Source: Clostridia bacterium (lineage in GTDB: Bacteria; Bacillota; TC1; UBA5767). Taken from it: a DNA stretch of 64,000 bases. The first letter of the stretch is position 1, and every line of letters starts with the position of its first letter. The notes under the pieces were generated by a model. The model searched no databases. It was given only the letters and a program-made list of their open reading frames with translations, and was not told the origin of the DNA. The position numbers and the translations under genes were made by a program. Positions 1-64,000 of this stretch are shown here, one piece after another. The DNA is taken from positions 1,784,001-1,848,000 of the forward strand of contig CP069393.1 of assembly GCA_016887505.1 (NCBI GenBank). The letters are read 5' to 3'.

Positions 1-462
1 TAATACGTGTTCTGCACTAGTTGGACTGGGGCGTCCAGAACGATTGGCACTGGGGGCTGCAATGGGCCGTCCAGTTCGTTCAATCAATTTAAGAGCCATG
101 GGGTGGTCCGGCATACGAACCGCTACCGTCGGAAGAGATGCACTCACTTCACTCGGTACAGCATCACTTTTCTTAAATATTAAGGTTAAGGGACCTGGCC
201 AAAAGGCAGCCATCAATTTTTCCGCTACCAAAGGAATTTCATCTACAATGCTCTCGAGCATCTCTCTATTACTGACATGTAATATCAGCGGGTTATCGGA
301 TGGTCTTCCCTTGGCGGAATAAATGTTCTTGACTGCCGTCTGATTTAGACCATCAGCACCTAGGCCATACACCGTTTCTGTGGGAAAAGCCACCAAGCCG
401 CCGGCCAATAAAATCTCAGCCGCGACATCTATTTCGTCTTGATTCAATCTTCTAGTCTTCAT
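1..462 (-). CDS. tsaC: Threonylcarbamoyl-AMP synthase (TsaC/Sua5 family), partial
   Basis: Makes threonylcarbamoyl-AMP from threonine, bicarbonate and ATP, the first step of the t6A37 modification of ANN-decoding tRNAs in the cytoplasm. The reading frame is open to the window edge, giving the first 154 residues. Visible family motifs are FPTETVYGLG near residue 27, KGRPSDNPLILHV near residue 50 and SANRSGRPSPT at the visible end, all in the nucleotide-binding YrdC fold. The ATG at 462 overlaps the prmC end by 11 nt and has an AGGAGG sequence lying inside prmC, so the two are translationally coupled. The C-terminus is outside the window, so whether it has the extra Sua5 domain cannot be seen. 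Confidence 0.93.
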   Translation of the reverse strand, partial: MKTRRLNQDEIDVAAEILLAGGLVAFPTETVYGLGADGLNQTAVKNIYSAKGRPSDNPLILHVSNREMLESIVDEIPLVAEKLMAAFWPGPLTLIFKKSDAVPSEVSASLPTVAVRMPDHPMALKLIERTGRPIAAPSANRSGRPSPTSAEHVL

Positions 463-1321
463 TCCTGCCTCCTACCACCCTAGGATGACCAGCCATATCA
501 TATCTGACTAGCGTATGTACATATCCCGCATCCAAAAGTAAGTTTGTCACTGCCTCTGCCTGCGTATATCCAATTTCCATCAGCAGCAATCCTCCCTTTT
601 TTAGATATGGTTTTGCTTTCCCTACAATAGAGCGATAGTACTCTAAGCCATCTAGACCACCATAAAGGGCCAACACTGGTTCCTGCTTTACTTCTTTTTG
701 TAGCGTTTTCATCTCAGGTTCACTAATATAGGGCGGATTGCTGGCAATTAAGTCAAATGGTCCATCGTCATCCTTCAATGCATCGAATAAATCGCCTTGT
801 CTAAAATAAACGTCTGCACCCAAGCGCCTGCTATTATCACAAGCGACTTTTAGTGCTTTTTCACTAATGTCACTTGCCAGTACGGATACCCCTCGTTCAA
901 GGCTTATGGTCACAGCTACGATGCCACTGCCCGTACAAAGGTCCATAATCTGGGGATTTCGTATTTCTGAAAGCTCCTGCAGGCTCGTTTCCACCAACAC
1001 AGCCGTATCATCCCTTGGAATCAGTACATCTGGGGTAATTTGAAAATCACGGCCCATGAATTCTTTGTGTGCTAGCAGATATTGTACCGGCACACCTTCT
1101 GCCCGTTTTTTGAGTAAGATTGAGAAACGCACCTGATCTGCTTCGCCAACGAACTCCAAGGCATCGATAAGAAGCCTTGTCCTACTTTTTTTAAGTACCG
1201 ACCCTAATAGTAGCTCCGCCTCTAAGCGACTTGCCTCAACACCTGCCTCGCTTAGAAAAAAAGCTGCCTGAGAACACAATTCCTGTATCCTCGGCAGCCC
1301 TTGGGTCATTTTATTACACAT
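452..1321 (-). CDS. prmC: Peptide chain release factor N5-glutamine methyltransferase
   Basis: SAM-dependent enzyme that methylates the glutamine of the GGQ motif of release factors, raising termination efficiency. The 289-residue protein has an N-terminal helical domain and a Rossmann methyltransferase domain with [11 protein letters not shown] (SAM binding) and the diagnostic [10 protein letters not shown] segment that holds the target glutamine. It follows prfA, its substrate gene, with an 8-nt ATGTGTAA overlap. An ATG four codons downstream (1309) is an alternative start; 1321 is kept because of the overlap and a weak GAGAG upstream. Family and context agree, so the call is firm. Confidence 0.96.
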
Positions 1322-2378
1322 TCTTTAATCTCTCAGCCTGATCCGTTGTAATCAAAGCTTCAATCAATTCATCGATTTCCCCAGCGAGCATCACCTCAAG
1401 CTTATGCAAGCTCAATCCGATGCGGTGGTCGGTGACCCGATTTTGAGGGAAATTGTAGGTCCGGATTCGCTCGCTGCGATCTCCTGTACCTACCTGCAGT
1501 TTCCTAGCTTCCGCCAGTTCCCCGTGCGCTTCCTGTTGCGCTCGCTCCAACATTCTAGAACGAAGTACCTTCAGGGCCTTTGCCTTATTCTTATGTTGTG
1601 ACTTCTCATCTTGGCAGGATACCACGATTCCGGTTGGAATATGGGTTACCCGCACAGCAGACTGAGTCGTGTTAACCGACTGGCCTCCCGGTCCGCTACT
1701 GCAAAATATGTCCACTCGAATCTCGTTGGGATCTAGTTCCACATCTACTTCTTCTGCTTCCGGCAAAACGGCTACCGTCACAGTGGAAGTATGAATCCGT
1801 CCTCCGGACTCAGTAGATGGAATTCTTTGTACCCTATGTACGCCAGACTCAAACTTCAGTTTGCTATACGCACCTGCTCCTTCGATGGAGAATACCATTT
1901 CTTTAAAACCGCCTACATCGTTGGCGTGGCTGTTTAGAATATCTATCTTCCAACCATTTTTTTCCGCATAACGTGAATACATGCGGAATAAATCCCCAGC
2001 AAACAAAGCCGCTTCATCGCCACCTGCTCCTCCGCGGATTTCCATAATAACGTTCTTTTCATCATTTGGATCCTTCGGCAGTAGCAAGATACTAATTTGT
2101 TCTTCAAATCGCGGTACTTTACCAGTTAGTGATTCCAGTTCTGCCTCTAGCATCTCTTTCATCTCAGGATCCGTCTCTGTTTCAAGCATCTCCTTCGATT
2201 CTTCAATGCCTTGCAGTACAATTTTATACTCTTTGTATTTTTCCACAATTTCAGTTAAAGACGCATGCGCTCTAGCCAATTTTTGGAACTCTTTTTGGTT
2301 TCCAATGATTTCTGGGTCAGACAGCTGTCTGCCCAAACGCTCGTACTTTTCCTGTATACTTGCTAGCTTTTCTAACAT
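1314..2378 (-). CDS. prfA: Peptide chain release factor 1
   Basis: RF1 recognises UAA and UAG in the ribosomal A site and triggers peptidyl-tRNA hydrolysis. The 354-residue length is normal for the family. The catalytic GGQ lies in [14 protein letters not shown] in the middle of domain 3. The stop-codon-reading tripeptide is P-S-T in [12 protein letters not shown], matching the P-x-T rule of RF1 and not the SPF of RF2. The gene is third in the rpmE-prfA-prmC-tsaC order seen in many Bacillota, and its product is the methylation target of the next gene. GGAGGG precedes the ATG at 2378. Confidence 0.97.
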
Positions 2379-2445
2379 AACACCCTCCTAGCGTCTCATA
2401 CCATACTGCTACCAAACCTGGAACGGCTTGTCTCAAGATATAAGT

Positions 2446-2469
2446 AAAGCGAAGCCAACGCTTCGCTTT
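2446..2469 (-). terminator. Hairpin after rpmE, possible weak terminator
   Basis: A perfect 10-bp inverted repeat (AAAGCGAAGC / GCTTCGCTTT, 4-nt loop) lies 6 nt after the rpmE stop. The sequence after the stem on the minus strand (ACTTATATCTT) is only moderately T-rich, so partial read-through into prfA is likely. Confidence 0.55.
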
Positions 2470-2475
2470 ATGCCG

Positions 2476-2676
2476 CTAAAGATTGTATTTTTTCTTGAAG
2501 CGATCAACCCTGCCGCCTTTATCAACCAGACGAGACTTCGTTCCAGTATAAAAGGGGTGACAAGCAGAACATACCTCGATGTGGATGTCCTCTTTTGTCG
2601 AGCCTGTTTCGATGACATTACCGCAAGCGCACTTTATGGTTGTTTGCTTATATTCGGGGTGAATTCCCTTTTTCAT
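2476..2676 (-). CDS. rpmE: 50S ribosomal protein L31
   Basis: Small 66-residue large-subunit protein at the central protuberance. It is the zinc-containing (C+) type: a CAC pair near residue 17 and a CSAC pair near residue 36 form the four-cysteine site, and HPFYTG is the family signature. The ATG at 2676 is chosen over the longer frame start at 2700 because it has GAGGTG six bases upstream and gives the canonical MKKGIHPEY amino end. It is the first gene of the prfA-prmC-tsaC run and sits directly behind a strong promoter. Confidence 0.97.
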
Positions 2677-2739
2677 ACGACTCACCTCTCTCTTCCTCAT
2701 TTAGATTTTCCTTACACTTGTTCTAACAGAACAATAGCC

Positions 2740-2768
2740 ATTATAACAGAGTCCTACGGTTTGTGCAA
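2740..2768 (-). promoter_or_regulatory. Sigma-A promoter of rpmE-prfA-prmC-tsaC
   Basis: On the minus strand TTGCAC (-35), a 17-nt spacer and a perfect TATAAT (-10) with a TGT extension lie 64 nt upstream of the rpmE ATG. The -35 begins only 11 nt past the rho stop codon. Confidence 0.75.
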
Positions 2769-2779
2769 GCGACCTAGAA

Positions 2780-4054
2780 CTACTTTCTTTTCTTTTCTGG
2801 AAAAAGCTGCGGCAATGCTCGAATCAAGGTGGCATTATCCTTGGTCTTCTTTAAAGCATCAATCAGCATTTCCGTTACTTCCGTGTTCACCATGGACGCT
2901 GTCACTTTACGGAAGTTCCACATCAGTTCGAGTTCTTCTTCGCTAAGCAGTAAGTCCTCGCGCCGTGTTCCAGAAGCCTTCACATCTATGGCTGGATAAA
3001 TTCTTCTATTTGCTAAACGACGGTCCAGTACCAACTCCATATTTCCCGTTCCCTTGAACTCTTCAAAAATTACATCGTCCATACGACTACCTGTTTCCAC
3101 CAAGGCTGTCGCAATTATGGTAAGACTACCACCTTCTTCAATCTTTCGAGCTGAGCCAAAAAATCTCTTAGGCTTATAGAGGGAGGTGGGGTCAACACCA
3201 CCGGACAAAGTTCGGCCAGAGGGGGGAACTACCAGGTTATGAGCCCGTGCCAGTCTAGTTACAGAATCCATCAAGATAACTACATCCCGCCCTTGTTCCA
3301 CCAATCTCTTGGCACGTTCAAGCACCATCTCAGATATTCTTACATGGTTCTCTGGTGACTCATCAAAGGTGGAGGATACTACTTCATCCGCAAGTACAGA
3401 GCGTTCAATGTCTGTCACTTCTTCTGGTCTTTCATCAATCAGGAGCATCAATAGATGTACTCCTGGATCATTTTTCTTGATACTGTTGGCAATACGTTTC
3501 AAAAGCACCGTTTTACCAGCTTTCGGCGGGGACACGATCAGCCCTCTTTGTCCTTTTCCAATGGGTGCGATTAAGTCAATCATGCGCATGGCAATCCCAT
3601 TTTGTGAAATTTCCAAAGTCAAACGTTCAGTTGGATAAACCGGGGTTAATCCATTAAAATGGTTACGTTTAATGGAATTCTCCGGTGGCTCGTTATTAAT
3701 ATTCTCCACACGGAGTAAGGCAAAATATTTTTCACCTGGTTTGGGTACACGAACAATTCCTGCTACAGAATCCCCTGTTCGCATATCAAATTTACGAATT
3801 TGCGAAGGAGAAATATAGATATCGTCATGACTAGGTTGATATTTTACGGGTCGCAAAAAGCCAAAGCCATCCGGTAAAATTTCAAGTATGCCATCCATAC
3901 GGAGTTCTGTCGTCTTTTTTCTTCTTGATTCAAATTTTAAAATCTCAATAATCAGCTCTTGTTTTCTGAACTTAGAATAGCCGGACATTTTGAGATCTCT
4001 GGCCATTTCGTATAGCTCGCTGACCGTCTTTTGGGATAATTCATCCTTATTCAT
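2780..4054 (-). CDS. rho: Transcription termination factor Rho
   Basis: Hexameric RNA-dependent ATPase that stops transcription of untranslated RNA. The 424 residues hold an N-terminal helical Rho-N domain (1-45), an RNA-binding cold-shock-like domain with DGFGFLRP near 62-70, and a RecA-type motor with Walker A SPPKAGKT near 175-182 and Walker [15 protein letters not shown] near 265. There is no long insertion between the N-terminal and RNA-binding domains, unlike actinobacterial Rho. Its start overlaps the alr stop by 8 nt (ATGAATAA), and it is the last gene of the DUF1934-argS-pyrG-femX-alr-rho run. Confidence 0.97.
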
Positions 4055-5201
4055 TTCTATTTATCCTTTCTTCGATCTTGTCAAGAGTAATCTGTTTTCC
4101 CTGATAGAAATAGAGGCGCGGTAGGCGTGCATTTGCCGACAAGCGGCGCATCGGTATTCGAGCGATATCTCCAAGACCTACACTCTCATCTACCTCCACC
4201 ATAGCTGTCTGCATGGCAATCCGCCCCACAAAGGGAAACGTTTTCTCGCCTATACTAACCTGTAAATGGCTCTTTCGGGTCTTTCCAAGCAGTTTCAGAC
4301 CTTGCCTCAATACTTGGCTAAAGTGCAAGCGAATGCGCTCCGGCACAAGCGAAAGTCCGTCCGCCCATCCTAGCCCAAGAACTGCAATGCGCTTATTTCC
4401 ATCGCTTACTTGATCTAGTCCGTAGCCGATACTACTTCCCTTCGGAGGAACCGAAATGCTTAGTACTTTTGCTTTAACAACAAATGGATCTTGTAAATCC
4501 AATTTATTGTGGCAAGTGGGGTGTTGTCCGTACAAAATAGTCCCTGGACGCACTAAGTCATAATAGGTTTCTGGAAGATCAAGAATTGCCGTTGAATTGG
4601 CTAAATGCACGAGAGGTATCTTAATTCCCCTCGCCTTAATCATTTCTAGATAGTAGGTAAATCTCTGGATTTGCTTTTTAGTATAAGCTTGTTGGTGGGC
4701 CGCTGCTAGATGGGAAAATACACCTTGAATTTGCAACTCTTCTGAATCCTCGATAAGGTTCAATGCAGCGGGCAATTGTTCTTCATTAAATCCGGTTCTG
4801 CCCAAACCTGTTTCCAGTTTTAAATGGAGCGCTACCGGTTTCTTTTGACTAACCCCAGCTTCTAATAGCATCGTCAATTGCTCAATACACGATATAGTGG
4901 GGGTCAGTTCATACCTTAGAACATCTTGAGCCTGTTCTTTTGTAAAAGGCATCAAAAGCAGAAGGTGTGCGCGGATGCCAGCTTCTCTAAGCTCTATCGC
5001 TTCCTCAACCCTGGTCACCGCTAGTATTTGGGCACCTAGGGACTGATACAAGTGGGCTAGTGCAACAGCTCCCAATCCATAGCCATTCGCCTTGACAACA
5101 GGCATAATCTGGACCTTGCCTACATAATCTGCTATCACCTTGTAATTATGCTCTAACGCACTCAAATCTACCTCGATCCAAGCACCATATTCTTTGTTCA
5201 T
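4047..5201 (-). CDS. alr: Alanine racemase
   Basis: PLP enzyme that interconverts L- and D-alanine for peptidoglycan. The 384-residue protein starts with [15 protein letters not shown] and has the PLP-lysine motif [11 protein letters not shown] near residue 40; VRPGTILYG and [10 protein letters not shown], which carries the catalytic tyrosine, follow. The ATG at 5201 is preferred to the upstream in-frame codon at 5243 because TAGGAG lies six bases before it and the family begins here. The gene follows a FemX-like lipid II aminoacyltransferase, so two wall-precursor genes sit together inside an otherwise housekeeping operon. Confidence 0.95.
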
Positions 5202-5218
5202 CCATTCTCCTAATAATT

Positions 5219-7973
<2,755 letters not shown>

Positions 7974-9638
7974 CTACATTCTTTCCGGTGCTGAAACACC
8001 GATCATTCCAAGTACATTGCTAAGAGTAATTTTGGTAGCCCGCATCAATTCCAGCCTAGCACAAGACAACTCCGGCTCAATATTGAGCACCCTGCATTTT
8101 CCGTAAAAGCTATGGAATAGGCTTGCCAATTCATGAGCATAGCCACACAGACGATGCGGTTCGCGAGTCTCTGCAGCGTGGATAATCATGCTCGGTAATT
8201 CTGCTATTTTTTCAATCAGCTGAATCTCGGCTTCATGGGTCAGCAAACTTAAGTCCGCGACCTTATTTTCGCCTTCCTGCTGACGCAGGATGCTTGCGAT
8301 ACGCGCATGGGCATATTGCACGTAAAATACCGGGTTTTCACTATTTTCAGATTTTGCTAAATCCATATCAAAGTCCAAATGACTGTCCGCACTACGCATC
8401 ACAAAGAAATAACGAGATGCGTCGACCCCGACTTCGTTCATTAGTTCTCCCAAAGAAATAAAGCGTCCTGTCCGTTTAGACATACGAACGATTTCTCCAC
8501 CTGAGAACAAACGTACCAACTGCATCAGAACCACTTCCAAACTATCTGGATCCTTGCCAAGCGCATTTATAACATTCTTCATACGACCTACGTGTCCGTG
8601 ATGGTCTGCCCCCCAAACATTAATCAAGGTTTCAAAGCCACGCTCATATTTATTTAAATGGTATGCAATATCTGCGGCAAAGTATGTCGGGGTTCCATTT
8701 TGACGAACCATAACTTCATCTTTCTCTTCACCATATTTCGTAGCGGCCAACCAACTGGCTCCATCTTTTTCATAAATGAGACCACGTTCGCGCAACCGGT
8801 CTAGGGTCTTTTGTACTGCTCCACTCTCGTAAAGGGTACTTTCAAAAAACCAATTGTCATATTTCACACCAAATCGTTCTAAGTCTTCCCGAATGACCCT
8901 TAGTTTTTCACTAAGCGCATATTTAACCAGGATTTCTTTTCTCTCCTCTTCGTCTAAGGATAATAGCTCATTTCCATGCAATTCAACATAGCCGGCTACT
9001 GTCTCTGTTATATCCTCACCGTGATATCCGTCTTCTGGAAAATCTACGTCCTGACCCAGGGCCTGCAAGTAACGAGCTTGCAAAGATTCTCCAAATTTTA
9101 TAATCTGGTTTCCTGCATCATTAACATAGTATTCACGCTCTACTGCATAGCCTGCTGCATCCAACAAGGTAGCTATGGTGTCACCCAAGGCAGCGCCCCT
9201 TGCATTTCCCATGTGGGGAATGCCTGTAGGATTGGCGCTCACAAATTCTACCTGTACTCTTTTATTATTACCGTAGGAACTACGGCCATATTTTGCACCT
9301 GCTGCGAGAACCTCCGGAATAACTTGATCGTGCCATGCTGGGTCCAAGGACATATTTATGAAACCTGGGCCAGCAATAGTCATATCTGCTACATAAGTAT
9401 CTTTTCGCTCAAAATACTCTATCAAAGCTTCCGCAATCGCTCTAGGATTCATTTTAGCTTGTTTCGTTAAAGCCATCGCAAGATTGACTGCGTAGTCACC
9501 GTGAGATTTATCCCGTGGTTTCTCTAAAACAAAAGAAGGAAGCGTCTCAAAAGATATCTTGCCTTCCCTCTTTGCGGCAAATGCTGCCTCTTGAATTCGT
9601 TCTTTAATTTTTTGTTCCACGCTACTAAGGATATTCAT
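7974..9638 (-). CDS. argS: Arginyl-tRNA synthetase
   Basis: Class I enzyme charging tRNA-Arg. The 554 residues include an Add1 amino-terminal domain, the HIGH equivalent HMGN in SANPTGIPHMGNARG near residue 125, the KMSKS-like loop RMSKRTGRFISL, and the C-terminal all-helical DALR anticodon-binding domain with YAHARIASI. No T-box leader is seen in the 52 nt upstream, so regulation is probably through the operon. The ATG at 9638 follows a GAGGTGAAACG element. Confidence 0.97.
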   Translation of the reverse strand: MNILSSVEQKIKERIQEAAFAAKREGKISFETLPSFVLEKPRDKSHGDYAVNLAMALTKQAKMNPRAIAEALIEYFERKDTYVADMTIAGPGFINMSLDPAWHDQVIPEVLAAGAKYGRSSYGNNKRVQVEFVSANPTGIPHMGNARGAALGDTIATLLDAAGYAVEREYYVNDAGNQIIKFGESLQARYLQALGQDVDFPEDGYHGEDITETVAGYVELHGNELLSLDEEERKEILVKYALSEKLRVIREDLERFGVKYDNWFFESTLYESGAVQKTLDRLRERGLIYEKDGASWLAATKYGEEKDEVMVRQNGTPTYFAADIAYHLNKYERGFETLINVWGADHHGHVGRMKNVINALGKDPDSLEVVLMQLVRLFSGGEIVRMSKRTGRFISLGELMNEVGVDASRYFFVMRSADSHLDFDMDLAKSENSENPVFYVQYAHARIASILRQQEGENKVADLSLLTHEAEIQLIEKIAELPSMIIHAAETREPHRLCGYAHELASLFHSFYGKCRVLNIEPELSCARLELMRATKITLSNVLGMIGVSAPERM

Positions 9639-9690
9639 CGTTTCACCTCATTTTCTCAATACAATATATTATATCATTATCATTCACAGT

Positions 9691-10125
9691 TTATAACGTT
9701 GTTTTCGGATACTCTAAATCAATTCTCAAAGTATGGTTGCTGATGTGTGTCGTACCACTATGGAGCTGGTAATCTAGCATCAAACGAACGAGACGACCAT
9801 TCTGTTCTTCTAGACAAACTCGATCCGTTTGAATATCTAACGCAAGACTCATTTCATCCGTATGGTACAAACAGTCTGTCCTAATTGCTTCATCAAATAC
9901 AAAAACGGCTTTAACAGCTCCGCTCCTTTTTAGAACAGCTCTAGCTGGGTTTTTGTGCAATATGAGTTTATTGTATACTCTCTGCCCCTTACCAATCAGC
10001 TCTTCATAATTAATAGTCAGAAGGTTACCACGTTCTTGCAATGTAGCGTCCGCAAAGGAATCGTATACTTCCTCTTCTCCAGACTGTTCCACCTTACTAT
10101 GGACTTTGATTTTTATCTGTTCCAT
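9691..10125 (-). CDS. DUF1934 (YwiB-like) beta-barrel protein
   Basis: Small 144-residue protein of unknown function, resembling B. subtilis YwiB, a calycin-like barrel family that is commonly found next to argS. The protein begins MEQIKIKVHSKVEQ and contains the family features of alternating hydrophobic strands and a C-terminal LMLDYQLHSG...HTLRIDLEY run. The ATG at 10125 has an excellent GGAGGTGACC element; the longer open frame to 10230 has no such signal and is not used. It opens the DUF1934-argS-pyrG-femX-alr-rho gene run. No ligand-binding residues can be assigned. Confidence 0.85.
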   Translation of the reverse strand: MEQIKIKVHSKVEQSGEEEVYDSFADATLQERGNLLTINYEELIGKGQRVYNKLILHKNPARAVLKRSGAVKAVFVFDEAIRTDCLYHTDEMSLALDIQTDRVCLEEQNGRLVRLMLDYQLHSGTTHISNHTLRIDLEYPKTTL

Positions 10126-10153
10126 GGTCACCTCCGTACCAATTAAACACTGT

Positions 10154-10185
10154 ATAATATTGAAACAAAGGCCTGATTTTGTCAA
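10154..10185 (-). promoter_or_regulatory. Possible promoter of the DUF1934-argS operon
   Basis: A consensus TTGACA lies on the minus strand at 10180-10185, and the nearest -10-like hexamer is TATTAT at 10154-10159. The spacer is 20 nt, longer than usual, so the pairing is doubtful. Confidence 0.3.
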
Positions 10186-10288
10186 GAAGAAAGATACTAA
10201 AATCTGGTCCCTACGCTTCCTGGCCACCACAAATCCCAGATTAAGCCATCACTCCTCGAGATTCCTATTGACTGTCCCTTGCTTATAT

Positions 10289-10326
10289 ATAAATAAAAAG
10301 AAGTGTGCCGGAATTTCCGGCACACT
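10289..10326 (-). terminator. Intrinsic terminator of the ECF sigma operon
   Basis: A perfect 10-bp stem (AGTGTGCCGG / CCGGCACACT) with a 5-nt loop, followed on the minus strand by CTTCTTTTTATTT, lies 17 nt after the stop of the membrane protein gene. Confidence 0.9.
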
Positions 10327-10342
10327 GATGTGCGTATGTATT

Positions 10343-11590
10343 CTATGGCACTTGTACAAAGTAGATACCGTCTGAGCCACCTACCCGACAGGATATCACA
10401 AAGCTTTTAGCATCTGCGCTGTAGTTGGCAAGAGTATTTCCGACATCTCCATTTTCAGCTACAAGATATGTTTTAGCATCGTTAATATCTCCTAGATAAA
10501 TACTTCCGTCTCTATCTGTAAACAAAAGCGAGCTACTATCTGGCGCCCAAGCTAAAATTCTTCCACCGCCTAGAACAGAAAGTTTTCCCATATTTGCGTT
10601 GTAGATGTCTGTTACCCACAAACCTTCGATCGCGCCAACATCACTCTTTGCGTTGACTACTACAAATATATCATTGGGGGCAAGACCATATTCCAGTTCT
10701 GCATCCATCATACTAGGCAAAATCTGAACATCCTTATAGTATACAGCATCATCGATAATGCTGATGTCTGCTTTGGAAATCGATTGTCCCACAGCTTGTT
10801 TAACATTCATTTCGTCTGATGCTAACGACTGAGCGACCACCGTGTATTCCTTCTGTCCGACCACTTGGCTTACCAAGTCATACAACCCATCTTCCGACTC
10901 AATAAAGTACAATAGGTCACCATCTTCTGTGATACTCGGTGCGAGAGCACGACGCTCTCCTTCATATATCGGCAGTAGGTCTAGCGCGCCCGAAGGCAGG
11001 CGTCCCTTAGCAGATGCGATGCTAACAACAGCATCCAAACGTATTTCTTCCGTTAAATCGACCGGTTCTACATCCCGCCCCACTGGTTTAGTGGCAACAG
11101 GTTCTTGAATTGCCGGATCCTCAGAGGACGGCTCTTCAATGATCGGTTCTTCTATTGCTGGTTCTGTAGCGTTTGCTTCCGGTTCTTCCATAGCCGGTTC
11201 CTCTACCTCTGTAGTACCTGGATCGTTTTCAGCCACAACCTGCGAGTCAACCGCTGGCTCTTCTGAAATATCGATTGCTGGGGGAACTTCGGCCATTTCT
11301 GGGTCTTCCGCTGGGTTTACTTGCATATTCTGCACGCCCAAGAAGACGAGCCCAGCAGCTGCCACAGCAACAATACCACGTAACCAAATACTGGATTTTG
11401 CAAACAAGGGTGTTACCTTGGCTTTTCTTTCAATTTGAATATTTTCTTGTTCTATGCGCTGCATGATGTTACCCGTGAATTCCTTTGGAACATCTATATC
11501 CTTTAGCGAAGAACGAAGTAGCGCCTCAAAAGAAGTATCACGAGTCGTATCAGACAGGTTTATCGGTTTATTCAATTTTTCCTTGTCCAT
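10343..11590 (-). CDS. Membrane-anchored ECF sigma partner with propeller-like C-terminus
   Basis: Probable anti-sigma factor or sensor for the ECF sigma gene just upstream, whose end it overlaps by 23 nt. The 415 residues divide into a cytoplasmic head of about 65 residues (DVPKEFTGNIMQRIEQENIQ), one membrane segment near 70-88 (GIVAVAAAGLVFLG), a 100-residue Glu/Pro-rich linker with repeated EEPA units, and a C-terminal region with repeats of the type LLYFIESEDGLYDL and SLLFTDRDGSIYLGD, like TolB/WD40 propellers. The head lacks the HxxxCxxC zinc motif of classical anti-sigma domains. The ATG at 11590 follows GAGGTGAGTTGG and is preferred to the GTG at 11599. Anti-sigma function is inferred from position. 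Confidence 0.75.
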   Translation of the reverse strand: MDKEKLNKPINLSDTTRDTSFEALLRSSLKDIDVPKEFTGNIMQRIEQENIQIERKAKVTPLFAKSSIWLRGIVAVAAAGLVFLGVQNMQVNPAEDPEMAEVPPAIDISEEPAVDSQVVAENDPGTTEVEEPAMEEPEANATEPAIEEPIIEEPSSEDPAIQEPVATKPVGRDVEPVDLTEEIRLDAVVSIASAKGRLPSGALDLLPIYEGERRALAPSITEDGDLLYFIESEDGLYDLVSQVVGQKEYTVVAQSLASDEMNVKQAVGQSISKADISIIDDAVYYKDVQILPSMMDAELEYGLAPNDIFVVVNAKSDVGAIEGLWVTDIYNANMGKLSVLGGGRILAWAPDSSSLLFTDRDGSIYLGDINDAKTYLVAENGDVGNTLANYSADAKSFVISCRVGGSDGIYFVQVP

Positions 11591-12152
11591 CCAACTCACC
11601 TCTTTCCTCTTGATAGCTTTTCAGCAATAATTTTTTTCCTCTGTGGATTCTTGATTCCACTGCTGATAAGGAAATTTCCATGGTATCAGCAATTTCCTGA
11701 TAGCTCATATCTTCCATAAACCGTAGGATTAGAGCCATACGATATTTTTCAGGTAAAGACACCAGTGCTCTTCGCACCGTGTCTTGATTTTCTTTTTTTA
11801 AGATGAACTGTTCAGGAGAATTCTCCTCCTCATGGTCATCTGATACAAATTCAATCACCGACTCAAGCGGCGTCTCCGCTTCACGCTTCTTTCGAAGTAT
11901 CGAGTAGCACTGGTTGGCAGCCACCTTATACATCCAAGAAAAAAATGGTCTTCCTGGATCATACTTGCCCAATGATTGATAGATTTTTATAAATGCTTCT
12001 TGTCCTAAATCCTGAGCTTCATGCTTATTATTTGTTAAGCGATAAGCCAATCCGTATATCTGTCTTTCATAACGAGATATGAGTACTGAAAAGACTTCTC
12101 TGTCTCCATCTAGTACCATTTGGACCAACTTTTCATCGGACAGGGATTCCAT
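11568..12152 (-). CDS. ECF-subfamily RNA polymerase sigma factor
   Basis: Alternative sigma factor of 194 residues with only regions 2 and 4. Region 2 reads from ISRYERQIYGLAYRLT through EAQDLGQEAFIKIYQSLGKY to FFSWMYKVAANQCYSILR, and region 4 from LPEKYRMALILRFMEDMSY to ISLSAVESRIHRGKKLL. A short acidic linker joins them. It is encoded with a membrane protein that probably controls it. A 7-bp inverted repeat lies 19 nt upstream of the ATG, around a -10-like TATTAT. The genes it controls cannot be deduced here. GGAGG precedes the ATG. Confidence 0.93.
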   Translation of the reverse strand: MESLSDEKLVQMVLDGDREVFSVLISRYERQIYGLAYRLTNNKHEAQDLGQEAFIKIYQSLGKYDPGRPFFSWMYKVAANQCYSILRKKREAETPLESVIEFVSDDHEEENSPEQFILKKENQDTVRRALVSLPEKYRMALILRFMEDMSYQEIADTMEISLSAVESRIHRGKKLLLKSYQEERGELDGQGKIE

Positions 12153-12170
12153 TTTCTCACATCCTCCCGT

Positions 12171-12195
12171 CCTTCAAAGTATAATACGTTGAAGG
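12171..12195. promoter_or_regulatory. Inverted repeat upstream of the ECF sigma gene
   Basis: CCTTCAA and TTGAAGG flank an 11-nt AT-rich centre that reads TATTAT on the minus strand. The position fits an operator over the core promoter of the sigma gene; the regulator is unknown. Confidence 0.4.
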
Positions 12196-12226
12196 GTTCG
12201 AAAAACTTGCAAAATTACTCGGTTTT

Positions 12227-12883
12227 CTATACTTTTTCTTCATAATTCGGATAAAAGGCTTCCAAGCGATAAATTGGTTGACCCATTTCACGAAATTTCA
12301 GCTCATATTCGGTCATAATATCGTCGCTATCTTCCTCTGGTTGGTAGTCCAAACGGATATTCTTCATAGTCCAGCCACAAGCGGAAAACTCATTTAGGGA
12401 AAATTCGAAAAGCCCTCGGTTGTCCGTCTTAAAATGGATTTCTGCACCAGGTGCAAGTATCTGCTTGTAACGGTCTAAAAAATGGCAGAAGGTTAGACGG
12501 CGTTTGGCATGACGTCTTTTAGGCCAGGGATCAGAAAAATTTAAAAACAGTCTATCCACTTCACCTTTGGCAAAGGCATCTGTAATAAATTCTACGTCTG
12601 TATTGATGAGTCGTAAGTTTTTCGGCAACTTTGTGGCTGCTTTCTCAGCGGTCTTAATCAGCACCTCCGGCTCTCGTTCTACGCCTACGTATAAGACTTC
12701 TGGTTGGTTCAAGGCTTTGTTCGTCACAAATCTACCCTTACCTGAGCCAAATTCCGCATAAAGTTTATCGTAGCCTAACTTTTCTTTCCACTTTCCCTTT
12801 AGTTTATTCGGTTCTTCAACAACAAAATCTGCATATTTTTGGCAGAGGATTTCTGCCGCATTCTTTCTTCTTCTAATTCTCAT
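12227..12883 (-). CDS. trmB: tRNA (guanine-N7-)-methyltransferase
   Basis: Places m7G46 in the tRNA variable loop using SAM. The 218-residue protein has the SAM-binding FGSGKGRFV near residue 47, an acidic strand end at VGVERE, and the tRNA-binding/catalytic signature FSDPWPKRRHAKRRL near 122, with TDNRGLFEFS following. Length and motif order are standard. It is the last gene of recJ-HAD-trmB, starting 8 nt after the HAD gene. Confidence 0.96.
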   Translation of the reverse strand: MRIRRRKNAAEILCQKYADFVVEEPNKLKGKWKEKLGYDKLYAEFGSGKGRFVTNKALNQPEVLYVGVEREPEVLIKTAEKAATKLPKNLRLINTDVEFITDAFAKGEVDRLFLNFSDPWPKRRHAKRRLTFCHFLDRYKQILAPGAEIHFKTDNRGLFEFSLNEFSACGWTMKNIRLDYQPEEDSDDIMTEYELKFREMGQPIYRLEAFYPNYEEKV

Positions 12884-12891
12884 AATTCCTC

Positions 12892-13368
12892 TTAACTCTT
12901 CAACGTTGCGGACAACGCCTTCTCATTTAATAATAGCTCCAAGCCTTCTGTAGCACTGCGAACCAATAGGTCTGCGCCATCCAATATCTGCGTGCATAGC
13001 CCCTCGGATCCAAGTACTGCTAGCGCTAGATCGGCCTCAGCCAACATCTTCTTATCGTTTAGCCCATTGCCGAGTGCAATAACTTGTGCACCCGCTTGTT
13101 GCAGGGTTTCAACAAAATTTCTCTTAGCCTCTATTTGGTCAGTACTATCAATAATCTTGACCGCGACTGGCCATCCATCTAAGGCTGCCTCGACAGAGCC
13201 AAAGGTATCAGCCGTAAGGACCGTGATGTTCAAATACCCACTCAATTGCTCAATGCACTCTTTTACGCCTTCACAAGGTAAGCCATCTTCAGCAATGGTA
13301 CCGTTAAAATCTAAGACCAAATAATCAAAGCCATAAACCTTGTCTCCAGGTATATTTCTTGTCAGCAT
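12892..13368 (-). CDS. Small HAD-family protein (soluble P-type ATPase-like)
   Basis: A 158-residue HAD hydrolase of the group resembling the P-domain of P-type ATPases. Motif I is DFNGTIAEDG near residue 19, where Asp19 would be the phosphorylated residue; motif II is the Thr of TVLTADT near 50; the lysine is in VEAKR/IDSTDQIEAKR near 85; motif IV is GNGLNDKKML near 103, followed by VLGSEG. It has no cap domain and no membrane segments. The physiological substrate is unknown. It is packed between recJ (1-nt gap) and trmB, so it is co-transcribed with nucleic-acid genes, but the context does not identify a role. Confidence 0.82.
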   Translation of the reverse strand: MLTRNIPGDKVYGFDYLVLDFNGTIAEDGLPCEGVKECIEQLSGYLNITVLTADTFGSVEAALDGWPVAVKIIDSTDQIEAKRNFVETLQQAGAQVIALGNGLNDKKMLAEADLALAVLGSEGLCTQILDGADLLVRSATEGLELLLNEKALSATLKS

Positions 13369-13369
13369 G

Positions 13370-15205
13370 CTATTTCCCCTTTATTACTTCAACAGCGAGC
13401 GGTGAACCACATTCTTCTATACGAAATTGGATTGAGCGCTTGCCACGAAAAACATTAAAACTTGGTGAACCCAATATATCAAAACAAGTTTCGTCACCCT
13501 CAATACGCTGCCCAAAGGCCCAAAAATCCATGGTTTTACTGCCAATTTTCGCCTTCATTCTGGTATGCTTCCCATCGCGGCTATAACCCAGACTATCTGG
13601 TTTAAAAGAATGAACCCAAAATTTTGGACGTGGGAATCCTTGACCGAACGGTTCTAACTTTTCAAGGTCCTGAACTAAGGTCTCACAAATATCCTCTTTT
13701 CCAAGTTCCACATCAATATCTATATGCTCCACTACCTCTCCCGGGAAACAAATGGCCGCCTGGGTCTCCAGCATATTTTTTACCGTCTGGTAGTTATCTT
13801 CCGTTACTGTTAAACCACACGCTAGTTCATGCCCACCATATGCTTCGAGCAAACCACTTAGCTTGTCTAATTTCTTCTTAAGGTTAAAACCTGGTATTGA
13901 TCTACCTGAACCTTTAAAGCACCCAGCTTGATCCACGCCCAGTACTATTGCCGGTAGATAAAATTCCTTTTTCAAGCGTCCAGCTAATAAACCCACCACG
14001 CCTTCATGGAATCTGGCATCCGCCACAATCAAAATTTTCTTGGTCAAATCAATCTGTTCTAAAGCAATATCGTAAAGTTCCTCTACTGTCTTTTTTCTCT
14101 TATCATTTAGAGTCGACAGTTCCCGGGCCAAACTTACTGCTCTTCCCAAATTGTTCGTCGTCAGCAGTTCCACCGACTTCTCGGGCACGCCATTCAAACG
14201 ACCTTCCGCATTAATCATAGGACCAAACAAATATCCTAGATGATAGGCGTTTACAGGCGCTTTGTCAAGACCCGCCACGGCCCGAAGTGCTTCGATACCA
14301 GGACGCAGCTTTCGTTTTCCAACTAGTGCTGCAGGATCCATTAATTTTAAACCATTTTTTACCAGTATGCGGTTTTCACCCAAAAGTGGAGCAACGTCAG
14401 CCACTGTACCCATTGCTACCAAGTCTAACTCATGCAAAGCTCTTCTACCTTTACCCAGCCTTCTTGCTAAATCATCCAAAACTTTAAATAGAACACCTAC
14501 CCCTACAATATCCTTATTGGGATAGGGACAGCCAGGCTGTTTGGGATCGACAACGATGCAGTCTGGCAATCGGTCATTGGGTTCATGGTGGTCTGTGACT
14601 AGTACCTCTAGACCCAAGGTTTTTGCATATTCCACCGCTTCATAGCCCGCAATGCCATTGTCTGCTGTTAGAATTAAGCTTCCTCCACGTCTAGCAATAG
14701 CTTCTACACCTTTTTTGCCAATACCAAAACCTTCTTCAAATCGGTTGTTGATATAATAATCTACTTTAGCACCCAAGTCCCTAAGTATATTCAAGCCGAT
14801 TGCCGCTGACGTAACTCCATCGACATCGTAATCACCATACACTGTGATTTGCTCCCCCTCTTTGATTGCTCGTTCCAAACGTTCTACTGCTTGGTTTTGA
14901 TTTAGAAGTTTTTCCGTGCGCAAGGCACTTATGGGGCAGGTTATAAATTTCTCAATATCTACAATGCCTCTATTACCAAGAAGGGTCAGCAATTTAGGAT
15001 GCAATCCATTTTCATCCACTTTGCGGTTTTGAGTCACGCAGTGGTATTGAAACGATTTGCTCCTCCTTGTTTTTTCTTTTAATAACTGCTTTTTCTTTTC
15101 TTCCTGTTCTTTTAGGGCTATACATTCACAAACAGTTCCTTCGATAAAGGTTCTGCCACAATGCGTGCACACCTGGCGCACTACTGCTTTACTCGTTTCG
15201 TTCAT
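13370..15205 (-). CDS. recJ: Single-stranded-DNA exonuclease RecJ, with N-terminal Cys cluster
   Basis: 5'-to-3' single-strand exonuclease of recombination and mismatch repair. The DHH core is clear: YGDYDVDGVTSAA near 119, LTADNGIAG, VTDHHEPND and GTVADVAPLLGENR, then DHHA1 with FHEGVVGLLAGRL and GSGRSIPGFN, and the OB-type C-terminus LEPFGQGFPRPKFW. The 611-residue length includes about 60 extra amino-terminal residues with four cysteines (13, 16, 26, 28; CTHCGRTFIEGTVCEC), a possible zinc site not part of the usual RecJ core, followed by a charged helix. Heads the recJ-HAD-trmB set. Confidence 0.95.
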   Translation of the reverse strand: MNETSKAVVRQVCTHCGRTFIEGTVCECIALKEQEEKKKQLLKEKTRRSKSFQYHCVTQNRKVDENGLHPKLLTLLGNRGIVDIEKFITCPISALRTEKLLNQNQAVERLERAIKEGEQITVYGDYDVDGVTSAAIGLNILRDLGAKVDYYINNRFEEGFGIGKKGVEAIARRGGSLILTADNGIAGYEAVEYAKTLGLEVLVTDHHEPNDRLPDCIVVDPKQPGCPYPNKDIVGVGVLFKVLDDLARRLGKGRRALHELDLVAMGTVADVAPLLGENRILVKNGLKLMDPAALVGKRKLRPGIEALRAVAGLDKAPVNAYHLGYLFGPMINAEGRLNGVPEKSVELLTTNNLGRAVSLARELSTLNDKRKKTVEELYDIALEQIDLTKKILIVADARFHEGVVGLLAGRLKKEFYLPAIVLGVDQAGCFKGSGRSIPGFNLKKKLDKLSGLLEAYGGHELACGLTVTEDNYQTVKNMLETQAAICFPGEVVEHIDIDVELGKEDICETLVQDLEKLEPFGQGFPRPKFWVHSFKPDSLGYSRDGKHTRMKAKIGSKTMDFWAFGQRIEGDETCFDILGSPSFNVFRGKRSIQFRIEECGSPLAVEVIKGK

Positions 15206-15234
15206 GATATCCTCTCATTCATGTTGTAAAGCTC

Positions 15235-15243
15235 ATTATATCA
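15235..15243 (-). promoter_or_regulatory. Extended -10 promoter element of recJ
   Basis: TGATATAAT on the minus strand, 29 nt upstream of the recJ ATG; a TTTTTC lies 17 nt further upstream as a poor -35. Confidence 0.45.
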
Positions 15244-15258
15244 CAACCAATGCATGTG

Positions 15259-15289
15259 AAAAAACCACAAGCGGCTGGCGCTCGTGGTT
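15259..15289 (-). terminator. Intrinsic terminator of the glycosylation/S41 operon
   Basis: Stem AACCACGAGC / GCTTGTGGTT (one G-U pair, 7-nt loop) followed by a T tract on the minus strand, 5 nt after the protease stop. Confidence 0.85.
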
Positions 15290-15294
15290 TAGTT

Positions 15295-16800
15295 TTATTT
15301 GCTAAGGGTTACTTTTTGTGTCTCTGCATTGTAATCCACTTGGTAGCCCAGCTGTTCACCTAAAAAACGGGCCGGCAGATAGGTCCTGCCATCCTTCATC
15401 AGTAGGGGTTGGCCTAGTTCTTCTTTTACACCATTAACCCAAACTTCTCTTTCACCAGGAGAAAAAATCATCTCCTCCGTTTGCCCCGTAACGACTACCT
15501 TCTCATTTTCATACCGCACTGCCAATTTAAGTAATCCACAGGTATCTCTAAGGGGAACAACAAAGGCTCCTTGATTTAATGTGTTTTCAGCAGAAAGTGT
15601 TTTGGCATTCATGCCCAACAACACTTTTGGTTCATTTAAAACAAAGGTCATTTCTCCCGGTACAAAACTGTCTATTTCTTTTTCAATTAATTCTAGCGCA
15701 AAAATTAGTGGTTCATCCATATTCTCATCATCTGGAATATCTTCTACCAAATAGTCTGGACTAAGCCCAACACCATGAATCGGAGTATCTAAGGGGCCCT
15801 TAAACTCGGCCGTCGTCATTTTCAAAACATCATTATTGGGTAACGTAAAGATGGTTTGCATCACGCCCTTACCATAGGTTGGTTCTCCTACAAATTTTGC
15901 TTGCTCATTATCTACTAGGGCCGCGATAACAAGTTCAGATGCAGAAGCCGTCCCAGCATCGCCAAGAACAACTACGGGAACGCCTACACCAGGACTGGTG
16001 CTGCGGTATTGGTGGATTAGTTCATCTTGTTTATATATCTTGGTCAGTGTGGATTCCTTATCCAAAATTGTTGAGGCCATGGATAAACCAGAGGTTAACC
16101 GTCCACCAGTATTATCCCTAAGATCCAAAACAATTCCTTCCAGACCCGGATTGGATTCACGCATCTCTCCTAGCATTCTCATAAACCAAGCACCTACATC
16201 CACACCAAAGGTATTCACTTTAATATAGGCCACGCCATCTTCAGACAGCTCAGCGATCTTGCCACTCATGTCAATAATTGCTCGTTCCATGACAAAAATT
16301 ATCGTTTCATCTTCGCCCTCACGCTTCATCTCAATCACTACATTGCTACCAGGATTACCCCGAAGGAGAGGAACCAGTTCATTTAAAGCCAATGACTGTA
16401 CGTCTTGTCCGTCCACAGAAACAAACATATCGCCTACTTGAATGCCGGCAACTTCTGCTGGAGTTCCTGACAAGACACCATTTACAATGTTCCCTGTCTC
16501 TGTCGTGGCTAAGGAAACCCCTAAACCACCAAAGGTTCCTTCGACAATTCTATCAAAGTTTTCATATTCTTCTCTGGTTAAATACTCGCTATACTTATCC
16601 AAAGACAAAAGAATATCTTCCAAGTCAGCTTTTTCTAGATCTACTCCATCTAAATTCAAATAATACTCATTTTCTACAATAGTTCGAATTGCCTCTTCTG
16701 TTTCTTGGTCAATCTCTGCCGCCAAAGCTGGCAGGGTACTACCAAAGAGCATAAAAACACTTAAAACTAGCGTAATCATTTTTTTGTTCGTGCTTTTCAT
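15295..16800 (-). CDS. Exported S41 C-terminal processing peptidase with C-terminal stalk domain
   Basis: Serine protease of the CtpA/CtpB family, exported by the signal peptide at residues 1-28 (cleavage near ALA-AE). The order is an N-terminal helical region, a PDZ domain near 90-165 with GGLGVSLA and VNGVLSGTPAEVAGI, the S41 catalytic core with LDLRDNTGGRL, the Ser in TASASE (286-288) and the Lys in EPTYGKG (Lys311), and a last 60 residues like the copper-amine-oxidase N-domain (VWVNGVKEEL, GRTYLPARFLGEQLG). That last domain is often found on wall-facing proteins of Clostridia. It overlaps the upstream glycosyltransferase by 4 nt (ATGA), so it is produced with the surface glycosylation genes. 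Substrate unknown. Confidence 0.9.
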   Translation of the reverse strand: MKSTNKKMITLVLSVFMLFGSTLPALAAEIDQETEEAIRTIVENEYYLNLDGVDLEKADLEDILLSLDKYSEYLTREEYENFDRIVEGTFGGLGVSLATTETGNIVNGVLSGTPAEVAGIQVGDMFVSVDGQDVQSLALNELVPLLRGNPGSNVVIEMKREGEDETIIFVMERAIIDMSGKIAELSEDGVAYIKVNTFGVDVGAWFMRMLGEMRESNPGLEGIVLDLRDNTGGRLTSGLSMASTILDKESTLTKIYKQDELIHQYRSTSPGVGVPVVVLGDAGTASASELVIAALVDNEQAKFVGEPTYGKGVMQTIFTLPNNDVLKMTTAEFKGPLDTPIHGVGLSPDYLVEDIPDDENMDEPLIFALELIEKEIDSFVPGEMTFVLNEPKVLLGMNAKTLSAENTLNQGAFVVPLRDTCGLLKLAVRYENEKVVVTGQTEEMIFSPGEREVWVNGVKEELGQPLLMKDGRTYLPARFLGEQLGYQVDYNAETQKVTLSK

Positions 16801-18200
16801 TTTTTATCCTTTCTTACAATCAATCGAATGCCGCTCGCAAGCCAGGTCATGCTCCATGCAATGAGTAGGCAAAACAGCGGTACCATCGGAAACAGATAGC
16901 GGGGTTGTCCTTCAAATACAAAGAAGGTGGCAGAAAAGGTCAGCCAAATAAGCCAAATACTGGCTTGTCCTTTCAGGGCATCTCGTCGCCAGAACAGATT
17001 TGCCAGGGCCATCAACATATAGAAAACTAGTCCCCCTAATAATAATTTGTGGGCTATATCACTTACCTGATAGACCCAACCACGGTTTTCAAGGGGTCCT
17101 CCACTAGAGGTGTAGTCCACGGCAAATTGCACATCTGCAGCATTTTTGTAAACATGGTAGGTTTTTTGCAAACCTAGCTTGGCAAATTTTTGGGGATTGT
17201 TGAGAATCCAACGTTTTCCTTCTGCCCCTGCCAGTTCGTCCACCTTGATTTCATCCCAAAAACCTGTTTCCTCATTCTTCATACCGGCAATCGGGCTACC
17301 GGGAATTTTGAAGGGATCCTGCCAGTGTCCTTCCGCATAATCATTGTTATTCAAATACAAGGTAATACCACCGTTACTGGAAATGGGAATCACTTTATTG
17401 AATACCTGGTAGTTTCGTATGCTCCACGGCAAGATTGCCAGCAACATTACCAAAGCAATCATCACACTCCAACCCAATGAGCCAAACAAGGCCTCCCAAA
17501 ATCCGGACTGTTTTCGTTCTCTGCCTGGATTTTCATATACTCCAATGGTCTTATGTTTTATACCTTCAATCTGCTTTTGGTAGTTGGCTTCAATCTGCGT
17601 TTCTTTTTTATCTTCATGCCTACGTTGAATAAGAAGCATTGGAAATCCCAACATAAAGAACAGCATCATAAATGGCTTAATATAGGCAAGTACTGCCCCG
17701 CAAAGACCTAGTAGCAGGGGTTTACTCATCTTTCTAGTTTCTTTAGAAAAAAGTAGGAGGGTTAGTAAAAGAAAATAGGTAAACAGAATTTCTGTTGAAA
17801 TCACACTTGTGTAGACGATTTGTCTCGGCGAAAGTGCCAACAAAATTGCCGCAAGCAAGCCTGTTTCTGCACGAAAATATCGCTTCCCTAATAAATATAC
17901 CAAAAATACACTGTCTACACTAAGGAAAACATTCAGTATCTTGGGAGCCAACAAGTTTTCGCCAAATACTCGGTAGATGAGACTCAAATAGAAGGAAAAG
18001 CCAACTGGTTCAAAAGCAGTATAATGACCAAACAGCTTATATCCCTGCCCACTTGCAAGAGATACTGCTCCCAAGTGATATTTCAAGAAATCAAATACGG
18101 GAACGGTATCGCAGTAGAAAATCCATGCCAAGCGCAAAGCACTTGCAATAATTAATATGAAACCTAAGATAATATATTCATGCTTTATCGATTTTTCCAT
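16797..18200 (-). CDS. GT39-like polytopic glycosyltransferase
   Basis: Predicted GT-C membrane enzyme that transfers a sugar from a polyprenyl-phosphate donor to an acceptor outside the membrane (ArnT/PMT-like). The 467 residues hold about ten membrane segments; the first extracytoplasmic loop has the acidic FDFLKYHLGAVSLASG, where GT-C enzymes keep their catalytic Asp, and LSPRQIVYTSVISTEILFTY follows. A long soluble loop (about 275-370) lies before the last segments (FFVFEGQPRYLFPMVPLF). It overlaps the GT2 gene by 16 nt and the S41 gene by 4 nt. With GT2 and GtrA it forms a make-flip-transfer set. The acceptor, perhaps the S-layer proteins next door, is inference. Confidence 0.85.
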   Translation of the reverse strand: MEKSIKHEYIILGFILIIASALRLAWIFYCDTVPVFDFLKYHLGAVSLASGQGYKLFGHYTAFEPVGFSFYLSLIYRVFGENLLAPKILNVFLSVDSVFLVYLLGKRYFRAETGLLAAILLALSPRQIVYTSVISTEILFTYFLLLTLLLFSKETRKMSKPLLLGLCGAVLAYIKPFMMLFFMLGFPMLLIQRRHEDKKETQIEANYQKQIEGIKHKTIGVYENPGRERKQSGFWEALFGSLGWSVMIALVMLLAILPWSIRNYQVFNKVIPISSNGGITLYLNNNDYAEGHWQDPFKIPGSPIAGMKNEETGFWDEIKVDELAGAEGKRWILNNPQKFAKLGLQKTYHVYKNAADVQFAVDYTSSGGPLENRGWVYQVSDIAHKLLLGGLVFYMLMALANLFWRRDALKGQASIWLIWLTFSATFFVFEGQPRYLFPMVPLFCLLIAWSMTWLASGIRLIVRKDKK

Positions 18201-18925
18201 GGCACCGACTTTCTAAGTCTCATTCGAATCCGAAATAAATCGATGAACATATCGATTGAATCACGTATCGCACTCACTTTTGTTTCTTCAGAATTGATCC
18301 AAACAATGGGTACTTCCTGCACTGTATAGCCCAATTGTTCCGCCAAAAACAATACTTCTACATCAAAGCCAAAACGGTTTATTACCGCTTTTGGAAAAAT
18401 ATCTTCAACTGCTTCTTTTGAGAACAACTTAAATCCACACTGGGTATCGCGCATTTTAGTATGAAAAAGAAGCCTCACCAATAGATTGAAGGTTCTGCCC
18501 ATAAAAACCCGGTAAAAGGCCTGGGCTACTTGAACATCTGAGCCTTCGATGCTTCTTGAGCCGATGCTTACGTCTGCTCCCTTAATACTGTTGTCGAGGA
18601 GCTTGTCTAATTCTTCAATGGGTGTGGACAGGTCGCTATCGGAAAACAACCGGTAACGTCCCTTAGCGTGTAGCATCCCGTTTCGAACTGAAAATCCTTT
18701 TCCCTTATTTTCCGGGTTGCGCACGAGTCTAATTCTTGCATCCTTTTTTACCCATCCCTTAACCAAATCTACAGTTTTATCCGTACTGCCATCATCGACT
18801 ACGATGATTTCTGCCTGCCAGTCCTTGCCATCCAGATAGGCTATTATTTGGGTCAATGTCGGCCCCAAACGATTTTCTTCGTTATAGGCCGGAAGGATGA
18901 TACTCATATATATTTCTTCACTCAT
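18185..18925 (-). CDS. Dolichyl-phosphate-mannose-synthase-like GT2 glycosyltransferase
   Basis: Cytoplasmic enzyme predicted to move a hexose from a nucleotide sugar to undecaprenyl phosphate. The 246-residue protein has the GT-A signature IILPAYNEENRLG, IIVVDDGSTDKT near 38, the DxD-type FSDSDLSTPIEE near 90 and MRDTQCGFKLFSKEA near 155, as in DPM1/GtrB enzymes, but no C-terminal membrane segments, so it relies on GtrA or a peripheral helix (RIRMRLRKS). The ATG at 18925 overlaps the gtrA stop by 8 nt and has AAGGACG upstream; the open frame to 18964 is not used. The sugar cannot be predicted. Confidence 0.88.
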   Translation of the reverse strand: MSEEIYMSIILPAYNEENRLGPTLTQIIAYLDGKDWQAEIIVVDDGSTDKTVDLVKGWVKKDARIRLVRNPENKGKGFSVRNGMLHAKGRYRLFSDSDLSTPIEELDKLLDNSIKGADVSIGSRSIEGSDVQVAQAFYRVFMGRTFNLLVRLLFHTKMRDTQCGFKLFSKEAVEDIFPKAVINRFGFDVEVLFLAEQLGYTVQEVPIVWINSEETKVSAIRDSIDMFIDLFRIRMRLRKSVPWKNR

Positions 18926-19328
18926 GATTGTCGTCCTTTCCATCCGAAAAAACCATCTTCTCAAACACGAGAAATCGGCTCAGTATATAGTTCACTATGA
19001 TGACGATTACATTCATCAACACTTGACCCCAAAACTCATCGACCTGTGCTTTTTCCACAAGCAAAACTAGACCGATGTAATTTACCAAGAAGGCAAATGC
19101 TCTGGCTAAAAAAAATAGGAACATTTCTTTTTTAAAATTGCCCCTACTAGCAAATACATATTTACGATTGAATGCGAAAGCAAATAAAATAGACAGTGCT
19201 ACCGCAATGCTGACCGCAATTCGGTAATCTACACCCAAAACCAAAAGCGCCTTATAAACAATCAAGTTCAACAAGGTGGTGAGTCCACCAATAACCAAAT
19301 AGCTGCTATAATGAATCCATTTTTTCAT
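18918..19328 (-). CDS. GtrA-family polyprenyl-phosphate-sugar flippase
   Basis: A 136-residue protein with four membrane segments (about 8-28, 36-52, 70-92 and 100-118) typical of GtrA. Family landmarks are YLVIGGLTTLLNLIVY near the amino end, FAFNRKYVF at the second loop and ILSRFLVF near the carboxyl end. GtrA proteins are thought to move undecaprenyl-phosphate-linked glucose or similar sugars across the membrane. It lies between a heptose-kinase-like gene (3-nt gap) and the DPM-like GT2 (8-nt overlap). The context supports a lipid-linked sugar pathway rather than a stand-alone transporter. Confidence 0.88.
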   Translation of the reverse strand: MKKWIHYSSYLVIGGLTTLLNLIVYKALLVLGVDYRIAVSIAVALSILFAFAFNRKYVFASRGNFKKEMFLFFLARAFAFLVNYIGLVLLVEKAQVDEFWGQVLMNVIVIIVNYILSRFLVFEKMVFSDGKDDNHE

Positions 19329-19331
19329 ATG

Positions 19332-20306
19332 TCACTCTTTCTTATGCTTTAGATAGTCTTCTAATTCTTCCAATTCTTCTAAGCCAATGGCTGTCGTGCC
19401 TAATTTACCTTTTTTGATTGCTGCTCCTAGACAAGCCATCTTACAGCTCTTCTCTAGATCGGAACCTCCAACTAAAAACGCACCCAATACCGCCATGATT
19501 GTCGCTCCAGCTCCTGTAATATCTACCAGGTTATCGCACATGTTTTCGTATCTATGCATGCGGTAGTTGGCATCTAAAAGCAACAGGCCAAATTCAGAGC
19601 GGTCCACTAACACATTTTCCACTTTTAGAAGTGATTTCATTTTTTGCATGGCGATCTCAGCATCTTTCAGGCTTACAATCTGCATGCCTGCCCATTTGCC
19701 TAAATCATTCATGTCTGGCTTAATGAGATAGGCTCCATAGTAAGGCTGGGGGTTGCTTGCTCGCAAACTACAAAGTACCTTTTTATCTTTTCTCTTGCAG
19801 AGTCGAACTAAATAGGAAGCCATCTTGCTACTTAGAAATCCCTTACCATAATCTGCTAGAATGACCAGATCTACCTTCTTAAGTCTTGCTTCTATTTGCA
19901 ATAAAATTTCCTGTTCCACCTCAGAGTTCATGCTATCTAGGCATTCTCTATCCATACGGAATACTTGAACCTGATTGCCAGCCACAATTCTTGTTTTTGT
20001 GCTAGTTGGTCTTTTTTCATCTTTGACGAGTAGGTCTAAGTTAATGCCTTTTTCCTGCATAATACCTTGAAGCTTCATTCCTTGGTCGTCTGTACCCACA
20101 ATACTACAAAGCATCACTTCATTCTTCAAGCTAGCGACATTTGCAGCTATATTTGCTGCTCCACCTAGGTGGTATTCTTCATACTGGTATTCCACAATGG
20201 GTATGGGCGCTTCTTTGCTTACACGCTCCATTTTGCCATACACATAATGGTCCGCCATCGAATCTCCCACCACCAAAATGCTTTTATTTCCTTGACCTTC
20301 GTCCAT
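19332..20306 (-). CDS. PfkB-family, heptose-7-phosphate-kinase-like protein lacking the catalytic Asp
   Basis: Resembles RfaE/HldA D-glycero-D-manno-heptose-7-phosphate kinase over 324 residues: ILVVGDSMADHYVYGK near 10, YHLGGAANIAANVASL near 45-60, KTRIVAGNQVQVFRMDRE near 104-121, VILADYGKG near 148 and VDITGAGAT near 261-269. In the PfkB family the last motif is GAGD and its Asp is the catalytic base; here residue 268 is Ala (GCG codon). The substrate loop after residue 180 (LRASNPQPYY) also differs from the usual DPK. The fold is kept but phosphoryl transfer is doubtful, so it may be a pseudokinase, sugar-binding or regulatory protein. First gene of the glycosylation operon; AGGAGG precedes the ATG. 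Confidence 0.8.
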   Translation of the reverse strand: MDEGQGNKSILVVGDSMADHYVYGKMERVSKEAPIPIVEYQYEEYHLGGAANIAANVASLKNEVMLCSIVGTDDQGMKLQGIMQEKGINLDLLVKDEKRPTSTKTRIVAGNQVQVFRMDRECLDSMNSEVEQEILLQIEARLKKVDLVILADYGKGFLSSKMASYLVRLCKRKDKKVLCSLRASNPQPYYGAYLIKPDMNDLGKWAGMQIVSLKDAEIAMQKMKSLLKVENVLVDRSEFGLLLLDANYRMHRYENMCDNLVDITGAGATIMAVLGAFLVGGSDLEKSCKMACLGAAIKKGKLGTTAIGLEELEELEDYLKHKKE

Positions 20307-20333
20307 ATGGATACCTCCTAAATATATAACATT

Positions 20334-20342
20334 ATTATATCA
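20334..20342 (-). promoter_or_regulatory. Extended -10 promoter of the glycosylation operon
   Basis: TGATATAAT on the minus strand, 27 nt upstream of the PfkB-like start. A TGTCAC lies 18 nt upstream as a weak -35. Nothing else is recognised between here and the terminator at 20493. Confidence 0.45.
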
Positions 20343-20447
20343 TGCTTTGAACTGGATGTGACATAAAGTGCCATATTATGAGGAGCTAATGAGTAAAGAA
20401 AACCGCATATTTTGGTTCTCGCCTTTGAGTCATATTATATTATATGT

Positions 20448-20493
20448 AAACAAATAAAAGAAAGCCCAAGGAACGAATTAACGTTCCTTGGGC
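20448..20493 (-). terminator. Terminator of S-layer gene copy 1
   Basis: Perfect 12-bp stem (GCCCAAGGAACG / CGTTCCTTGGGC, 6-nt loop) followed by TTTCTTTTATTTG on the minus strand. Almost the same hairpin follows copy 2 at 23353-23382. Confidence 0.92.
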
Positions 20494-20561
20494 CAATCTT
20501 CATTTTATTCGCCTAACAATCTAGGCTACCTTATTTTTTACCACCTATAAGATAGTAACAG

Positions 20562-23111
20562 TTACGGCAGCATAGGAGTGGCAGGTGCGTAGAAATATAA
20601 ACCTGAAACATCCATCAAGTCATCTAAGATATCTTGGTCAACAACAGCCAATACTACAATTTTATAGTCATCATCAAGAACTACAATAACGTAGTCTGAA
20701 GTGTTCAAGTCATCAGCACTGATCACTTCACCACCGTCAGTCAAGTCAATGATCAAGGCATCAATATCTCCATCGTCCAATAGGAAGTCGTAGTTTTCGT
20801 TGTTCACGTTACGTGCATCCCACTCGCCGATATCAATGGTGTTGTCAGAGTTTACAGCGCCTGAAGGCAATTGGCCATAAACATACTCAGTAACTATGGT
20901 CAAGCTATCAACATCATCACCAGACATGTCATATTCGAAAATGGCATTTTCTAGGCTAGAGCTTACCAACACGTCTTCGTTGTATACATAGGAAGCAACG
21001 CCGCTTTCAGTAATCAACTCAACGTAGTAGTCGCTACCAGATTTCCAAGAATCAAGGAATCCAGCATAGATACCGTCTGTTACAGTTAGAGCGTCAGTCA
21101 GTACTACGTAGTCAATGTCGCCATCATCTACAACAGTGTAACCAATCGATCCAGTACCGAAGTCAGCATCTGCTACATCGCTCCAGTCAGTCATCATCCA
21201 ATCATCTGAATCTGACTCTGAAATGTCAAAGAATAAGGTTCCAGAAACTACTTTGTCTTCATCAATTCTTGAATAATCATCATCAATATCACTAGCGGAA
21301 ATAAGTCCTTGAGAGAACATATCGATGCTGTCGATTTCTCCATCATCATTCAATGAGAATTCTACAATGTCACCTTTTGAAACAGAGTTATCGTATATGT
21401 CAGATACTATGCCATCTAATGAACCTTCAAAATTAATTTCAACATCACCGTCTTCAATGTAATAAGTAGCGATTTCGCCAGTTGCAAGGAAGAGTTCGAT
21501 TCTGTATTCGTCTTCAAATCCGCCAAATGCTGCTTCGATTTCGCCAGTTGCTACACCAACATCAGAAGCACTGCTTGAGCCATCAATATCTCCGGAAATA
21601 GCATATACATTACCAAATCCATCAAGCATAAGAGCTACATCTTCATCTGAGAAGTCTTCAAACAGGGTAAGAACGTCTTCAGAAGTACCATCACTGAATT
21701 CAGCACCGTTGTCTTCTGAGTAGAACCAAACATTAGCACCTAAGTCATAGGTAGTTCCGTTAACTTTTACATCGTCAGAACTGAAGCGAGTCATTTCACC
21801 TTCAACCATGTCTCTTACAACATAGATTGCGATGTCTTGGTCGATGTCGCTATCACTGTTGTTGTCAACTTCGTTCCAGTAAACAACATCCCACTCTTCA
21901 ATGTCTTCTAATGAGTCAACACCGTAAACAACTACTCTGTCATCGTCAGTATTAACGAGTAAGGAGCCATCATCTGCGCCGTCTTTTTCCATCAGTTCAG
22001 CAAATTCATCATCGAAGTCAACTTCGTCAATCAACATGCTTGCCATATAGTCATAATCAGTAACGTCGATAAGAGTAACATTGTCATCATCACCAAATGC
22101 GATTCTAACGTTGTCAAAGCCATCTGCTAATGGTCCCGGCACGTAATCAAGGCTGTAGCTTATGATTTCATCGTTTACGATAAGTACAGCGCCTTCTGCG
22201 TCATATTCATCGTCATCGTCATCAAATACCAATTCATCCAAAGCGTCAAATGAGTCAATGTTCAACATTTCTACGTCTGCCATATCATCAACAGCTACGA
22301 TAGTGTCGTCATCAACATAGAAGTCACACATTACACCAATATAATCTCTTACATTGAAACCTACAGCTACAGTGTCAATATCGCTGTCGTTAGTAGAGAT
22401 TTCTCTGTCTTCAATGTCAAGGCTGCTACCAAGAACTACGAAAGCATCGTCGATAATTACATCTTCAATTACTTCAAAGCCAAGTCCATCAAGAAGAGTA
22501 TCATCATCCTCATTGAATTCACTATCATCAGAGTTCCATGATACTGTGTTCAAATCCAAAGCGGCACTAGCGAATACGAAAATGTCACCTCTCAAAGCAG
22601 CTGCGCCGCTAGTGAAGGTTACATCGTCCGTAATGTCAAGAGCTGAAGCTTTAACGATGTAGTTCAAAGGCCATGCGCCTGGAAGGTCGCCTTTGCCATA
22701 GCCTAATACGTTAAGAATCATTGTGATTGCTTCACCATAGGTTACGTCAGCATTCGGTCTAAAGCTTCCATCTGGATATCCAGATATCCAGTTTTGAGTT
22801 TGCGCTAGGTTGATGTAACCAGTGTACCATACGCTAGTTTTAACATCTGAGAAGGTAGAAGGTACATCCTTTAGGATGTCTGCTGCACTGCCCATACCTG
22901 AAAGCTCAGCTAAAATTACACACATTTCTGCTCTTGTAATGGTTTGGTCTGTACCGAGGCTACCATCTTCGTAACCATCGATAATTCCCAATCCCAACAA
23001 TCTGTTAGCTGCATCATCAGCTTTATCAGAAAGTGCAAAAGCGGGAGTTACTGCTGCGAACAAAAAGATCAGAGCAATAACAACGGAAAGAATCTTGTTA
23101 GATTTTTTCAT
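20562..23111 (-). CDS. S-layer protein with SLH domains, copy 1 (downstream copy)
   Basis: Exported, wall-bound surface-array protein of 849 residues. A signal peptide (MKKSNKILSVVIALIFLFAA, cleavage near AFA-LS) precedes three SLH modules at roughly 27-85, 86-145 and 146-205 (GLGIIDGYEDGSLGTDQTI, INLAQTQNWISGYPDGSF), which bind secondary wall polymer. The remaining 640 residues are repetitive in texture and very rich in Asp, Glu, Ser and Val with few Lys or Arg (FDDDDDEYDAEG, FSLNDDGEIDSIDMF), suggesting a calcium-binding beta-rich array. Most of the sequence matches copy 2; it differs mainly near 300-345, 590-625 and at the carboxyl end (YAPATPMLP). Its promoter has a degenerate -10. AAGGAGG lies 11 nt before the ATG. 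Confidence 0.93.
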   Translation of the reverse strand: MKKSNKILSVVIALIFLFAAVTPAFALSDKADDAANRLLGLGIIDGYEDGSLGTDQTITRAEMCVILAELSGMGSAADILKDVPSTFSDVKTSVWYTGYINLAQTQNWISGYPDGSFRPNADVTYGEAITMILNVLGYGKGDLPGAWPLNYIVKASALDITDDVTFTSGAAALRGDIFVFASAALDLNTVSWNSDDSEFNEDDDTLLDGLGFEVIEDVIIDDAFVVLGSSLDIEDREISTNDSDIDTVAVGFNVRDYIGVMCDFYVDDDTIVAVDDMADVEMLNIDSFDALDELVFDDDDDEYDAEGAVLIVNDEIISYSLDYVPGPLADGFDNVRIAFGDDDNVTLIDVTDYDYMASMLIDEVDFDDEFAELMEKDGADDGSLLVNTDDDRVVVYGVDSLEDIEEWDVVYWNEVDNNSDSDIDQDIAIYVVRDMVEGEMTRFSSDDVKVNGTTYDLGANVWFYSEDNGAEFSDGTSEDVLTLFEDFSDEDVALMLDGFGNVYAISGDIDGSSSASDVGVATGEIEAAFGGFEDEYRIELFLATGEIATYYIEDGDVEINFEGSLDGIVSDIYDNSVSKGDIVEFSLNDDGEIDSIDMFSQGLISASDIDDDYSRIDEDKVVSGTLFFDISESDSDDWMMTDWSDVADADFGTGSIGYTVVDDGDIDYVVLTDALTVTDGIYAGFLDSWKSGSDYYVELITESGVASYVYNEDVLVSSSLENAIFEYDMSGDDVDSLTIVTEYVYGQLPSGAVNSDNTIDIGEWDARNVNNENYDFLLDDGDIDALIIDLTDGGEVISADDLNTSDYVIVVLDDDYKIVVLAVVDQDILDDLMDVSGLYFYAPATPMLP

Positions 23112-23170
23112 TAAATTTGTTTCCTCCTTGGATTTTTTAGTTGGCTACTTGGCTAACCAAACTATTTAAT

Positions 23171-23199
23171 ACTACATCTAAAAATACCATATTAAACAA
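23171..23199 (-). promoter_or_regulatory. Promoter of S-layer copy 1 with degenerate -10
   Basis: TTGTTT, a 17-nt spacer and TGTAGT on the minus strand, aligned exactly with the copy 2 promoter, which has TATAAT instead. The -10 lies about 59 nt from the ATG. Confidence 0.6.
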
Positions 23200-23337
23200 T
23201 ACATTGTCTACTAAAATATCCTCTCCTTTTAATCAAGATTTACCTTTTAGGTTCACAACCTTCATGCATCCATCCACATCCTAGGACACACATTCGATTT
23301 TGTGAACAGATCCAGATATAGTGGTACCAATTAAATC

Positions 23338-23382
23338 GCCAAATAAAAGAAAGCCCAAGGAACGAATTAACGTTCCCTGGGC
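23338..23382 (-). terminator. Terminator of S-layer gene copy 2
   Basis: 12-bp stem GCCCAGGGAACG / CGTTCCTTGGGC with one G-U pair and a 6-nt loop, then TTTCTTTTATTT on the minus strand; near-duplicate of the hairpin at 20464-20493. Confidence 0.92.
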
Positions 23383-23433
23383 TTCACCTTTTCTAAAGGA
23401 GCCAATAATCTAGGCTTTTCCCTCTATTATTTT

Positions 23434-25962
23434 CTACCACTCAATAGGAGCGTAGAAATCTAAACCTGAAACATCCATCAAATCATCTAAGATATCTTGA
23501 TCAACAACAGCCAATACTACAACTTTGTCGTTACTATCAAGAACTACGATAACGTAGTCTGAAGTGTTCAAGTCATCAGCACTGATAACTTCGCCGCCGT
23601 CAGTCAAGTCAATGATCAAGGCGTCGATATCTCCATCATCCAATAGGAAGTCGAAGTTTACGTTGTCAATGTTACGTGCATCCCACTCGCCGATATCAAG
23701 CGTATTATCAGAGTTTACAGCGCCTGAAGGCAATTGACCATAAATATACTCAGTAACAATGGTCAAGCTATCAACATCATCACCAGACATGTCATATTCG
23801 AAAATGGCATTTTCTAGGCTAGAGCTTACCAACTCATCTTCGTTGTATACATAGGAAGCAACGCCGCTTTCAGTAATCAACTCAACGTAGTAGTCGCTAC
23901 CAGATTTCCAAGAATCAAGGAATCCAGCATAGATACCGTCAGATACAGTTACAGCGTCAGTAAGTACTACGTAGTCAATGTCGCCATCATCTACAACAGT
24001 GTAACCAATCGTTCCAGAATTGAAGTCAGCGTCTTTTACATCGCTCCAGTCAGTCATCATCCAATCATCTGAATCTGACTCTGAAATGTCAAAGAACAAG
24101 GTTCCTGAAACTACTTTGTCTCCATCGATTCTTGAGTAGTCATCATCAATATCACTAGCTTCAATAGATCCTTGAGAGAACAAATCAACGCTATCGATTT
24201 CACCATCATCATTCAATGAGAATTCTACGATGTCACCTTTTATAATGTCTACATTAGTGTATGCATCTGCAACCTCAGCGCCATCAACATCAACTTCGTC
24301 ATCTTCGAAGTAGTAAGTAGCGGTTTCGCCAGTTGCAAGGAATAACTCGATTCTGTACTCATCTTCAAATCCGCCAAATGCAGCTTCGATTTCGCCAGTT
24401 GCTACACCAACGTCAGAAGCAGTACTTGAGCCATCAATGTCTCCGGAAATAGCATATACATCACCATATCCATCAAGCATAAGAGCTACATCTTCATCTG
24501 AGAAGTCTTCAAACAGGGTAAGAACGTCTTCAGAAGTACCATCACTGAATTCAGCACCGTTGTCTTCTGAGTAGAACCAAACATAAGCACCTAAGTCATA
24601 GGTAGTTCCGTTAACTCTTACATCGTCAGAACTAAAGCGAGTCATTTCACCTTCAACCATGTCTCTTACAACATAGATTGCGATGTCTTGGTCGATGTCG
24701 CTATCACTGTTGTTGTCAACTTCGTTCCAGTAAGCAACGTCCCACTCTTCAATGTCTTCCAATGAGTCAACACCGTAAACGATTACTCTGTCATCGTCAG
24801 TATTAACGAGTAAGGAGCCATCATCTGCGCCATCTTTTTCCATCAGTTCAGCAAATTCATCATCGAAGTCAACTTCGTCAATCAACATGCTTGCCATAGC
24901 GTCATAATCAACAACGTCGATAAGAGTAACATTGTCATCATCGCCAAATGCGATTCTAACATTGTCATAGCCATCAGCTAACATTGAAGGAACGGAATCA
25001 AGATCATTATCAACAATTACATCATTTATGATCAGTACAGCGCCTTCTGCGTCGTATTCATCATTGTCATCATCAAATACCAATTCATCGATATCATCAA
25101 ATGAGTCAATATCCAACATTTCTACATCTGCCATATCATCAACAGCTACGATGGTGTCATCGTCTACATAGAAGTCACACATTACACCAATGTAATCTCT
25201 TACATTGAAGCCTACAGCTACAGTGTCAATATCGCTGTCGTTAGTAGAGATTTCTCTGTCTTCAATGTCAAGGTTGCTACCAAGAGCTACGAAAGCATCG
25301 TCGATAATTACATCTTCAATTACTTCAAAGCCAAGTCCATCAAGAAGAGTATCATCATCTTCATTGAATTCACTATCATCAGAGTTCCATGATACTGTGT
25401 TCAAATCCAAAGCGGCACTAGCGAATACGAAAATGTCGCCTCTCAATGCAGGTGCTTTGCTAGTGAAGGTTACATCGTCCGTAATGTCAAGAGCAGAAGC
25501 TTTAACGATGTAGTTCAAAGGCCATGCGCCTGGAAGTTCGCCTTTACCATAACCTAATACGTTAAGAATCATTGTGATTGCTTCGCCGTAAGTTACTTGA
25601 GCATTCGGTTTGAATGTTCCATCAGGATAACCAGAGATCCAGTTTTGAGTTTGAGCTAGGTTGATGTAACCAGTGTACCATACGCTAGTTTTAACATCTG
25701 GGAAAGTAGAAGGTACATCCATTAGGATGTCTGCTGCACTACCCATGCCTGAAAGCTCAGCTAAAATTACACACATTTCTGCTCTTGTAATGGTTTGGTC
25801 TGTACCGAGGCTACCATCTTCGTAACCATCGATAATTCCCAATCCCAACAATCTGTTAGCTGCATCATCAGCTTTATCAGAAAGTGCAAAAGCGGGAGTT
25901 ACTGCTGCGAACAAAAAGATCAGAGCAATAACAACGGAAAGAATCTTGTTAGATTTTTTCAT
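23434..25962 (-). CDS. S-layer protein with SLH domains, copy 2 (upstream copy)
   Basis: Exported SLH-anchored surface protein of 842 residues, a close paralogue of the next gene downstream. The signal peptide and three SLH modules are nearly identical to copy 1 (GTFKPNAQVTYGEAITMILN in module 2), as is the acidic carboxyl region. Local replacements occur near 305-345 (INDVIVDNDLDSVPSML), near 590-620 (FEDDEVDVDGAEVADAYTN, four residues shorter) and at the end (DFYAPIEW). It has a consensus -10, its own terminator and an AAGGAGG site, so it is probably the highly expressed array protein. No sortase motif; anchoring is by the SLH modules. The array lattice role is inferred from the family. Confidence 0.93.
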   Translation of the reverse strand: MKKSNKILSVVIALIFLFAAVTPAFALSDKADDAANRLLGLGIIDGYEDGSLGTDQTITRAEMCVILAELSGMGSAADILMDVPSTFPDVKTSVWYTGYINLAQTQNWISGYPDGTFKPNAQVTYGEAITMILNVLGYGKGELPGAWPLNYIVKASALDITDDVTFTSKAPALRGDIFVFASAALDLNTVSWNSDDSEFNEDDDTLLDGLGFEVIEDVIIDDAFVALGSNLDIEDREISTNDSDIDTVAVGFNVRDYIGVMCDFYVDDDTIVAVDDMADVEMLDIDSFDDIDELVFDDDNDEYDAEGAVLIINDVIVDNDLDSVPSMLADGYDNVRIAFGDDDNVTLIDVVDYDAMASMLIDEVDFDDEFAELMEKDGADDGSLLVNTDDDRVIVYGVDSLEDIEEWDVAYWNEVDNNSDSDIDQDIAIYVVRDMVEGEMTRFSSDDVRVNGTTYDLGAYVWFYSEDNGAEFSDGTSEDVLTLFEDFSDEDVALMLDGYGDVYAISGDIDGSSTASDVGVATGEIEAAFGGFEDEYRIELFLATGETATYYFEDDEVDVDGAEVADAYTNVDIIKGDIVEFSLNDDGEIDSVDLFSQGSIEASDIDDDYSRIDGDKVVSGTLFFDISESDSDDWMMTDWSDVKDADFNSGTIGYTVVDDGDIDYVVLTDAVTVSDGIYAGFLDSWKSGSDYYVELITESGVASYVYNEDELVSSSLENAIFEYDMSGDDVDSLTIVTEYIYGQLPSGAVNSDNTLDIGEWDARNIDNVNFDFLLDDGDIDALIIDLTDGGEVISADDLNTSDYVIVVLDSNDKVVVLAVVDQDILDDLMDVSGLDFYAPIEW

Positions 25963-26024
25963 TTGATTTGTTTCCTCCTTGGATTTTTTTTAGCCTGCCG
26001 AATGGCAGAACTATTCCATTTGAT

Positions 26025-26053
26025 ATTATATCTAAAAAGGCCATTCAAAACAA
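26025..26053 (-). promoter_or_regulatory. Sigma-A promoter of S-layer copy 2
   Basis: TTGTTT, 17 nt, TATAAT on the minus strand, with the -10 ending 62 nt before the ATG. The predicted untranslated leader is about 55 nt. Confidence 0.72.
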
Positions 26054-26199
26054 TATATTTAGCGAAATAGATTGTTTGAATAACTCCTTTCGATAATCTT
26101 CATAGTGAACTACGTGTATCTCTTCTGTTTTCTTGCAAAAAAGTTGAAGATTTTTTAAAATAATTCAATTTTCTACCAATTATTCCGTTTTCCTTGACA

Positions 26200-26937
26200 T
26201 CAGGATTTCTTGATAGCCCTTTTTTGTCTCTTCACCGCCAACATGAATCGCGGCAAAACCATAAGCCGTTTAAATCTAGACGGTTGAATCAAGGCTCTAT
26301 ATAGCCACTCCAACCTAAGCTTTTGAAAAAATTCAGGTGCTCTTTTTAATTCCCCAGAAATCACATCTAAAGAACCACCCACTCCCACAGCCACCAGCGA
26401 AGGCAGCTCTTTTAGAGAAGACTCAATCCAGTATTCCTGCCTAGGAGCACCAAGAGCGACAAACAGGAGATCCGGTTCTTTCTTTTGAATATCTTGTAGT
26501 AGTTTTCCTTGTTCGTCCTCTTTGATATAACCATGCGTTGAGCCCACAATATTGATCCCTGGATACGTTTCGCGAATATTTTTAATCGCCCTTTCAAGAA
26601 TTTCAGGTTTAGAACCATAGAAATAAATCTTATACCCTTTTTTAGGAGACTGCTTTAACAGATTATTTAAAAGGTCAATACCAGTTACCCGCTCCTTGCA
26701 AGGTGTGCCCAATTGTTCAGAAGCCCATACTATCCCGGTGCCATCCGGGGTCACCAAATCACAACCATTGATGGTCTCCATTAACCTCGAATCATGCAAG
26801 GCCTGGTATAATATTTCTGCATTTAGGGTATTTACTTGCATACGTTCCTTACTAGCAATCGCTTGTCCTATGCGAGACACGGTCTCATCCATTGAAAGAT
26901 TGTCGATGCCTACCCCCAATATTTCGATCTTGCTCAT
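26200..26937 (-). CDS. tagA: WecG/TagA/CpsF-family (GT26) glycosyltransferase
   Basis: Probably transfers N-acetylmannosamine to GlcNAc-PP-undecaprenol, the committed step of a wall teichoic acid or secondary wall polymer. The 245 residues show the GT26 landmarks: VNTLNAEILYQALHD near 36, TPDGTGIVWASE near 65 with the catalytic-type Asp, RVTGIDLL, YFYGSKPEILERA near 105, FVALGAPRQEYWI near 160 and GVGGSLDVISGELKRAP near 186. It lies between the S-layer genes and an LCP ligase, so it likely builds the polymer that the SLH modules bind; that link is inference. AGGGGAG precedes the ATG at a long spacing. Confidence 0.9.
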   Translation of the reverse strand: MSKIEILGVGIDNLSMDETVSRIGQAIASKERMQVNTLNAEILYQALHDSRLMETINGCDLVTPDGTGIVWASEQLGTPCKERVTGIDLLNNLLKQSPKKGYKIYFYGSKPEILERAIKNIRETYPGINIVGSTHGYIKEDEQGKLLQDIQKKEPDLLFVALGAPRQEYWIESSLKELPSLVAVGVGGSLDVISGELKRAPEFFQKLRLEWLYRALIQPSRFKRLMVLPRFMLAVKRQKRAIKKS

Positions 26938-27074
26938 ATTTCGTTTGTCTCCCCTTACTTCACCAACTCTAGCATTGCTTCTATATATGAGTATTAAATC
27001 CTCTAATTTAGATGGAATGAACTAGCCAAACTGCTCTTTTGTACATTTTGATATTCCTAAATCGTTATTTTGGT

Positions 27075-27099
27075 AAAAAAGCCGCGATTACTCGCAGCT
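27075..27099 (-). terminator. Terminator after the LCP gene
   Basis: 8-bp stem AGCTGCGA / TCGCGGCT (one G-U pair, 4-nt loop) followed by six T on the minus strand, 20 nt after the LCP stop. Confidence 0.85.
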
Positions 27100-27118
27100 T
27101 TACACTTCCATCGTCTCG

Positions 27119-28084
27119 TTACTCAGCAATCGTTTCATCCACTTCCTCAGGATCTTCATCTTGAACATCCGTACCCTGGAAATTCTCCACCAAATCAAGT
27201 GCTTTTTCTTCATCTGCTATGATGTACCAGAGCCCATCGATTTTCTTAGATTCTCCAGGAATGGTTGCCACCTCTATGCTATCCACATCCAAATCCATCA
27301 TCGAGGTTGCAATGTAGAGAAGCTGGGTTGCACTAAGGTCAGTCACCGTCATGTCATTGGCCGCACCAACTAACTTGGTCGCCGTCCACAGGTTCTTGGT
27401 GTTCAGGGCTTTTTTGGCCAATTCCTTTAGAAACTGTTGCTGTCTAGCAATCCGTACAAGGTCTCCCCCATCGGAGCGGTAACGCACAAACTGCAGAGCC
27501 TTATCTCCATCTAAAGTTTGTACACCTGGATATAGGTCAATTCCCTCACCTGGGTAATACATACGTGATGGAACTTCCAATTCAATACCACCTAGGGCAT
27601 CCACCACATCTTTAAATCCTTCAAAGTCCACTTCGACATAATACTCCACGTCTGTTCCCAAAAAACCATTAATGGTCTCCATCACCAGATCCGCGCCTCC
27701 GTAAGCGTGGGAATGGGTAAACTTTTCATATCCGTAACCAGGTATGTTTACTCGTGTGTCTCGGGGAATGGAAAGCAATTTCACTGAAGGCTCATTCATA
27801 TCAAGAAAAGCCAACATCATCGTATCCGATCTAGACCCAGGCGCTGCCGCCCGATAATCCACACCTAGCACCAACAAGGTAAGCTTATTATCCTTAAACA
27901 GATAATCTGGTTGATCCGGGGAAACCCCTGGTTCTTCACCAGGTTCTTCAACGCCCGGCTCATTGCGTCCGATCAATCCAATTTCCTTGGCTATTTGGTA
28001 GCCTGAAATCCCTACAATTAAAATAGTCACCGCCACAATCATGGCGGCAATGCCATATACTCTTTTTCCTTTACTTCTTTTCAT
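27119..28084 (-). CDS. LytR-CpsA-Psr (LCP) family wall-polymer ligase
   Basis: Membrane-anchored enzyme that joins lipid-linked glycopolymers to peptidoglycan outside the cell. The 321 residues have a short cytoplasmic tail, one membrane segment at about 11-31, a Pro/Glu linker, then the LCP domain: LLVLGVDYRAAAPGSRSDTMML near 70 with the Arg/Asp residues that bind the pyrophosphate, LLSIPRDTRVNIPGYG near 101, KFTHSHAYGG near 117, and FVRYRSDGGDLVRIARQQQF near 198-217. An acidic tail closes it. With tagA immediately downstream it could attach the secondary wall polymer that holds the S-layer. AAAGGAT precedes the ATG. Confidence 0.93.
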   Translation of the reverse strand: MKRSKGKRVYGIAAMIVAVTILIVGISGYQIAKEIGLIGRNEPGVEEPGEEPGVSPDQPDYLFKDNKLTLLVLGVDYRAAAPGSRSDTMMLAFLDMNEPSVKLLSIPRDTRVNIPGYGYEKFTHSHAYGGADLVMETINGFLGTDVEYYVEVDFEGFKDVVDALGGIELEVPSRMYYPGEGIDLYPGVQTLDGDKALQFVRYRSDGGDLVRIARQQQFLKELAKKALNTKNLWTATKLVGAANDMTVTDLSATQLLYIATSMMDLDVDSIEVATIPGESKKIDGLWYIIADEEKALDLVENFQGTDVQDEDPEEVDETIAE

Positions 28085-28141
28085 AATAATCCTTTCAGGG
28101 ATACTGATGGTACCAGTGCAAGCACTTCCCCATTTCGACGA

Positions 28142-28170
28142 CAGGAGATGGGAATAGTTCCCATCTCCTG
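28142..28170. terminator. Strong hairpin downstream of mbl
   Basis: Perfect 13-bp inverted repeat (CAGGAGATGGGAA / TTCCCATCTCCTG, 3-nt loop). It lies 43 nt after the mbl stop. The minus strand has no T tract beyond the stem, while the plus strand has one after an 11-nt gap, so it could act as an RNA 3'-end stabiliser or a Rho-assisted terminator rather than a classical one. Confidence 0.55.
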
Positions 28171-28213
28171 CAAATAATATTTTTTTATATAATGCAATTA
28201 AACTATTTTTCTT

Positions 28214-29242
28214 CTAATATACTCTTCTTGCTTTGGCATCTGCTCCGAAAGTATCTACCATATCAAGTGCTTTACCCGTTCCGATGGCTACACAACTTAT
28301 GGTATCTTCCGCTACGAAAAACGGAACATTCATTTCTTGGGTTAAACGTACGTCTAAGCCCCTCAACAATGAGCCTCCACCAGTCATAATAATACTCTTA
28401 TCTAGAATATCTGCCACCAATTCCGGTGGTGTTTTTTCAAAGACCTCTTTGACTGCTGTAATGATAGATTGCACTGAATCCTCCAGCGCCCTATATATCA
28501 TTTGAGAATCCACTTCAATAATCTTGGGTAATCCCGTCACCAAGTCCCGGCCACGTACTTCTGCTACGGTAACTTCCTCATCGCTAGGCATGTAGGCTGA
28601 GCCTACTGCAATCTTCAAGGCTTCTGCCGTACTTTCACCAATTAAAAGATTATGCTCTCTTCGCGTATAACGAACAATCGCCTCATCAAAGCGATCTCCT
28701 CCTATTCGCAAGGAGGTAGAATAAACGGTTCCACCCATGGAAAGCACCGCAATATCTGTGGTTCCACCACCGATGTCTACCACCATATTGCCTTCCGGTT
28801 TGGTAATATCAATACCAGCTCCAATGGCCGCAGCTAACGGTTCTTCTATTAGATAGGCTTCCCTAGCACCAGCCTGTAAGGCTGCATCCTTGACTGCACG
28901 TTCTTCTACACCAGTCACTCCAGATGGAATACAGACCATCACTTTATGCTTAAAAAAACGTCTACGCCCACAAGCCTTTTGTAGAAAATGGCGAAGCATA
29001 CGCTCCGTCATATCAAAGTCTGCAATCACACCTTCACGAAGCGGACGTATGGTCACGATATTCTCCGGTGTACGGCCTAACATTCTTCTAGCCTCTTTAC
29101 CGATTGCCACAATTTCATTGGTTCTTTTGTCTAACGCTACTACCGATGGTTCTTGCAAGACAATACCTTTGTCTTTGATATATACTAGCACCGTTGCCGT
29201 TCCCAAGTCGATTCCAATGTTTTGTCCAAAATTAAAGAGCAT
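28214..29242 (-). CDS. mbl: MreB/Mbl-family rod-shape cytoskeletal protein
   Basis: Actin-like ATPase that forms membrane-bound filaments and guides the elongasome. The 342 residues have the actin-fold nucleotide motifs IGIDLGTATVLVYIKDKG at the start, VCIPSGVTGVEERAV near 108, VVDIGGGTTDIAVLS near 160 and IIMTGGGSLLRGLD near 288, with the amino-terminal MLFNFGQN acting as a membrane-contact end. A promoter-less 11-nt gap from murA points to co-expression with peptidoglycan synthesis. Its position after murA, away from mreCD, fits Mbl rather than the mreBCD copy; that assignment is inference. Confidence 0.92.
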   Translation of the reverse strand: MLFNFGQNIGIDLGTATVLVYIKDKGIVLQEPSVVALDKRTNEIVAIGKEARRMLGRTPENIVTIRPLREGVIADFDMTERMLRHFLQKACGRRRFFKHKVMVCIPSGVTGVEERAVKDAALQAGAREAYLIEEPLAAAIGAGIDITKPEGNMVVDIGGGTTDIAVLSMGGTVYSTSLRIGGDRFDEAIVRYTRREHNLLIGESTAEALKIAVGSAYMPSDEEVTVAEVRGRDLVTGLPKIIEVDSQMIYRALEDSVQSIITAVKEVFEKTPPELVADILDKSIIMTGGGSLLRGLDVRLTQEMNVPFFVAEDTISCVAIGTGKALDMVDTFGADAKARRVY

Positions 29243-29253
29243 GTTTTACCCCC

Positions 29254-30537
29254 CTAGGCAATGCGTTCCGCACCGGACTCATCGTCCTTTTCTACAATAC
29301 GGATATCCGCTCCCACGCTGCTAAGTTTTTCAACAAGGCCGTCATAACCTCTTTTTATATGCTTGATTTCCTTGATTTCTGTAACACCTTCGGCCATCAA
29401 CCCTGCAATAACTAAAGCCGCACCAGCTCGTAAATCTGTAGCCTTCACTACTGCGCCGGTAATTCTCTCTGCCGGTTGAACCACAGCCGTATGGCCTTCA
29501 GTCGTAATATTGGCTCCCATCTTTTTCAGTTCGTCTACGTGCATAAAGCGATTCTCAAACACCGTCTCAGAAATAACACTGGTGCCCTCTGCTCTCATTA
29601 GAAGAGCCATCATTTGCGCCTGCATATCCGTTGGAAAACCCGGATAAGGCATCGTCTTAATATCCACAGCCTTCAAAAGACCATCCGATTTAATCCTTAC
29701 GCCATCTGCCTCTTCTTCAACGATTACACCGGCTTCACGTAGTTTGGCTACTACTGGCTTGAGGTGGTCAATAATGACGTTTTCAATCAGCACTTCGCCA
29801 CCAGCCGCTGCAGCCGCTGCCATGTAGGTTCCAGCTTCTATTCTGTCTGGGATGACAACATGGTTACAACCCTTCAATTCGGATACACCTGTAATCTTAA
29901 TAATGTTGGTGCCAGCACCAGATACCCTAGCTCCCATGTTGTTCAGGAAGTTGGCCAGATCAACAATCTCCGGTTCTTCCGCCACGTTCTCAAGAATAGT
30001 TTGTCCTTGGGCCAAAGCACCCGCCATCATTAGGTTTTCTGTAGCTCCAACACTAGGGAAGTCAAGATAGATTCTTGCACCCACTAGCTTATCTGCATAA
30101 GCCGAAATAGAACCGTGTTCCATCACGATTTCTGCACCCAAAGCCGCAAATCCCTTCAAATGAAGGTCAACTGGTCTAGAACCAATGGCACAACCACCTG
30201 GAAGTAGCATTTTGGCTTTACCATAACGCGCAAGAAGCGGCCCCATCAAGAGAAAACTGGCCCTCATTTCGCCTGCGTTCTCACTAGTCGCTTCCGTAGT
30301 ATTTACCAAATTGGTATTAATATTCAACTGTTTATTTCGTCTCTCAACCACAGCACCAATCGATGTCAGCATGCTACATATTGTATTCACGTCCGCCAAA
30401 TAAGGCACTTCGTGAATCTGCGAACTACCTTTTGCCAATATGGTTGCTGCTATAATTGGAAGCACAGCATTCTTTGCTCCCTCGATACTGATCTTACCGT
30501 TGAGTCTTTTTCCACCTTGAATTATAATTCTCTCCAA
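29254..30537 (-). CDS. murA: UDP-N-acetylglucosamine 1-carboxyvinyltransferase
   Basis: First committed step of peptidoglycan synthesis: adds enolpyruvate to UDP-GlcNAc. The 427 residues include [13 protein letters not shown] with the catalytic Lys near 19-23, the fosfomycin-target Cys116 in [17 protein letters not shown], and [18 protein letters not shown]. The start is read as TTG at 30537, five bases after GGAGG and giving the family's usual [13 protein letters not shown] end; the GTG four codons upstream lies within the ribosome binding site region and is less likely. Followed by mbl. Confidence 0.95.
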
Positions 30538-30843
30538 AGCACCCTCCACACTCTTCCTAAAACTATATGCTAGCCGGCTATACCGGTGAATATCTAGATA
30601 AAACTAATACTTAATTAGTATATAACAAAAACGCTTTATCATCTACGTTAAAATCCTATAAAGCCCTACTTTTCTAGCCTTAATATGCAAGCTATGTTAC
30701 CACGATTTTATTAACTTGACAAATATTTAATCCACACATTCGTATCTGTAACAAAATAACCTATTCTTTACCAGATATTAGCACAATACCAGTCAAGCCA
30801 CAAAAAGGCCGGTGCCTTTCGGCATCGGCCACAATCCTTTTCT
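30538..30843. other. 306-nt intergenic region between argH and murA
   Basis: Holds the argH terminator at the argH side and an AT-rich stretch (about 30600-30780) where the murA promoter must lie. I see several AT-rich -10-like words but no convincing promoter pair, and no other gene. Confidence 0.6.
30801..30830 (-). terminator. Terminator of argH
   Basis: 10-bp stem GGCCGATGCC / GGCACCGGCC (one G-U pair, GAAA tetraloop) followed by TTTTTG on the minus strand, 13 nt after the argH stop. Confidence 0.92.
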
Positions 30844-32229
30844 CTATGCTCTTTTTTTATTCAGCCAAGTGCGTCCAATATCTATATGATTTGCTACAGT
30901 CGTAGGCGCTGGGCCTCCAGTAAGCACTCGTTTCTCTACGCACTCATAGATGTCTATCACTTCATAGATATCTTCCTCAAAGGCAGGTGAATAATTACGG
31001 TATTCTTCGATACTCAAGTCTTCTAAGACTCTACCTTCCTCAATGCATTTGTAAACCAACTGACCCACAATGCCATGCGCCTCACGGAACGGTACATTCT
31101 TTTTAGCAAGGTAATCGGCTACATCCGTAGCATTGGTGAAACCGCCTTTGGCTCCTTGAGCCATATTGTCCTTCTTAACTTTCATGGTCCCCAACATCGG
31201 TGTAAGCGTTAAAAGAGATTTTTTGACTGTATCCACAGTGTCAAAAAGTGCTTCCTTATCTTCTTGCATATCCTTGTTGTAGGCTAACGGTAGTGATTTT
31301 AGCATGGAGAGAGAACCCATCAAGTTACCATACACTCTACCCGTTTTACCTCGAATTAACTCCGCCACATCCGGATTCTTTTTTTGAGGCATAATGGATG
31401 ATCCGGTAGAGTAGGCATCGTCTAGCACGACAAAGGAAAACTCATCGCTAGCCCATAGAATGATTTCCTCACAAAGTCTAGAGAAATGCATCATCAAAAT
31501 ACTGGATGCAGATTCAAACTCAAGCAGATAGTCCCGATCTGATACTCCATCCAACGAGTTTAGGGTGATTTCTGCAAAATCTAGCTCTTCCCGTACCATA
31601 TCTCGGTTTAGCGGAAAAGTTGTACCTGCCAGAGCACCCGAACCGAGTGGCATCACATCGGCCCGCTTCAAGGTGTCAGAAAAACGTCCATAGTCGCGTC
31701 TAAACATCTCAAAATATGCCATCAGATGATGGGCCAGGGTAATCGGCTGAGCCTTCTGCAGATGGGTGTATCCAGGCATGACGGTTTCCAAATTTTCTTC
31801 TGCAATATTCAGGATGGTTTTCTCCAAATCTAACAGAAGGTGCAAAATACTCTTAAGCTCCTCTTTAATGAACAACTTACCATCCAAGGCCACTTGATCG
31901 TTCCGGCTACGGCCAGTATGCAGCTTCTTGCCTACATTACCAACCTTCTCTGTCAGCAAAGTCTCCACATTCATGTGAATATCCTCTGCCCCAATCTCAA
32001 ATTCTATCTTGCCTTCCTCAATCTCATGCATCAGCTCTTTCAAACCGGCAACCAGCACTTTTGCCTCTTCTTGTTCAATCACTCCCGTTTCACCTAGCAT
32101 ATGTGCATGCGCGATGGATCCCCGAATGTCCTGGGCGTAAAGTCTTGCATCAAAGGAAATAGAAGAATGGAAATCTTCCACCAACCGGTCCGTCTCCTTC
32201 TGAAAACGGCCTCCCCATAGTTTAGACAT
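30844..32229 (-). CDS. argH: Argininosuccinate lyase
   Basis: Splits argininosuccinate to arginine and fumarate, the last arginine step. The 461-residue protein has LWGGRFQKETD at the start, EDIHMNVE near 86, TGRSRNDQVALD near 110, the His of PGYTHLQKAQPITLAHH near 157, and the mobile signature loop GSSIMPQKKNPDVAELIRGK near 280 with the catalytic Ser. The ATG at 32229 has AAGGAGG six bases upstream; the frame to 32247 runs into the argG terminator and is not used. Confidence 0.97.
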   Translation of the reverse strand: MSKLWGGRFQKETDRLVEDFHSSISFDARLYAQDIRGSIAHAHMLGETGVIEQEEAKVLVAGLKELMHEIEEGKIEFEIGAEDIHMNVETLLTEKVGNVGKKLHTGRSRNDQVALDGKLFIKEELKSILHLLLDLEKTILNIAEENLETVMPGYTHLQKAQPITLAHHLMAYFEMFRRDYGRFSDTLKRADVMPLGSGALAGTTFPLNRDMVREELDFAEITLNSLDGVSDRDYLLEFESASSILMMHFSRLCEEIILWASDEFSFVVLDDAYSTGSSIMPQKKNPDVAELIRGKTGRVYGNLMGSLSMLKSLPLAYNKDMQEDKEALFDTVDTVKKSLLTLTPMLGTMKVKKDNMAQGAKGGFTNATDVADYLAKKNVPFREAHGIVGQLVYKCIEEGRVLEDLSIEEYRNYSPAFEEDIYEVIDIYECVEKRVLTGGPAPTTVANHIDIGRTWLNKKRA

Positions 32230-32246
32230 ATCATACCTCCTTGGCA

Positions 32247-32271
32247 CAAAAAGCCCCTAAGGGGCTTTTTG
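32247..32271 (-). terminator. Terminator between argG and argH
   Basis: 11-bp stem CAAAAAGCCCC / GGGGCTTTTTG with a 3-nt loop, flanked by A and T runs so it can work on either strand. It lies 31 nt after argG and ends only a few bases before the argH ribosome binding site. Confidence 0.9.
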
Positions 32272-32302
32272 TTATACTCATATTCTCAATTATACTATTC
32301 TA

Positions 32303-33514
32303 CTACTTTTGGAATTCCTTGTTTTTCTTATCTAGAATAGCTTGTACCTTAAGAGGCAGACCGAAGAGGTTGATAAACCCTTCAGAATCCTTCTGATTGT
32401 ATACCTCATCTTCATTGAAGGTAGCAAGCTCTTCACTGTAGAGAGAAAACGGTGACTTGGTTCCTGCTACGGTGCAGTTGCCCTTGTAAAGCTTGATGCG
32501 AACCGTTCCCGTTACACGTTTTTGTGTCTCATCTACAAAAGATTGCAATGCTATTCTTAAATTAGAATACCATTTTCCAAAGTAAACCAACTCCGCATAG
32601 CGCGCAGACACCAATTCCTTGTAGTGCATCGTGTCACGGTCTAAGCAAATGTATTCTAACTCTTGGTGTGCTGTATAAAGAATGCGGCCACCTGGATTCT
32701 CATAAACGCCACGAGATTTCATGCCCACCAAACGATTTTCTACGATATCGTCTATGCCAACACCATTGGCAGCACCCAGCTCATTTAGCTTAGTAAGTAG
32801 GTCCAAACCTGACATCTTCTCACCATCAATAGCAACCGGATTACCCTTTTCAAAATCGATGGTAATGTAGGTAGGTTTGTCTGGTGCTTTCTCTGGGGTA
32901 GTACAGATATGGTATAGGTCATCCTTCGGTTCATTCCAAGGATCTTCCAAATCCATTCCTTCGTGAGATAAATGCCAGATATTTCTATCCATAGAGTAAT
33001 TGTTTTCCTTGGTTACTGGAACAGGAATATTTCTTTCCTTAGCATACTCGATGGCTTCATCTCTAGACTTAATATCCCAAATACGCCATGGCGCAATAAT
33101 CTTTAGGTCTGGGTTAAGAGCCTTGATAGTCAACTCAAAACGCACTTGGTCATTGCCTTTTCCGGTGCAGCCATGGCAAATCGCCTCAGCGCCTTCTTGC
33201 TCAGCAATCTCCACCAAACGTTTTGCGATGACGGGTCTAGCAGTAGCCGTGCCCAAAAGGTATTTATGCTCATATACTGCTCCAGCTCGTAGCGTGGGCC
33301 AGATAAAGTCTTCAACATATTCTTCACGCAAATCTTCAATATAAATTTTGCTTGCTCCCGTTGCGATGGCTTTTTCTTTCAATCCTGACAGCTCTTTTCC
33401 CTGTCCTACATCACCAGCAACGGCAATCACTTCATAACCATAGTTTTCTTTGAGCCAAGAGATAATGATGGATGTATCCAATCCACCAGAATAGGCAAGT
33501 ACAACTTTTTTCAT
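32303..33514 (-). CDS. argG: Argininosuccinate synthase
   Basis: ATP-dependent joining of citrulline and aspartate. The 403 residues begin [19 protein letters not shown], the PP-loop that binds [18 protein letters not shown] near 120 and the citrulline/aspartate-binding [20 protein letters not shown] near 178-197 follow. The ATG at 33514 has AAGGAGAAAGTA upstream; twelve further in-frame codons upstream lack a site. Separated from argF by 89 nt without a clear promoter, so it may be read from the argC promoter. Confidence 0.97.
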
Positions 33515-33603
33515 TACTTTCTCCTTCTTTTTTCTTTGAATATTTCTCAACTTGCTTCCGCTACCTATAGTCTACAGACTTCTTAGCAGATGGCAAGAGT
33601 TTT

Positions 33604-34554
33604 CTACATTAGCGCTGCTAGAACTGCTTTCTGAGCATGCATGCGATTTTCTGCTTCATCAAAAATCACCGAATGAGGACCCTCTAGAACTGAATCAGTC
33701 ACTTCTTCGCCACGGTGAGCAGGCAAGCAATGCATCACGATAACATCTTTAGCTGCCTTTTTCAATAATTCATCATTGATTTGGTAACTAGAAAGTGCCG
33801 CCATTCGCTCTTTTGCTTCTTCCTCTTGTCCCATGGAAGCCCATACGTCTGCATACATTACATCCGCATCTTTGGATGCCAGTTCAATATCCGGGGTAAT
33901 CAAAACACTACCTCCGGTTTTTTCGGCCACTTCCTTAGCCTGGTTTACAAAAGTTTCTTCCGGGCTATAACCAGATGGGGAGGCTATAACTACATCCATG
34001 CCCATCTTAGCTCCACCTACCATCAAGGAATGGGCCATATTATTGCCATCGCCGATATAGGTCATCTTCACACCCTTCAAATTCATACCCTTATGCTCGC
34101 GAATGGTCATTAGATCTGCCATTACTTGGCAAGGGTGCAGGCTGTCCGTTAGACCATTGATTACTGGTATATCAGCGAACTGGGCCAACTCTTCCACATC
34201 AGAATGTTTGTAGGTACGAATCATAATGCCATCGATAAATCTAGAAAGCACACGTGCCGTATCTTTAATCGGTTCTCCACGGCCCATCTGTAAATCATTG
34301 GCCGATAAAAACATCGGGTATCCACCCAGTTGCACCATACCGGCTTCAAAAGAAACACGAGTACGTGTTGAACTTTTCTGAAAAATCATTCCTAGGGTTT
34401 TTCCTTCTAATAGCTTATGGGGTTTTCCTTCTTTATGCATCTTCTTTAGCCAGTCACCTAAATCCAGCAGATACCCTAGTTCCTCTGGAGTGTAGTCATA
34501 TAGCGCTAGAAAGTCACGGCCATTCAAGGCACTTGCAAAATCAGTTATACTCAT
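33604..34554 (-). CDS. argF: Ornithine carbamoyltransferase
   Basis: Makes citrulline from ornithine and carbamoyl phosphate. The 316 residues contain the carbamoyl-phosphate loop KSSTRTRVSFEAGM near 53, the HPCQ motif in SLHPCQVMADLMT near 135, and the ornithine-binding HCLPAHRGEEVT near 268. AGGAGGAAGATA precedes the chosen ATG at 34554; the longer frame to 34590 overlaps argD and has no such site. Fifth gene of argCJBDF. Confidence 0.97.
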   Translation of the reverse strand: MSITDFASALNGRDFLALYDYTPEELGYLLDLGDWLKKMHKEGKPHKLLEGKTLGMIFQKSSTRTRVSFEAGMVQLGGYPMFLSANDLQMGRGEPIKDTARVLSRFIDGIMIRTYKHSDVEELAQFADIPVINGLTDSLHPCQVMADLMTIREHKGMNLKGVKMTYIGDGNNMAHSLMVGGAKMGMDVVIASPSGYSPEETFVNQAKEVAEKTGGSVLITPDIELASKDADVMYADVWASMGQEEEAKERMAALSSYQINDELLKKAAKDVIVMHCLPAHRGEEVTDSVLEGPHSVIFDEAENRMHAQKAVLAALM

Positions 34555-34570
34555 TATCTTCCTCCTACTC

Positions 34571-35761
34571 TTATATTCGGGAGAGCACATCAGCTAGTTT
34601 CTGCATACCCTCGTCAATCTCTTGCTTCGTTATATTCAGTGCCGGCAAAAACCGTAGTGCTGTCGTGCCTGCCGTTGCCAATAGCAAGCCTTCCTGAAAG
34701 CAAGCCTGCATGACAGGTTTGGCATCCTGTCCCAGTTCAATCGCCAGCATCAATCCTTTTCCACGCACACCCTTAATAAAGGAATATTCATCCACCAGCT
34801 TGTTCAATTGGTCTCTAAAATAGTCTGCTGTTGCATTCATCTGTTCCATAAATCCGTCTTCTAGGATGGTTTGCATGACCGCCAGTCCAGCTGCACTAGC
34901 TAGTGGGTTTCCTCCGAATGTCGATCCATGATCTCCAGGAGACATGGACTTCGCTACCTCATCCTTTGCTAGAAAAGCCCCAATGGGAACTCCACCACCT
35001 AACGCTTTGGCCAAGGTCATAATATCTACTTCAATACCCAGATTCTGGTGGCCAAACAAGCTGCCTGTTCTTCCAAGCCCTGTTTGCACCTCGTCAGCAA
35101 TAAGTAAAATATCCTTTTTCTTACAGTAATCGGCTATTTCACAAGCCACCTGCTTATCTAGCGGAAATACACCGCCTTCTCCTTGAATCGGTTCAAAAAT
35201 GACGGCACATACGCTATCATCCACCTTCTTTTTAAATGCAGCTACATCATTTAAGGGAACGTAGTCGAATCCTTCAATCAAGGGTAGAAAATCTTTATGA
35301 AAATGGTCTTGACCGGTAGCAGTAAGTGTCGCTATGGTCCGACCATGAAACGATTTTTCCATTGTAAGAATCTTATGCCGTCCTTCGCCATATTTTTGAG
35401 CTGAATACTTACGAGCCAGCTTGATGGCACCTTCATTGGCCTCGGCTCCAGAATTACAAAAAAACACTTTGTCCAGACAACTATTCTGACATAGAAGAGC
35501 AGCCAACTGATTTTGCGGTTCTATCCAATAATAGTTTGAGCAGTGTAGCAGCGTCTCGGCCTGTTTTGTTATGGCTTTCGTAAGTACCGGGTTGGCATGT
35601 CCCAACAGGGTTACAGCGATCCCCCCTAAAAAATCTATATACTCTTTTCCATCAGCATCATACAACTTAGAACCCTGGCCCCGTACCATTGCTGCAGGAA
35701 ATCGGCCGTAGGTATTCATCACATATTGTTCACCCATTTGTTTAATACTTTGGTTGCTCAT
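34571..35761 (-). CDS. argD: Acetylornithine aminotransferase
   Basis: PLP class III transaminase making N-acetylornithine from the semialdehyde and glutamate. The 396 residues include FCNSGAEANEGAIKLARKY near 97, GRTIATLTATGQ, and LLIADEVQTGLGRTG with the PLP Asp near 220; the Schiff-base Lys is in TLAKALGGGVPIGAF near 250. The carboxyl end RFLPALNITKQEIDEG is typical. It lies between argB (9-nt gap) and argF. Confidence 0.96.
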   Translation of the reverse strand: MSNQSIKQMGEQYVMNTYGRFPAAMVRGQGSKLYDADGKEYIDFLGGIAVTLLGHANPVLTKAITKQAETLLHCSNYYWIEPQNQLAALLCQNSCLDKVFFCNSGAEANEGAIKLARKYSAQKYGEGRHKILTMEKSFHGRTIATLTATGQDHFHKDFLPLIEGFDYVPLNDVAAFKKKVDDSVCAVIFEPIQGEGGVFPLDKQVACEIADYCKKKDILLIADEVQTGLGRTGSLFGHQNLGIEVDIMTLAKALGGGVPIGAFLAKDEVAKSMSPGDHGSTFGGNPLASAAGLAVMQTILEDGFMEQMNATADYFRDQLNKLVDEYSFIKGVRGKGLMLAIELGQDAKPVMQACFQEGLLLATAGTTALRFLPALNITKQEIDEGMQKLADVLSRI

Positions 35762-35770
35762 TTTCTCCCC

Positions 35771-36658
35771 CTATTTCACGATCATGGTTCCAATACCAGA
35801 GGTGGTAAAGATTTCCAACAAAATGGAATGTGGTATACGTCCATCAATAATATGTACTCTTCCTACTCCATTTTCAATCGCTTCAACACAACATTCCACT
35901 TTGGGAATCATCCCGCCATTGATAACGCCTTCTTCTATCAAAGAGTCTACTTCGTTCACATTGAGTGAAGAATAAAATTTCTTTTCATCTCCACGATCGT
36001 CATAAATACCTTCTGTATCCGTTAAAAGAACAAACTTATCTGCAGATAGTGCCTCCGCAACTTTACCAGCTACGTAATCTGCATTAATATTGTAGGTCTC
36101 ATTTTCTTTGCTGATGCCAATGGGCGCAATGACCGGAACGTAGCCCTGTGCAATAATCTCACGGATGACAGAAGCCTTAATCGATTCCACTTCGCCTACA
36201 AAGCCAAGATCAATTTCGCTTTGGTTTCCATCCATATCTTTTTCATAATATTTTTTCTTTTTGGCCGTAATCAAGCCACCATCTTTACCAGAAAGCCCCA
36301 TGGCCCTGCCGCCGTTTTGTTGGATTCCTGAAACAATTTCCTTATTTACCTTGCCGACAAGAACCATTTCCACGATTTCCATCACTTCTTCATCTGTTAC
36401 CCGTAGGCCATTGATGAATTTACTTACTTTGTTAACCCTCTTAAGCATCGTGTTGATTTCAGGACCGCCACCATGTATCACCACAGGATTCATCCCCACA
36501 TATTTCATCAATACGATATCCTGCATTACAGCATCTTTGAGTTCCTTATTAATCATGGCGTTACCGCCGTATTTAATAACCACAGTCTTTCCGTGGAATT
36601 TCTTAATATAGGGTAAGGCTTCCACCAAGATGGCGGCCTTTTCTTTGGCTTTATACAT
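35771..36658 (-). CDS. argB: Acetylglutamate kinase
   Basis: Phosphorylates N-acetylglutamate; usually the arginine feedback target in organisms with a cyclic pathway. The 295-residue protein shows TVVIKYGGNAM near 27 (ATP Lys), VVIHGGGPEIN near 63, NADYVAGKVAEAL and LLTDTEGIYDD. The amino-terminal helix (AKEKAAILVEALPYIKKFHG) that carries arginine sensitivity in other AGKs is present, which suggests inhibition by arginine. The ATG at 36658 follows GGAGAAGAA; the longer frame begins with TTG in a region without a site. Confidence 0.96.
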   Translation of the reverse strand: MYKAKEKAAILVEALPYIKKFHGKTVVIKYGGNAMINKELKDAVMQDIVLMKYVGMNPVVIHGGGPEINTMLKRVNKVSKFINGLRVTDEEVMEIVEMVLVGKVNKEIVSGIQQNGGRAMGLSGKDGGLITAKKKKYYEKDMDGNQSEIDLGFVGEVESIKASVIREIIAQGYVPVIAPIGISKENETYNINADYVAGKVAEALSADKFVLLTDTEGIYDDRGDEKKFYSSLNVNEVDSLIEEGVINGGMIPKVECCVEAIENGVGRVHIIDGRIPHSILLEIFTTSGIGTMIVK

Positions 36659-36768
36659 TTCTTCTCCATTCCGCCTCATACTTATCAGCGTATGTATCTC
36701 GAAAAACTCAAGTAGATAGTCTACCACTTTTTTCAAGCGTTTCCCAAAACACTTCCAGTTTATTTGCC

Positions 36769-38013
36769 TTAACTTCTGTAGTCAGCATTGATGCGAACAT
36801 AATCATACGAAAAATCACAACACCAAGCAGTTGCCTGCGCCTTTCCTTCTCGCAAAGAAACATTAAAAATTATCTCTTTCTCCTTCAAAATAGAAGATGC
36901 CTCTTGCTCAGAAAAATCGATACCAGCTCCATTTTTCGCCACCATAATTTCTCCAGCAACAGAAGCCATTGAAATATCTACACCATATGGGTCAAACTGA
37001 ACGCCACTATATCCAGCTGCACACAGCACCCGACCCCAGTTGGCATCTTCCCCAAAGACTGCGGTTTTGACTAAGTTGGATCCACAAATGCTTTTGGCAA
37101 TCGTTCTTGCATCTGTCTCGGTTGCAGCACCACTAACCTCAACTGTCACCAATTTGGTAGCTCCTTCCCCATCCTTTGCTATGGACACAGCAAGATAACG
37201 GCATACCTGATAGAGCGCTTGATAAAAATCCGCATACGCTGGGTCTGATTCTGATCGAATAATCTGATTATCTGCCATGCCATTGGCTAGGCAGAATAAA
37301 CTATCATTGGTAGACGTATCCCCGTCTACAGTTATCATGTTGAATGTCTTATCGGCTACTTCTTTCAACATTTTTTGCAAACATCCTGCTTCAATATTAG
37401 CATCTGTCGTCACAAAGCCCAGCATAGTTGCCATATTGGGATGAATCATACCCGAGCCTTTGCTCATCCCACCAAGAGTTACTTGTTTTCCATCTATCGT
37501 CAATTGCAGGGCAATCTCTTTTTTCATGGTATCAGTAGTCATGATAGCTTGTGCAGCATCACTACCGCCCTCATCGCTTAGACCGGCAACCGCTTTCTTG
37601 ATTCCCACTTCAATTTTTTCCATAGGAAGCTGATAGCCTATTACCCCAGTAGACGAAACCATCACCAATTTGGAATCGATCCCTAGCTCGCGTCCTGCCA
37701 GTTCTGCCGTTTTAACGGCATTTTTATATCCTTCTTCACCAGTACAAGCATTGGCATTGCCTGCATTCACCACCACAGCTTGGGCCCTACCTGACGTAAG
37801 CATTTCCCGGCCATACAGTACTGGTGCTGCAGCCACAACGTTCTTGGTAAAAACCGCAGCCAGGCTACATGGACAATCTGAATAAACTATGGCCATATCT
37901 GTTTTTACCTTTTTTAATCCGCAATGTACGCCAGATGCTTTAAAGCCAATCGGGCTGGTTACGCTGCCGGAAGGAATACTATTACATTCTATATTCTCTA
38001 CATTATCTTTCAT
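36769..38013 (-). CDS. argJ: Bifunctional ornithine acetyltransferase / N-acetylglutamate synthase
   Basis: Recycles the acetyl group from N-acetylornithine to glutamate, making the pathway cyclic. The 414-residue precursor cleaves itself before Thr196 in HPNMATMLGF, yielding alpha and beta chains. Other family segments are VVNAGNANACTG near 81 and the oxyanion-hole Thr pair in VSSTGVIG near 119. No separate argA or argE appears in this cluster, in keeping with ArgJ supplying both functions. Whether it also uses acetyl-CoA cannot be told from sequence. It begins 15 nt after argC. Confidence 0.96.
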   Translation of the reverse strand: MKDNVENIECNSIPSGSVTSPIGFKASGVHCGLKKVKTDMAIVYSDCPCSLAAVFTKNVVAAAPVLYGREMLTSGRAQAVVVNAGNANACTGEEGYKNAVKTAELAGRELGIDSKLVMVSSTGVIGYQLPMEKIEVGIKKAVAGLSDEGGSDAAQAIMTTDTMKKEIALQLTIDGKQVTLGGMSKGSGMIHPNMATMLGFVTTDANIEAGCLQKMLKEVADKTFNMITVDGDTSTNDSLFCLANGMADNQIIRSESDPAYADFYQALYQVCRYLAVSIAKDGEGATKLVTVEVSGAATETDARTIAKSICGSNLVKTAVFGEDANWGRVLCAAGYSGVQFDPYGVDISMASVAGEIMVAKNGAGIDFSEQEASSILKEKEIIFNVSLREGKAQATAWCCDFSYDYVRINADYRS

Positions 38014-38028
38014 TTTACACCCTCTTTT

Positions 38029-39069
38029 CTAGGGGAACATGGGCGCCATCGTTAGCCCCATGGTCTCTTCTAAACCAAATAATAGGTTCATGTTTTGGAC
38101 AGCTTGTCCTGATGCACCTTTAACCAAGTTGTCTATTGCCGAAACTACAATTACTCTTCCTGTCCTGTCATCCTTCTGAATCTGGATGTGGCATTGGTTA
38201 GAGCCATATACCCATTTAGTATTGGGAAAGGTTCCCTCGCGTAGCACTTGTACAAAAGGTTCCGACTGATAGCTTTCACGATAGGCTTCTTGCAATTTTT
38301 CCTGACTGATATCTTCTGCCAAATTGGCCACCATGGTACTCAAGATTCCTCTGGTCATAGTCACCAAATGTGGTGTGAAATTGACCATTACATCCTGCCC
38401 TGCTACTTTGCTCAGCTGTTCCTCAATTTCAGGTGTATGCCTGTGCGTTGCGATACCATAAGCCTTAATTGAATCATTCACCTCGCAGAAATGTGAACCA
38501 AGCGCCAATTTACGCCCTGAACCTGAGGTACCTGACTTGGAATCAATGATGACGCTCTTAGGATCAATCCACCCACGTCTTAGTATCGGTGATAGACCCA
38601 AGATCACACTAGTGGGATAGCAACCAGGGTTACCCACGATCTTCGTTCCGGGTATGTCTTTCCGATTAATCTCTGGCAAACAATAGCGAGCCTTTCCCAA
38701 GATATCTTCTCCGGTATGCTCTACTTTATACCACTTCTCGTATACATCTTTTTCCCTAAAGCGAAAGTCCGCTCCCAAATCAATAACGGGTTTCCCCTGT
38801 AATAGCCCTTCACGAGCAACCGGGACAGCATGGCCGTGTGGCAATGCAAGGAAAACTACATCTGCTTTATCAAAAATTTTCTTAGGGTCTCCCGTTTCTA
38901 GCACGTCTTCCATTATGCCGGTTTTGTCTGGATATATATGATGAAACGCTTCACCTGCATGACTATGTGATGACATACCCACAATCTTTGCCTCTGGATG
39001 AGCACTCAATATTCTAACTAATTCAACACCGGTATAACCAGTGGCTCCAATAATTCCTACCTTAATCAT
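38029..39069 (-). CDS. argC: N-acetyl-gamma-glutamyl-phosphate reductase
   Basis: NADPH-dependent reduction of acetylglutamyl phosphate to the semialdehyde. The 346 residues have the Rossmann start KVGIIGATGYTGVELVR, the active Cys150 in IVGNPGCYPTSVILGL and HRHTPEIEEQL near 210. The ATG at 39069 follows GGAGGAACAGT, 24 nt from a strong inverted repeat that may be the arginine operator. It is the first gene of the arginine cluster. Confidence 0.97.
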   Translation of the reverse strand: MIKVGIIGATGYTGVELVRILSAHPEAKIVGMSSHSHAGEAFHHIYPDKTGIMEDVLETGDPKKIFDKADVVFLALPHGHAVPVAREGLLQGKPVIDLGADFRFREKDVYEKWYKVEHTGEDILGKARYCLPEINRKDIPGTKIVGNPGCYPTSVILGLSPILRRGWIDPKSVIIDSKSGTSGSGRKLALGSHFCEVNDSIKAYGIATHRHTPEIEEQLSKVAGQDVMVNFTPHLVTMTRGILSTMVANLAEDISQEKLQEAYRESYQSEPFVQVLREGTFPNTKWVYGSNQCHIQIQKDDRTGRVIVVSAIDNLVKGASGQAVQNMNLLFGLEETMGLTMAPMFP

Positions 39070-39092
39070 ACTGTTCCTCCATTCTGAACATT

Positions 39093-39122
39093 TATAATTA
39101 TACATTCATATGTATAATAATA
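39093..39122. promoter_or_regulatory. Candidate ArgR operator upstream of argC
   Basis: Inverted repeat with 13-nt arms (TATTATTATACAT and ATGTATAATTATA, 12 of 13 pairs) and a 4-nt centre, AT-rich and placed over the likely argC core promoter. ArgR/AhrC boxes are AT-rich palindromes of this kind; the argR gene is not in the window. Confidence 0.5.
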
Positions 39123-39263
39123 CAATATCTTTTTTATACTTTTTTTGATTTCTATATCTCGACAATTAGAGCCTTCCATTTCAATACTTCTTAGCCCTTA
39201 ATCACTAGTTCTACGCTTTCTTGCGAGTCTTTTTATTTTTAAAGCAACGTTACCCTATAAATG

Positions 39264-39312
39264 GAAAGACATGGTTATTCAACTATATTCGCGTCGAATA
39301 GCCATGCCTTTC
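39264..39312. terminator. Long hairpin after the DUF1576 operon
   Basis: 17-bp arms (GAAAGACATGGTTATTC and GAATAGCCATGCCTTTC, two wobble pairs) with a 15-nt loop, 2 nt after the stop of the small gene. No T tract follows directly on the minus strand, so termination is uncertain. Confidence 0.5.
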
Positions 39313-39313
39313 G

Positions 39314-39664
39314 TTAACACTTTTGGCACTTGCGTACCAAAGTCAATTTTAAACTATGCTCGGTAAACTCCAAGGAGTAGTCATCTGTCATCATGCCAAC
39401 CAATGACAACTCATTTTCATCATCAATCTCACCTGCCAACTGCCAATAGTATTCTGCCACTTCATCTTGCCGATGCACGTTTAAGTATTCTTCAATACGA
39501 CTCACTTGTTCGTCAGTAACGTCGATGTTAAACGCCTCAATTTCCACTATAAAGCCGTCCTCTTCATGAGTTACGCTCATGCAGGTCTTGTCACTTTTGT
39601 GCAACAGGCAAAAAGTCAGTACCTCGTCGGCAATCTTTGATACCTTTTTGATATCGTGTTTCAT
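39314..39664 (-). CDS. Small protein of unknown function, paired with DUF1576
   Basis: I do not recognise this 116-residue protein. It begins MKHDIKKVSKIADEVLTFCL, a likely helix, followed by alternating strands (KTCMSVTHEEDGFIVEIEAF) and an acidic helix-rich middle (DEQVSRIEEYLNVHRQDEVAEYY), and ends in CQKC, a Cys pair that could bind metal or form a disulphide. There are no membrane segments or signal peptide, so it should be cytoplasmic. The ATG at 39664 is 1 nt after the DUF1576 stop with AAGGGGAG upstream, so the two are coupled, and it may regulate or assist that membrane protein. Confidence 0.7.
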   Translation of the reverse strand: MKHDIKKVSKIADEVLTFCLLHKSDKTCMSVTHEEDGFIVEIEAFNIDVTDEQVSRIEEYLNVHRQDEVAEYYWQLAGEIDDENELSLVGMMTDDYSLEFTEHSLKLTLVRKCQKC

Positions 39665-39665
39665 T

Positions 39666-40931
39666 TTACAAAGACTCCCCTTTCTTGAATGCATCAAATA
39701 TTGGAATCAGCACCGCTGCAACTAAACCTCCGGAAAAGCCATTGTTAAATAAGTTGATTCCCCCATGTAAAGCACCAATATTCATAACCACCAAAAGATG
39801 AATAAAACCTGCGACTACGCCTGCTAGCATCCCATAGCTGCCTGCAATGGGAGCCAAGGTAGTTCCGAACAAAGCAGATATGACAATAGCTGTGGAAGAA
39901 ATCTCCCAAATGCTCGTTGCCGCCGCCAAGTATACGCCCAACATGATGGGCAAGGCGTTCATAGGATGCTTTCCAAAAGCAGAAAAACCGATTACCGTGA
40001 ATACTCCCGCCATAACAGGTCCATTGAAAGTACCATCCATAATCAAAACCACAAGCATTGAAAGGACACCCATAATACTCATATTGATAAAAGTAGGACC
40101 ATAACCATCTAGTTGTGTAAAATCGGTAACCAGACGTCCCGACCGTTTCGTCAAATTTCTAATACCATCAATTTTCCAGTCATTATAGCTTAACCCCAAA
40201 TAGAGTAGTCCTAGGCACACAACCAAACAAATCAGCATCAGTTCTCCAGAATATCCATTGGAAGCCAAACTTGCAGGAACCATTTCAATGCCATACGCAT
40301 TCATAAAACCCACCAATATGGTTCCAACTAAACCTGCCGTAAAACCAATGTTGTAAATATTGTAACCAGCATGTACTCGTAAAAGATATGCAGATAATGG
40401 TGGCATGATGAAACCAATCAAAATCCCAGCCATTATGCCAATTGACAATCCCTGGGTAAACGTGAGCCCCGAATTAAACGCTAATTGGCTAACTACAGGT
40501 GAAATTCCTGTGCCCAACATAGACATAAGAATTACATTTTTAAAGGGTATCTCTTGGTAGCGAGTATATATATAGGCACCCAAATAAAGAGGTAAAATAT
40601 TGAATAAATTGATACCCATAAAACAAAAGCCCATAACAGTAAAAAAGGTAGCCAATAGAGAACCATTGATTTGTATGTTCTGTCTAGAGATAATCCATAG
40701 ATTGAAAGTAGATACTAGCCCAGCGTTGACTAGGGTTGCACCAATCCCCCCTACTACAATATAATCTGTTAATAACAAATCCGAGGTAAAAACAATTTTT
40801 TTAAGTCCTTCTAGCAGTCCTCCTACAGAGGTCTGCCCTAAACCGACAATCATCAAAAGCAATGGCAAAAATGCCATCAATCTCAAAATCTTAATCCGGT
40901 CCCTCTCCATGATCAAACGACTGTTTCTCAT
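39666..40931 (-). CDS. DUF1576 polytopic membrane protein
   Basis: A 421-residue integral membrane protein with about ten segments, matching my recollection of the DUF1576 family; function unknown. It has an internal duplication: MGINLFNILPLYLGAYIY...HAGYNIYNIGFTAGLVGTIL in the first half matches KHPMNALPIMLGVYLAA...HGGINLFNNGFSGGLVAAVL in the second. Such two-fold pseudosymmetry suggests a channel or transporter of the urea-transporter type. The ATG at 40931 follows AAGGAAG; a TTG seven codons upstream is less likely. It is expressed after a MATE exporter and before a small soluble protein. Confidence 0.8.
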   Translation of the reverse strand: MRNSRLIMERDRIKILRLMAFLPLLLMIVGLGQTSVGGLLEGLKKIVFTSDLLLTDYIVVGGIGATLVNAGLVSTFNLWIISRQNIQINGSLLATFFTVMGFCFMGINLFNILPLYLGAYIYTRYQEIPFKNVILMSMLGTGISPVVSQLAFNSGLTFTQGLSIGIMAGILIGFIMPPLSAYLLRVHAGYNIYNIGFTAGLVGTILVGFMNAYGIEMVPASLASNGYSGELMLICLVVCLGLLYLGLSYNDWKIDGIRNLTKRSGRLVTDFTQLDGYGPTFINMSIMGVLSMLVVLIMDGTFNGPVMAGVFTVIGFSAFGKHPMNALPIMLGVYLAAATSIWEISSTAIVISALFGTTLAPIAGSYGMLAGVVAGFIHLLVVMNIGALHGGINLFNNGFSGGLVAAVLIPIFDAFKKGESL

Positions 40932-40952
40932 CGGCACTTCCTTTCTGTTCAA

Positions 40953-42317
40953 TTAATTATGCACAGCTTGTTTTTCAGTCTCCTTTAATTTGTTCATTTC
41001 ATGTATTAAAACCACACCAGTTGCCAACATCGCCAATACGTCAGCAATAGGATATGTCCACCAGATACCGTCGAATCCGATAAATGAAGGCAATATTAAC
41101 ACCAAGGGGATAAATAGCAAAATTTGACGAATTATTGAAAAAATTAGCGCAAGTATCGGCCGACCAAGTGACTGGAAGGAAGCGCTACCCACCATCTGTA
41201 CAGATATGATTGGGAATACCATTGTCGTCATGCGTAAAGCTCTAGCTCCTTCACGAATCAAATCTGGGTCCTCTGTAAAAACAGCAAATATTTGCTGGGA
41301 AAAAAGCTGAGAACATAGCGCACCAAATAGAAGAAAACCTGTGGCCCACCAAATAGACAGTTTGACTGTTTCACGAGCTCGTTTCATTTGTTTAGCCCCA
41401 AAGTTGTAACTCAAAATAGGTCTCATTCCTTGAATTACGCCGAATACAGGCAACACCAAAAAGGTAAAAGCCCGGGAAAGTACACCTAATATAGCCAAAC
41501 CTAAATCGCCACCATAGGAAACAACCACATTGTTGAGAATCAAAGCCTGCAAACTAAAGGTTGTTTGTCTAGCAAAAGCCGATACGCCAATACCCAAAAT
41601 AGGTTTCACAATATTTTTCTTGAGCTTCAAATACTTTTTAGCAACCACCAGATGCTGGCCATGCCTAAATACGTAGTTACCTAGATAAATGGTACCTAAA
41701 ACCTGCGCTAAACCTGTAGCAATAGCCGCTCCAGGCACGCCCCAGCCAAATCTCATAATAAATAGATAATCCATAATAATATTGAGGACACTGGTCATCA
41801 TAATAGAACTCATTGCAATTCGAGCTTTTCCTTCAGCACGGGTTAAGTTTTCCCAAAGCACCTGGTAGGCCAGTACTATGTGAAAGGGTAAAACCCAAGT
41901 CATATACTGCTCCGCATAGACCAGTACTTCTCCGCTACCACCGAAAGCCTTAAGAATTTGGCCTTTGAAAAGCATCGCAAGCAAAATAAATCCGCCTACC
42001 ATCAGACCAGTCAAGGTGTAACTATTTCCGATGCTGTAACTGGCATTCTCCTTATCCCGGCTTCCAAGATAGATGGAGAACATGGCCGAGCCTCCAGTTG
42101 CTAACATTATGATAATGGCAAAACTAATCATATTAATTGGAAAAGCAACTGTAATTCCAGCAAGGGCATCGCTGCCTACACCTCTACCAATAAATATGCC
42201 ATCCACCACATTATAGGTAGCATTGATGATCATACCTAGAATTGCGGGAATGGATAATTCCCGCAATAATTTTCCTACACGTTCCGTACCCAATCGGTCG
42301 GTTCTTAATTCACTCAT
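40953..42317 (-). CDS. MATE-family multidrug/cation antiporter
   Basis: Exporter of 454 residues with twelve predicted membrane segments in two related halves. The first begins LLRELSIPAILGMIINATYNVVDGIFIG and the second near residue 240 (PILGIGVSAFARQTTFSLQA), as in the MATE superfamily. The acidic residue of VVDGIFIGRGVG is conserved for cation coupling. The substrate cannot be predicted. It lies between a leucyl aminopeptidase and DUF1576, with GGAGG before its ATG and an acceptable intergenic gap of 69 nt upstream. Confidence 0.92.
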   Translation of the reverse strand: MSELRTDRLGTERVGKLLRELSIPAILGMIINATYNVVDGIFIGRGVGSDALAGITVAFPINMISFAIIIMLATGGSAMFSIYLGSRDKENASYSIGNSYTLTGLMVGGFILLAMLFKGQILKAFGGSGEVLVYAEQYMTWVLPFHIVLAYQVLWENLTRAEGKARIAMSSIMMTSVLNIIMDYLFIMRFGWGVPGAAIATGLAQVLGTIYLGNYVFRHGQHLVVAKKYLKLKKNIVKPILGIGVSAFARQTTFSLQALILNNVVVSYGGDLGLAILGVLSRAFTFLVLPVFGVIQGMRPILSYNFGAKQMKRARETVKLSIWWATGFLLFGALCSQLFSQQIFAVFTEDPDLIREGARALRMTTMVFPIISVQMVGSASFQSLGRPILALIFSIIRQILLFIPLVLILPSFIGFDGIWWTYPIADVLAMLATGVVLIHEMNKLKETEKQAVHN

Positions 42318-42386
42318 GTTATTCTACCTCCGTCAGAAGACGGCCGAATCATTGATACGCCTTCTTTTGTCATCCTACTGTTGTCC

Positions 42387-43856
42387 TTATACTTGTTCAG
42401 CCAATTTTTTAGCAATCTCATATAGAAGTGCTGTTCCACTACCTGTTGCGCCTTTTTGTTGTATGCTACTCGGTTTTTCAGTGTAAGAAGGTCCCGCAAT
42501 ATCCAAATGAATCCACGGTTCCTCATTCACAAACGCGCCAACAAACAGGCCTGCCGTAATCGCGCCAGCATAGCGCCCCCCAGAGTTGCTTATATCTGCT
42601 TCTTCAGATTCATTAAACTCTTTAAATTCCTCAAAAGCCGGTAATCTCCAGATTTTTTCTCCAGCTTCCTCCGATGCAGTTTCAGCAAGGGCATAGAAAT
42701 CATCATCTGTAGATACCACAGCCGTCACAGTTTGCCCCAAAGCCACTTCAGCAGCACCCGTCAAGGTTGCAATATCAATAATGCGCTCAGGTTTCTCAAC
42801 TTGGCTTAAATAGGTTACTGCATCGGCCAAGGTCAAGCGTCCTTCTGCATCCGTATTGGCAATAAATATGGTTTTCCCGGACATACTGTCGATGATATCT
42901 CCCGGGCGATAATTGCCTGCACCAATGGCATTTTCACAAGCAGCAACGACGGCAACCACATTAACTTTGACATGATTTCGTGCCAAGGCTTCCATCATTG
43001 CTATGGTGGCAGCTGCACCACCCATATCTGTTTTCATAGTCTTCATGTGGTCTGAAGGTTTCAATGACAAGCCACCCGTGTCGTACATGATGCCCTTCCC
43101 AGCGATACCCAGTTGCATCTTATCTGACTCCGGGTTACCTTGATAGCGCATCACAATGAAACGTGGCGGATTAGCGGATGCTCCCGCAACAGCTAAGAAA
43201 GCTTGCATATTTAGAGACTCGATTTTTTTCTCATGGAATACTTCTACAGACAAGGATTCATACTCCTGTCCCAGCCCATGCGCAAACGTTGCCAAGTCAT
43301 CTGCACTTTGGCGATTGGCAGGTTCGTTCACTAGATCTCTTGCCAAATTCACTGCTTCCGCAATCACCATTGCTTCTTGTACATTTTGAGCAGCTTCTTC
43401 TGGAAGTGCCTCTAATACCATTTTCACGGTTACCAAGGACGGCTTCTTATCTTCTTCACTTTTGAACTTGTCAAAACGGTAGTCTGCTAGTACGCAGGCT
43501 TTGGTAGCCAGGCGCAGATAGGGGATTTCACAAAATGCACCCCGCAAAATAATTTCTGCTGTAGTAGCCTTATTGCGTGCTGCTTCTTTCACCCCTAGGC
43601 CAATCGCTTTTTCAAAAGACTCTTTGTCATTTTCTTTAACACCCACAAAGACAACGGCCTGGTATACAGAATTTTCCTTGATGTAGCTAAAATAACTTTC
43701 TTGTGGTTTGGCGCTAAATACTCCCTTTTTGCCCAAATTTTCCAGCAAAGCAATTTCCTCAGAACTGATACCTGCATAGGCATCTCGAACCAAAGGGATG
43801 ATCCGGATTTCGCCAGGTCTTCTGGCTTCATCTTTTGTTAAGATTCTAAATTCCAT
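42387..43856 (-). CDS. pepA: Leucyl aminopeptidase, M17 family
   Basis: Cytoplasmic dinuclear-metal exopeptidase of 489 residues. The carboxyl half has the metal ligands and catalytic residues: GKGIMYDTGGLSLKPSDHMK near 253 (Lys and Asp), MKTDMGGAAATIAMM near 273 and NTDAEGRLTLADAVTYL near 333, the M17 signature with the bicarbonate-binding Arg. The amino half is the usual variable domain. GAGGTGCGAT precedes the ATG. It follows a second aminopeptidase, of the M29 type, by 15 nt; together they point to peptide use as a nutrient. Confidence 0.95.
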   Translation of the reverse strand: MEFRILTKDEARRPGEIRIIPLVRDAYAGISSEEIALLENLGKKGVFSAKPQESYFSYIKENSVYQAVVFVGVKENDKESFEKAIGLGVKEAARNKATTAEIILRGAFCEIPYLRLATKACVLADYRFDKFKSEEDKKPSLVTVKMVLEALPEEAAQNVQEAMVIAEAVNLARDLVNEPANRQSADDLATFAHGLGQEYESLSVEVFHEKKIESLNMQAFLAVAGASANPPRFIVMRYQGNPESDKMQLGIAGKGIMYDTGGLSLKPSDHMKTMKTDMGGAAATIAMMEALARNHVKVNVVAVVAACENAIGAGNYRPGDIIDSMSGKTIFIANTDAEGRLTLADAVTYLSQVEKPERIIDIATLTGAAEVALGQTVTAVVSTDDDFYALAETASEEAGEKIWRLPAFEEFKEFNESEEADISNSGGRYAGAITAGLFVGAFVNEEPWIHLDIAGPSYTEKPSSIQQKGATGSGTALLYEIAKKLAEQV

Positions 43857-43871
43857 ATCGCACCTCTTTCT

Positions 43872-44822
43872 TTATTCAAATACAGGCTCGCCGTCTTTAA
43901 TGACAACAAGGCCGTCAATAATCAATGTGGGATTCGTTATGATGCCATCCAAATGAGAGTCTGCTTGAACGGTGCCCCCAAAGGTAGAATTATCGCCTAA
44001 CGCGATATGCACTGTGCCCAAAACTTTTTCGTCCTCGAGCACTGCACCTGTGATGGTGGCATAGGGGTTGGTTCCTATTCCTAGCTCGGCCACATTTCTA
44101 GCTCCCTCACCATAGGAAGAAAAGATATTCTCAAGCCATCTTGCCCCATCTCCCTTAGCCTGTACAGCCAAGCCGTCTTTAATCTCAATTTGTAATGGTT
44201 TTTCAAGGAGCCCTATTCCCGACATAGAAGCATCAAGGACCAAAGTCCCTTCCGCACTTCCTTCTACTGGTGCTATGTACGCTTCACCAGCGGGTAGGTT
44301 CCCAAAGGATCCTGCCGTCCTAATCATCCCATCATCATTGGCTGCTTTTCGACCAAGAATGGAAAAGGTAAGGTCAGTTCCTGCAGGGCTTACTAGTTGC
44401 ACTTCACTACCCGAATCCAAAATTTCCTTAAACGCCGCTCCCAATTCATGAATTTTTGTATAGGACTTCGTTAAAGTACGCTCAACCATATCCTTGGTAA
44501 TACCCGGCATACTGGCTACGCGCGCCCCGCACTTGTTGGCCTCAAATCTGGCTACAGTATGTGACAGGGATTTACTAGTTGCAAGAATCAGTACATCCGC
44601 AGTGCACATCAGGTTAGCAATGGCTTTGGGTGGCTCTTGTCCATTATTTTCTCTTTCATCCATTTCCACCAAAATACTTTCCGTGGCAATATTCTTAGCA
44701 TAATCATGGAAAGACTGACCTATTTCACGCGTACCTTGGTCTACCACTATGACCACAGTCTCGTCAGGCTTAAGATTCATACATTCCATAAAAACCACTT
44801 TACTGCTCTTTTCTTCATTCAT
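43872..44822 (-). CDS. M29-type (aminopeptidase T-like) metallopeptidase
   Basis: A 316-residue protein resembling leucyl aminopeptidase/aminopeptidase T (COG2309 group). Motif-like regions are ECMNLKPDETVVIVVD at the start, VSPAGTDLTFSILGRKAANDDG near 147, GSFGNLPAGEAYIAPVEGSAEG near 177-198 with candidate metal-binding Glu residues, and ELGIGTNPYATITGAVLEDEKVLGTVHIALG with the His near 275. The ATG at 44822 is best spaced from AGAGGTGAT; earlier starts (44828, 44831) are possible. It is divergent from plsC and heads the pepA-MATE-DUF1576 set. Confidence 0.85.
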   Translation of the reverse strand: MNEEKSSKVVFMECMNLKPDETVVIVVDQGTREIGQSFHDYAKNIATESILVEMDERENNGQEPPKAIANLMCTADVLILATSKSLSHTVARFEANKCGARVASMPGITKDMVERTLTKSYTKIHELGAAFKEILDSGSEVQLVSPAGTDLTFSILGRKAANDDGMIRTAGSFGNLPAGEAYIAPVEGSAEGTLVLDASMSGIGLLEKPLQIEIKDGLAVQAKGDGARWLENIFSSYGEGARNVAELGIGTNPYATITGAVLEDEKVLGTVHIALGDNSTFGGTVQADSHLDGIITNPTLIIDGLVVIKDGEPVFE

Positions 44823-44857
44823 GATCATCACCTCTAGTCTAAATCGTTCATCTTCGT

Positions 44858-44863
44858 TATAAT
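44858..44863 (+). promoter_or_regulatory. -10 element for plsC
   Basis: TATAAT 25 nt upstream of the plsC ATG in the short divergent spacer. I see no good -35, so the call is weak. Confidence 0.35.
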
Positions 44864-44888
44864 ATGGATAGTTTCACAGGAGGATATT

Positions 44889-45473
44889 ATGACACTACAC
44901 TATAAAATTGCAATCCATATACTTTATTACTATATGAAAATCTTTCGTCGCATGGAAATTCGTGGTCTTGAAAACATCCCTGATCAAGGGGCTGTCATCT
45001 TCGCTTCCAACCACATTAGTATGCTTGATCCTTTCGTAATGGGTGCGGCAGCCAGAAATAAGTCGATTGCCATCATGGGTAAAAAAGAACTATTCTTTTT
45101 TCCCCTTGGACAAATATTAGGAGCCTTTGGTGTTTTTCCCATAGATAGAAAAGGAAATGCAACTAGTGCCATACGAACCGCTATTAAAGTTTTAAATGAT
45201 GGTCTTTCTATGGGCATCTTTCCTGAAGGTACCCGGAACCAATCCAACGCACCGCTATTGCCAGCAAAGCGTGGCATAGAACTAATTGCAAAGAAAACGG
45301 GGCGTCCAGTCATTCCAGTGGCCATCACTGGCTCGCGAGGTTTTTTCTCGAAACTGCGCATTCAATTTGGAAAACCCATCAATATTAAAGAAACTGACGA
45401 TTTAGTAGGTCAGACCATGGGTTCCATAGAATCAATGCTTATGGAGCTCAGTCCTGCCCTCCGTCGACCCTAA
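44889..45473 (+). CDS. plsC: 1-acyl-sn-glycerol-3-phosphate acyltransferase
   Basis: Membrane-associated enzyme that makes phosphatidic acid from lysophosphatidic acid. The 194 residues have the catalytic NHISMLDPF (His42, Asp47), the substrate motif FPEGTRNQ near 111, and VIPVAITGSRG near 145; a hydrophobic amino end sits on the membrane. CAGGAGG precedes the ATG. It is a single plus-strand gene among minus-strand genes, and its last 26 nt overlap the end of the convergent SDR gene. Confidence 0.94.
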   Translation: MTLHYKIAIHILYYYMKIFRRMEIRGLENIPDQGAVIFASNHISMLDPFVMGAAARNKSIAIMGKKELFFFPLGQILGAFGVFPIDRKGNATSAIRTAIKVLNDGLSMGIFPEGTRNQSNAPLLPAKRGIELIAKKTGRPVIPVAITGSRGFFSKLRIQFGKPINIKETDDLVGQTMGSIESMLMELSPALRRP

Positions 45474-46167
45474 TATTTTCTCCTGTAATAAAAGATGATT
45501 CATCCGAACATAGAAACCATACCACGTTGGCGATTTCCTCTGGTCTACCGAAACGGCCCAGGGGGATCGCCTCTTTCAATATGTTGCGTTCTTCTGAATC
45601 ATATACGGCATTCATATCCGTATCAATAACCCCAGGAGAAATCGCATTAACACGAATGCTGCTCGGCCCCAACTCCTTGGCTAAGGATTTGGAAAAACTT
45701 TCCAACCCGGCCTTGCTCGCGCTATAAACACTCTCGCAAGATGCTCCTTTTTCTCCCCAAATAGATGATATATTAACGATACTTCCACTTTTAGATTGAA
45801 TCATTTGTGGAATTACGAGGTAGGTGTAGCGCATAGCGCTCATCAAATTAACCTGTATCAACTGCTCATAGCATTGGAAATCCACTGCATCAAACGGTCC
45901 TTGCACAGAAATTCCACAATTGTTAACCAGTACATCAATCTGTCCAAATCGCTCAAGGATGGCAGACACTGTATCCCTAGGCGACCCTTCATCATTCGCG
46001 TCCGTCTTCATTGCCCAAAGAGGATATTGTTCTAAAAGCTCCGAAGCAGCCATAATATCATCACGATAGGTGAAGGCTACCATCATTCCTTCTTGCGCCA
46101 AACGCTCTACTATGGCACGTCCAATCCCTCTACTGCCACCTGTTACCAATGCCACCTTCTTTTTCAT
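45448..46167 (-). CDS. Short-chain dehydrogenase/reductase, FabG-like
   Basis: NAD(P)H-dependent oxidoreductase of 239 residues in the classical SDR group. It shows the cofactor motif VTGGSRGIGRAIVERL, VLVNNCGISVQG, the catalytic Ser in IVNISSIWGEKG, and YSASKAG with Tyr and Lys. The carboxyl end FLCSDESSFITGENIRVDGG is close to 3-oxoacyl-ACP reductases, but the substrate is not decided by sequence, and the gene is not near other fatty-acid genes except plsC. The ATG at 46167 is the family start; the frame to 46257 has no site. It overlaps plsC tail-to-tail by 26 nt. Confidence 0.88.
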   Translation of the reverse strand: MKKKVALVTGGSRGIGRAIVERLAQEGMMVAFTYRDDIMAASELLEQYPLWAMKTDANDEGSPRDTVSAILERFGQIDVLVNNCGISVQGPFDAVDFQCYEQLIQVNLMSAMRYTYLVIPQMIQSKSGSIVNISSIWGEKGASCESVYSASKAGLESFSKSLAKELGPSSIRVNAISPGVIDTDMNAVYDSEERNILKEAIPLGRFGRPEEIANVVWFLCSDESSFITGENIRVDGGQD

Positions 46168-46240
46168 AAACAAACTTTCTCCACTCCGTTTTTCATACGT
46201 ATAGTCTACACAAAAAAACAACAATCGTATAGGTTTGTTG

Positions 46241-46279
46241 AAAAAAGGAACCAGCATCGAGCGTCGATTTCTGGTTCCT
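46241..46279 (-). terminator. Terminator of greA-lysS
   Basis: Stem AGGAACCAG / CTGGTTCCT enclosing a smaller ATCGA-CGC-TCGAT hairpin, then six T on the minus strand, 31 nt after the lysS stop. Confidence 0.85.
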
Positions 46280-46310
46280 CAAATTAATGCTTATTTGGCT
46301 AATTGTAGTT

Positions 46311-47801
46311 TTATTTTTCTCTCATAGTCGGATACAGAAGTACGTCCCGAATGGAAGCTGCGTCCGTAAGCAACATAATCAAACGGTCAATCCCAATTCC
46401 CATGCCCCCGGCAGGTGGCATTCCGTATTCCAAGGCTTGAATATAGTCTTCATCCATGGGATGAGCTTCTTCATCACCCTTTGCTTTCGCCTCAACTTGT
46501 TGCAAGAAACGTTCCCTCTGATCCAAAGGATCATTAAGCTCCGTAAAAGCATTGGCCAATTCTCTTGCTGCCACAAAAGCTTCAAACCGGTATACCATGT
46601 GTTCGCGACCAGGTATTTTTTTAGCCAAAGGTGAAATTTCCAGTGGATAATCATAAATGATTGTCGGCTGAATCAATTCACTCTCAACCTTTTCTTCAAA
46701 AACCTCATTGAGCACAATGCCCCAAGAAGCATCCTTTTCCACATGGATATCCAGTGAATCAGCAATTTTTCTTGCAGCCTCATCACCTTCGACGCTTTCA
46801 AAATCAACACCTGTATATTTTTTGACAGCTTCAATCATGGTCATACGATTCCACGGTGCGGTAAAGTCAAGTTGGTTTTCCCCATATTGAACACGTTTAG
46901 TACCCAAGACAGTTTCACAAGCATATTCAACCATGCTTTCTGTGATTTCCATCATGTCCTCTACATTTGCATAAGCCTGGTACAGCTCCAAGAGCGTAAA
47001 CTCTGGATTATGACGGGTTGAAATACCTTCATTACGGAAAACACGTCCCATTTCATATACACGTTCTAGCCCGCCAACCAGCAACCGTTTTAAATGTAGT
47101 TCCAAAGAGATTCGGTTATATAGCCGCATATCCAAGGCATTGTGGTGGGTTACGAACGGTTTAGCCGCTGCGCCACCAGGGATTGGGTGCAAAATGGGGG
47201 TTTCCACTTCAAGGAAATCACGTCCATCCAAAAAGTCACGAATGGCCTTTATCACACGACTTCGCACGATAAAAGCATCTTTCACTTCAGGATTCATAAT
47301 TAAATCAACATACCGTTGACGATAACGTAATTCCACATCTTTTAATCCATGGAACTTCTCAGGCAGTGGGCGCAACGATTTGCTTAGCAAGGTCACGGAG
47401 TCTGCCTTTACAGAGATTTCTCCTCTTTGTGTCTTAAACACTTCACCAGTTAAGCCAATAATATCACCGATATCTAGCTTATTAAACAGGGCATAGTTGT
47501 TTTCGCCCACTCGGTCTAATCTCACATAAATTTGAATTCTTCCGGCAAGGTCTTGGATATTGGCAAAAGAAGCCTTTCCATGTCCCCGCTTGGCCATAAT
47601 GCGTCCAGCCAAGGATACCGTCTTACCTTCTAGTGCATCAAAGTCATCCATAACTTCTTGTGATTTATGGCTGATTTCGAACTTTTGTCCAAATGGATCT
47701 ATTCCTTCTTCGTATAACTGCGCCAATTTTTCACGACGAACCTGCATCAGTTCATTTAATTCTTCTATATTGCTTTCTTCTAACTTTTCTTCAACTTCCA
47801 T
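46311..47801 (-). CDS. lysS: Lysyl-tRNA synthetase, class II
   Basis: Charges tRNA-Lys. The 496 residues have an amino-terminal OB-fold anticodon domain ([20 protein letters not shown] near 75) and the class II core: motif 1 near [23 protein letters not shown], motif 2 in [20 protein letters not shown] near 263 and motif 3 in [13 protein letters not shown] near 473. No T-box precedes it. It starts 10 nt after greA under the strong promoter at the clpC end. Its likely substrate tRNA gene also occurs in this window. Confidence 0.97.
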
Positions 47802-47811
47802 GTCTGCTCCT

Positions 47812-48285
47812 TTAATGCATCACACCTATTATTTTGTATTCCAAGTCGCCTTCAGGTGTAGGAACTTTGACAATCATACCACTCTTATTGCCCAGTACAG
47901 CTTTACCCACCGGTGATTCATTGGATATTTTGTTCATACTTGGGTCCGCTTCCATGGAACCTACTATGGTGTACTCCACTTGTTCGTTTAGTTCAAGGTC
48001 TTCCAATAGCACTTTGGTTCCTATGCTTACCTTGTCTTCGCCTACATTTTCCTCAATGATTTTCACATTGGATAGCTTCTTTTTAAGTTCTTGAATCTTA
48101 CCCTCAATGAACGCCTGCTCATTCTTAGCATCCTCGTATTCCGAGTTTTCGCTAATGTCTCCAAAACTGATGGCTACCTTGATTCTTTCGGCCACGTCAT
48201 GACGTTTTACGTTCTCATAGTATGCCAGTTCTTCTTCATACTTTTTTAAACCTTCCGCCGTAAGCAACACCTGTTTGTTATCCAT
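47812..48285 (-). CDS. greA: Transcription elongation factor GreA
   Basis: Rescues backtracked RNA polymerase by stimulating transcript cleavage. The 157 residues have the coiled-coil finger with the acidic tip ([19 protein letters not shown] near 42-60) and the FKBP-like C-terminal domain with [13 protein letters not shown]. The ATG at 48285 gives the usual start and has GAGGTACAAGGAT upstream; the five codons before it are not used. Expressed with lysS. Confidence 0.96.
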
Positions 48286-48351
48286 ATCCTTGTACCTCAA
48301 TTTCTGCGGATTTGAACACTGTTATGACAACACTGCCCCAATATCAAAGAA

Positions 48352-48379
48352 ATTATATACTATCTACCTATTTTGTCAA
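48352..48379 (-). promoter_or_regulatory. Consensus sigma-A promoter of greA-lysS
   Basis: Perfect TTGACA, 16-nt spacer, perfect TATAAT on the minus strand. The -35 contains the clpC stop codon. The leader to greA is about 60 nt. Confidence 0.85.
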
Positions 48380-50799
48380 CTCATAGAAACCTTTTCCTGT
48401 TGAATCTTCACCTTACCATCCAAGTAATTAATGACTAATTTGTCACCTGAAGAAATTTTATTATCTAGGATACCATCCGCCAGAATGTCCTCAATTTCGC
48501 TTTGAAGCAAACGGCGCAATGGTCTAGCTCCATATTCTTGGTCGAATCCTTTTTCAACCAAGTGTTCCTCCATTTCCGGCGAAAGACGAATATTAATTTT
48601 CTTTTCGTCCAAGCGTTTCTGGATATCCAACAACATTAAACCGAGTATTTTTCGTGAATCTTCTTTATTTAGGTAATCGAAGACAACAATTTCATCAATA
48701 CGATTCAAAAACTCCGGTTTGAAGGCTTTCTTTAATTCAGCAAGCAGTTTTTCCTTGTTGCTCTTCTGCTTTTGGTTGGAGTCTGTCACAAAACCAACTG
48801 TTTTCTCCCTACGCAAGGTGGCTGCGCCAACATTCGAAGTCATAATCAATACAGTATTTCTAAAATCTACTTTCCGACCAGTAGAATCGGTCAAACGACC
48901 ATCCTCCAATACCTGCAAAAATAGATTAAATACATCCGGATGCGCTTTTTCGATTTCATCAAATAAAATTACACTATAGGGCTTACGGCGCACTGCTTCG
49001 GTTAGTTGTCCCGCTTCATCATATCCCACATATCCTGGAGGTGCACCAATTAACTTGCTCACGGTATGCTTCTCCATATACTCTGACATATCAAAGCGAA
49101 TCAAAGCATCCTCCTCGCCAAATAATTCTGCCGCCAGCGCCTTTGCTAGTTCCGTTTTCCCAACACCGGTCGGACCTAAAAATATAAAAGATCCCACTGG
49201 ACGATTGGTATTTTTCAAACCAGCACGAGCTCTGCGAACTGCCTTGGCCACTGCTGTTACACCTGTATCTTGTCCAATTACCCGTTTATGCAGGTTGTCC
49301 TCTAAATTAGCAAGTTTTTCCATCTCCGACTCCCCTATCTTAGATAAGGGAATTCCGGTCCAACCAGCAATGGTAATGGCAATTTCTTCTTCATTCAATA
49401 TGATATCGGTCTGGGCTTTATTTTGACTATAGTCTTTTCTTAGGGCTTCTACTTTCGTTTGGACTTCTTTCTGAGTATCCCGCAGTCTAGCAGCTTCCTC
49501 AAAGTCCTGCTCTGTAATCGCCTTGGATTTCTTTTCTGCCAGATCTTCCAATTCCTCTTCCAAAACAGGCAACTCATCCGGAACTTGGTACTTGGTCAGC
49601 TTAACCCTAGCAGCAGATTCATCAAGCACATCAATCGCCTTATCCGGTAAAAAGCGGTCCGTTAGGTACCGATGTGACAATTCAGCTGCTGCTCGAATGG
49701 CCCCATCAGATATGCGAATCTTATGGTGGGCCTCATAGCGGTCCTTCAGCCCTTGTAAGATCAATATGCTTTCTTTTACCGAAGGCTCTTCTATACGTAC
49801 AGGCTGAAAACGCCGTTCTAGTGCGCCATCCTTTTCAATATATTTTCGGTATTCATCCAGGGTGGTCGCACCGATGCATTGCATCTCGCCACGCGCTAAA
49901 ACTGGCTTCAAAATATTGGCCGCATCGACTGCTCCTTCGGCTGCACCAGCTCCAATCAAAGTATGCAATTCATCGATGAATAAGATAATATTCCCAGCTT
50001 CTCGAACTTCCTTTAAGATTGCCTCAAAACGTTCTTCGAACTCTCCTCTAAATTTTGAACCTGCAATCATGCCCGGCAGATCAAGCATCAAAATGCGTTT
50101 ATCGAGCAATAACTCCGGGACCTTCTTTTCGGCAATCCGTAAGGCCATTCCTTCAGCCAACGCTGTTTTGCCCACACCAGGCTCTCCGACAACTACTGGA
50201 TTGTTCTTGGTACGCCTTGACAGAATCTGAATAATTCTGTCCAACTCCTTATCACGTCCAATAACTGGATCAAGCTGGTTCTCCTTGGCCATTAAGGTCA
50301 AATCTCTAGTATATTTCTCCAAGGCTTTCACTTCCTTGGCTGCTTCACCCTTTTCATGTTCGGTTTCTTGTTGGTTCTCAGTAGACTCCTGAAAAACTTT
50401 TTGCAAATCTTCCATATAGAAATCATGATTTGATAAGATTTGGGCTGCTAGCCCTTCGCCTTCTTCTAGAATTGCTCCCAATATATGGTATGGATAAATA
50501 AACTTTTCCCCTAACATACTTCTAAGCACGTTGGCTCTTTGAACAATCATTTTGCTCCGTGGAGTATAGCCTATTTCCCCCTTAATGGGTTCTGCTTTTC
50601 CAGTTAAGCGCACAACTTCCTCACGCAGTGAGACGAGTTCAATGCCAGCACTACGTAAAGCGTCACTGCCAAATCCTTTTTCCTCGTGCAACAAACCCAG
50701 CAAGAGGTGCTCCGTTCCTATATAATTATGCCCTAGCGCCTGCGCCTCTCTTCTAGCATTCAGTAAAACGCGTTTAGTCGCTTCAGTATATCTTTCCAT
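48376..50799 (-). CDS. clpC: ATP-dependent Clp protease ATPase subunit ClpC
   Basis: Hsp100 unfoldase that feeds ClpP and handles McsB-tagged proteins. The 807 residues have an N-domain with two repeats (1-145), AAA1 with Walker A GEPGVGKT near 207 and IILFIDELH, a middle coiled-coil with UVR-type [23 protein letters not shown] near 420, AAA2 with GPTGVGKT near 545 and [15 protein letters not shown], and a carboxyl D2-small domain with [10 protein letters not shown]. Last gene of ctsR-mcsA-mcsB-clpC. GGGAG precedes the ATG. Confidence 0.97.
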
Positions 50800-50820
50800 T
50801 TCTATTCATCTCCCTTGATT

Positions 50821-51864
50821 CTAATCGTCCACTAATAAAGCCTTGCGAACTAGTAGCGCTCTTCTCATAAGGCGCTCCTTACGGTCCTCCTCAGAATCCG
50901 AGCTGATATGGGCCGTTTGAATTTGATAGACTATTTTATTGAAATCGTTGATCTTTCTATTTAAGGGCAGGTCAAGACCCATTCTCCGGGCCAAGCGTAA
51001 ATCGCTAGCAATTTCGACTGCTTCTACCAGATTCAATCCCTTGGCATAACGAGCCAAGCCATACGATTTCCAAATATGGTTTTCCCTCGCAAAGCGTTCA
51101 TTCGGACTCCAATCCTCCATAAGCTGCCAATCTGTTTCTATCAACTTTGTTACTGTATTCTCCAGTTGGGTCAGTATTTCTTCCTCACCAATGCCCAAGG
51201 TTACTTGATTGCTTAACTGAAAAACAGCGCCTTGGCTCTTGGTTCCCTCACCATAAAATCCTCGCAAAGTATACCCTTTGCACGATAGGCGCTCACTTTC
51301 CTCCGCCAACTGTTTATCTAGAGCTAGGGCAGGCAAAAAAAGCATCACAGAAGCTCTAAGCCCGGTACCCAAGTTGGTTGGGCAACTCGTTAAATAACCC
51401 TTCTTCGTATCGAATGCATACTCCACAACATTTTCAAAGGCTTGGTCTACATTCTTGGCAATAACATAAGCCCCCTCTAAATCATATCCACTTGAAAAGC
51501 CCTGAATTCTCAGATGGTCTTCTTCGTTTACCATCACCGATATGCGTTCATCCAAGCCGGTCATAACTGCCCGGTTCTTCGGCAAAGCAAATAAATGTGG
51601 GCTAATAAGGTGTTTTTCCAAAAGCAAAGATTTAGTTCGCTTATCTACAGCATTTAAGTCTATCCAAGCAAGTTTCCCTGCTGCTTTTATAAATTCTGCT
51701 TCTCCAATTTGGGTTTTTATTTCTTCTAACAACTTACTTTTCTGTTCTTGATTCATGCGTCCTGGGAAAGGGTACCCCGAAATATTGCGCGCAAGTCTTA
51801 CCCTGCTGGATACTACCGATTCCTCTAGTTGCATCGTTTTCGTATCACTATACTGGGTCAACAT
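50821..51864 (-). CDS. mcsB: Protein-arginine kinase McsB
   Basis: Phosphorylates arginines on damaged proteins and on CtsR, marking them for ClpCP. The 347-residue protein has the phosphagen-kinase fold: SSRVRLARNISGYPFPGR near 19-36, RAVMTGLDERISVMVNEEDHLRIQ near 95, the Cys of YLTSCPTNLGTGLRASV near 160 and RFARENHIWKSYG. The ATG at 51864 overlaps mcsA by 17 nt with GGAGGATAACC upstream. Activity normally needs McsA, the adjacent gene. Confidence 0.95.
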   Translation of the reverse strand: MLTQYSDTKTMQLEESVVSSRVRLARNISGYPFPGRMNQEQKSKLLEEIKTQIGEAEFIKAAGKLAWIDLNAVDKRTKSLLLEKHLISPHLFALPKNRAVMTGLDERISVMVNEEDHLRIQGFSSGYDLEGAYVIAKNVDQAFENVVEYAFDTKKGYLTSCPTNLGTGLRASVMLFLPALALDKQLAEESERLSCKGYTLRGFYGEGTKSQGAVFQLSNQVTLGIGEEEILTQLENTVTKLIETDWQLMEDWSPNERFARENHIWKSYGLARYAKGLNLVEAVEIASDLRLARRMGLDLPLNRKINDFNKIVYQIQTAHISSDSEEDRKERLMRRALLVRKALLVDD

Positions 51865-52372
51865 GGTTATCCTCCAAGGCACGTATCTTGTCTCTTACAA
51901 CGGCCGCCTCTTCATATTGTTCCTTTTCAATCAACTCTGAAATTTCTTGTTGCAAATCTTGCAATGTTTTTTTCTTCTCTAGGGTCGCCAGCATTCCCTT
52001 GGGAACGTAACCACAGTGTTCGTTGGCCTTCTGCACCTTATCGATAATTGGCTGTAATTCTGCTTCAAACACATGGTAACATTCTGGACAGCCTGCTAGT
52101 CCTGTTTTACGAATCATTTTTCCAGACGTTCCACAAACCGGGCACCGTTTATCATCAACACCACCGTTAAACATGATGCCAAAATCTTGCGGATTCGCCA
52201 AAATTGCTTTTAATAAAGTGCTACCATCTTGGCTAAACACCATCTTGTCTTTCATCCTCTTATAGTATTGCTCAGCACATACTGGACACAAATCCATTTG
52301 CGACTTCTTATTATCACTCATTCGTACAATGTGTACGGTTGCTTCTCTTTTCTTACATCTGCTACACAGCAT
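51848..52372 (-). CDS. mcsA: McsB activator McsA
   Basis: Zinc-binding partner that activates McsB and links CtsR to ClpC. The 174 residues carry four Cys pairs (CSRC at 3, CPVC near 34, CPVCG near 77, CPEC near 92) making two zinc sites, and a carboxyl UVR motif (LIEKEQYEEAAVVRDKIRAL near 143-162) like the one in the ClpC middle domain. Gene order, length and motifs are standard. Starts 10 nt after ctsR. Confidence 0.95.
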   Translation of the reverse strand: MLCSRCKKREATVHIVRMSDNKKSQMDLCPVCAEQYYKRMKDKMVFSQDGSTLLKAILANPQDFGIMFNGGVDDKRCPVCGTSGKMIRKTGLAGCPECYHVFEAELQPIIDKVQKANEHCGYVPKGMLATLEKKKTLQDLQQEISELIEKEQYEEAAVVRDKIRALEDNHVDPV

Positions 52373-52382
52373 GACGATACAC

Positions 52383-52847
52383 CTACTTCTCTCTCAGTTT
52401 TGCAAGCACCATGGCCCGCATCAAGTCCATGCGTAACGCATCTTTTTGTTCTTTCGCTCTATCCAACGTTGCGCCAGTTAAAACACCCAACATCAGTCTT
52501 CCCTCTGTTTTGCTGTAAAATTCATCTTCAACGAGCCGAGCAATTAAGCCTTTCGCTTCCTGTTCACTTAGATTCTGCTTGTTTCCATCGGCTAACATTT
52601 TGATTAAATCATCTTCCTGCTCAAGAGGCACTTTGACAATTCTTAAGTATCCCCCGCCTCCGCGGCGGCTCTCCACCACATAGCCTTGTGAAGTAGTAAA
52701 ACGTGTTTTCAATACATAGTTTATCTGCGAAGGTACGCAACAAAAGTATGAAGACAATTCTGCCCTTCTAAGCTCCACTGTTTGGTTTTCGCTTAGTGCT
52801 ATGATTTTTAATAGATATTGTTCTATCGCTTCAGCCTTGCTACCCAT
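52383..52847 (-). CDS. ctsR: Transcriptional repressor CtsR
   Basis: Heat-shock repressor of clp genes. The 154 residues have an amino-terminal winged HTH (VELRRAELSSYFCCVPSQIN near 19-38) and the Gly-rich wing SRRGGGGYLRIVKV that acts as temperature sensor, and a carboxyl helical dimer domain. A CtsR box lies 9 nt upstream of its ATG and covers the ribosome binding region, showing autoregulation of the operon. Confidence 0.96.
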   Translation of the reverse strand: MGSKAEAIEQYLLKIIALSENQTVELRRAELSSYFCCVPSQINYVLKTRFTTSQGYVVESRRGGGGYLRIVKVPLEQEDDLIKMLADGNKQNLSEQEAKGLIARLVEDEFYSKTEGRLMLGVLTGATLDRAKEQKDALRMDLMRAMVLAKLREK

Positions 52848-52855
52848 AATCTACC

Positions 52856-52872
52856 TCTGACCTTATTTGACT
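52856..52872 (-). promoter_or_regulatory. CtsR operator
   Basis: Minus strand AGTCAAA-TAA-GGTCAGA, matching the tandem heptad rule RGTCAAA-NAN-RGTCAAA at 13 of 14 fixed positions. It sits downstream of the predicted start point of the ctsR promoter. Confidence 0.88.
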
Positions 52873-52882
52873 TTATAATTCT

Positions 52883-52910
52883 ATGATAACGGAAGAGAGA
52901 TGAAAGTCAA
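52883..52910 (-). promoter_or_regulatory. Sigma-A promoter of ctsR-mcsA-mcsB-clpC
   Basis: TTGACT, 16 nt, TATCAT on the minus strand, with the CtsR box just downstream. Confidence 0.7.
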
Positions 52911-52948
52911 GAATTTCACAATTCAAACAGATATTCCTAGACAGGATA

Positions 52949-52957
52949 TGTTATAAT
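52949..52957 (+). promoter_or_regulatory. Extended -10 promoter of the HTH/coiled-coil gene
   Basis: TGTTATAAT on the plus strand, 23 nt before the ATG; AAAGGAG lies in between. No good -35. Confidence 0.5.
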
Positions 52958-52979
52958 ATGCAAAAAAGGAGAAACACCT

Positions 52980-53651
52980 ATGGAATATAAAATTGATGAT
53001 GTTGCCAAGCTGTTCGAGACAACCAATTTTACCATCTATTCCTACATCACCAAATACCCTGATCTGCGGAAGACCTTAAAAGCCAAATCTGGTGTTCTAA
53101 CCATCAACGAAATTGGTGTTGATCTTCTAAATAAATATATGAAAGACGCGAAGGGGATTAAAGATAGTAAAAGCAGCCAACCCGCTGCAGAAGAGATCTT
53201 TGGAGAACAGCACCCCGATGTAACGGTAAAGAAGAAAGCTCCTGAACCGCACATCGAACAAGTTATTAAACCTGAAGCTGAAATTAAACCAGTTGTTGAG
53301 GCTCAGCAGAAAGAGGAGACTCCTCCTTCTATTGAAACCACTTCTTCTGACGAAGCTTCACCCCTTGAAGAAACGGCTACCACACCTGAGGAAAAGTCAA
53401 AACCTTATTCCGATTTTTCCGACTTTTCTGTAAGGGTTCCGCCCAAAGCGCCAACCAACGATTCGGGATTTAATGATGTAACCTATCGCGAAATGAAGGA
53501 AGCTCTACTTTATCTGCGCGACCAGTTAGATAAAAAAGACCAGCAAATCAACGATTTGAGTCGTATGTTAGAAAACAACCAAATTCTTCTAAAACAAGAG
53601 CAACTTAATTTTAAATCATTGGAAGAATATCTGAGTAAAGGACGGTATTAG
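52980..53651 (+). CDS. HTH/coiled-coil protein of unknown function (RacA-like layout)
   Basis: I cannot name this 223-residue protein. Residues 1-60 look like a MerR/DUF3967-type helix-turn-helix (YKIDDVAKLFETTNFTIYSYI). Residues 65-155 are a disordered Pro/Glu/Thr-rich linker. Residues 165-220 form a coiled coil (EMKEALLYLRDQLDKKDQQI and on). DNA-binding head, flexible linker and coiled-coil tail is the layout of RacA and of some plasmid-partition helper proteins. It is divergent from the ctsR operon and followed by a terminator and a group of DnaA-box-like sites. Role in chromosome organisation is only a hypothesis. Confidence 0.72.
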   Translation: MEYKIDDVAKLFETTNFTIYSYITKYPDLRKTLKAKSGVLTINEIGVDLLNKYMKDAKGIKDSKSSQPAAEEIFGEQHPDVTVKKKAPEPHIEQVIKPEAEIKPVVEAQQKEETPPSIETTSSDEASPLEETATTPEEKSKPYSDFSDFSVRVPPKAPTNDSGFNDVTYREMKEALLYLRDQLDKKDQQINDLSRMLENNQILLKQEQLNFKSLEEYLSKGRY

Positions 53652-53700
53652 TGTTTCACAAATTCCAAGTCCTATTGTAAAAATCATTAGTTTCGCTGTA

Positions 53701-53745
53701 AAGCCTTCCATCTAACCCATGGGGATAGATGGAAGGCTTTTTTTA
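53701..53745 (+). terminator. Terminator of the HTH/coiled-coil gene
   Basis: 14-bp perfect stem (AAGCCTTCCATCTA / TAGATGGAAGGCTT, 11-nt loop) followed by TTTTTTATAT on the plus strand. Confidence 0.93.
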
Positions 53746-53903
53746 TATCTTCAGTTCGCCATTTAAGGCTATTGAAAAACAGAAAAAAATGAGTCCAGTT
53801 AAGTACTGAACTCATCCCAAAATATCACATTTACACTCTATTTAAGACAACGAGTACTAGATAAAAGGGGCTCTTATACTATATATACACATAAAAATCG
53901 TGG

Positions 53904-53947
53904 TTATACACTATTTCCACCGAGTTATCCACTTATTTTGTGGATAA
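53904..53947. other. Cluster of DnaA-box-like sites
   Basis: TGTGGATAA at 53939-53947 is a perfect DnaA box (TTATCCACA) on the minus strand, and TTATCCACT at 53925-53933 is one mismatch away in the opposite direction; with the neighbouring bases they make a 9-bp inverted repeat (GTTATCCAC / GTGGATAAC). TTATACACT at 53904-53912 is a weaker third site. The flanking 53870-53900 is AT-rich. Apart from the terminator upstream, the 53652-53947 spacer holds nothing else I recognise. Confidence 0.55.
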
Positions 53948-54724
53948 CTATAGCTCTATCCAATCCGTTGACCTGTATCGATGTGCGATGCACAAAGACA
54001 CATCTTTTCGGTGGATTAAAGCCTGCTCGATGCATGACCTTGCGATTGACGGCCTATTGTTTTCCGCACTCAAATGTGCCAAAGTAACAGCACGAGTATC
54101 CTCACCCAAAACTTCCAATAGTAAGTCCTTGCAATCTAGGTTGGACAGGTGGCCTTGATCGCCCAATATACGTTTCTTTAACGAATAGGGATATGGGCCC
54201 GTCTTTAACATATTTACATCATGATTGGCTTCTAGTACCAATCCAGCACACTGCTTTAAACGAGAACGTAGCGGTTCTTCTACTATACCTGTATCTGTTA
54301 CAAACGCTACCTTCTTTTCGCCATCTCCCACCATATAGCCGCAGGGTTCCAAGGCGTCGTGCGATAAGGCGAAGGTTTCGATATGTAACGATGCTAAATC
54401 AAAATCATCCCCAGCACGGTGCAGCCGAACAAATTCTTCCGGTACTTTTCCAACTCGGTCGCGCACCTTATTCCATGTACCAAAGGTGGTAAAGATTGGT
54501 ATTTTAAGCTTACGGTTAATAACGCCGACACCCTTACTATGGTCCCCGTGTTCATGGGTCAGCAGTATGCCCCGAACCTTATGTAAGGATATACCCATCC
54601 CCTCCGACAGAAGTTTCAATTGCTTGAATGATATCCCTCCATCTAAGAGTACGGCATCCTTCTCGTTCTCAATATATGAAACATTTCCAGTGCTACCACT
54701 TATCAGCGTAACATAACGCAGCAT
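53948..54724 (-). CDS. Metallo-beta-lactamase-fold hydrolase, WalJ/YycJ-like
   Basis: A 258-residue exonuclease-type hydrolase. The metal motif THEHGDH lies near residue 56, with further ligands in ALSHDALEPCGY, FVTDTG near 148, and a C-terminal HLS. The amino end YVTLISGSTGNVSYIE is typical of WalJ/YycJ, reported as a 5' exonuclease linked to mismatch repair and the wall-stress regulon. The ATG at 54724 is 1 nt after the trxB stop; the frame to 54856 lies within trxB. It is often near the origin in Bacillota. No walRK here. Confidence 0.85.
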   Translation of the reverse strand: MLRYVTLISGSTGNVSYIENEKDAVLLDGGISFKQLKLLSEGMGISLHKVRGILLTHEHGDHSKGVGVINRKLKIPIFTTFGTWNKVRDRVGKVPEEFVRLHRAGDDFDLASLHIETFALSHDALEPCGYMVGDGEKKVAFVTDTGIVEEPLRSRLKQCAGLVLEANHDVNMLKTGPYPYSLKKRILGDQGHLSNLDCKDLLLEVLGEDTRAVTLAHLSAENNRPSIARSCIEQALIHRKDVSLCIAHRYRSTDWIEL

Positions 54725-54725
54725 C

Positions 54726-55652
54726 CTATAATCCCTCGATATACTTCGAAGCGTTAATGGTAGCGAGAGCCGCATCGCCAACGGCAGTCGAAACTTGACG
54801 TAAGGTTGTTTGACGAGCATCTCCAGCAACAAAGACACCGTCCATCGTGGTTTCAAGCATGCTGTTTGCTTTAACTTGTCCTCTTTCGTCTAAAGTCACA
54901 TCACTATCCTTAAGAAAGTCTGTATTGGGTGACGTACCCACAAAGACAAATACCCCATCCACCTTTAGACGGTGCACCTCACCACTTTTTACATTTTTCA
55001 ATTCTACTTCTTCTACCTTTGAATTGCCTAGTATACGCTCTACGGTCTCACTGTATAGGATCTCAATTTTATCATTGGCTTTTACCCGGTCCTGAAGAAT
55101 CTTGGCACCCCGGAAGGCATCTCTTCTATGGATTAAGGTTACCTTACTCGCAAATTTGGTCAAGAATACGGCTTCTTCCAAAGCTGTATCCCCACCACCT
55201 ATTACGGCTATTTCACGGTCTCGGAAAAATGCTCCATCGCAAGTACCGCAATAAGAAACACCTGCACCGACAAACTCGTTTTCACCTTCTACTCCTAGTT
55301 TCCTAGGCATAGCACCCGTAGCAATAATTACCGCACTAGCCTCGATTTCTTCACTAGACGTAGCAAGAAGTAAACTGTTTTTTCCTCTACTAATCCCGGA
55401 AACACTGGCAGAAATATATTCTACTTCATTAAAATTTGTTGCCTGCATAGTGAACTTAGCCATAAGTTCCGGTCCAGATAGTCCTTCCGGAAATCCAGGA
55501 TAGTTCTCAATCCAGTCCGTATTAACCAACTGACCTCCCGGGGCACCCATCTCTATTAACTTGACATTAAGTCCTGCTCTTGCTCCATAAATGGCTGCGG
55601 TTAGTCCCGCTGGGCCCGCTCCGATAATTGCTAAATCACATTTCATCTCCAT
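54726..55652 (-). CDS. trxB: Thioredoxin reductase
   Basis: FAD/NADPH disulphide reductase of 308 residues. It shows the FAD dinucleotide motif IIGAGPAGLTAAIYGARAGL, the redox pair Cys135/Cys138 in SYCGTCDGAFF, the NADPH motif VIGGGDTALEEAVFL near 150, and GVFVAGDARQTTLRQV near 270. The pair reads CGTC, where CATC is more usual; this is within family variation. GGAAGGAG precedes the ATG. A ferredoxin-dependent variant would lose the NADPH residues, but HRRDAFRGA supports NADPH. Confidence 0.94.
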   Translation of the reverse strand: MEMKCDLAIIGAGPAGLTAAIYGARAGLNVKLIEMGAPGGQLVNTDWIENYPGFPEGLSGPELMAKFTMQATNFNEVEYISASVSGISRGKNSLLLATSSEEIEASAVIIATGAMPRKLGVEGENEFVGAGVSYCGTCDGAFFRDREIAVIGGGDTALEEAVFLTKFASKVTLIHRRDAFRGAKILQDRVKANDKIEILYSETVERILGNSKVEEVELKNVKSGEVHRLKVDGVFVFVGTSPNTDFLKDSDVTLDERGQVKANSMLETTMDGVFVAGDARQTTLRQVSTAVGDAALATINASKYIEGL

Positions 55653-55707
55653 GGTTCTCCTTCCTTGCTAAACATGCACATTATACCACCACAGGGTATG
55701 ATGTGCC

Positions 55708-55736
55708 AAAAAAAAAGGTCGCCTTTTGGCGACCTT
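55708..55736 (-). terminator. Terminator of the scf-M23 operon
   Basis: 9-bp stem AAGGTCGCC / GGCGACCTT (4-nt loop) followed by nine T on the minus strand, 5 nt after the M23 stop. Confidence 0.93.
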
Positions 55737-55740
55737 TATA

Positions 55741-57306
55741 TTAACTCAGATAATTGATGGGATTTTTTGCCACACCATTTATTCGAACCTCGAAATGACA
55801 ATGCGGTCCCGTGCTGTTTCCAGTACTTCCAACCAAACCAATTAGGTCACCACGTTCCACTTCTTGCCCATACGAAACCTTGAAAGCAGATAGATGTGCA
55901 TACCTAGTTTCCACGCCATTGCTATGGTCCACTTTGATTAAGTTACCGTAACCACCACCCCAAGAGCAGAAGGTTACAACACCACTTTCCGCAGCATACA
56001 CTGGAGTACCAGAGCTCGCTGCAATATCTAAACCACTATGGAATCCACTAGAGCGCCATCCGAAGGGAGAAGAAATGCGTCCTCTGAGAGGCCAAGCAAG
56101 ATCTCCGCTTCCACCGTCTCCTCTAGATGCCATAATATACTTCGTTCCTGAAGCCACTTCCTTATTCGTCGGGTCATTGATAACGACTTCCGCTACTTCA
56201 ACACGTTCCAATTCTCGACCGTTCTCAAAGGTAACCGCATACTCAACTTGCTTTGAGCCTGCCTCACCTTGTTGGATGGTCTTATACTGACCTTTCCATA
56301 AGGTAGAATCATTTACGTATGTCGTTTTGTAAGGAATACTTTCTTCTTTTACTAAAGTGCCTTCCGCTACAACATGCAATGGCTTTTCGACTACATTTAA
56401 GTTAAGTACTTCTCCAATTTGGAGATACGAATTACTCTCATTATGACTGGGATTGGCAGCACGCAACTCAGTAGTACTTAGTGAAAAACGTTCTGCAATC
56501 TGTGACAAGGTATCGTTTTTCTTTACTGTATATGTCTTTTGAACTTCTTCGCCGTTCAATAAGTAATTCTCAAATGTTTCTTTATCTGTAAAGGAGCTGA
56601 TATCTACTTCAGCCTTCTCATACTCTACAGATTCCGCTACTCGGATTTCTGTAATTTTCAACTCCCCAAAAGAAACTTCCGGTTCATAGCTAGCAACAAT
56701 TTCATCAATGACTCGTTGGCCATCTGACTCATCCTGCAATACAGCAACTTGCTCTCCATCTATATACATTTTATAGCCTACCGCTACAAAATTTAGCTTT
56801 TCACACAAAGATGCGACTTCCTCTTCTGTGGAAATCTCCTTTTTATCTACCCGAACGGGCATATACTCTATATTGTCTGTGTAATGTATGTTCTGGTAAT
56901 GCTCACTATTCGCAGCCAAGTATTGATCGACTGCTATTTCAACATCAGCATAATCCGCAACCACAGCCACTGTTTCACTATCTAACTCTACGGCATAGGC
57001 ATTGGGGAAACTGCTGGCGACAAAATACACCAAAAACGCTGCAGACATCGTGCAAACAGCAATCGCCGTTGCCCTCTTATTGGGTCTTATATTGAACCTA
57101 CCCAGCGTGCGCATCAAAAATTTGCCTGGCAAGGCAACTGTGTTTCGAATAGCTTGTCCCACCATTTCACTTATGGTGATGCTGGCACATTCCAGTTTTG
57201 CCAAAACTAATCCAATTTTTTTGCCCCAGCTGTGGGATCTCGGTGAGCGGTAGCGTGATTTATCCTGAGCGGATTTACGCTTTCCTTCCTTAGATATGTG
57301 TCCCAA
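55741..57306 (-). CDS. Membrane-anchored M23 peptidase with LysM and G5 domains
   Basis: Wall-facing zinc endopeptidase of 521 residues. A basic cytoplasmic head (1-78) leads to one membrane segment at about 81-97, then a linker domain, a LysM near 258-305 (TYTVKKNDTLSQIAERFSL), a G5 domain near 308-388 (KTIQQGEAGSKQVEYAVTFE) and the M23 core near 420-515 with HSGLD (His423, Asp427) and HCH (His502, His504). The start is taken as TTG at 57306, seven bases after GGAGG; the longer frame to 57336 also begins with TTG, overlaps scfB and lacks a site. It is co-transcribed behind scfB. It probably cuts peptidoglycan cross-links. Confidence 0.9.
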   Translation of the reverse strand: MGHISKEGKRKSAQDKSRYRSPRSHSWGKKIGLVLAKLECASITISEMVGQAIRNTVALPGKFLMRTLGRFNIRPNKRATAIAVCTMSAAFLVYFVASSFPNAYAVELDSETVAVVADYADVEIAVDQYLAANSEHYQNIHYTDNIEYMPVRVDKKEISTEEEVASLCEKLNFVAVGYKMYIDGEQVAVLQDESDGQRVIDEIVASYEPEVSFGELKITEIRVAESVEYEKAEVDISSFTDKETFENYLLNGEEVQKTYTVKKNDTLSQIAERFSLSTTELRAANPSHNESNSYLQIGEVLNLNVVEKPLHVVAEGTLVKEESIPYKTTYVNDSTLWKGQYKTIQQGEAGSKQVEYAVTFENGRELERVEVAEVVINDPTNKEVASGTKYIMASRGDGGSGDLAWPLRGRISSPFGWRSSGFHSGLDIAASSGTPVYAAESGVVTFCSWGGGYGNLIKVDHSNGVETRYAHLSAFKVSYGQEVERGDLIGLVGSTGNSTGPHCHFEVRINGVAKNPINYLS

Positions 57307-57325
57307 ATCGTGTCCTCCCGGGTTT

Positions 57326-58753
57326 TTAGTTTTCAATTAAGTTTTTGATTTTGTTCCTCATAAACAAATCATTGCGATTAATATCTTGCATTCGACTGTT
57401 TTCTTGACCTTTATCATACAATGATACCATAACTTGAACAAAAATGGCCATTTCCAATCGAATTTTTTGGATTTCACAACCCAATTTATACGGTTTATTT
57501 ATATCTTTGTTAAATTCTTGGGCATTGGCATGACAACCACCACTACAAAAGTATTTCGCCCAACAATTCTGGCAAGCCTCTTTGGTAAATATATTGGTTT
57601 TTTGGAAGTTTTTTGAACACTCCAAATCTACGATTCCTTGGTCCAAATTGCCCATTTTAAACTCTTCTTGGCCTACGAACTGATGGCAGGGATAAATATC
57701 TCCCTCCGGGGTAATCGCCAAATAATCAAAACCAGCTCCACAAGCACTAATCCTTTTGTATATGCAAGGTCCCGCTGATAAGTCTACATTAAAGTGAAAA
57801 AAGTCTATAGGATGTCCTGCCTTGTAGCGTTCCAAATAGTAGGCAGCAAGCTGCTCATACTCTTTTCGAATCCGCGGAAGATCCGTTTCTTCTAAAGTAA
57901 AATCAGTATCTTCAGAACACACCACCGGTTCAATGCTAAGATGTTCAAAACCCAACGCTTCAAAGCTTTTGATATCTTCTGTAAAATCCAAGTTATGCTT
58001 GGTGTATGTGCCTCGAACCACATAGTCCGTCGTTTTCTTTGCAAGTTCTAGATAGCTAGGAACAATTAGGTCATAGCTGGGCTTGTGATTCTTAGTATAT
58101 CGCACTCGGTCGTTAACGTCTTTGCGTCCATCCAAACTGAGTACCAATGAAATCTTATTGTCTACAATGTAGTTTCTTGTTTCCTCATCCAGCAACACGC
58201 CATTCGTGGTTAACGAGAATTTAAAGAATTTACCATGTTTTGCTGCCTGTTCGTGACCGTAGCGCACCACTTCTTTGACCGTATCCATAGCCATTAAAGG
58301 CTCTCCCCCAAAGAAATCCATTTCTAGAAGCTTTCTGGTTCCACTGTTCTGAATCAGAAAGTCCACTGCCTTACGGCCTGTCTCCAAACTCATCAAACAT
58401 GGTTTTCCGCCAAAATCTCCTTGTGATGCAAAACAATAGGCGCAAGCCAAATTACAATCATGTGCCACATTAAGGCAAATTGACTTGACTCCTTGGAAGT
58501 TCATCGGAGGAATCTCACCAATTGGAACCGTAAACAGCATGCCCTGCTCTTTTAGTGAAAGTAGTTCCGCTAAAATTTCATTTTGGTCCGCATCTAACAC
58601 TAGCGAAGAAATATCTCCCTCATTTTCAATAATTTTCTTAAGTACTTCTAGGCTTTCTGTATCAAACACATGGGTTGAATTGCTCTCAATGTCCAAAACA
58701 ATGTTAATCCCCATTTTTTCAATAATATGGATGCCTTCAATGTATAGCTTCAT
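57326..58753 (-). CDS. scfB: SCIFF peptide radical SAM maturase
   Basis: Radical SAM/SPASM enzyme that installs thioether cross-links in the SCIFF peptide encoded just upstream. The 475 residues have an amino-terminal peptide-recognition region (1-85), the 4Fe-4S motif CNLACAYC at 100-107, the GGEP-type MDFFGGEPLM near 155, and a carboxyl SPASM domain with two auxiliary clusters (CGAGFDYLAITPEGDIYPC, CQNCWAKYFCSGGCH). Homologues such as CteB and Tte1186 carry out this reaction. AAAGGATAAGTA precedes the ATG, and a UUCG hairpin lies between it and scfA. Confidence 0.96.
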   Translation of the reverse strand: MKLYIEGIHIIEKMGINIVLDIESNSTHVFDTESLEVLKKIIENEGDISSLVLDADQNEILAELLSLKEQGMLFTVPIGEIPPMNFQGVKSICLNVAHDCNLACAYCFASQGDFGGKPCLMSLETGRKAVDFLIQNSGTRKLLEMDFFGGEPLMAMDTVKEVVRYGHEQAAKHGKFFKFSLTTNGVLLDEETRNYIVDNKISLVLSLDGRKDVNDRVRYTKNHKPSYDLIVPSYLELAKKTTDYVVRGTYTKHNLDFTEDIKSFEALGFEHLSIEPVVCSEDTDFTLEETDLPRIRKEYEQLAAYYLERYKAGHPIDFFHFNVDLSAGPCIYKRISACGAGFDYLAITPEGDIYPCHQFVGQEEFKMGNLDQGIVDLECSKNFQKTNIFTKEACQNCWAKYFCSGGCHANAQEFNKDINKPYKLGCEIQKIRLEMAIFVQVMVSLYDKGQENSRMQDINRNDLFMRNKIKNLIEN

Positions 58754-58767
58754 TACTTATCCTTTCA

Positions 58768-58796
58768 CAAAAAGAAATCCTATCCGAAGATAGGAT
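58768..58796 (-). terminator. UUCG-tetraloop attenuator between scfA and scfB
   Basis: On the minus strand ATCCTATC-TTCG-GATAGGAT, an 8-bp stem closed by the very stable C(UUCG)G loop, then TTCTTTTTG leading straight into the scfB ribosome binding site. It should end many transcripts after scfA and let a minority continue. Confidence 0.75.
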
Positions 58797-58824
58797 GTTT
58801 CCTACTATTTCTACTTTGCTATAG

Positions 58825-58968
58825 CTATTGGTGCAGACAAAGCTGGTTGGCCACGGTGCAAGAAGTTTTGCATGCAGACTGACAACTAGATTGGCATTCA
58901 CCACATCCACCGGTTTCTTTTGTATCTTGCAACTTGCCTGAGGCAATAGTCTGAATATGTTTTTTCAT
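58825..58968 (-). CDS. scfA: SCIFF (six cysteines in forty-five residues) precursor peptide
   Basis: Ribosomally made, modified peptide (ranthipeptide) of 47 residues. It begins MKKHIQTIASGKLQ, the leader, followed by the core with six cysteines in GCGECQSSCQSACKTSC and TVANQLC. The CQSACKTSCT segment matches the family signature. In homologues one reported thioether joins a Cys to a Thr five residues on; Cys33 and Thr38 have that spacing here. The start at 58968 is chosen over an adjacent ATG at 58971 because it fits AGGAGG and the family's MK-HI start. No dedicated exporter is adjacent. Its function is not known; signalling has been proposed for relatives. Confidence 0.95.
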   Translation of the reverse strand: MKKHIQTIASGKLQDTKETGGCGECQSSCQSACKTSCTVANQLCLHQ

Positions 58969-59293
58969 CATTTTTTCCTCCTAAATTACTAACTGAATTG
59001 TAACACAAATTCTAAAACACGGAAAGCAAAATCTATTTTGGGGCTGTCTGATCAGTTTTTGTAGGCCTTTCTACTGTGCTGTATCTTGAATTTTGCTTCC
59101 TTAAACGCTAGAAACACTTCTTCCTCTTTCACATTGTTTAGTAGCCAAACCCTCGTCATTCTTTTCTACTCAAAAGTTTATCTTTTCATTGTATAATGAT
59201 ATTAATGAAATTATATAAATAGTCTGAGGTGAAAAGCCGCCTTAGAAATCCACTTAAACACTACTATGGTGCAATTTTTGTACTGGAGGATAT
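58969..59293. other. 325-nt divergent spacer between scfA and pilMN
   Basis: Contains the scfA AGGAGG, a TGTTACAAT extended -10 for scfA on the minus strand (TACAAT at 58997-59002) and a TATAAT for pilMN on the plus strand (59192-59197). A 90-nt leader follows to the pilMN start, without a riboswitch I can recognise. About 59010-59150 shows nothing. Confidence 0.45.
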
Positions 59294-60799
59294 ATGGGCA
59301 GGCAGTACACGGTATTAGAAATTAACAACCAGGATATGCGAATCTTGGTGGGTAGGAAGCATAAAGCCCACGCTCAAATTCAGCATATCTATCATCTTGC
59401 CCTACCCCAAAATGCACGTTCGGCCCAAGACGTCTATGATCCTGCTGTTTTAATCCCATTTCTAAAAGATATTTTTTCTAGTCTAGGTCTTAAAAAGAAA
59501 CACCTTATCGTCAGTATAGTAGAAAAAAGTCTGACGTGTTACACTCATCTTTTTCCAACTTCCTCCATCAAGAATCTTGATGGCTTGGTTGATCGCTTTG
59601 TCATGAATCTTTCTCCCAAAGCATCCCAACATTATGGGGGGGATTATACCATTCTTAGCAGTGGAGAAGAAGGAATATGGGTGCGTATCAACCTATTAGA
59701 CCAAGCCTTGACCAAAAGCCTATACGATAGCTTTACAGGCGCTGGGCTCCAGCCTATTGCCCTCATACCGCATTCTGACGCCCTGGATTGTATCATGGGT
59801 TCAGCTAAGCTGCTCAACTTAGTCCAACACGATATCAAATCTCCTTACGGGCTCATTGATTACCAAGGAGACACCATAAGCCTATCTTTATTCCAAAATG
59901 GCCATCTGATTTTTTATCAAGCCCTTTACCCAAAAGCCAACTTAGATAATTATAACTTTCTGGAAATACTGAATAACACTTATTTAGGCCAATATCCCTC
60001 TACGATTCCCAAGAGTATGCATCCTAAACTTTTTTATTTATCTGGAACGATTAAAAACCCAATAAAAGCCCGAGAGATATTGGAAAAGCGGCTAGGTAAA
60101 CCTGTCGCTGTGATTCGTGCCACTAGTGCCATACAATATGCGAAACCGCATTCAGCAGAAATAGTGCAAAATCTTACTGCCGCTGGATGTATTTTACTAG
60201 CACCATTTTGTTTTCGTAAAAAACATCTTTGTTCCAATTTCTTCAAAACATGGATCGGACCAAAAATAAAACGAAAAAGGATAAAAGTGCTGTTGGGTGC
60301 TGCAATTCTGGCACTTATTCTTACTTTCACTTTGTTGCTTTGGAACCAACAAAGCAAGTTGAATAAAGCTAGAAACGACCTCATGGCTGAACAAGTAGAA
60401 TTCAAATTATTACAAAACGAAGCAAGAACTCGAAATATTCACTGGTATGAACAAGAGATAACTGCAACGAAACAACAACTTAATCAATTGTTAAAGGCTA
60501 TCGATTCAATTAAAGATGAACAAAATTGGAATTCTGAACAGATACGGGTCGTCACAAATCTGACACCTGAAGATATTATATTAGAAGAAATTGATGGAAA
60601 CCCAGATACACTTTTCATACAGGCTCATGCTGATTCTCGTTTACGTATCGCTAAGTATGAAGCCTTGTTAAAAGACTCCTCCCAATTTGAGGAAATCTTT
60701 ATCTCCCACATATCTAGTTTGAACGTTGAAGGTGTACCAACCTATACTTTTACAGTGGAGTGTACCTTAGAAAAAGGCGGCAGTGAAAATGAATCCTAA
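59294..60799 (+). CDS. PilM-PilN fusion, type IV pilus assembly-like
   Basis: A 501-residue protein. Residues 1-300 resemble PilM, the actin-like cytoplasmic part: YTVLEINNQDMRILVG, a second-domain YGLIDYQGDTISLSLFQNG near 184 and FYLSGTIKNP near 247. A basic stretch leads to one membrane segment at about 331-350 (VLLGAAILALILTFTLLLW), a coiled coil, and a carboxyl alpha-beta fold (TPEDIILEEIDGNPDTLFIQ) like PilN. In most bacteria these are separate genes, so this is a fusion. ATP-binding residues of PilM are weak. TGGAGG precedes the ATG; pilO follows with an 11-nt overlap. Other pilus genes are absent from the window. Confidence 0.75.
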   Translation: MGRQYTVLEINNQDMRILVGRKHKAHAQIQHIYHLALPQNARSAQDVYDPAVLIPFLKDIFSSLGLKKKHLIVSIVEKSLTCYTHLFPTSSIKNLDGLVDRFVMNLSPKASQHYGGDYTILSSGEEGIWVRINLLDQALTKSLYDSFTGAGLQPIALIPHSDALDCIMGSAKLLNLVQHDIKSPYGLIDYQGDTISLSLFQNGHLIFYQALYPKANLDNYNFLEILNNTYLGQYPSTIPKSMHPKLFYLSGTIKNPIKAREILEKRLGKPVAVIRATSAIQYAKPHSAEIVQNLTAAGCILLAPFCFRKKHLCSNFFKTWIGPKIKRKRIKVLLGAAILALILTFTLLLWNQQSKLNKARNDLMAEQVEFKLLQNEARTRNIHWYEQEITATKQQLNQLLKAIDSIKDEQNWNSEQIRVVTNLTPEDIILEEIDGNPDTLFIQAHADSRLRIAKYEALLKDSSQFEEIFISHISSLNVEGVPTYTFTVECTLEKGGSENES

Positions 60800-61370
60800 T
60801 AGAAAGCTTTCTAAGACTCTTTTACCGTTCTTCCTTTTGGGTCTACTTTGTTTAAGCATAGCTGGTATTGCTTTCAGGTCTCTCTTTTATCCATATCTGC
60901 AGCAAGAAAAGCAATTCAAAAAGCAAATTGAACTAGTAGCCCATCAAAAAAATGAACTCACACTCTATATGAAGAAGGCTGAAACTTACCCTCATGAGCT
61001 TTCCTCAATACAGAAAGAGATTGCTAGCATTGAAAATACATTTTTCACTCATCTTTCACAAGAAGAAGTCATTGTTCTGCTTGACTTGCTTGCAGAAAAA
61101 AATGATATCTTGCTAAACGAAATCCTTTTTGATAAAAATAGCACGAGCACCTCTGCGATAACCAATATTCCCCTAGATGCCGTAACCATCTCTCTACTTG
61201 TCACGGGAACTTATGATAACTGTCTTCTTTTTATACAGTCGATAGAAGGCTTGGCAAATAACCTAACCTTGACAAACTTTGAAATGGGCATTCAAGCAGA
61301 CTCTTCGCTCCAGCTCAAATTAAACTTACTTTTTTATAGTTGGGCATACGCCGATGAGCAAACAGATTAG
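60789..61370 (+). CDS. PilO-like type IV pilus assembly protein
   Basis: A 193-residue protein with one membrane segment at about 12-31 (LPFFLLGLLCLSIAGIAF), a coiled coil (about 35-85), and a carboxyl ferredoxin-like fold (VTISLLVTGTYDNCLLFIQS). This layout and its position directly after a PilN domain fit PilO, which pairs with PilN in the inner-membrane alignment complex. The ATG at 60789 is preferred to a GTG at 60783 because of spacing to GGCGG. Sequence similarity alone is low, as is usual for PilO. Confidence 0.72.
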   Translation: MNPNRKLSKTLLPFFLLGLLCLSIAGIAFRSLFYPYLQQEKQFKKQIELVAHQKNELTLYMKKAETYPHELSSIQKEIASIENTFFTHLSQEEVIVLLDLLAEKNDILLNEILFDKNSTSTSAITNIPLDAVTISLLVTGTYDNCLLFIQSIEGLANNLTLTNFEMGIQADSSLQLKLNLLFYSWAYADEQTD

Positions 61371-61452
61371 AGCATCACCAACATTGTTCTGAGCTACTTT
61401 TCGAACCTTTAATCCCGCCAATTTTTCCTTTGGCATATGCAACCAAATAATT

Positions 61453-61482
61453 ACAAAAAAAAAGAGAGTATATACTCTCTTT
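61453..61482 (-). terminator. Terminator of the tRNA genes
   Basis: 9-bp palindrome AGAGAGTAT / ATACTCTCT followed by ten T on the minus strand, directly after the tRNA-Phe CCA. Confidence 0.9.
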
Positions 61483-61558
<76 letters not shown>

Positions 61559-61562
61559 GTGT

Positions 61563-61639
61563 TGGTACCCCATCCGCGACTCGAACGCGGGACACCCTGA
61601 TTAAAAGTCAGGTGCTCTAGCCGACTGAGCTAATGGAGC
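61563..61639 (-). tRNA. tRNA-Lys (TTT)
   Basis: 77-nt cloverleaf on the minus strand with encoded CCA. D arm GCTCAGTCGGCTAGAGC, anticodon arm CCTGACTTTTAATCAGG with anticodon TTT, and T arm CCGCGTTCGAGTCGCGG are standard. The acceptor stem GCTCCAT / ATGGGGT has wobble pairs at 1-72 (G-U) and 3-70 (U-G), which is unusual. Confidence 0.95.
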
Positions 61640-61658
61640 ATGCTTCAACAACTTCTAT

Positions 61659-61688
61659 ATATTAGCAGTATAAACTCTTATTTGTCAA
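61659..61688 (-). promoter_or_regulatory. Promoter of the tRNA-Lys/tRNA-Phe unit
   Basis: Perfect TTGACA, 18 nt, TAATAT on the minus strand, with the predicted start point about 12 nt before the tRNA-Lys 5' end. Confidence 0.65.
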
Positions 61689-61708
61689 TAACTTTCTTTA
61701 GGAAATGC

Positions 61709-63018
<1,310 letters not shown>

Positions 63019-63471
63019 TTAGTCTATCTTGGTTTCCCTCAATTTACGCACAAGCAATCTTCCCAATGTAAATACGACTACTGCTTCTCCAACAGCTATG
63101 CTGGCCGCAGTTGCCAAATAGGGTAGCTCATAAAACTTGTGTAGATAGTATCCTACAATAATTCCATTCACAATCACAGGTGACCAATAGGCCCAAATAC
63201 TCTTGCGCAAACGATAAGTCAATCCTGCCGCGAGCAATGTCGCTATACTGCCAAAAATTGCATCAATCAGCCCTATAGGTCCAGTTAAATTTGCAACAAA
63301 AGCACCTATAAAGAGTCCCGGAATAGCTTCCGGATATAGAATCGGCAATACAACAAGGCTCTCCGCTACCCTAAACTGAAGTGGCCCAAAAGATATAGCC
63401 GATATGCCTGGCATGACGCAAAGAACTATATATATAGCGGCAATCAAAGCGCCTTTTATAAGTTTTCTCAT
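63019..63471 (-). CDS. queT: QueT-family queuosine-precursor transporter (ECF S component)
   Basis: Integral membrane substrate-binding subunit of an energy-coupling-factor transporter, 150 residues with about five or six segments. The family signature is FGPLQFRVAESLVVLPILYP near 27-46, followed by IGAFVANLTGPIGLIDAIFG. It needs a shared EcfAAT module, which is not in this window. The ATG at 63471 follows a GGGGG run; the frame to 63534 has no site. I looked for a preQ1 riboswitch in the 63 nt upstream and found none; a TATAAT at 63493-63498 may be its -10. Confidence 0.88.
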   Translation of the reverse strand: MRKLIKGALIAAIYIVLCVMPGISAISFGPLQFRVAESLVVLPILYPEAIPGLFIGAFVANLTGPIGLIDAIFGSIATLLAAGLTYRLRKSIWAYWSPVIVNGIIVGYYLHKFYELPYLATAASIAVGEAVVVFTLGRLLVRKLRETKID

Positions 63472-63534
63472 CAATACCCCCAACACTGAACCATTATAAG
63501 CGAGAGTTGGAAAGAATGCTAGTACTTTCCCCAA

Positions 63535-64000
63535 TTAATGCGCTAAATCAGCGAACTTGGTAAGCTCCGCAAAAAATGCCAAATCTACGGTTCCAGTAGG
63601 TCCATGACGATGTTTAGCAATAATAATTTCCGCAATATTCTTCTTGTCTGTTTCATCATCATAGTATTCTGGACGATGGATAAACATTACACAGTCACTA
63701 TCTTGCTCCAGTGAGCCAGATTCTCGCAAATGGCTCAGAGCCGGTTTCTTATCGGAAGTTTGTTCCACCGCTCGGCTTAATTGTGATAACGCCATCAAAG
63801 GTACGTTCAATTCCCTAGCCAAGGCTTTCAGATTTCTCGATATCTCCGATACTTCCTGTTGTCGGTTCTCCGTTTTCTTATGTGATTGCATAAGTTGCAA
63901 ATAGTCAATAATTATCAATCCCAAGCCATGTTTCGCCTTGAGTCTTCTAGCTTTTCCCCGTATTTCCATAGCTGAAATACCTGGTGTATCATCAATATAA
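63535..64000 (-). CDS. dnaB: Replicative DNA helicase, carboxyl part
   Basis: Hexameric fork helicase (named DnaC in B. subtilis). Only the last 154 residues are in the window and the frame is open to the edge; the visible part starts [21 protein letters not shown]. The RecA-like motor shows the Walker B region [12 protein letters not shown], the sensor [25 protein letters not shown], and the arginine-finger end [17 protein letters not shown]. The internal ATG at 63969 is not the true start. Confidence 0.96.

Follow-up and report, generated by a model that had tools for sequence, protein, structure and literature searches.

In kinases of the PfkB/ribokinase superfamily, the aspartate of the GxGD motif is the catalytic base, and its replacement by asparagine in Pfk-2 abrogates activity and affects substrate binding only mildly (PMC5405513). 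The NxxE motif of the superfamily binds Mg, and asparagine-to-aspartate changes in this motif are found in active ribokinase-family enzymes (PMC5931981). Studies of pseudokinases mostly concern the protein-kinase fold. The bacterial protein pseudokinases are kinase-like proteins that have lost catalytic residues (PMC12599244); however, they belong to the Ser/Thr-kinase family, whose fold is unrelated to that of the PfkB sugar kinases. Within the PfkB fold, kinase activity was not detected for the plant proteins FLN1 and FLN2 (PMC5405513, PMC9698557). No bacterial PfkB pseudokinase was found in the open-access literature that we searched. Known extracytoplasmic glycosylation systems are made up of three parts, the flippase GtrA, the glycosyltransferase GtrB, and a GT-C enzyme, and their described prototypes lack a PfkB pseudokinase component (PMC11127046).

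The window, a 64,000-nucleotide stretch of the contig CP069393.1 of a Clostridia bacterium, contains a pfkB-like gene on the minus strand (19332..20306). The gene is read from 20306 down to 19332, with an ATG start preceded by AGGAGG, and encodes a putative 324-residue pseudokinase, the derivation of which from an HldA/HldE kinase is indicated by Pfam, TIGR02198, and an AlphaFold model. The protein belongs to the PfkB/ribokinase superfamily fold (PF00294, E-value 5.8e-29), and among the NCBIfam models it is matched best by TIGR02198, the HldE kinase domain (4.2e-83). The score of 279 bits is below the 345-bit equivalog cut-off, which is a weak test when used alone, as several homologues with an intact GAGD motif also score under 345 bits. 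The closest solved structure is that of HldA from Burkholderia cenocepacia (PDB 4e84, E 1.3e-40). AlphaFold, given an alignment of 34 sequences, produced a confident model (pLDDT 92.2, pTM 0.91), which superimposes on 4e84 with a TM-score of 0.90 and an rmsd of 1.4 over 308 columns, and on E. coli ribokinase (RbsK) with a TM-score of about 0.8. The HldA/HldE kinase domain, which is a D-glycero-beta-D-manno-heptose-7-phosphate kinase, is thus the best match in both sequence and fold, and the model indicates that the HldA fold is retained.

Codon 268 of the pfkB-like gene (19503..19505, minus strand) reads GCG and places an alanine at the position of the catalytic aspartate (D255 of RbsK, D264 of HldE). 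The alanine lies within DITGAGAT, the family equivalent of which is D-V-T/S-GAGD-T, so that GAGD has become GAGA. The first-pass annotation had reported this codon, and both our reading of it and the only close relative found bear it out. The relative, from a second species of the genus (locus L009, record DAOUPV010000113.1, Clostridia MAG G002), encodes a protein that is 80% identical, lies beside gtrA as well, and also contains DITGAGAT, with its alanine encoded by GCT. In contrast, the more distant homologues all have aspartate at this position, including 43 of 43 HldA/HldE homologues from the phylum sample, E. coli, and Azospirillum, and 32 of 32 from viral contigs. Among the homologues aligned, alanine occurs only in the two members of the genus. 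The catalytic aspartate of the superfamily motif G/AxGD is therefore absent in both species.

The GCG codon is two substitutions away from any aspartate codon. Since the second species has Ala268 encoded by a different codon, a sequencing error at this position was rejected. A decaying pseudogene was likewise discarded, because the frame is open in two species and is under strong purifying selection. Taken together, error or decay has a negligible probability of explaining the locus. The selection estimates derive from within-genus comparisons of two orthologues in total, which gave a pN of 0.106 and a saturated pS of 0.86 for pfkB. The pN values of gtrA (0.100) and of the GT2 glycosyltransferase gene (0.114) are comparable, and those of the GT-C (0.139) and S41 (0.211) genes are higher. 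Different codons are used at 147 of the 258 residues that are identical between the two PfkB-like proteins. Identity between the two species reaches 90% over residues 228–300; this segment includes much of the altered site and is under the strongest constraint in the protein. These values indicate that the pfkB-like gene is under strong purifying selection; the two features that define a pseudokinase, loss of catalytic residues and purifying selection on the gene, are both present.

The ATP- and Mg-binding site is altered at four further positions. Ser180 (19767..19769, minus strand) replaces the invariant aspartate of the DPK/DSR loop. The NxxE motif for Mg and phosphate is absent, as it has changed to D198-x-x-D201 (19704..19715, minus strand; N187 and E190 of RbsK), and Asp235 (19602..19604, minus strand) replaces the invariant threonine of the ATP loop (T223 of RbsK). 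We take N187, E190, T223, and D255 of RbsK, assigned as equivalents by alignment, to be contacts to ATP, Mg, and the acceptor. The family residues Asp180, Asn198, Glu201, Thr235, and Asp268 are present in 75 of 75 homologues, which combine the 43 kinase domains introduced above with the 32 from viral contigs, the two sets being aligned separately. Three degenerate GATD paralogues of the selenomonad type were excluded from the 43, and they too have aspartate at the base position. Both members of the genus have Ser, Asp, Asp, Asp, and Ala at the five positions. The first-pass annotation overlooked N198D, E201D, and T235D. It had noticed the change of the substrate loop, where SLRASNPQ stands in place of DPK/DSR and the aspartate is indeed lost, but the loop is less altered than it held, because the basic residue persists as Arg182.

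The main rival to a pseudokinase is an enzyme with a rebuilt active site, because three aspartates (Asp198, Asp201, and Asp235) were gained near the nucleotide site, in the most constrained region of the protein. Such an enzyme might use a different base for another phosphoryl transfer, or act as a sugar-phosphate hydrolase or mutase for the operon. The fixation of the three aspartates in both species would fit this, and ribokinase-family members with other donors and motif changes are known (PMC5931981). However, the base position lacks a carboxylate, aspartate in place of the ATP-loop threonine should disfavor nucleotide phosphates, and the DPK aspartate, invariant in the 75 homologues, is gone. 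We consider a new enzymatic function unlikely.

The sugar-binding half of the protein, comprising the N-terminal sugar and lid regions, appears from the alignment to be largely preserved. Forty-two positions show a conservation of 95% or more across the 43 homologues. Of the 26 that lie in residues 1–160, the window protein retains 23, and of the 16 in residues 161–324 it retains 8 (Fisher p = 0.011, to be read as a guide only, as the split at residue 160 was set after inspection of the data). Column 113, with a change of Q to V, was omitted as alignment-dependent. The residues kept include D19, R28/S30/E32/A33/P34, G48/G49/N52/N56, K104/R106, and R117/D119; of these, all but A33, P34, and N56 are the sugar-side residues that are invariant in HldA/HldE. 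They correspond to the motifs GDxxxD, RxSxEAP, GGAAN, KxR, and RxD, and the sequences GGAANIAAN and AGNQVQVFRMDRE are present as quoted in the first-pass annotation. Asp262, Arg182, and the anion-hole GAG likewise persist. Because the sugar-side residues are kept, sensing or carrying of a sugar phosphate is plausible.

The pfkB-like gene is followed after 3 nucleotides by gtrA (18918..19328, minus strand), which encodes a 136-residue putative polyprenyl-phosphate-sugar flippase (PF04138, 3.3e-22). Next are genes for a GtrB/DPM1-like GT2 (18185..18925, minus strand; PF00535, 2.5e-31), a 467-residue GT-C membrane glycosyltransferase of the PMT_2 type (16797..18200, minus strand; PF13231, 1e-13; 77% identical to its orthologue), and an S41/PDZ protease (15295..16800, minus strand; PF03572, 4.8e-34), which is the last of the conserved run and is followed by recJ. 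The TTG start listed for the GT2 reading frame (18185–18964) is probably wrong, and the inner ATG at 18925 matches the orthologue and gives a short overlap with gtrA. Each of the five genes overlaps or almost touches the next, and their order is identical in the second species. The Pfam matches thus bring together GtrA, a polyprenyl-phosphate GT2, and a GT-C transferase, as in the three-component glycosylation systems (PMC11127046). A promoter-like site, GTCACA-17-TATAAT with a TG before the -10 element (extended -10), was found upstream of pfkB by consensus match only (20334..20362, minus strand); it matches 10 of 12 consensus positions, and such sites are no more numerous in the region than in shuffled sequences. 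A terminator-like hairpin of 13 pairs (20463..20494, minus strand; sequence match) separates the operon from an upstream SLH gene. The spacing and overlaps, the upstream terminator and promoter matches, and the gene order conserved in the second species support the first-pass proposal that pfkB heads a glycosylation operon.

The tight coupling of gtrA to pfkB would also suit a pure protein scaffold, for example one that dimerizes and holds the GT2 or GtrA at the membrane, without a small-molecule ligand. The plant proteins FLN1 and FLN2 provide a precedent for a PfkB fold in which kinase activity was not detected (PMC5405513), but they are fructokinase relatives that keep the aspartate in G/ASGD, whereas the window protein is derived from HldA and has lost it. 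The preferential retention of sugar-side residues (23/26 vs 8/16) would be needless for a pure scaffold, and we regard this explanation as rather improbable.

Two tandem SLH proteins are encoded just upstream of the operon (20562–23111 and 23434–25962). They are 91% identical, about 845 residues long, and contain about 18% aspartate, and each gene is followed by a near-identical terminator-like hairpin. Their sequences indicate that a putative S-layer gene was duplicated recently. A link between the operon and the S-layer is possible, being suggested by position only. Strict linkage is not supported, since genome G001 has an SLH homologue and the operon was not found there. G001 does not bear on gain or loss of the operon as a unit, because its contig breaks off within the SLH gene, exactly at the expected beginning of the operon.

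The source genome consists of one closed contig of 2,563,013 bases. Neither it nor the second species (G002) contains a match to HldC/HldE-II (TIGR02199) or to GmhA (TIGR00441), and the matches to the GmhB HAD family (TIGR01656) in the two genomes are short and weak, with none full-length. The partners of HldA/HldE in heptose synthesis were therefore not detected in either genome. In contrast, the six GAGD kinase neighborhoods that we read have an adenylyltransferase and/or a GmhB-like HAD gene adjoining the kinase. In G206, kinase and adenylyltransferase form a single fusion, which SIS-domain GmhA and HAD genes adjoin; HAD and adenylyltransferase genes are adjacent to the kinase in G182 and G047; an adenylyltransferase gene is adjacent in G339 and G037; and in G040 a HAD gene is adjacent and the adenylyltransferase is on another contig. 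An annotation relying on PfkB/HldE similarity would lead one to expect a heptose pathway, which the genome appears to lack.

If the protein still phosphorylated heptose or another sugar slowly, using solvent or a neighboring residue as the base, the retention of Asp262, the sugar pocket, and the GAG of the anion hole would be explained. However, five invariant residues of the ATP, Mg, and base sites are altered, GmhA, GmhB, and HldC were not detected for substrate supply or product use, and Pfk-2 activity is abrogated by the D-to-N change at the base (PMC5405513). We consider residual kinase activity very unlikely.

The explanation that we favor, with modest confidence, is that the pfkB-like protein is a lineage-specific pseudokinase derived from HldA/HldE-I, which binds a sugar phosphate or a partner protein on behalf of the three-component glycosylation system. 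The loss of the base and of four more invariant ATP- and Mg-site residues, fixed in two species under purifying selection, and the missing heptose-pathway partners uphold the pseudokinase assignment of the first-pass annotation. Judging from the altered residues, phosphoryl transfer by the PfkB route has very probably been lost. The binding of sugar phosphate has been retained somewhat more probably than not, and the chances appear even that the protein acts on the GT2, GtrA, and GT-C system as a regulator or adaptor. Some observations speak against the favored explanation: GAG, Asp262, and Arg182 are kept, the E-to-D change is conservative, and N-to-D is tolerated in active relatives (PMC5931981). 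The three gained aspartates could form an alternative catalytic or metal site near the nucleotide site, and the sugar-side residues may have been retained for folding or dimerization instead of binding.

Based on the favored pseudokinase reading, a mechanism can be proposed. The pseudokinase would be incapable of phosphate transfer by the PfkB mechanism, and its retained acceptor pocket would bind a sugar phosphate or a sugar-nucleotide precursor. Its function toward the co-encoded system would be regulatory, or that of a chaperone or adaptor. Within this system, the GT2 would load a sugar onto polyprenyl phosphate, GtrA would flip the loaded carrier, and the GT-C enzyme would transfer the sugar to a surface acceptor, possibly the neighboring S-layer proteins. 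We tentatively speculate that the pseudokinase is a dedicated ligand-sensing subunit, which measures how much of a phosphorylated sugar is present and gates the loading of the polyprenyl carrier in a lineage without a heptose pathway. A PfkB pseudokinase might then bring to light a regulatory component that has been missing from the picture of Gtr-type surface glycosylation. A clean bacterial case, with an ancestral family that is structurally solved and assayable, would show how a sugar kinase becomes a protein that binds sugar or has a regulatory role.

In a tree of 48 kinase domains, which was arbitrarily rooted and in which long-branch placement is doubtful, the stem of the pair measures 3.1 changes per column and the tips 0.17 and 0.085. 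A long stem with short tips fits rapid change followed by constraint, as might be expected after a change of function. No further GAGA homologue was seen among the TIGR02198 or P0001 matches in 399 genomes of the phylum, 59 genomes of the G206 class, plasmids, and phages, where the matches were under 36% identical and residues were read for fetched loci only, nor among the 32 aligned homologues from viral contigs. A wider clade of GAGA homologues was rejected on these grounds. A scan of genome contigs, the reach of which is limited to close relatives, found no orthologue beyond that of the second species.

The genome contains another PfkB match (L037:5897-7009, at 580 kb of G000:C1), an HTH-PfkB protein that keeps the aspartate (NGSGD) and is encoded beside a PsuG-like gene; judging by similarity, it is probably of the pseudouridine kinase type. 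In three genomes of family f30, a third HldE-kinase paralogue was observed (L071:5875-6855, L070:6336-7316, and L069:6189-7379), in which GAGD has changed to GATD, DPK to DMS, and NxxE has arginine in place of glutamate. This paralogue is possibly a second, independent degenerate HldA, as suggested by its motifs. It is followed downstream by an M16/PreP-type protease in L071, identified by Pfam, and by a similar open reading frame in L070.
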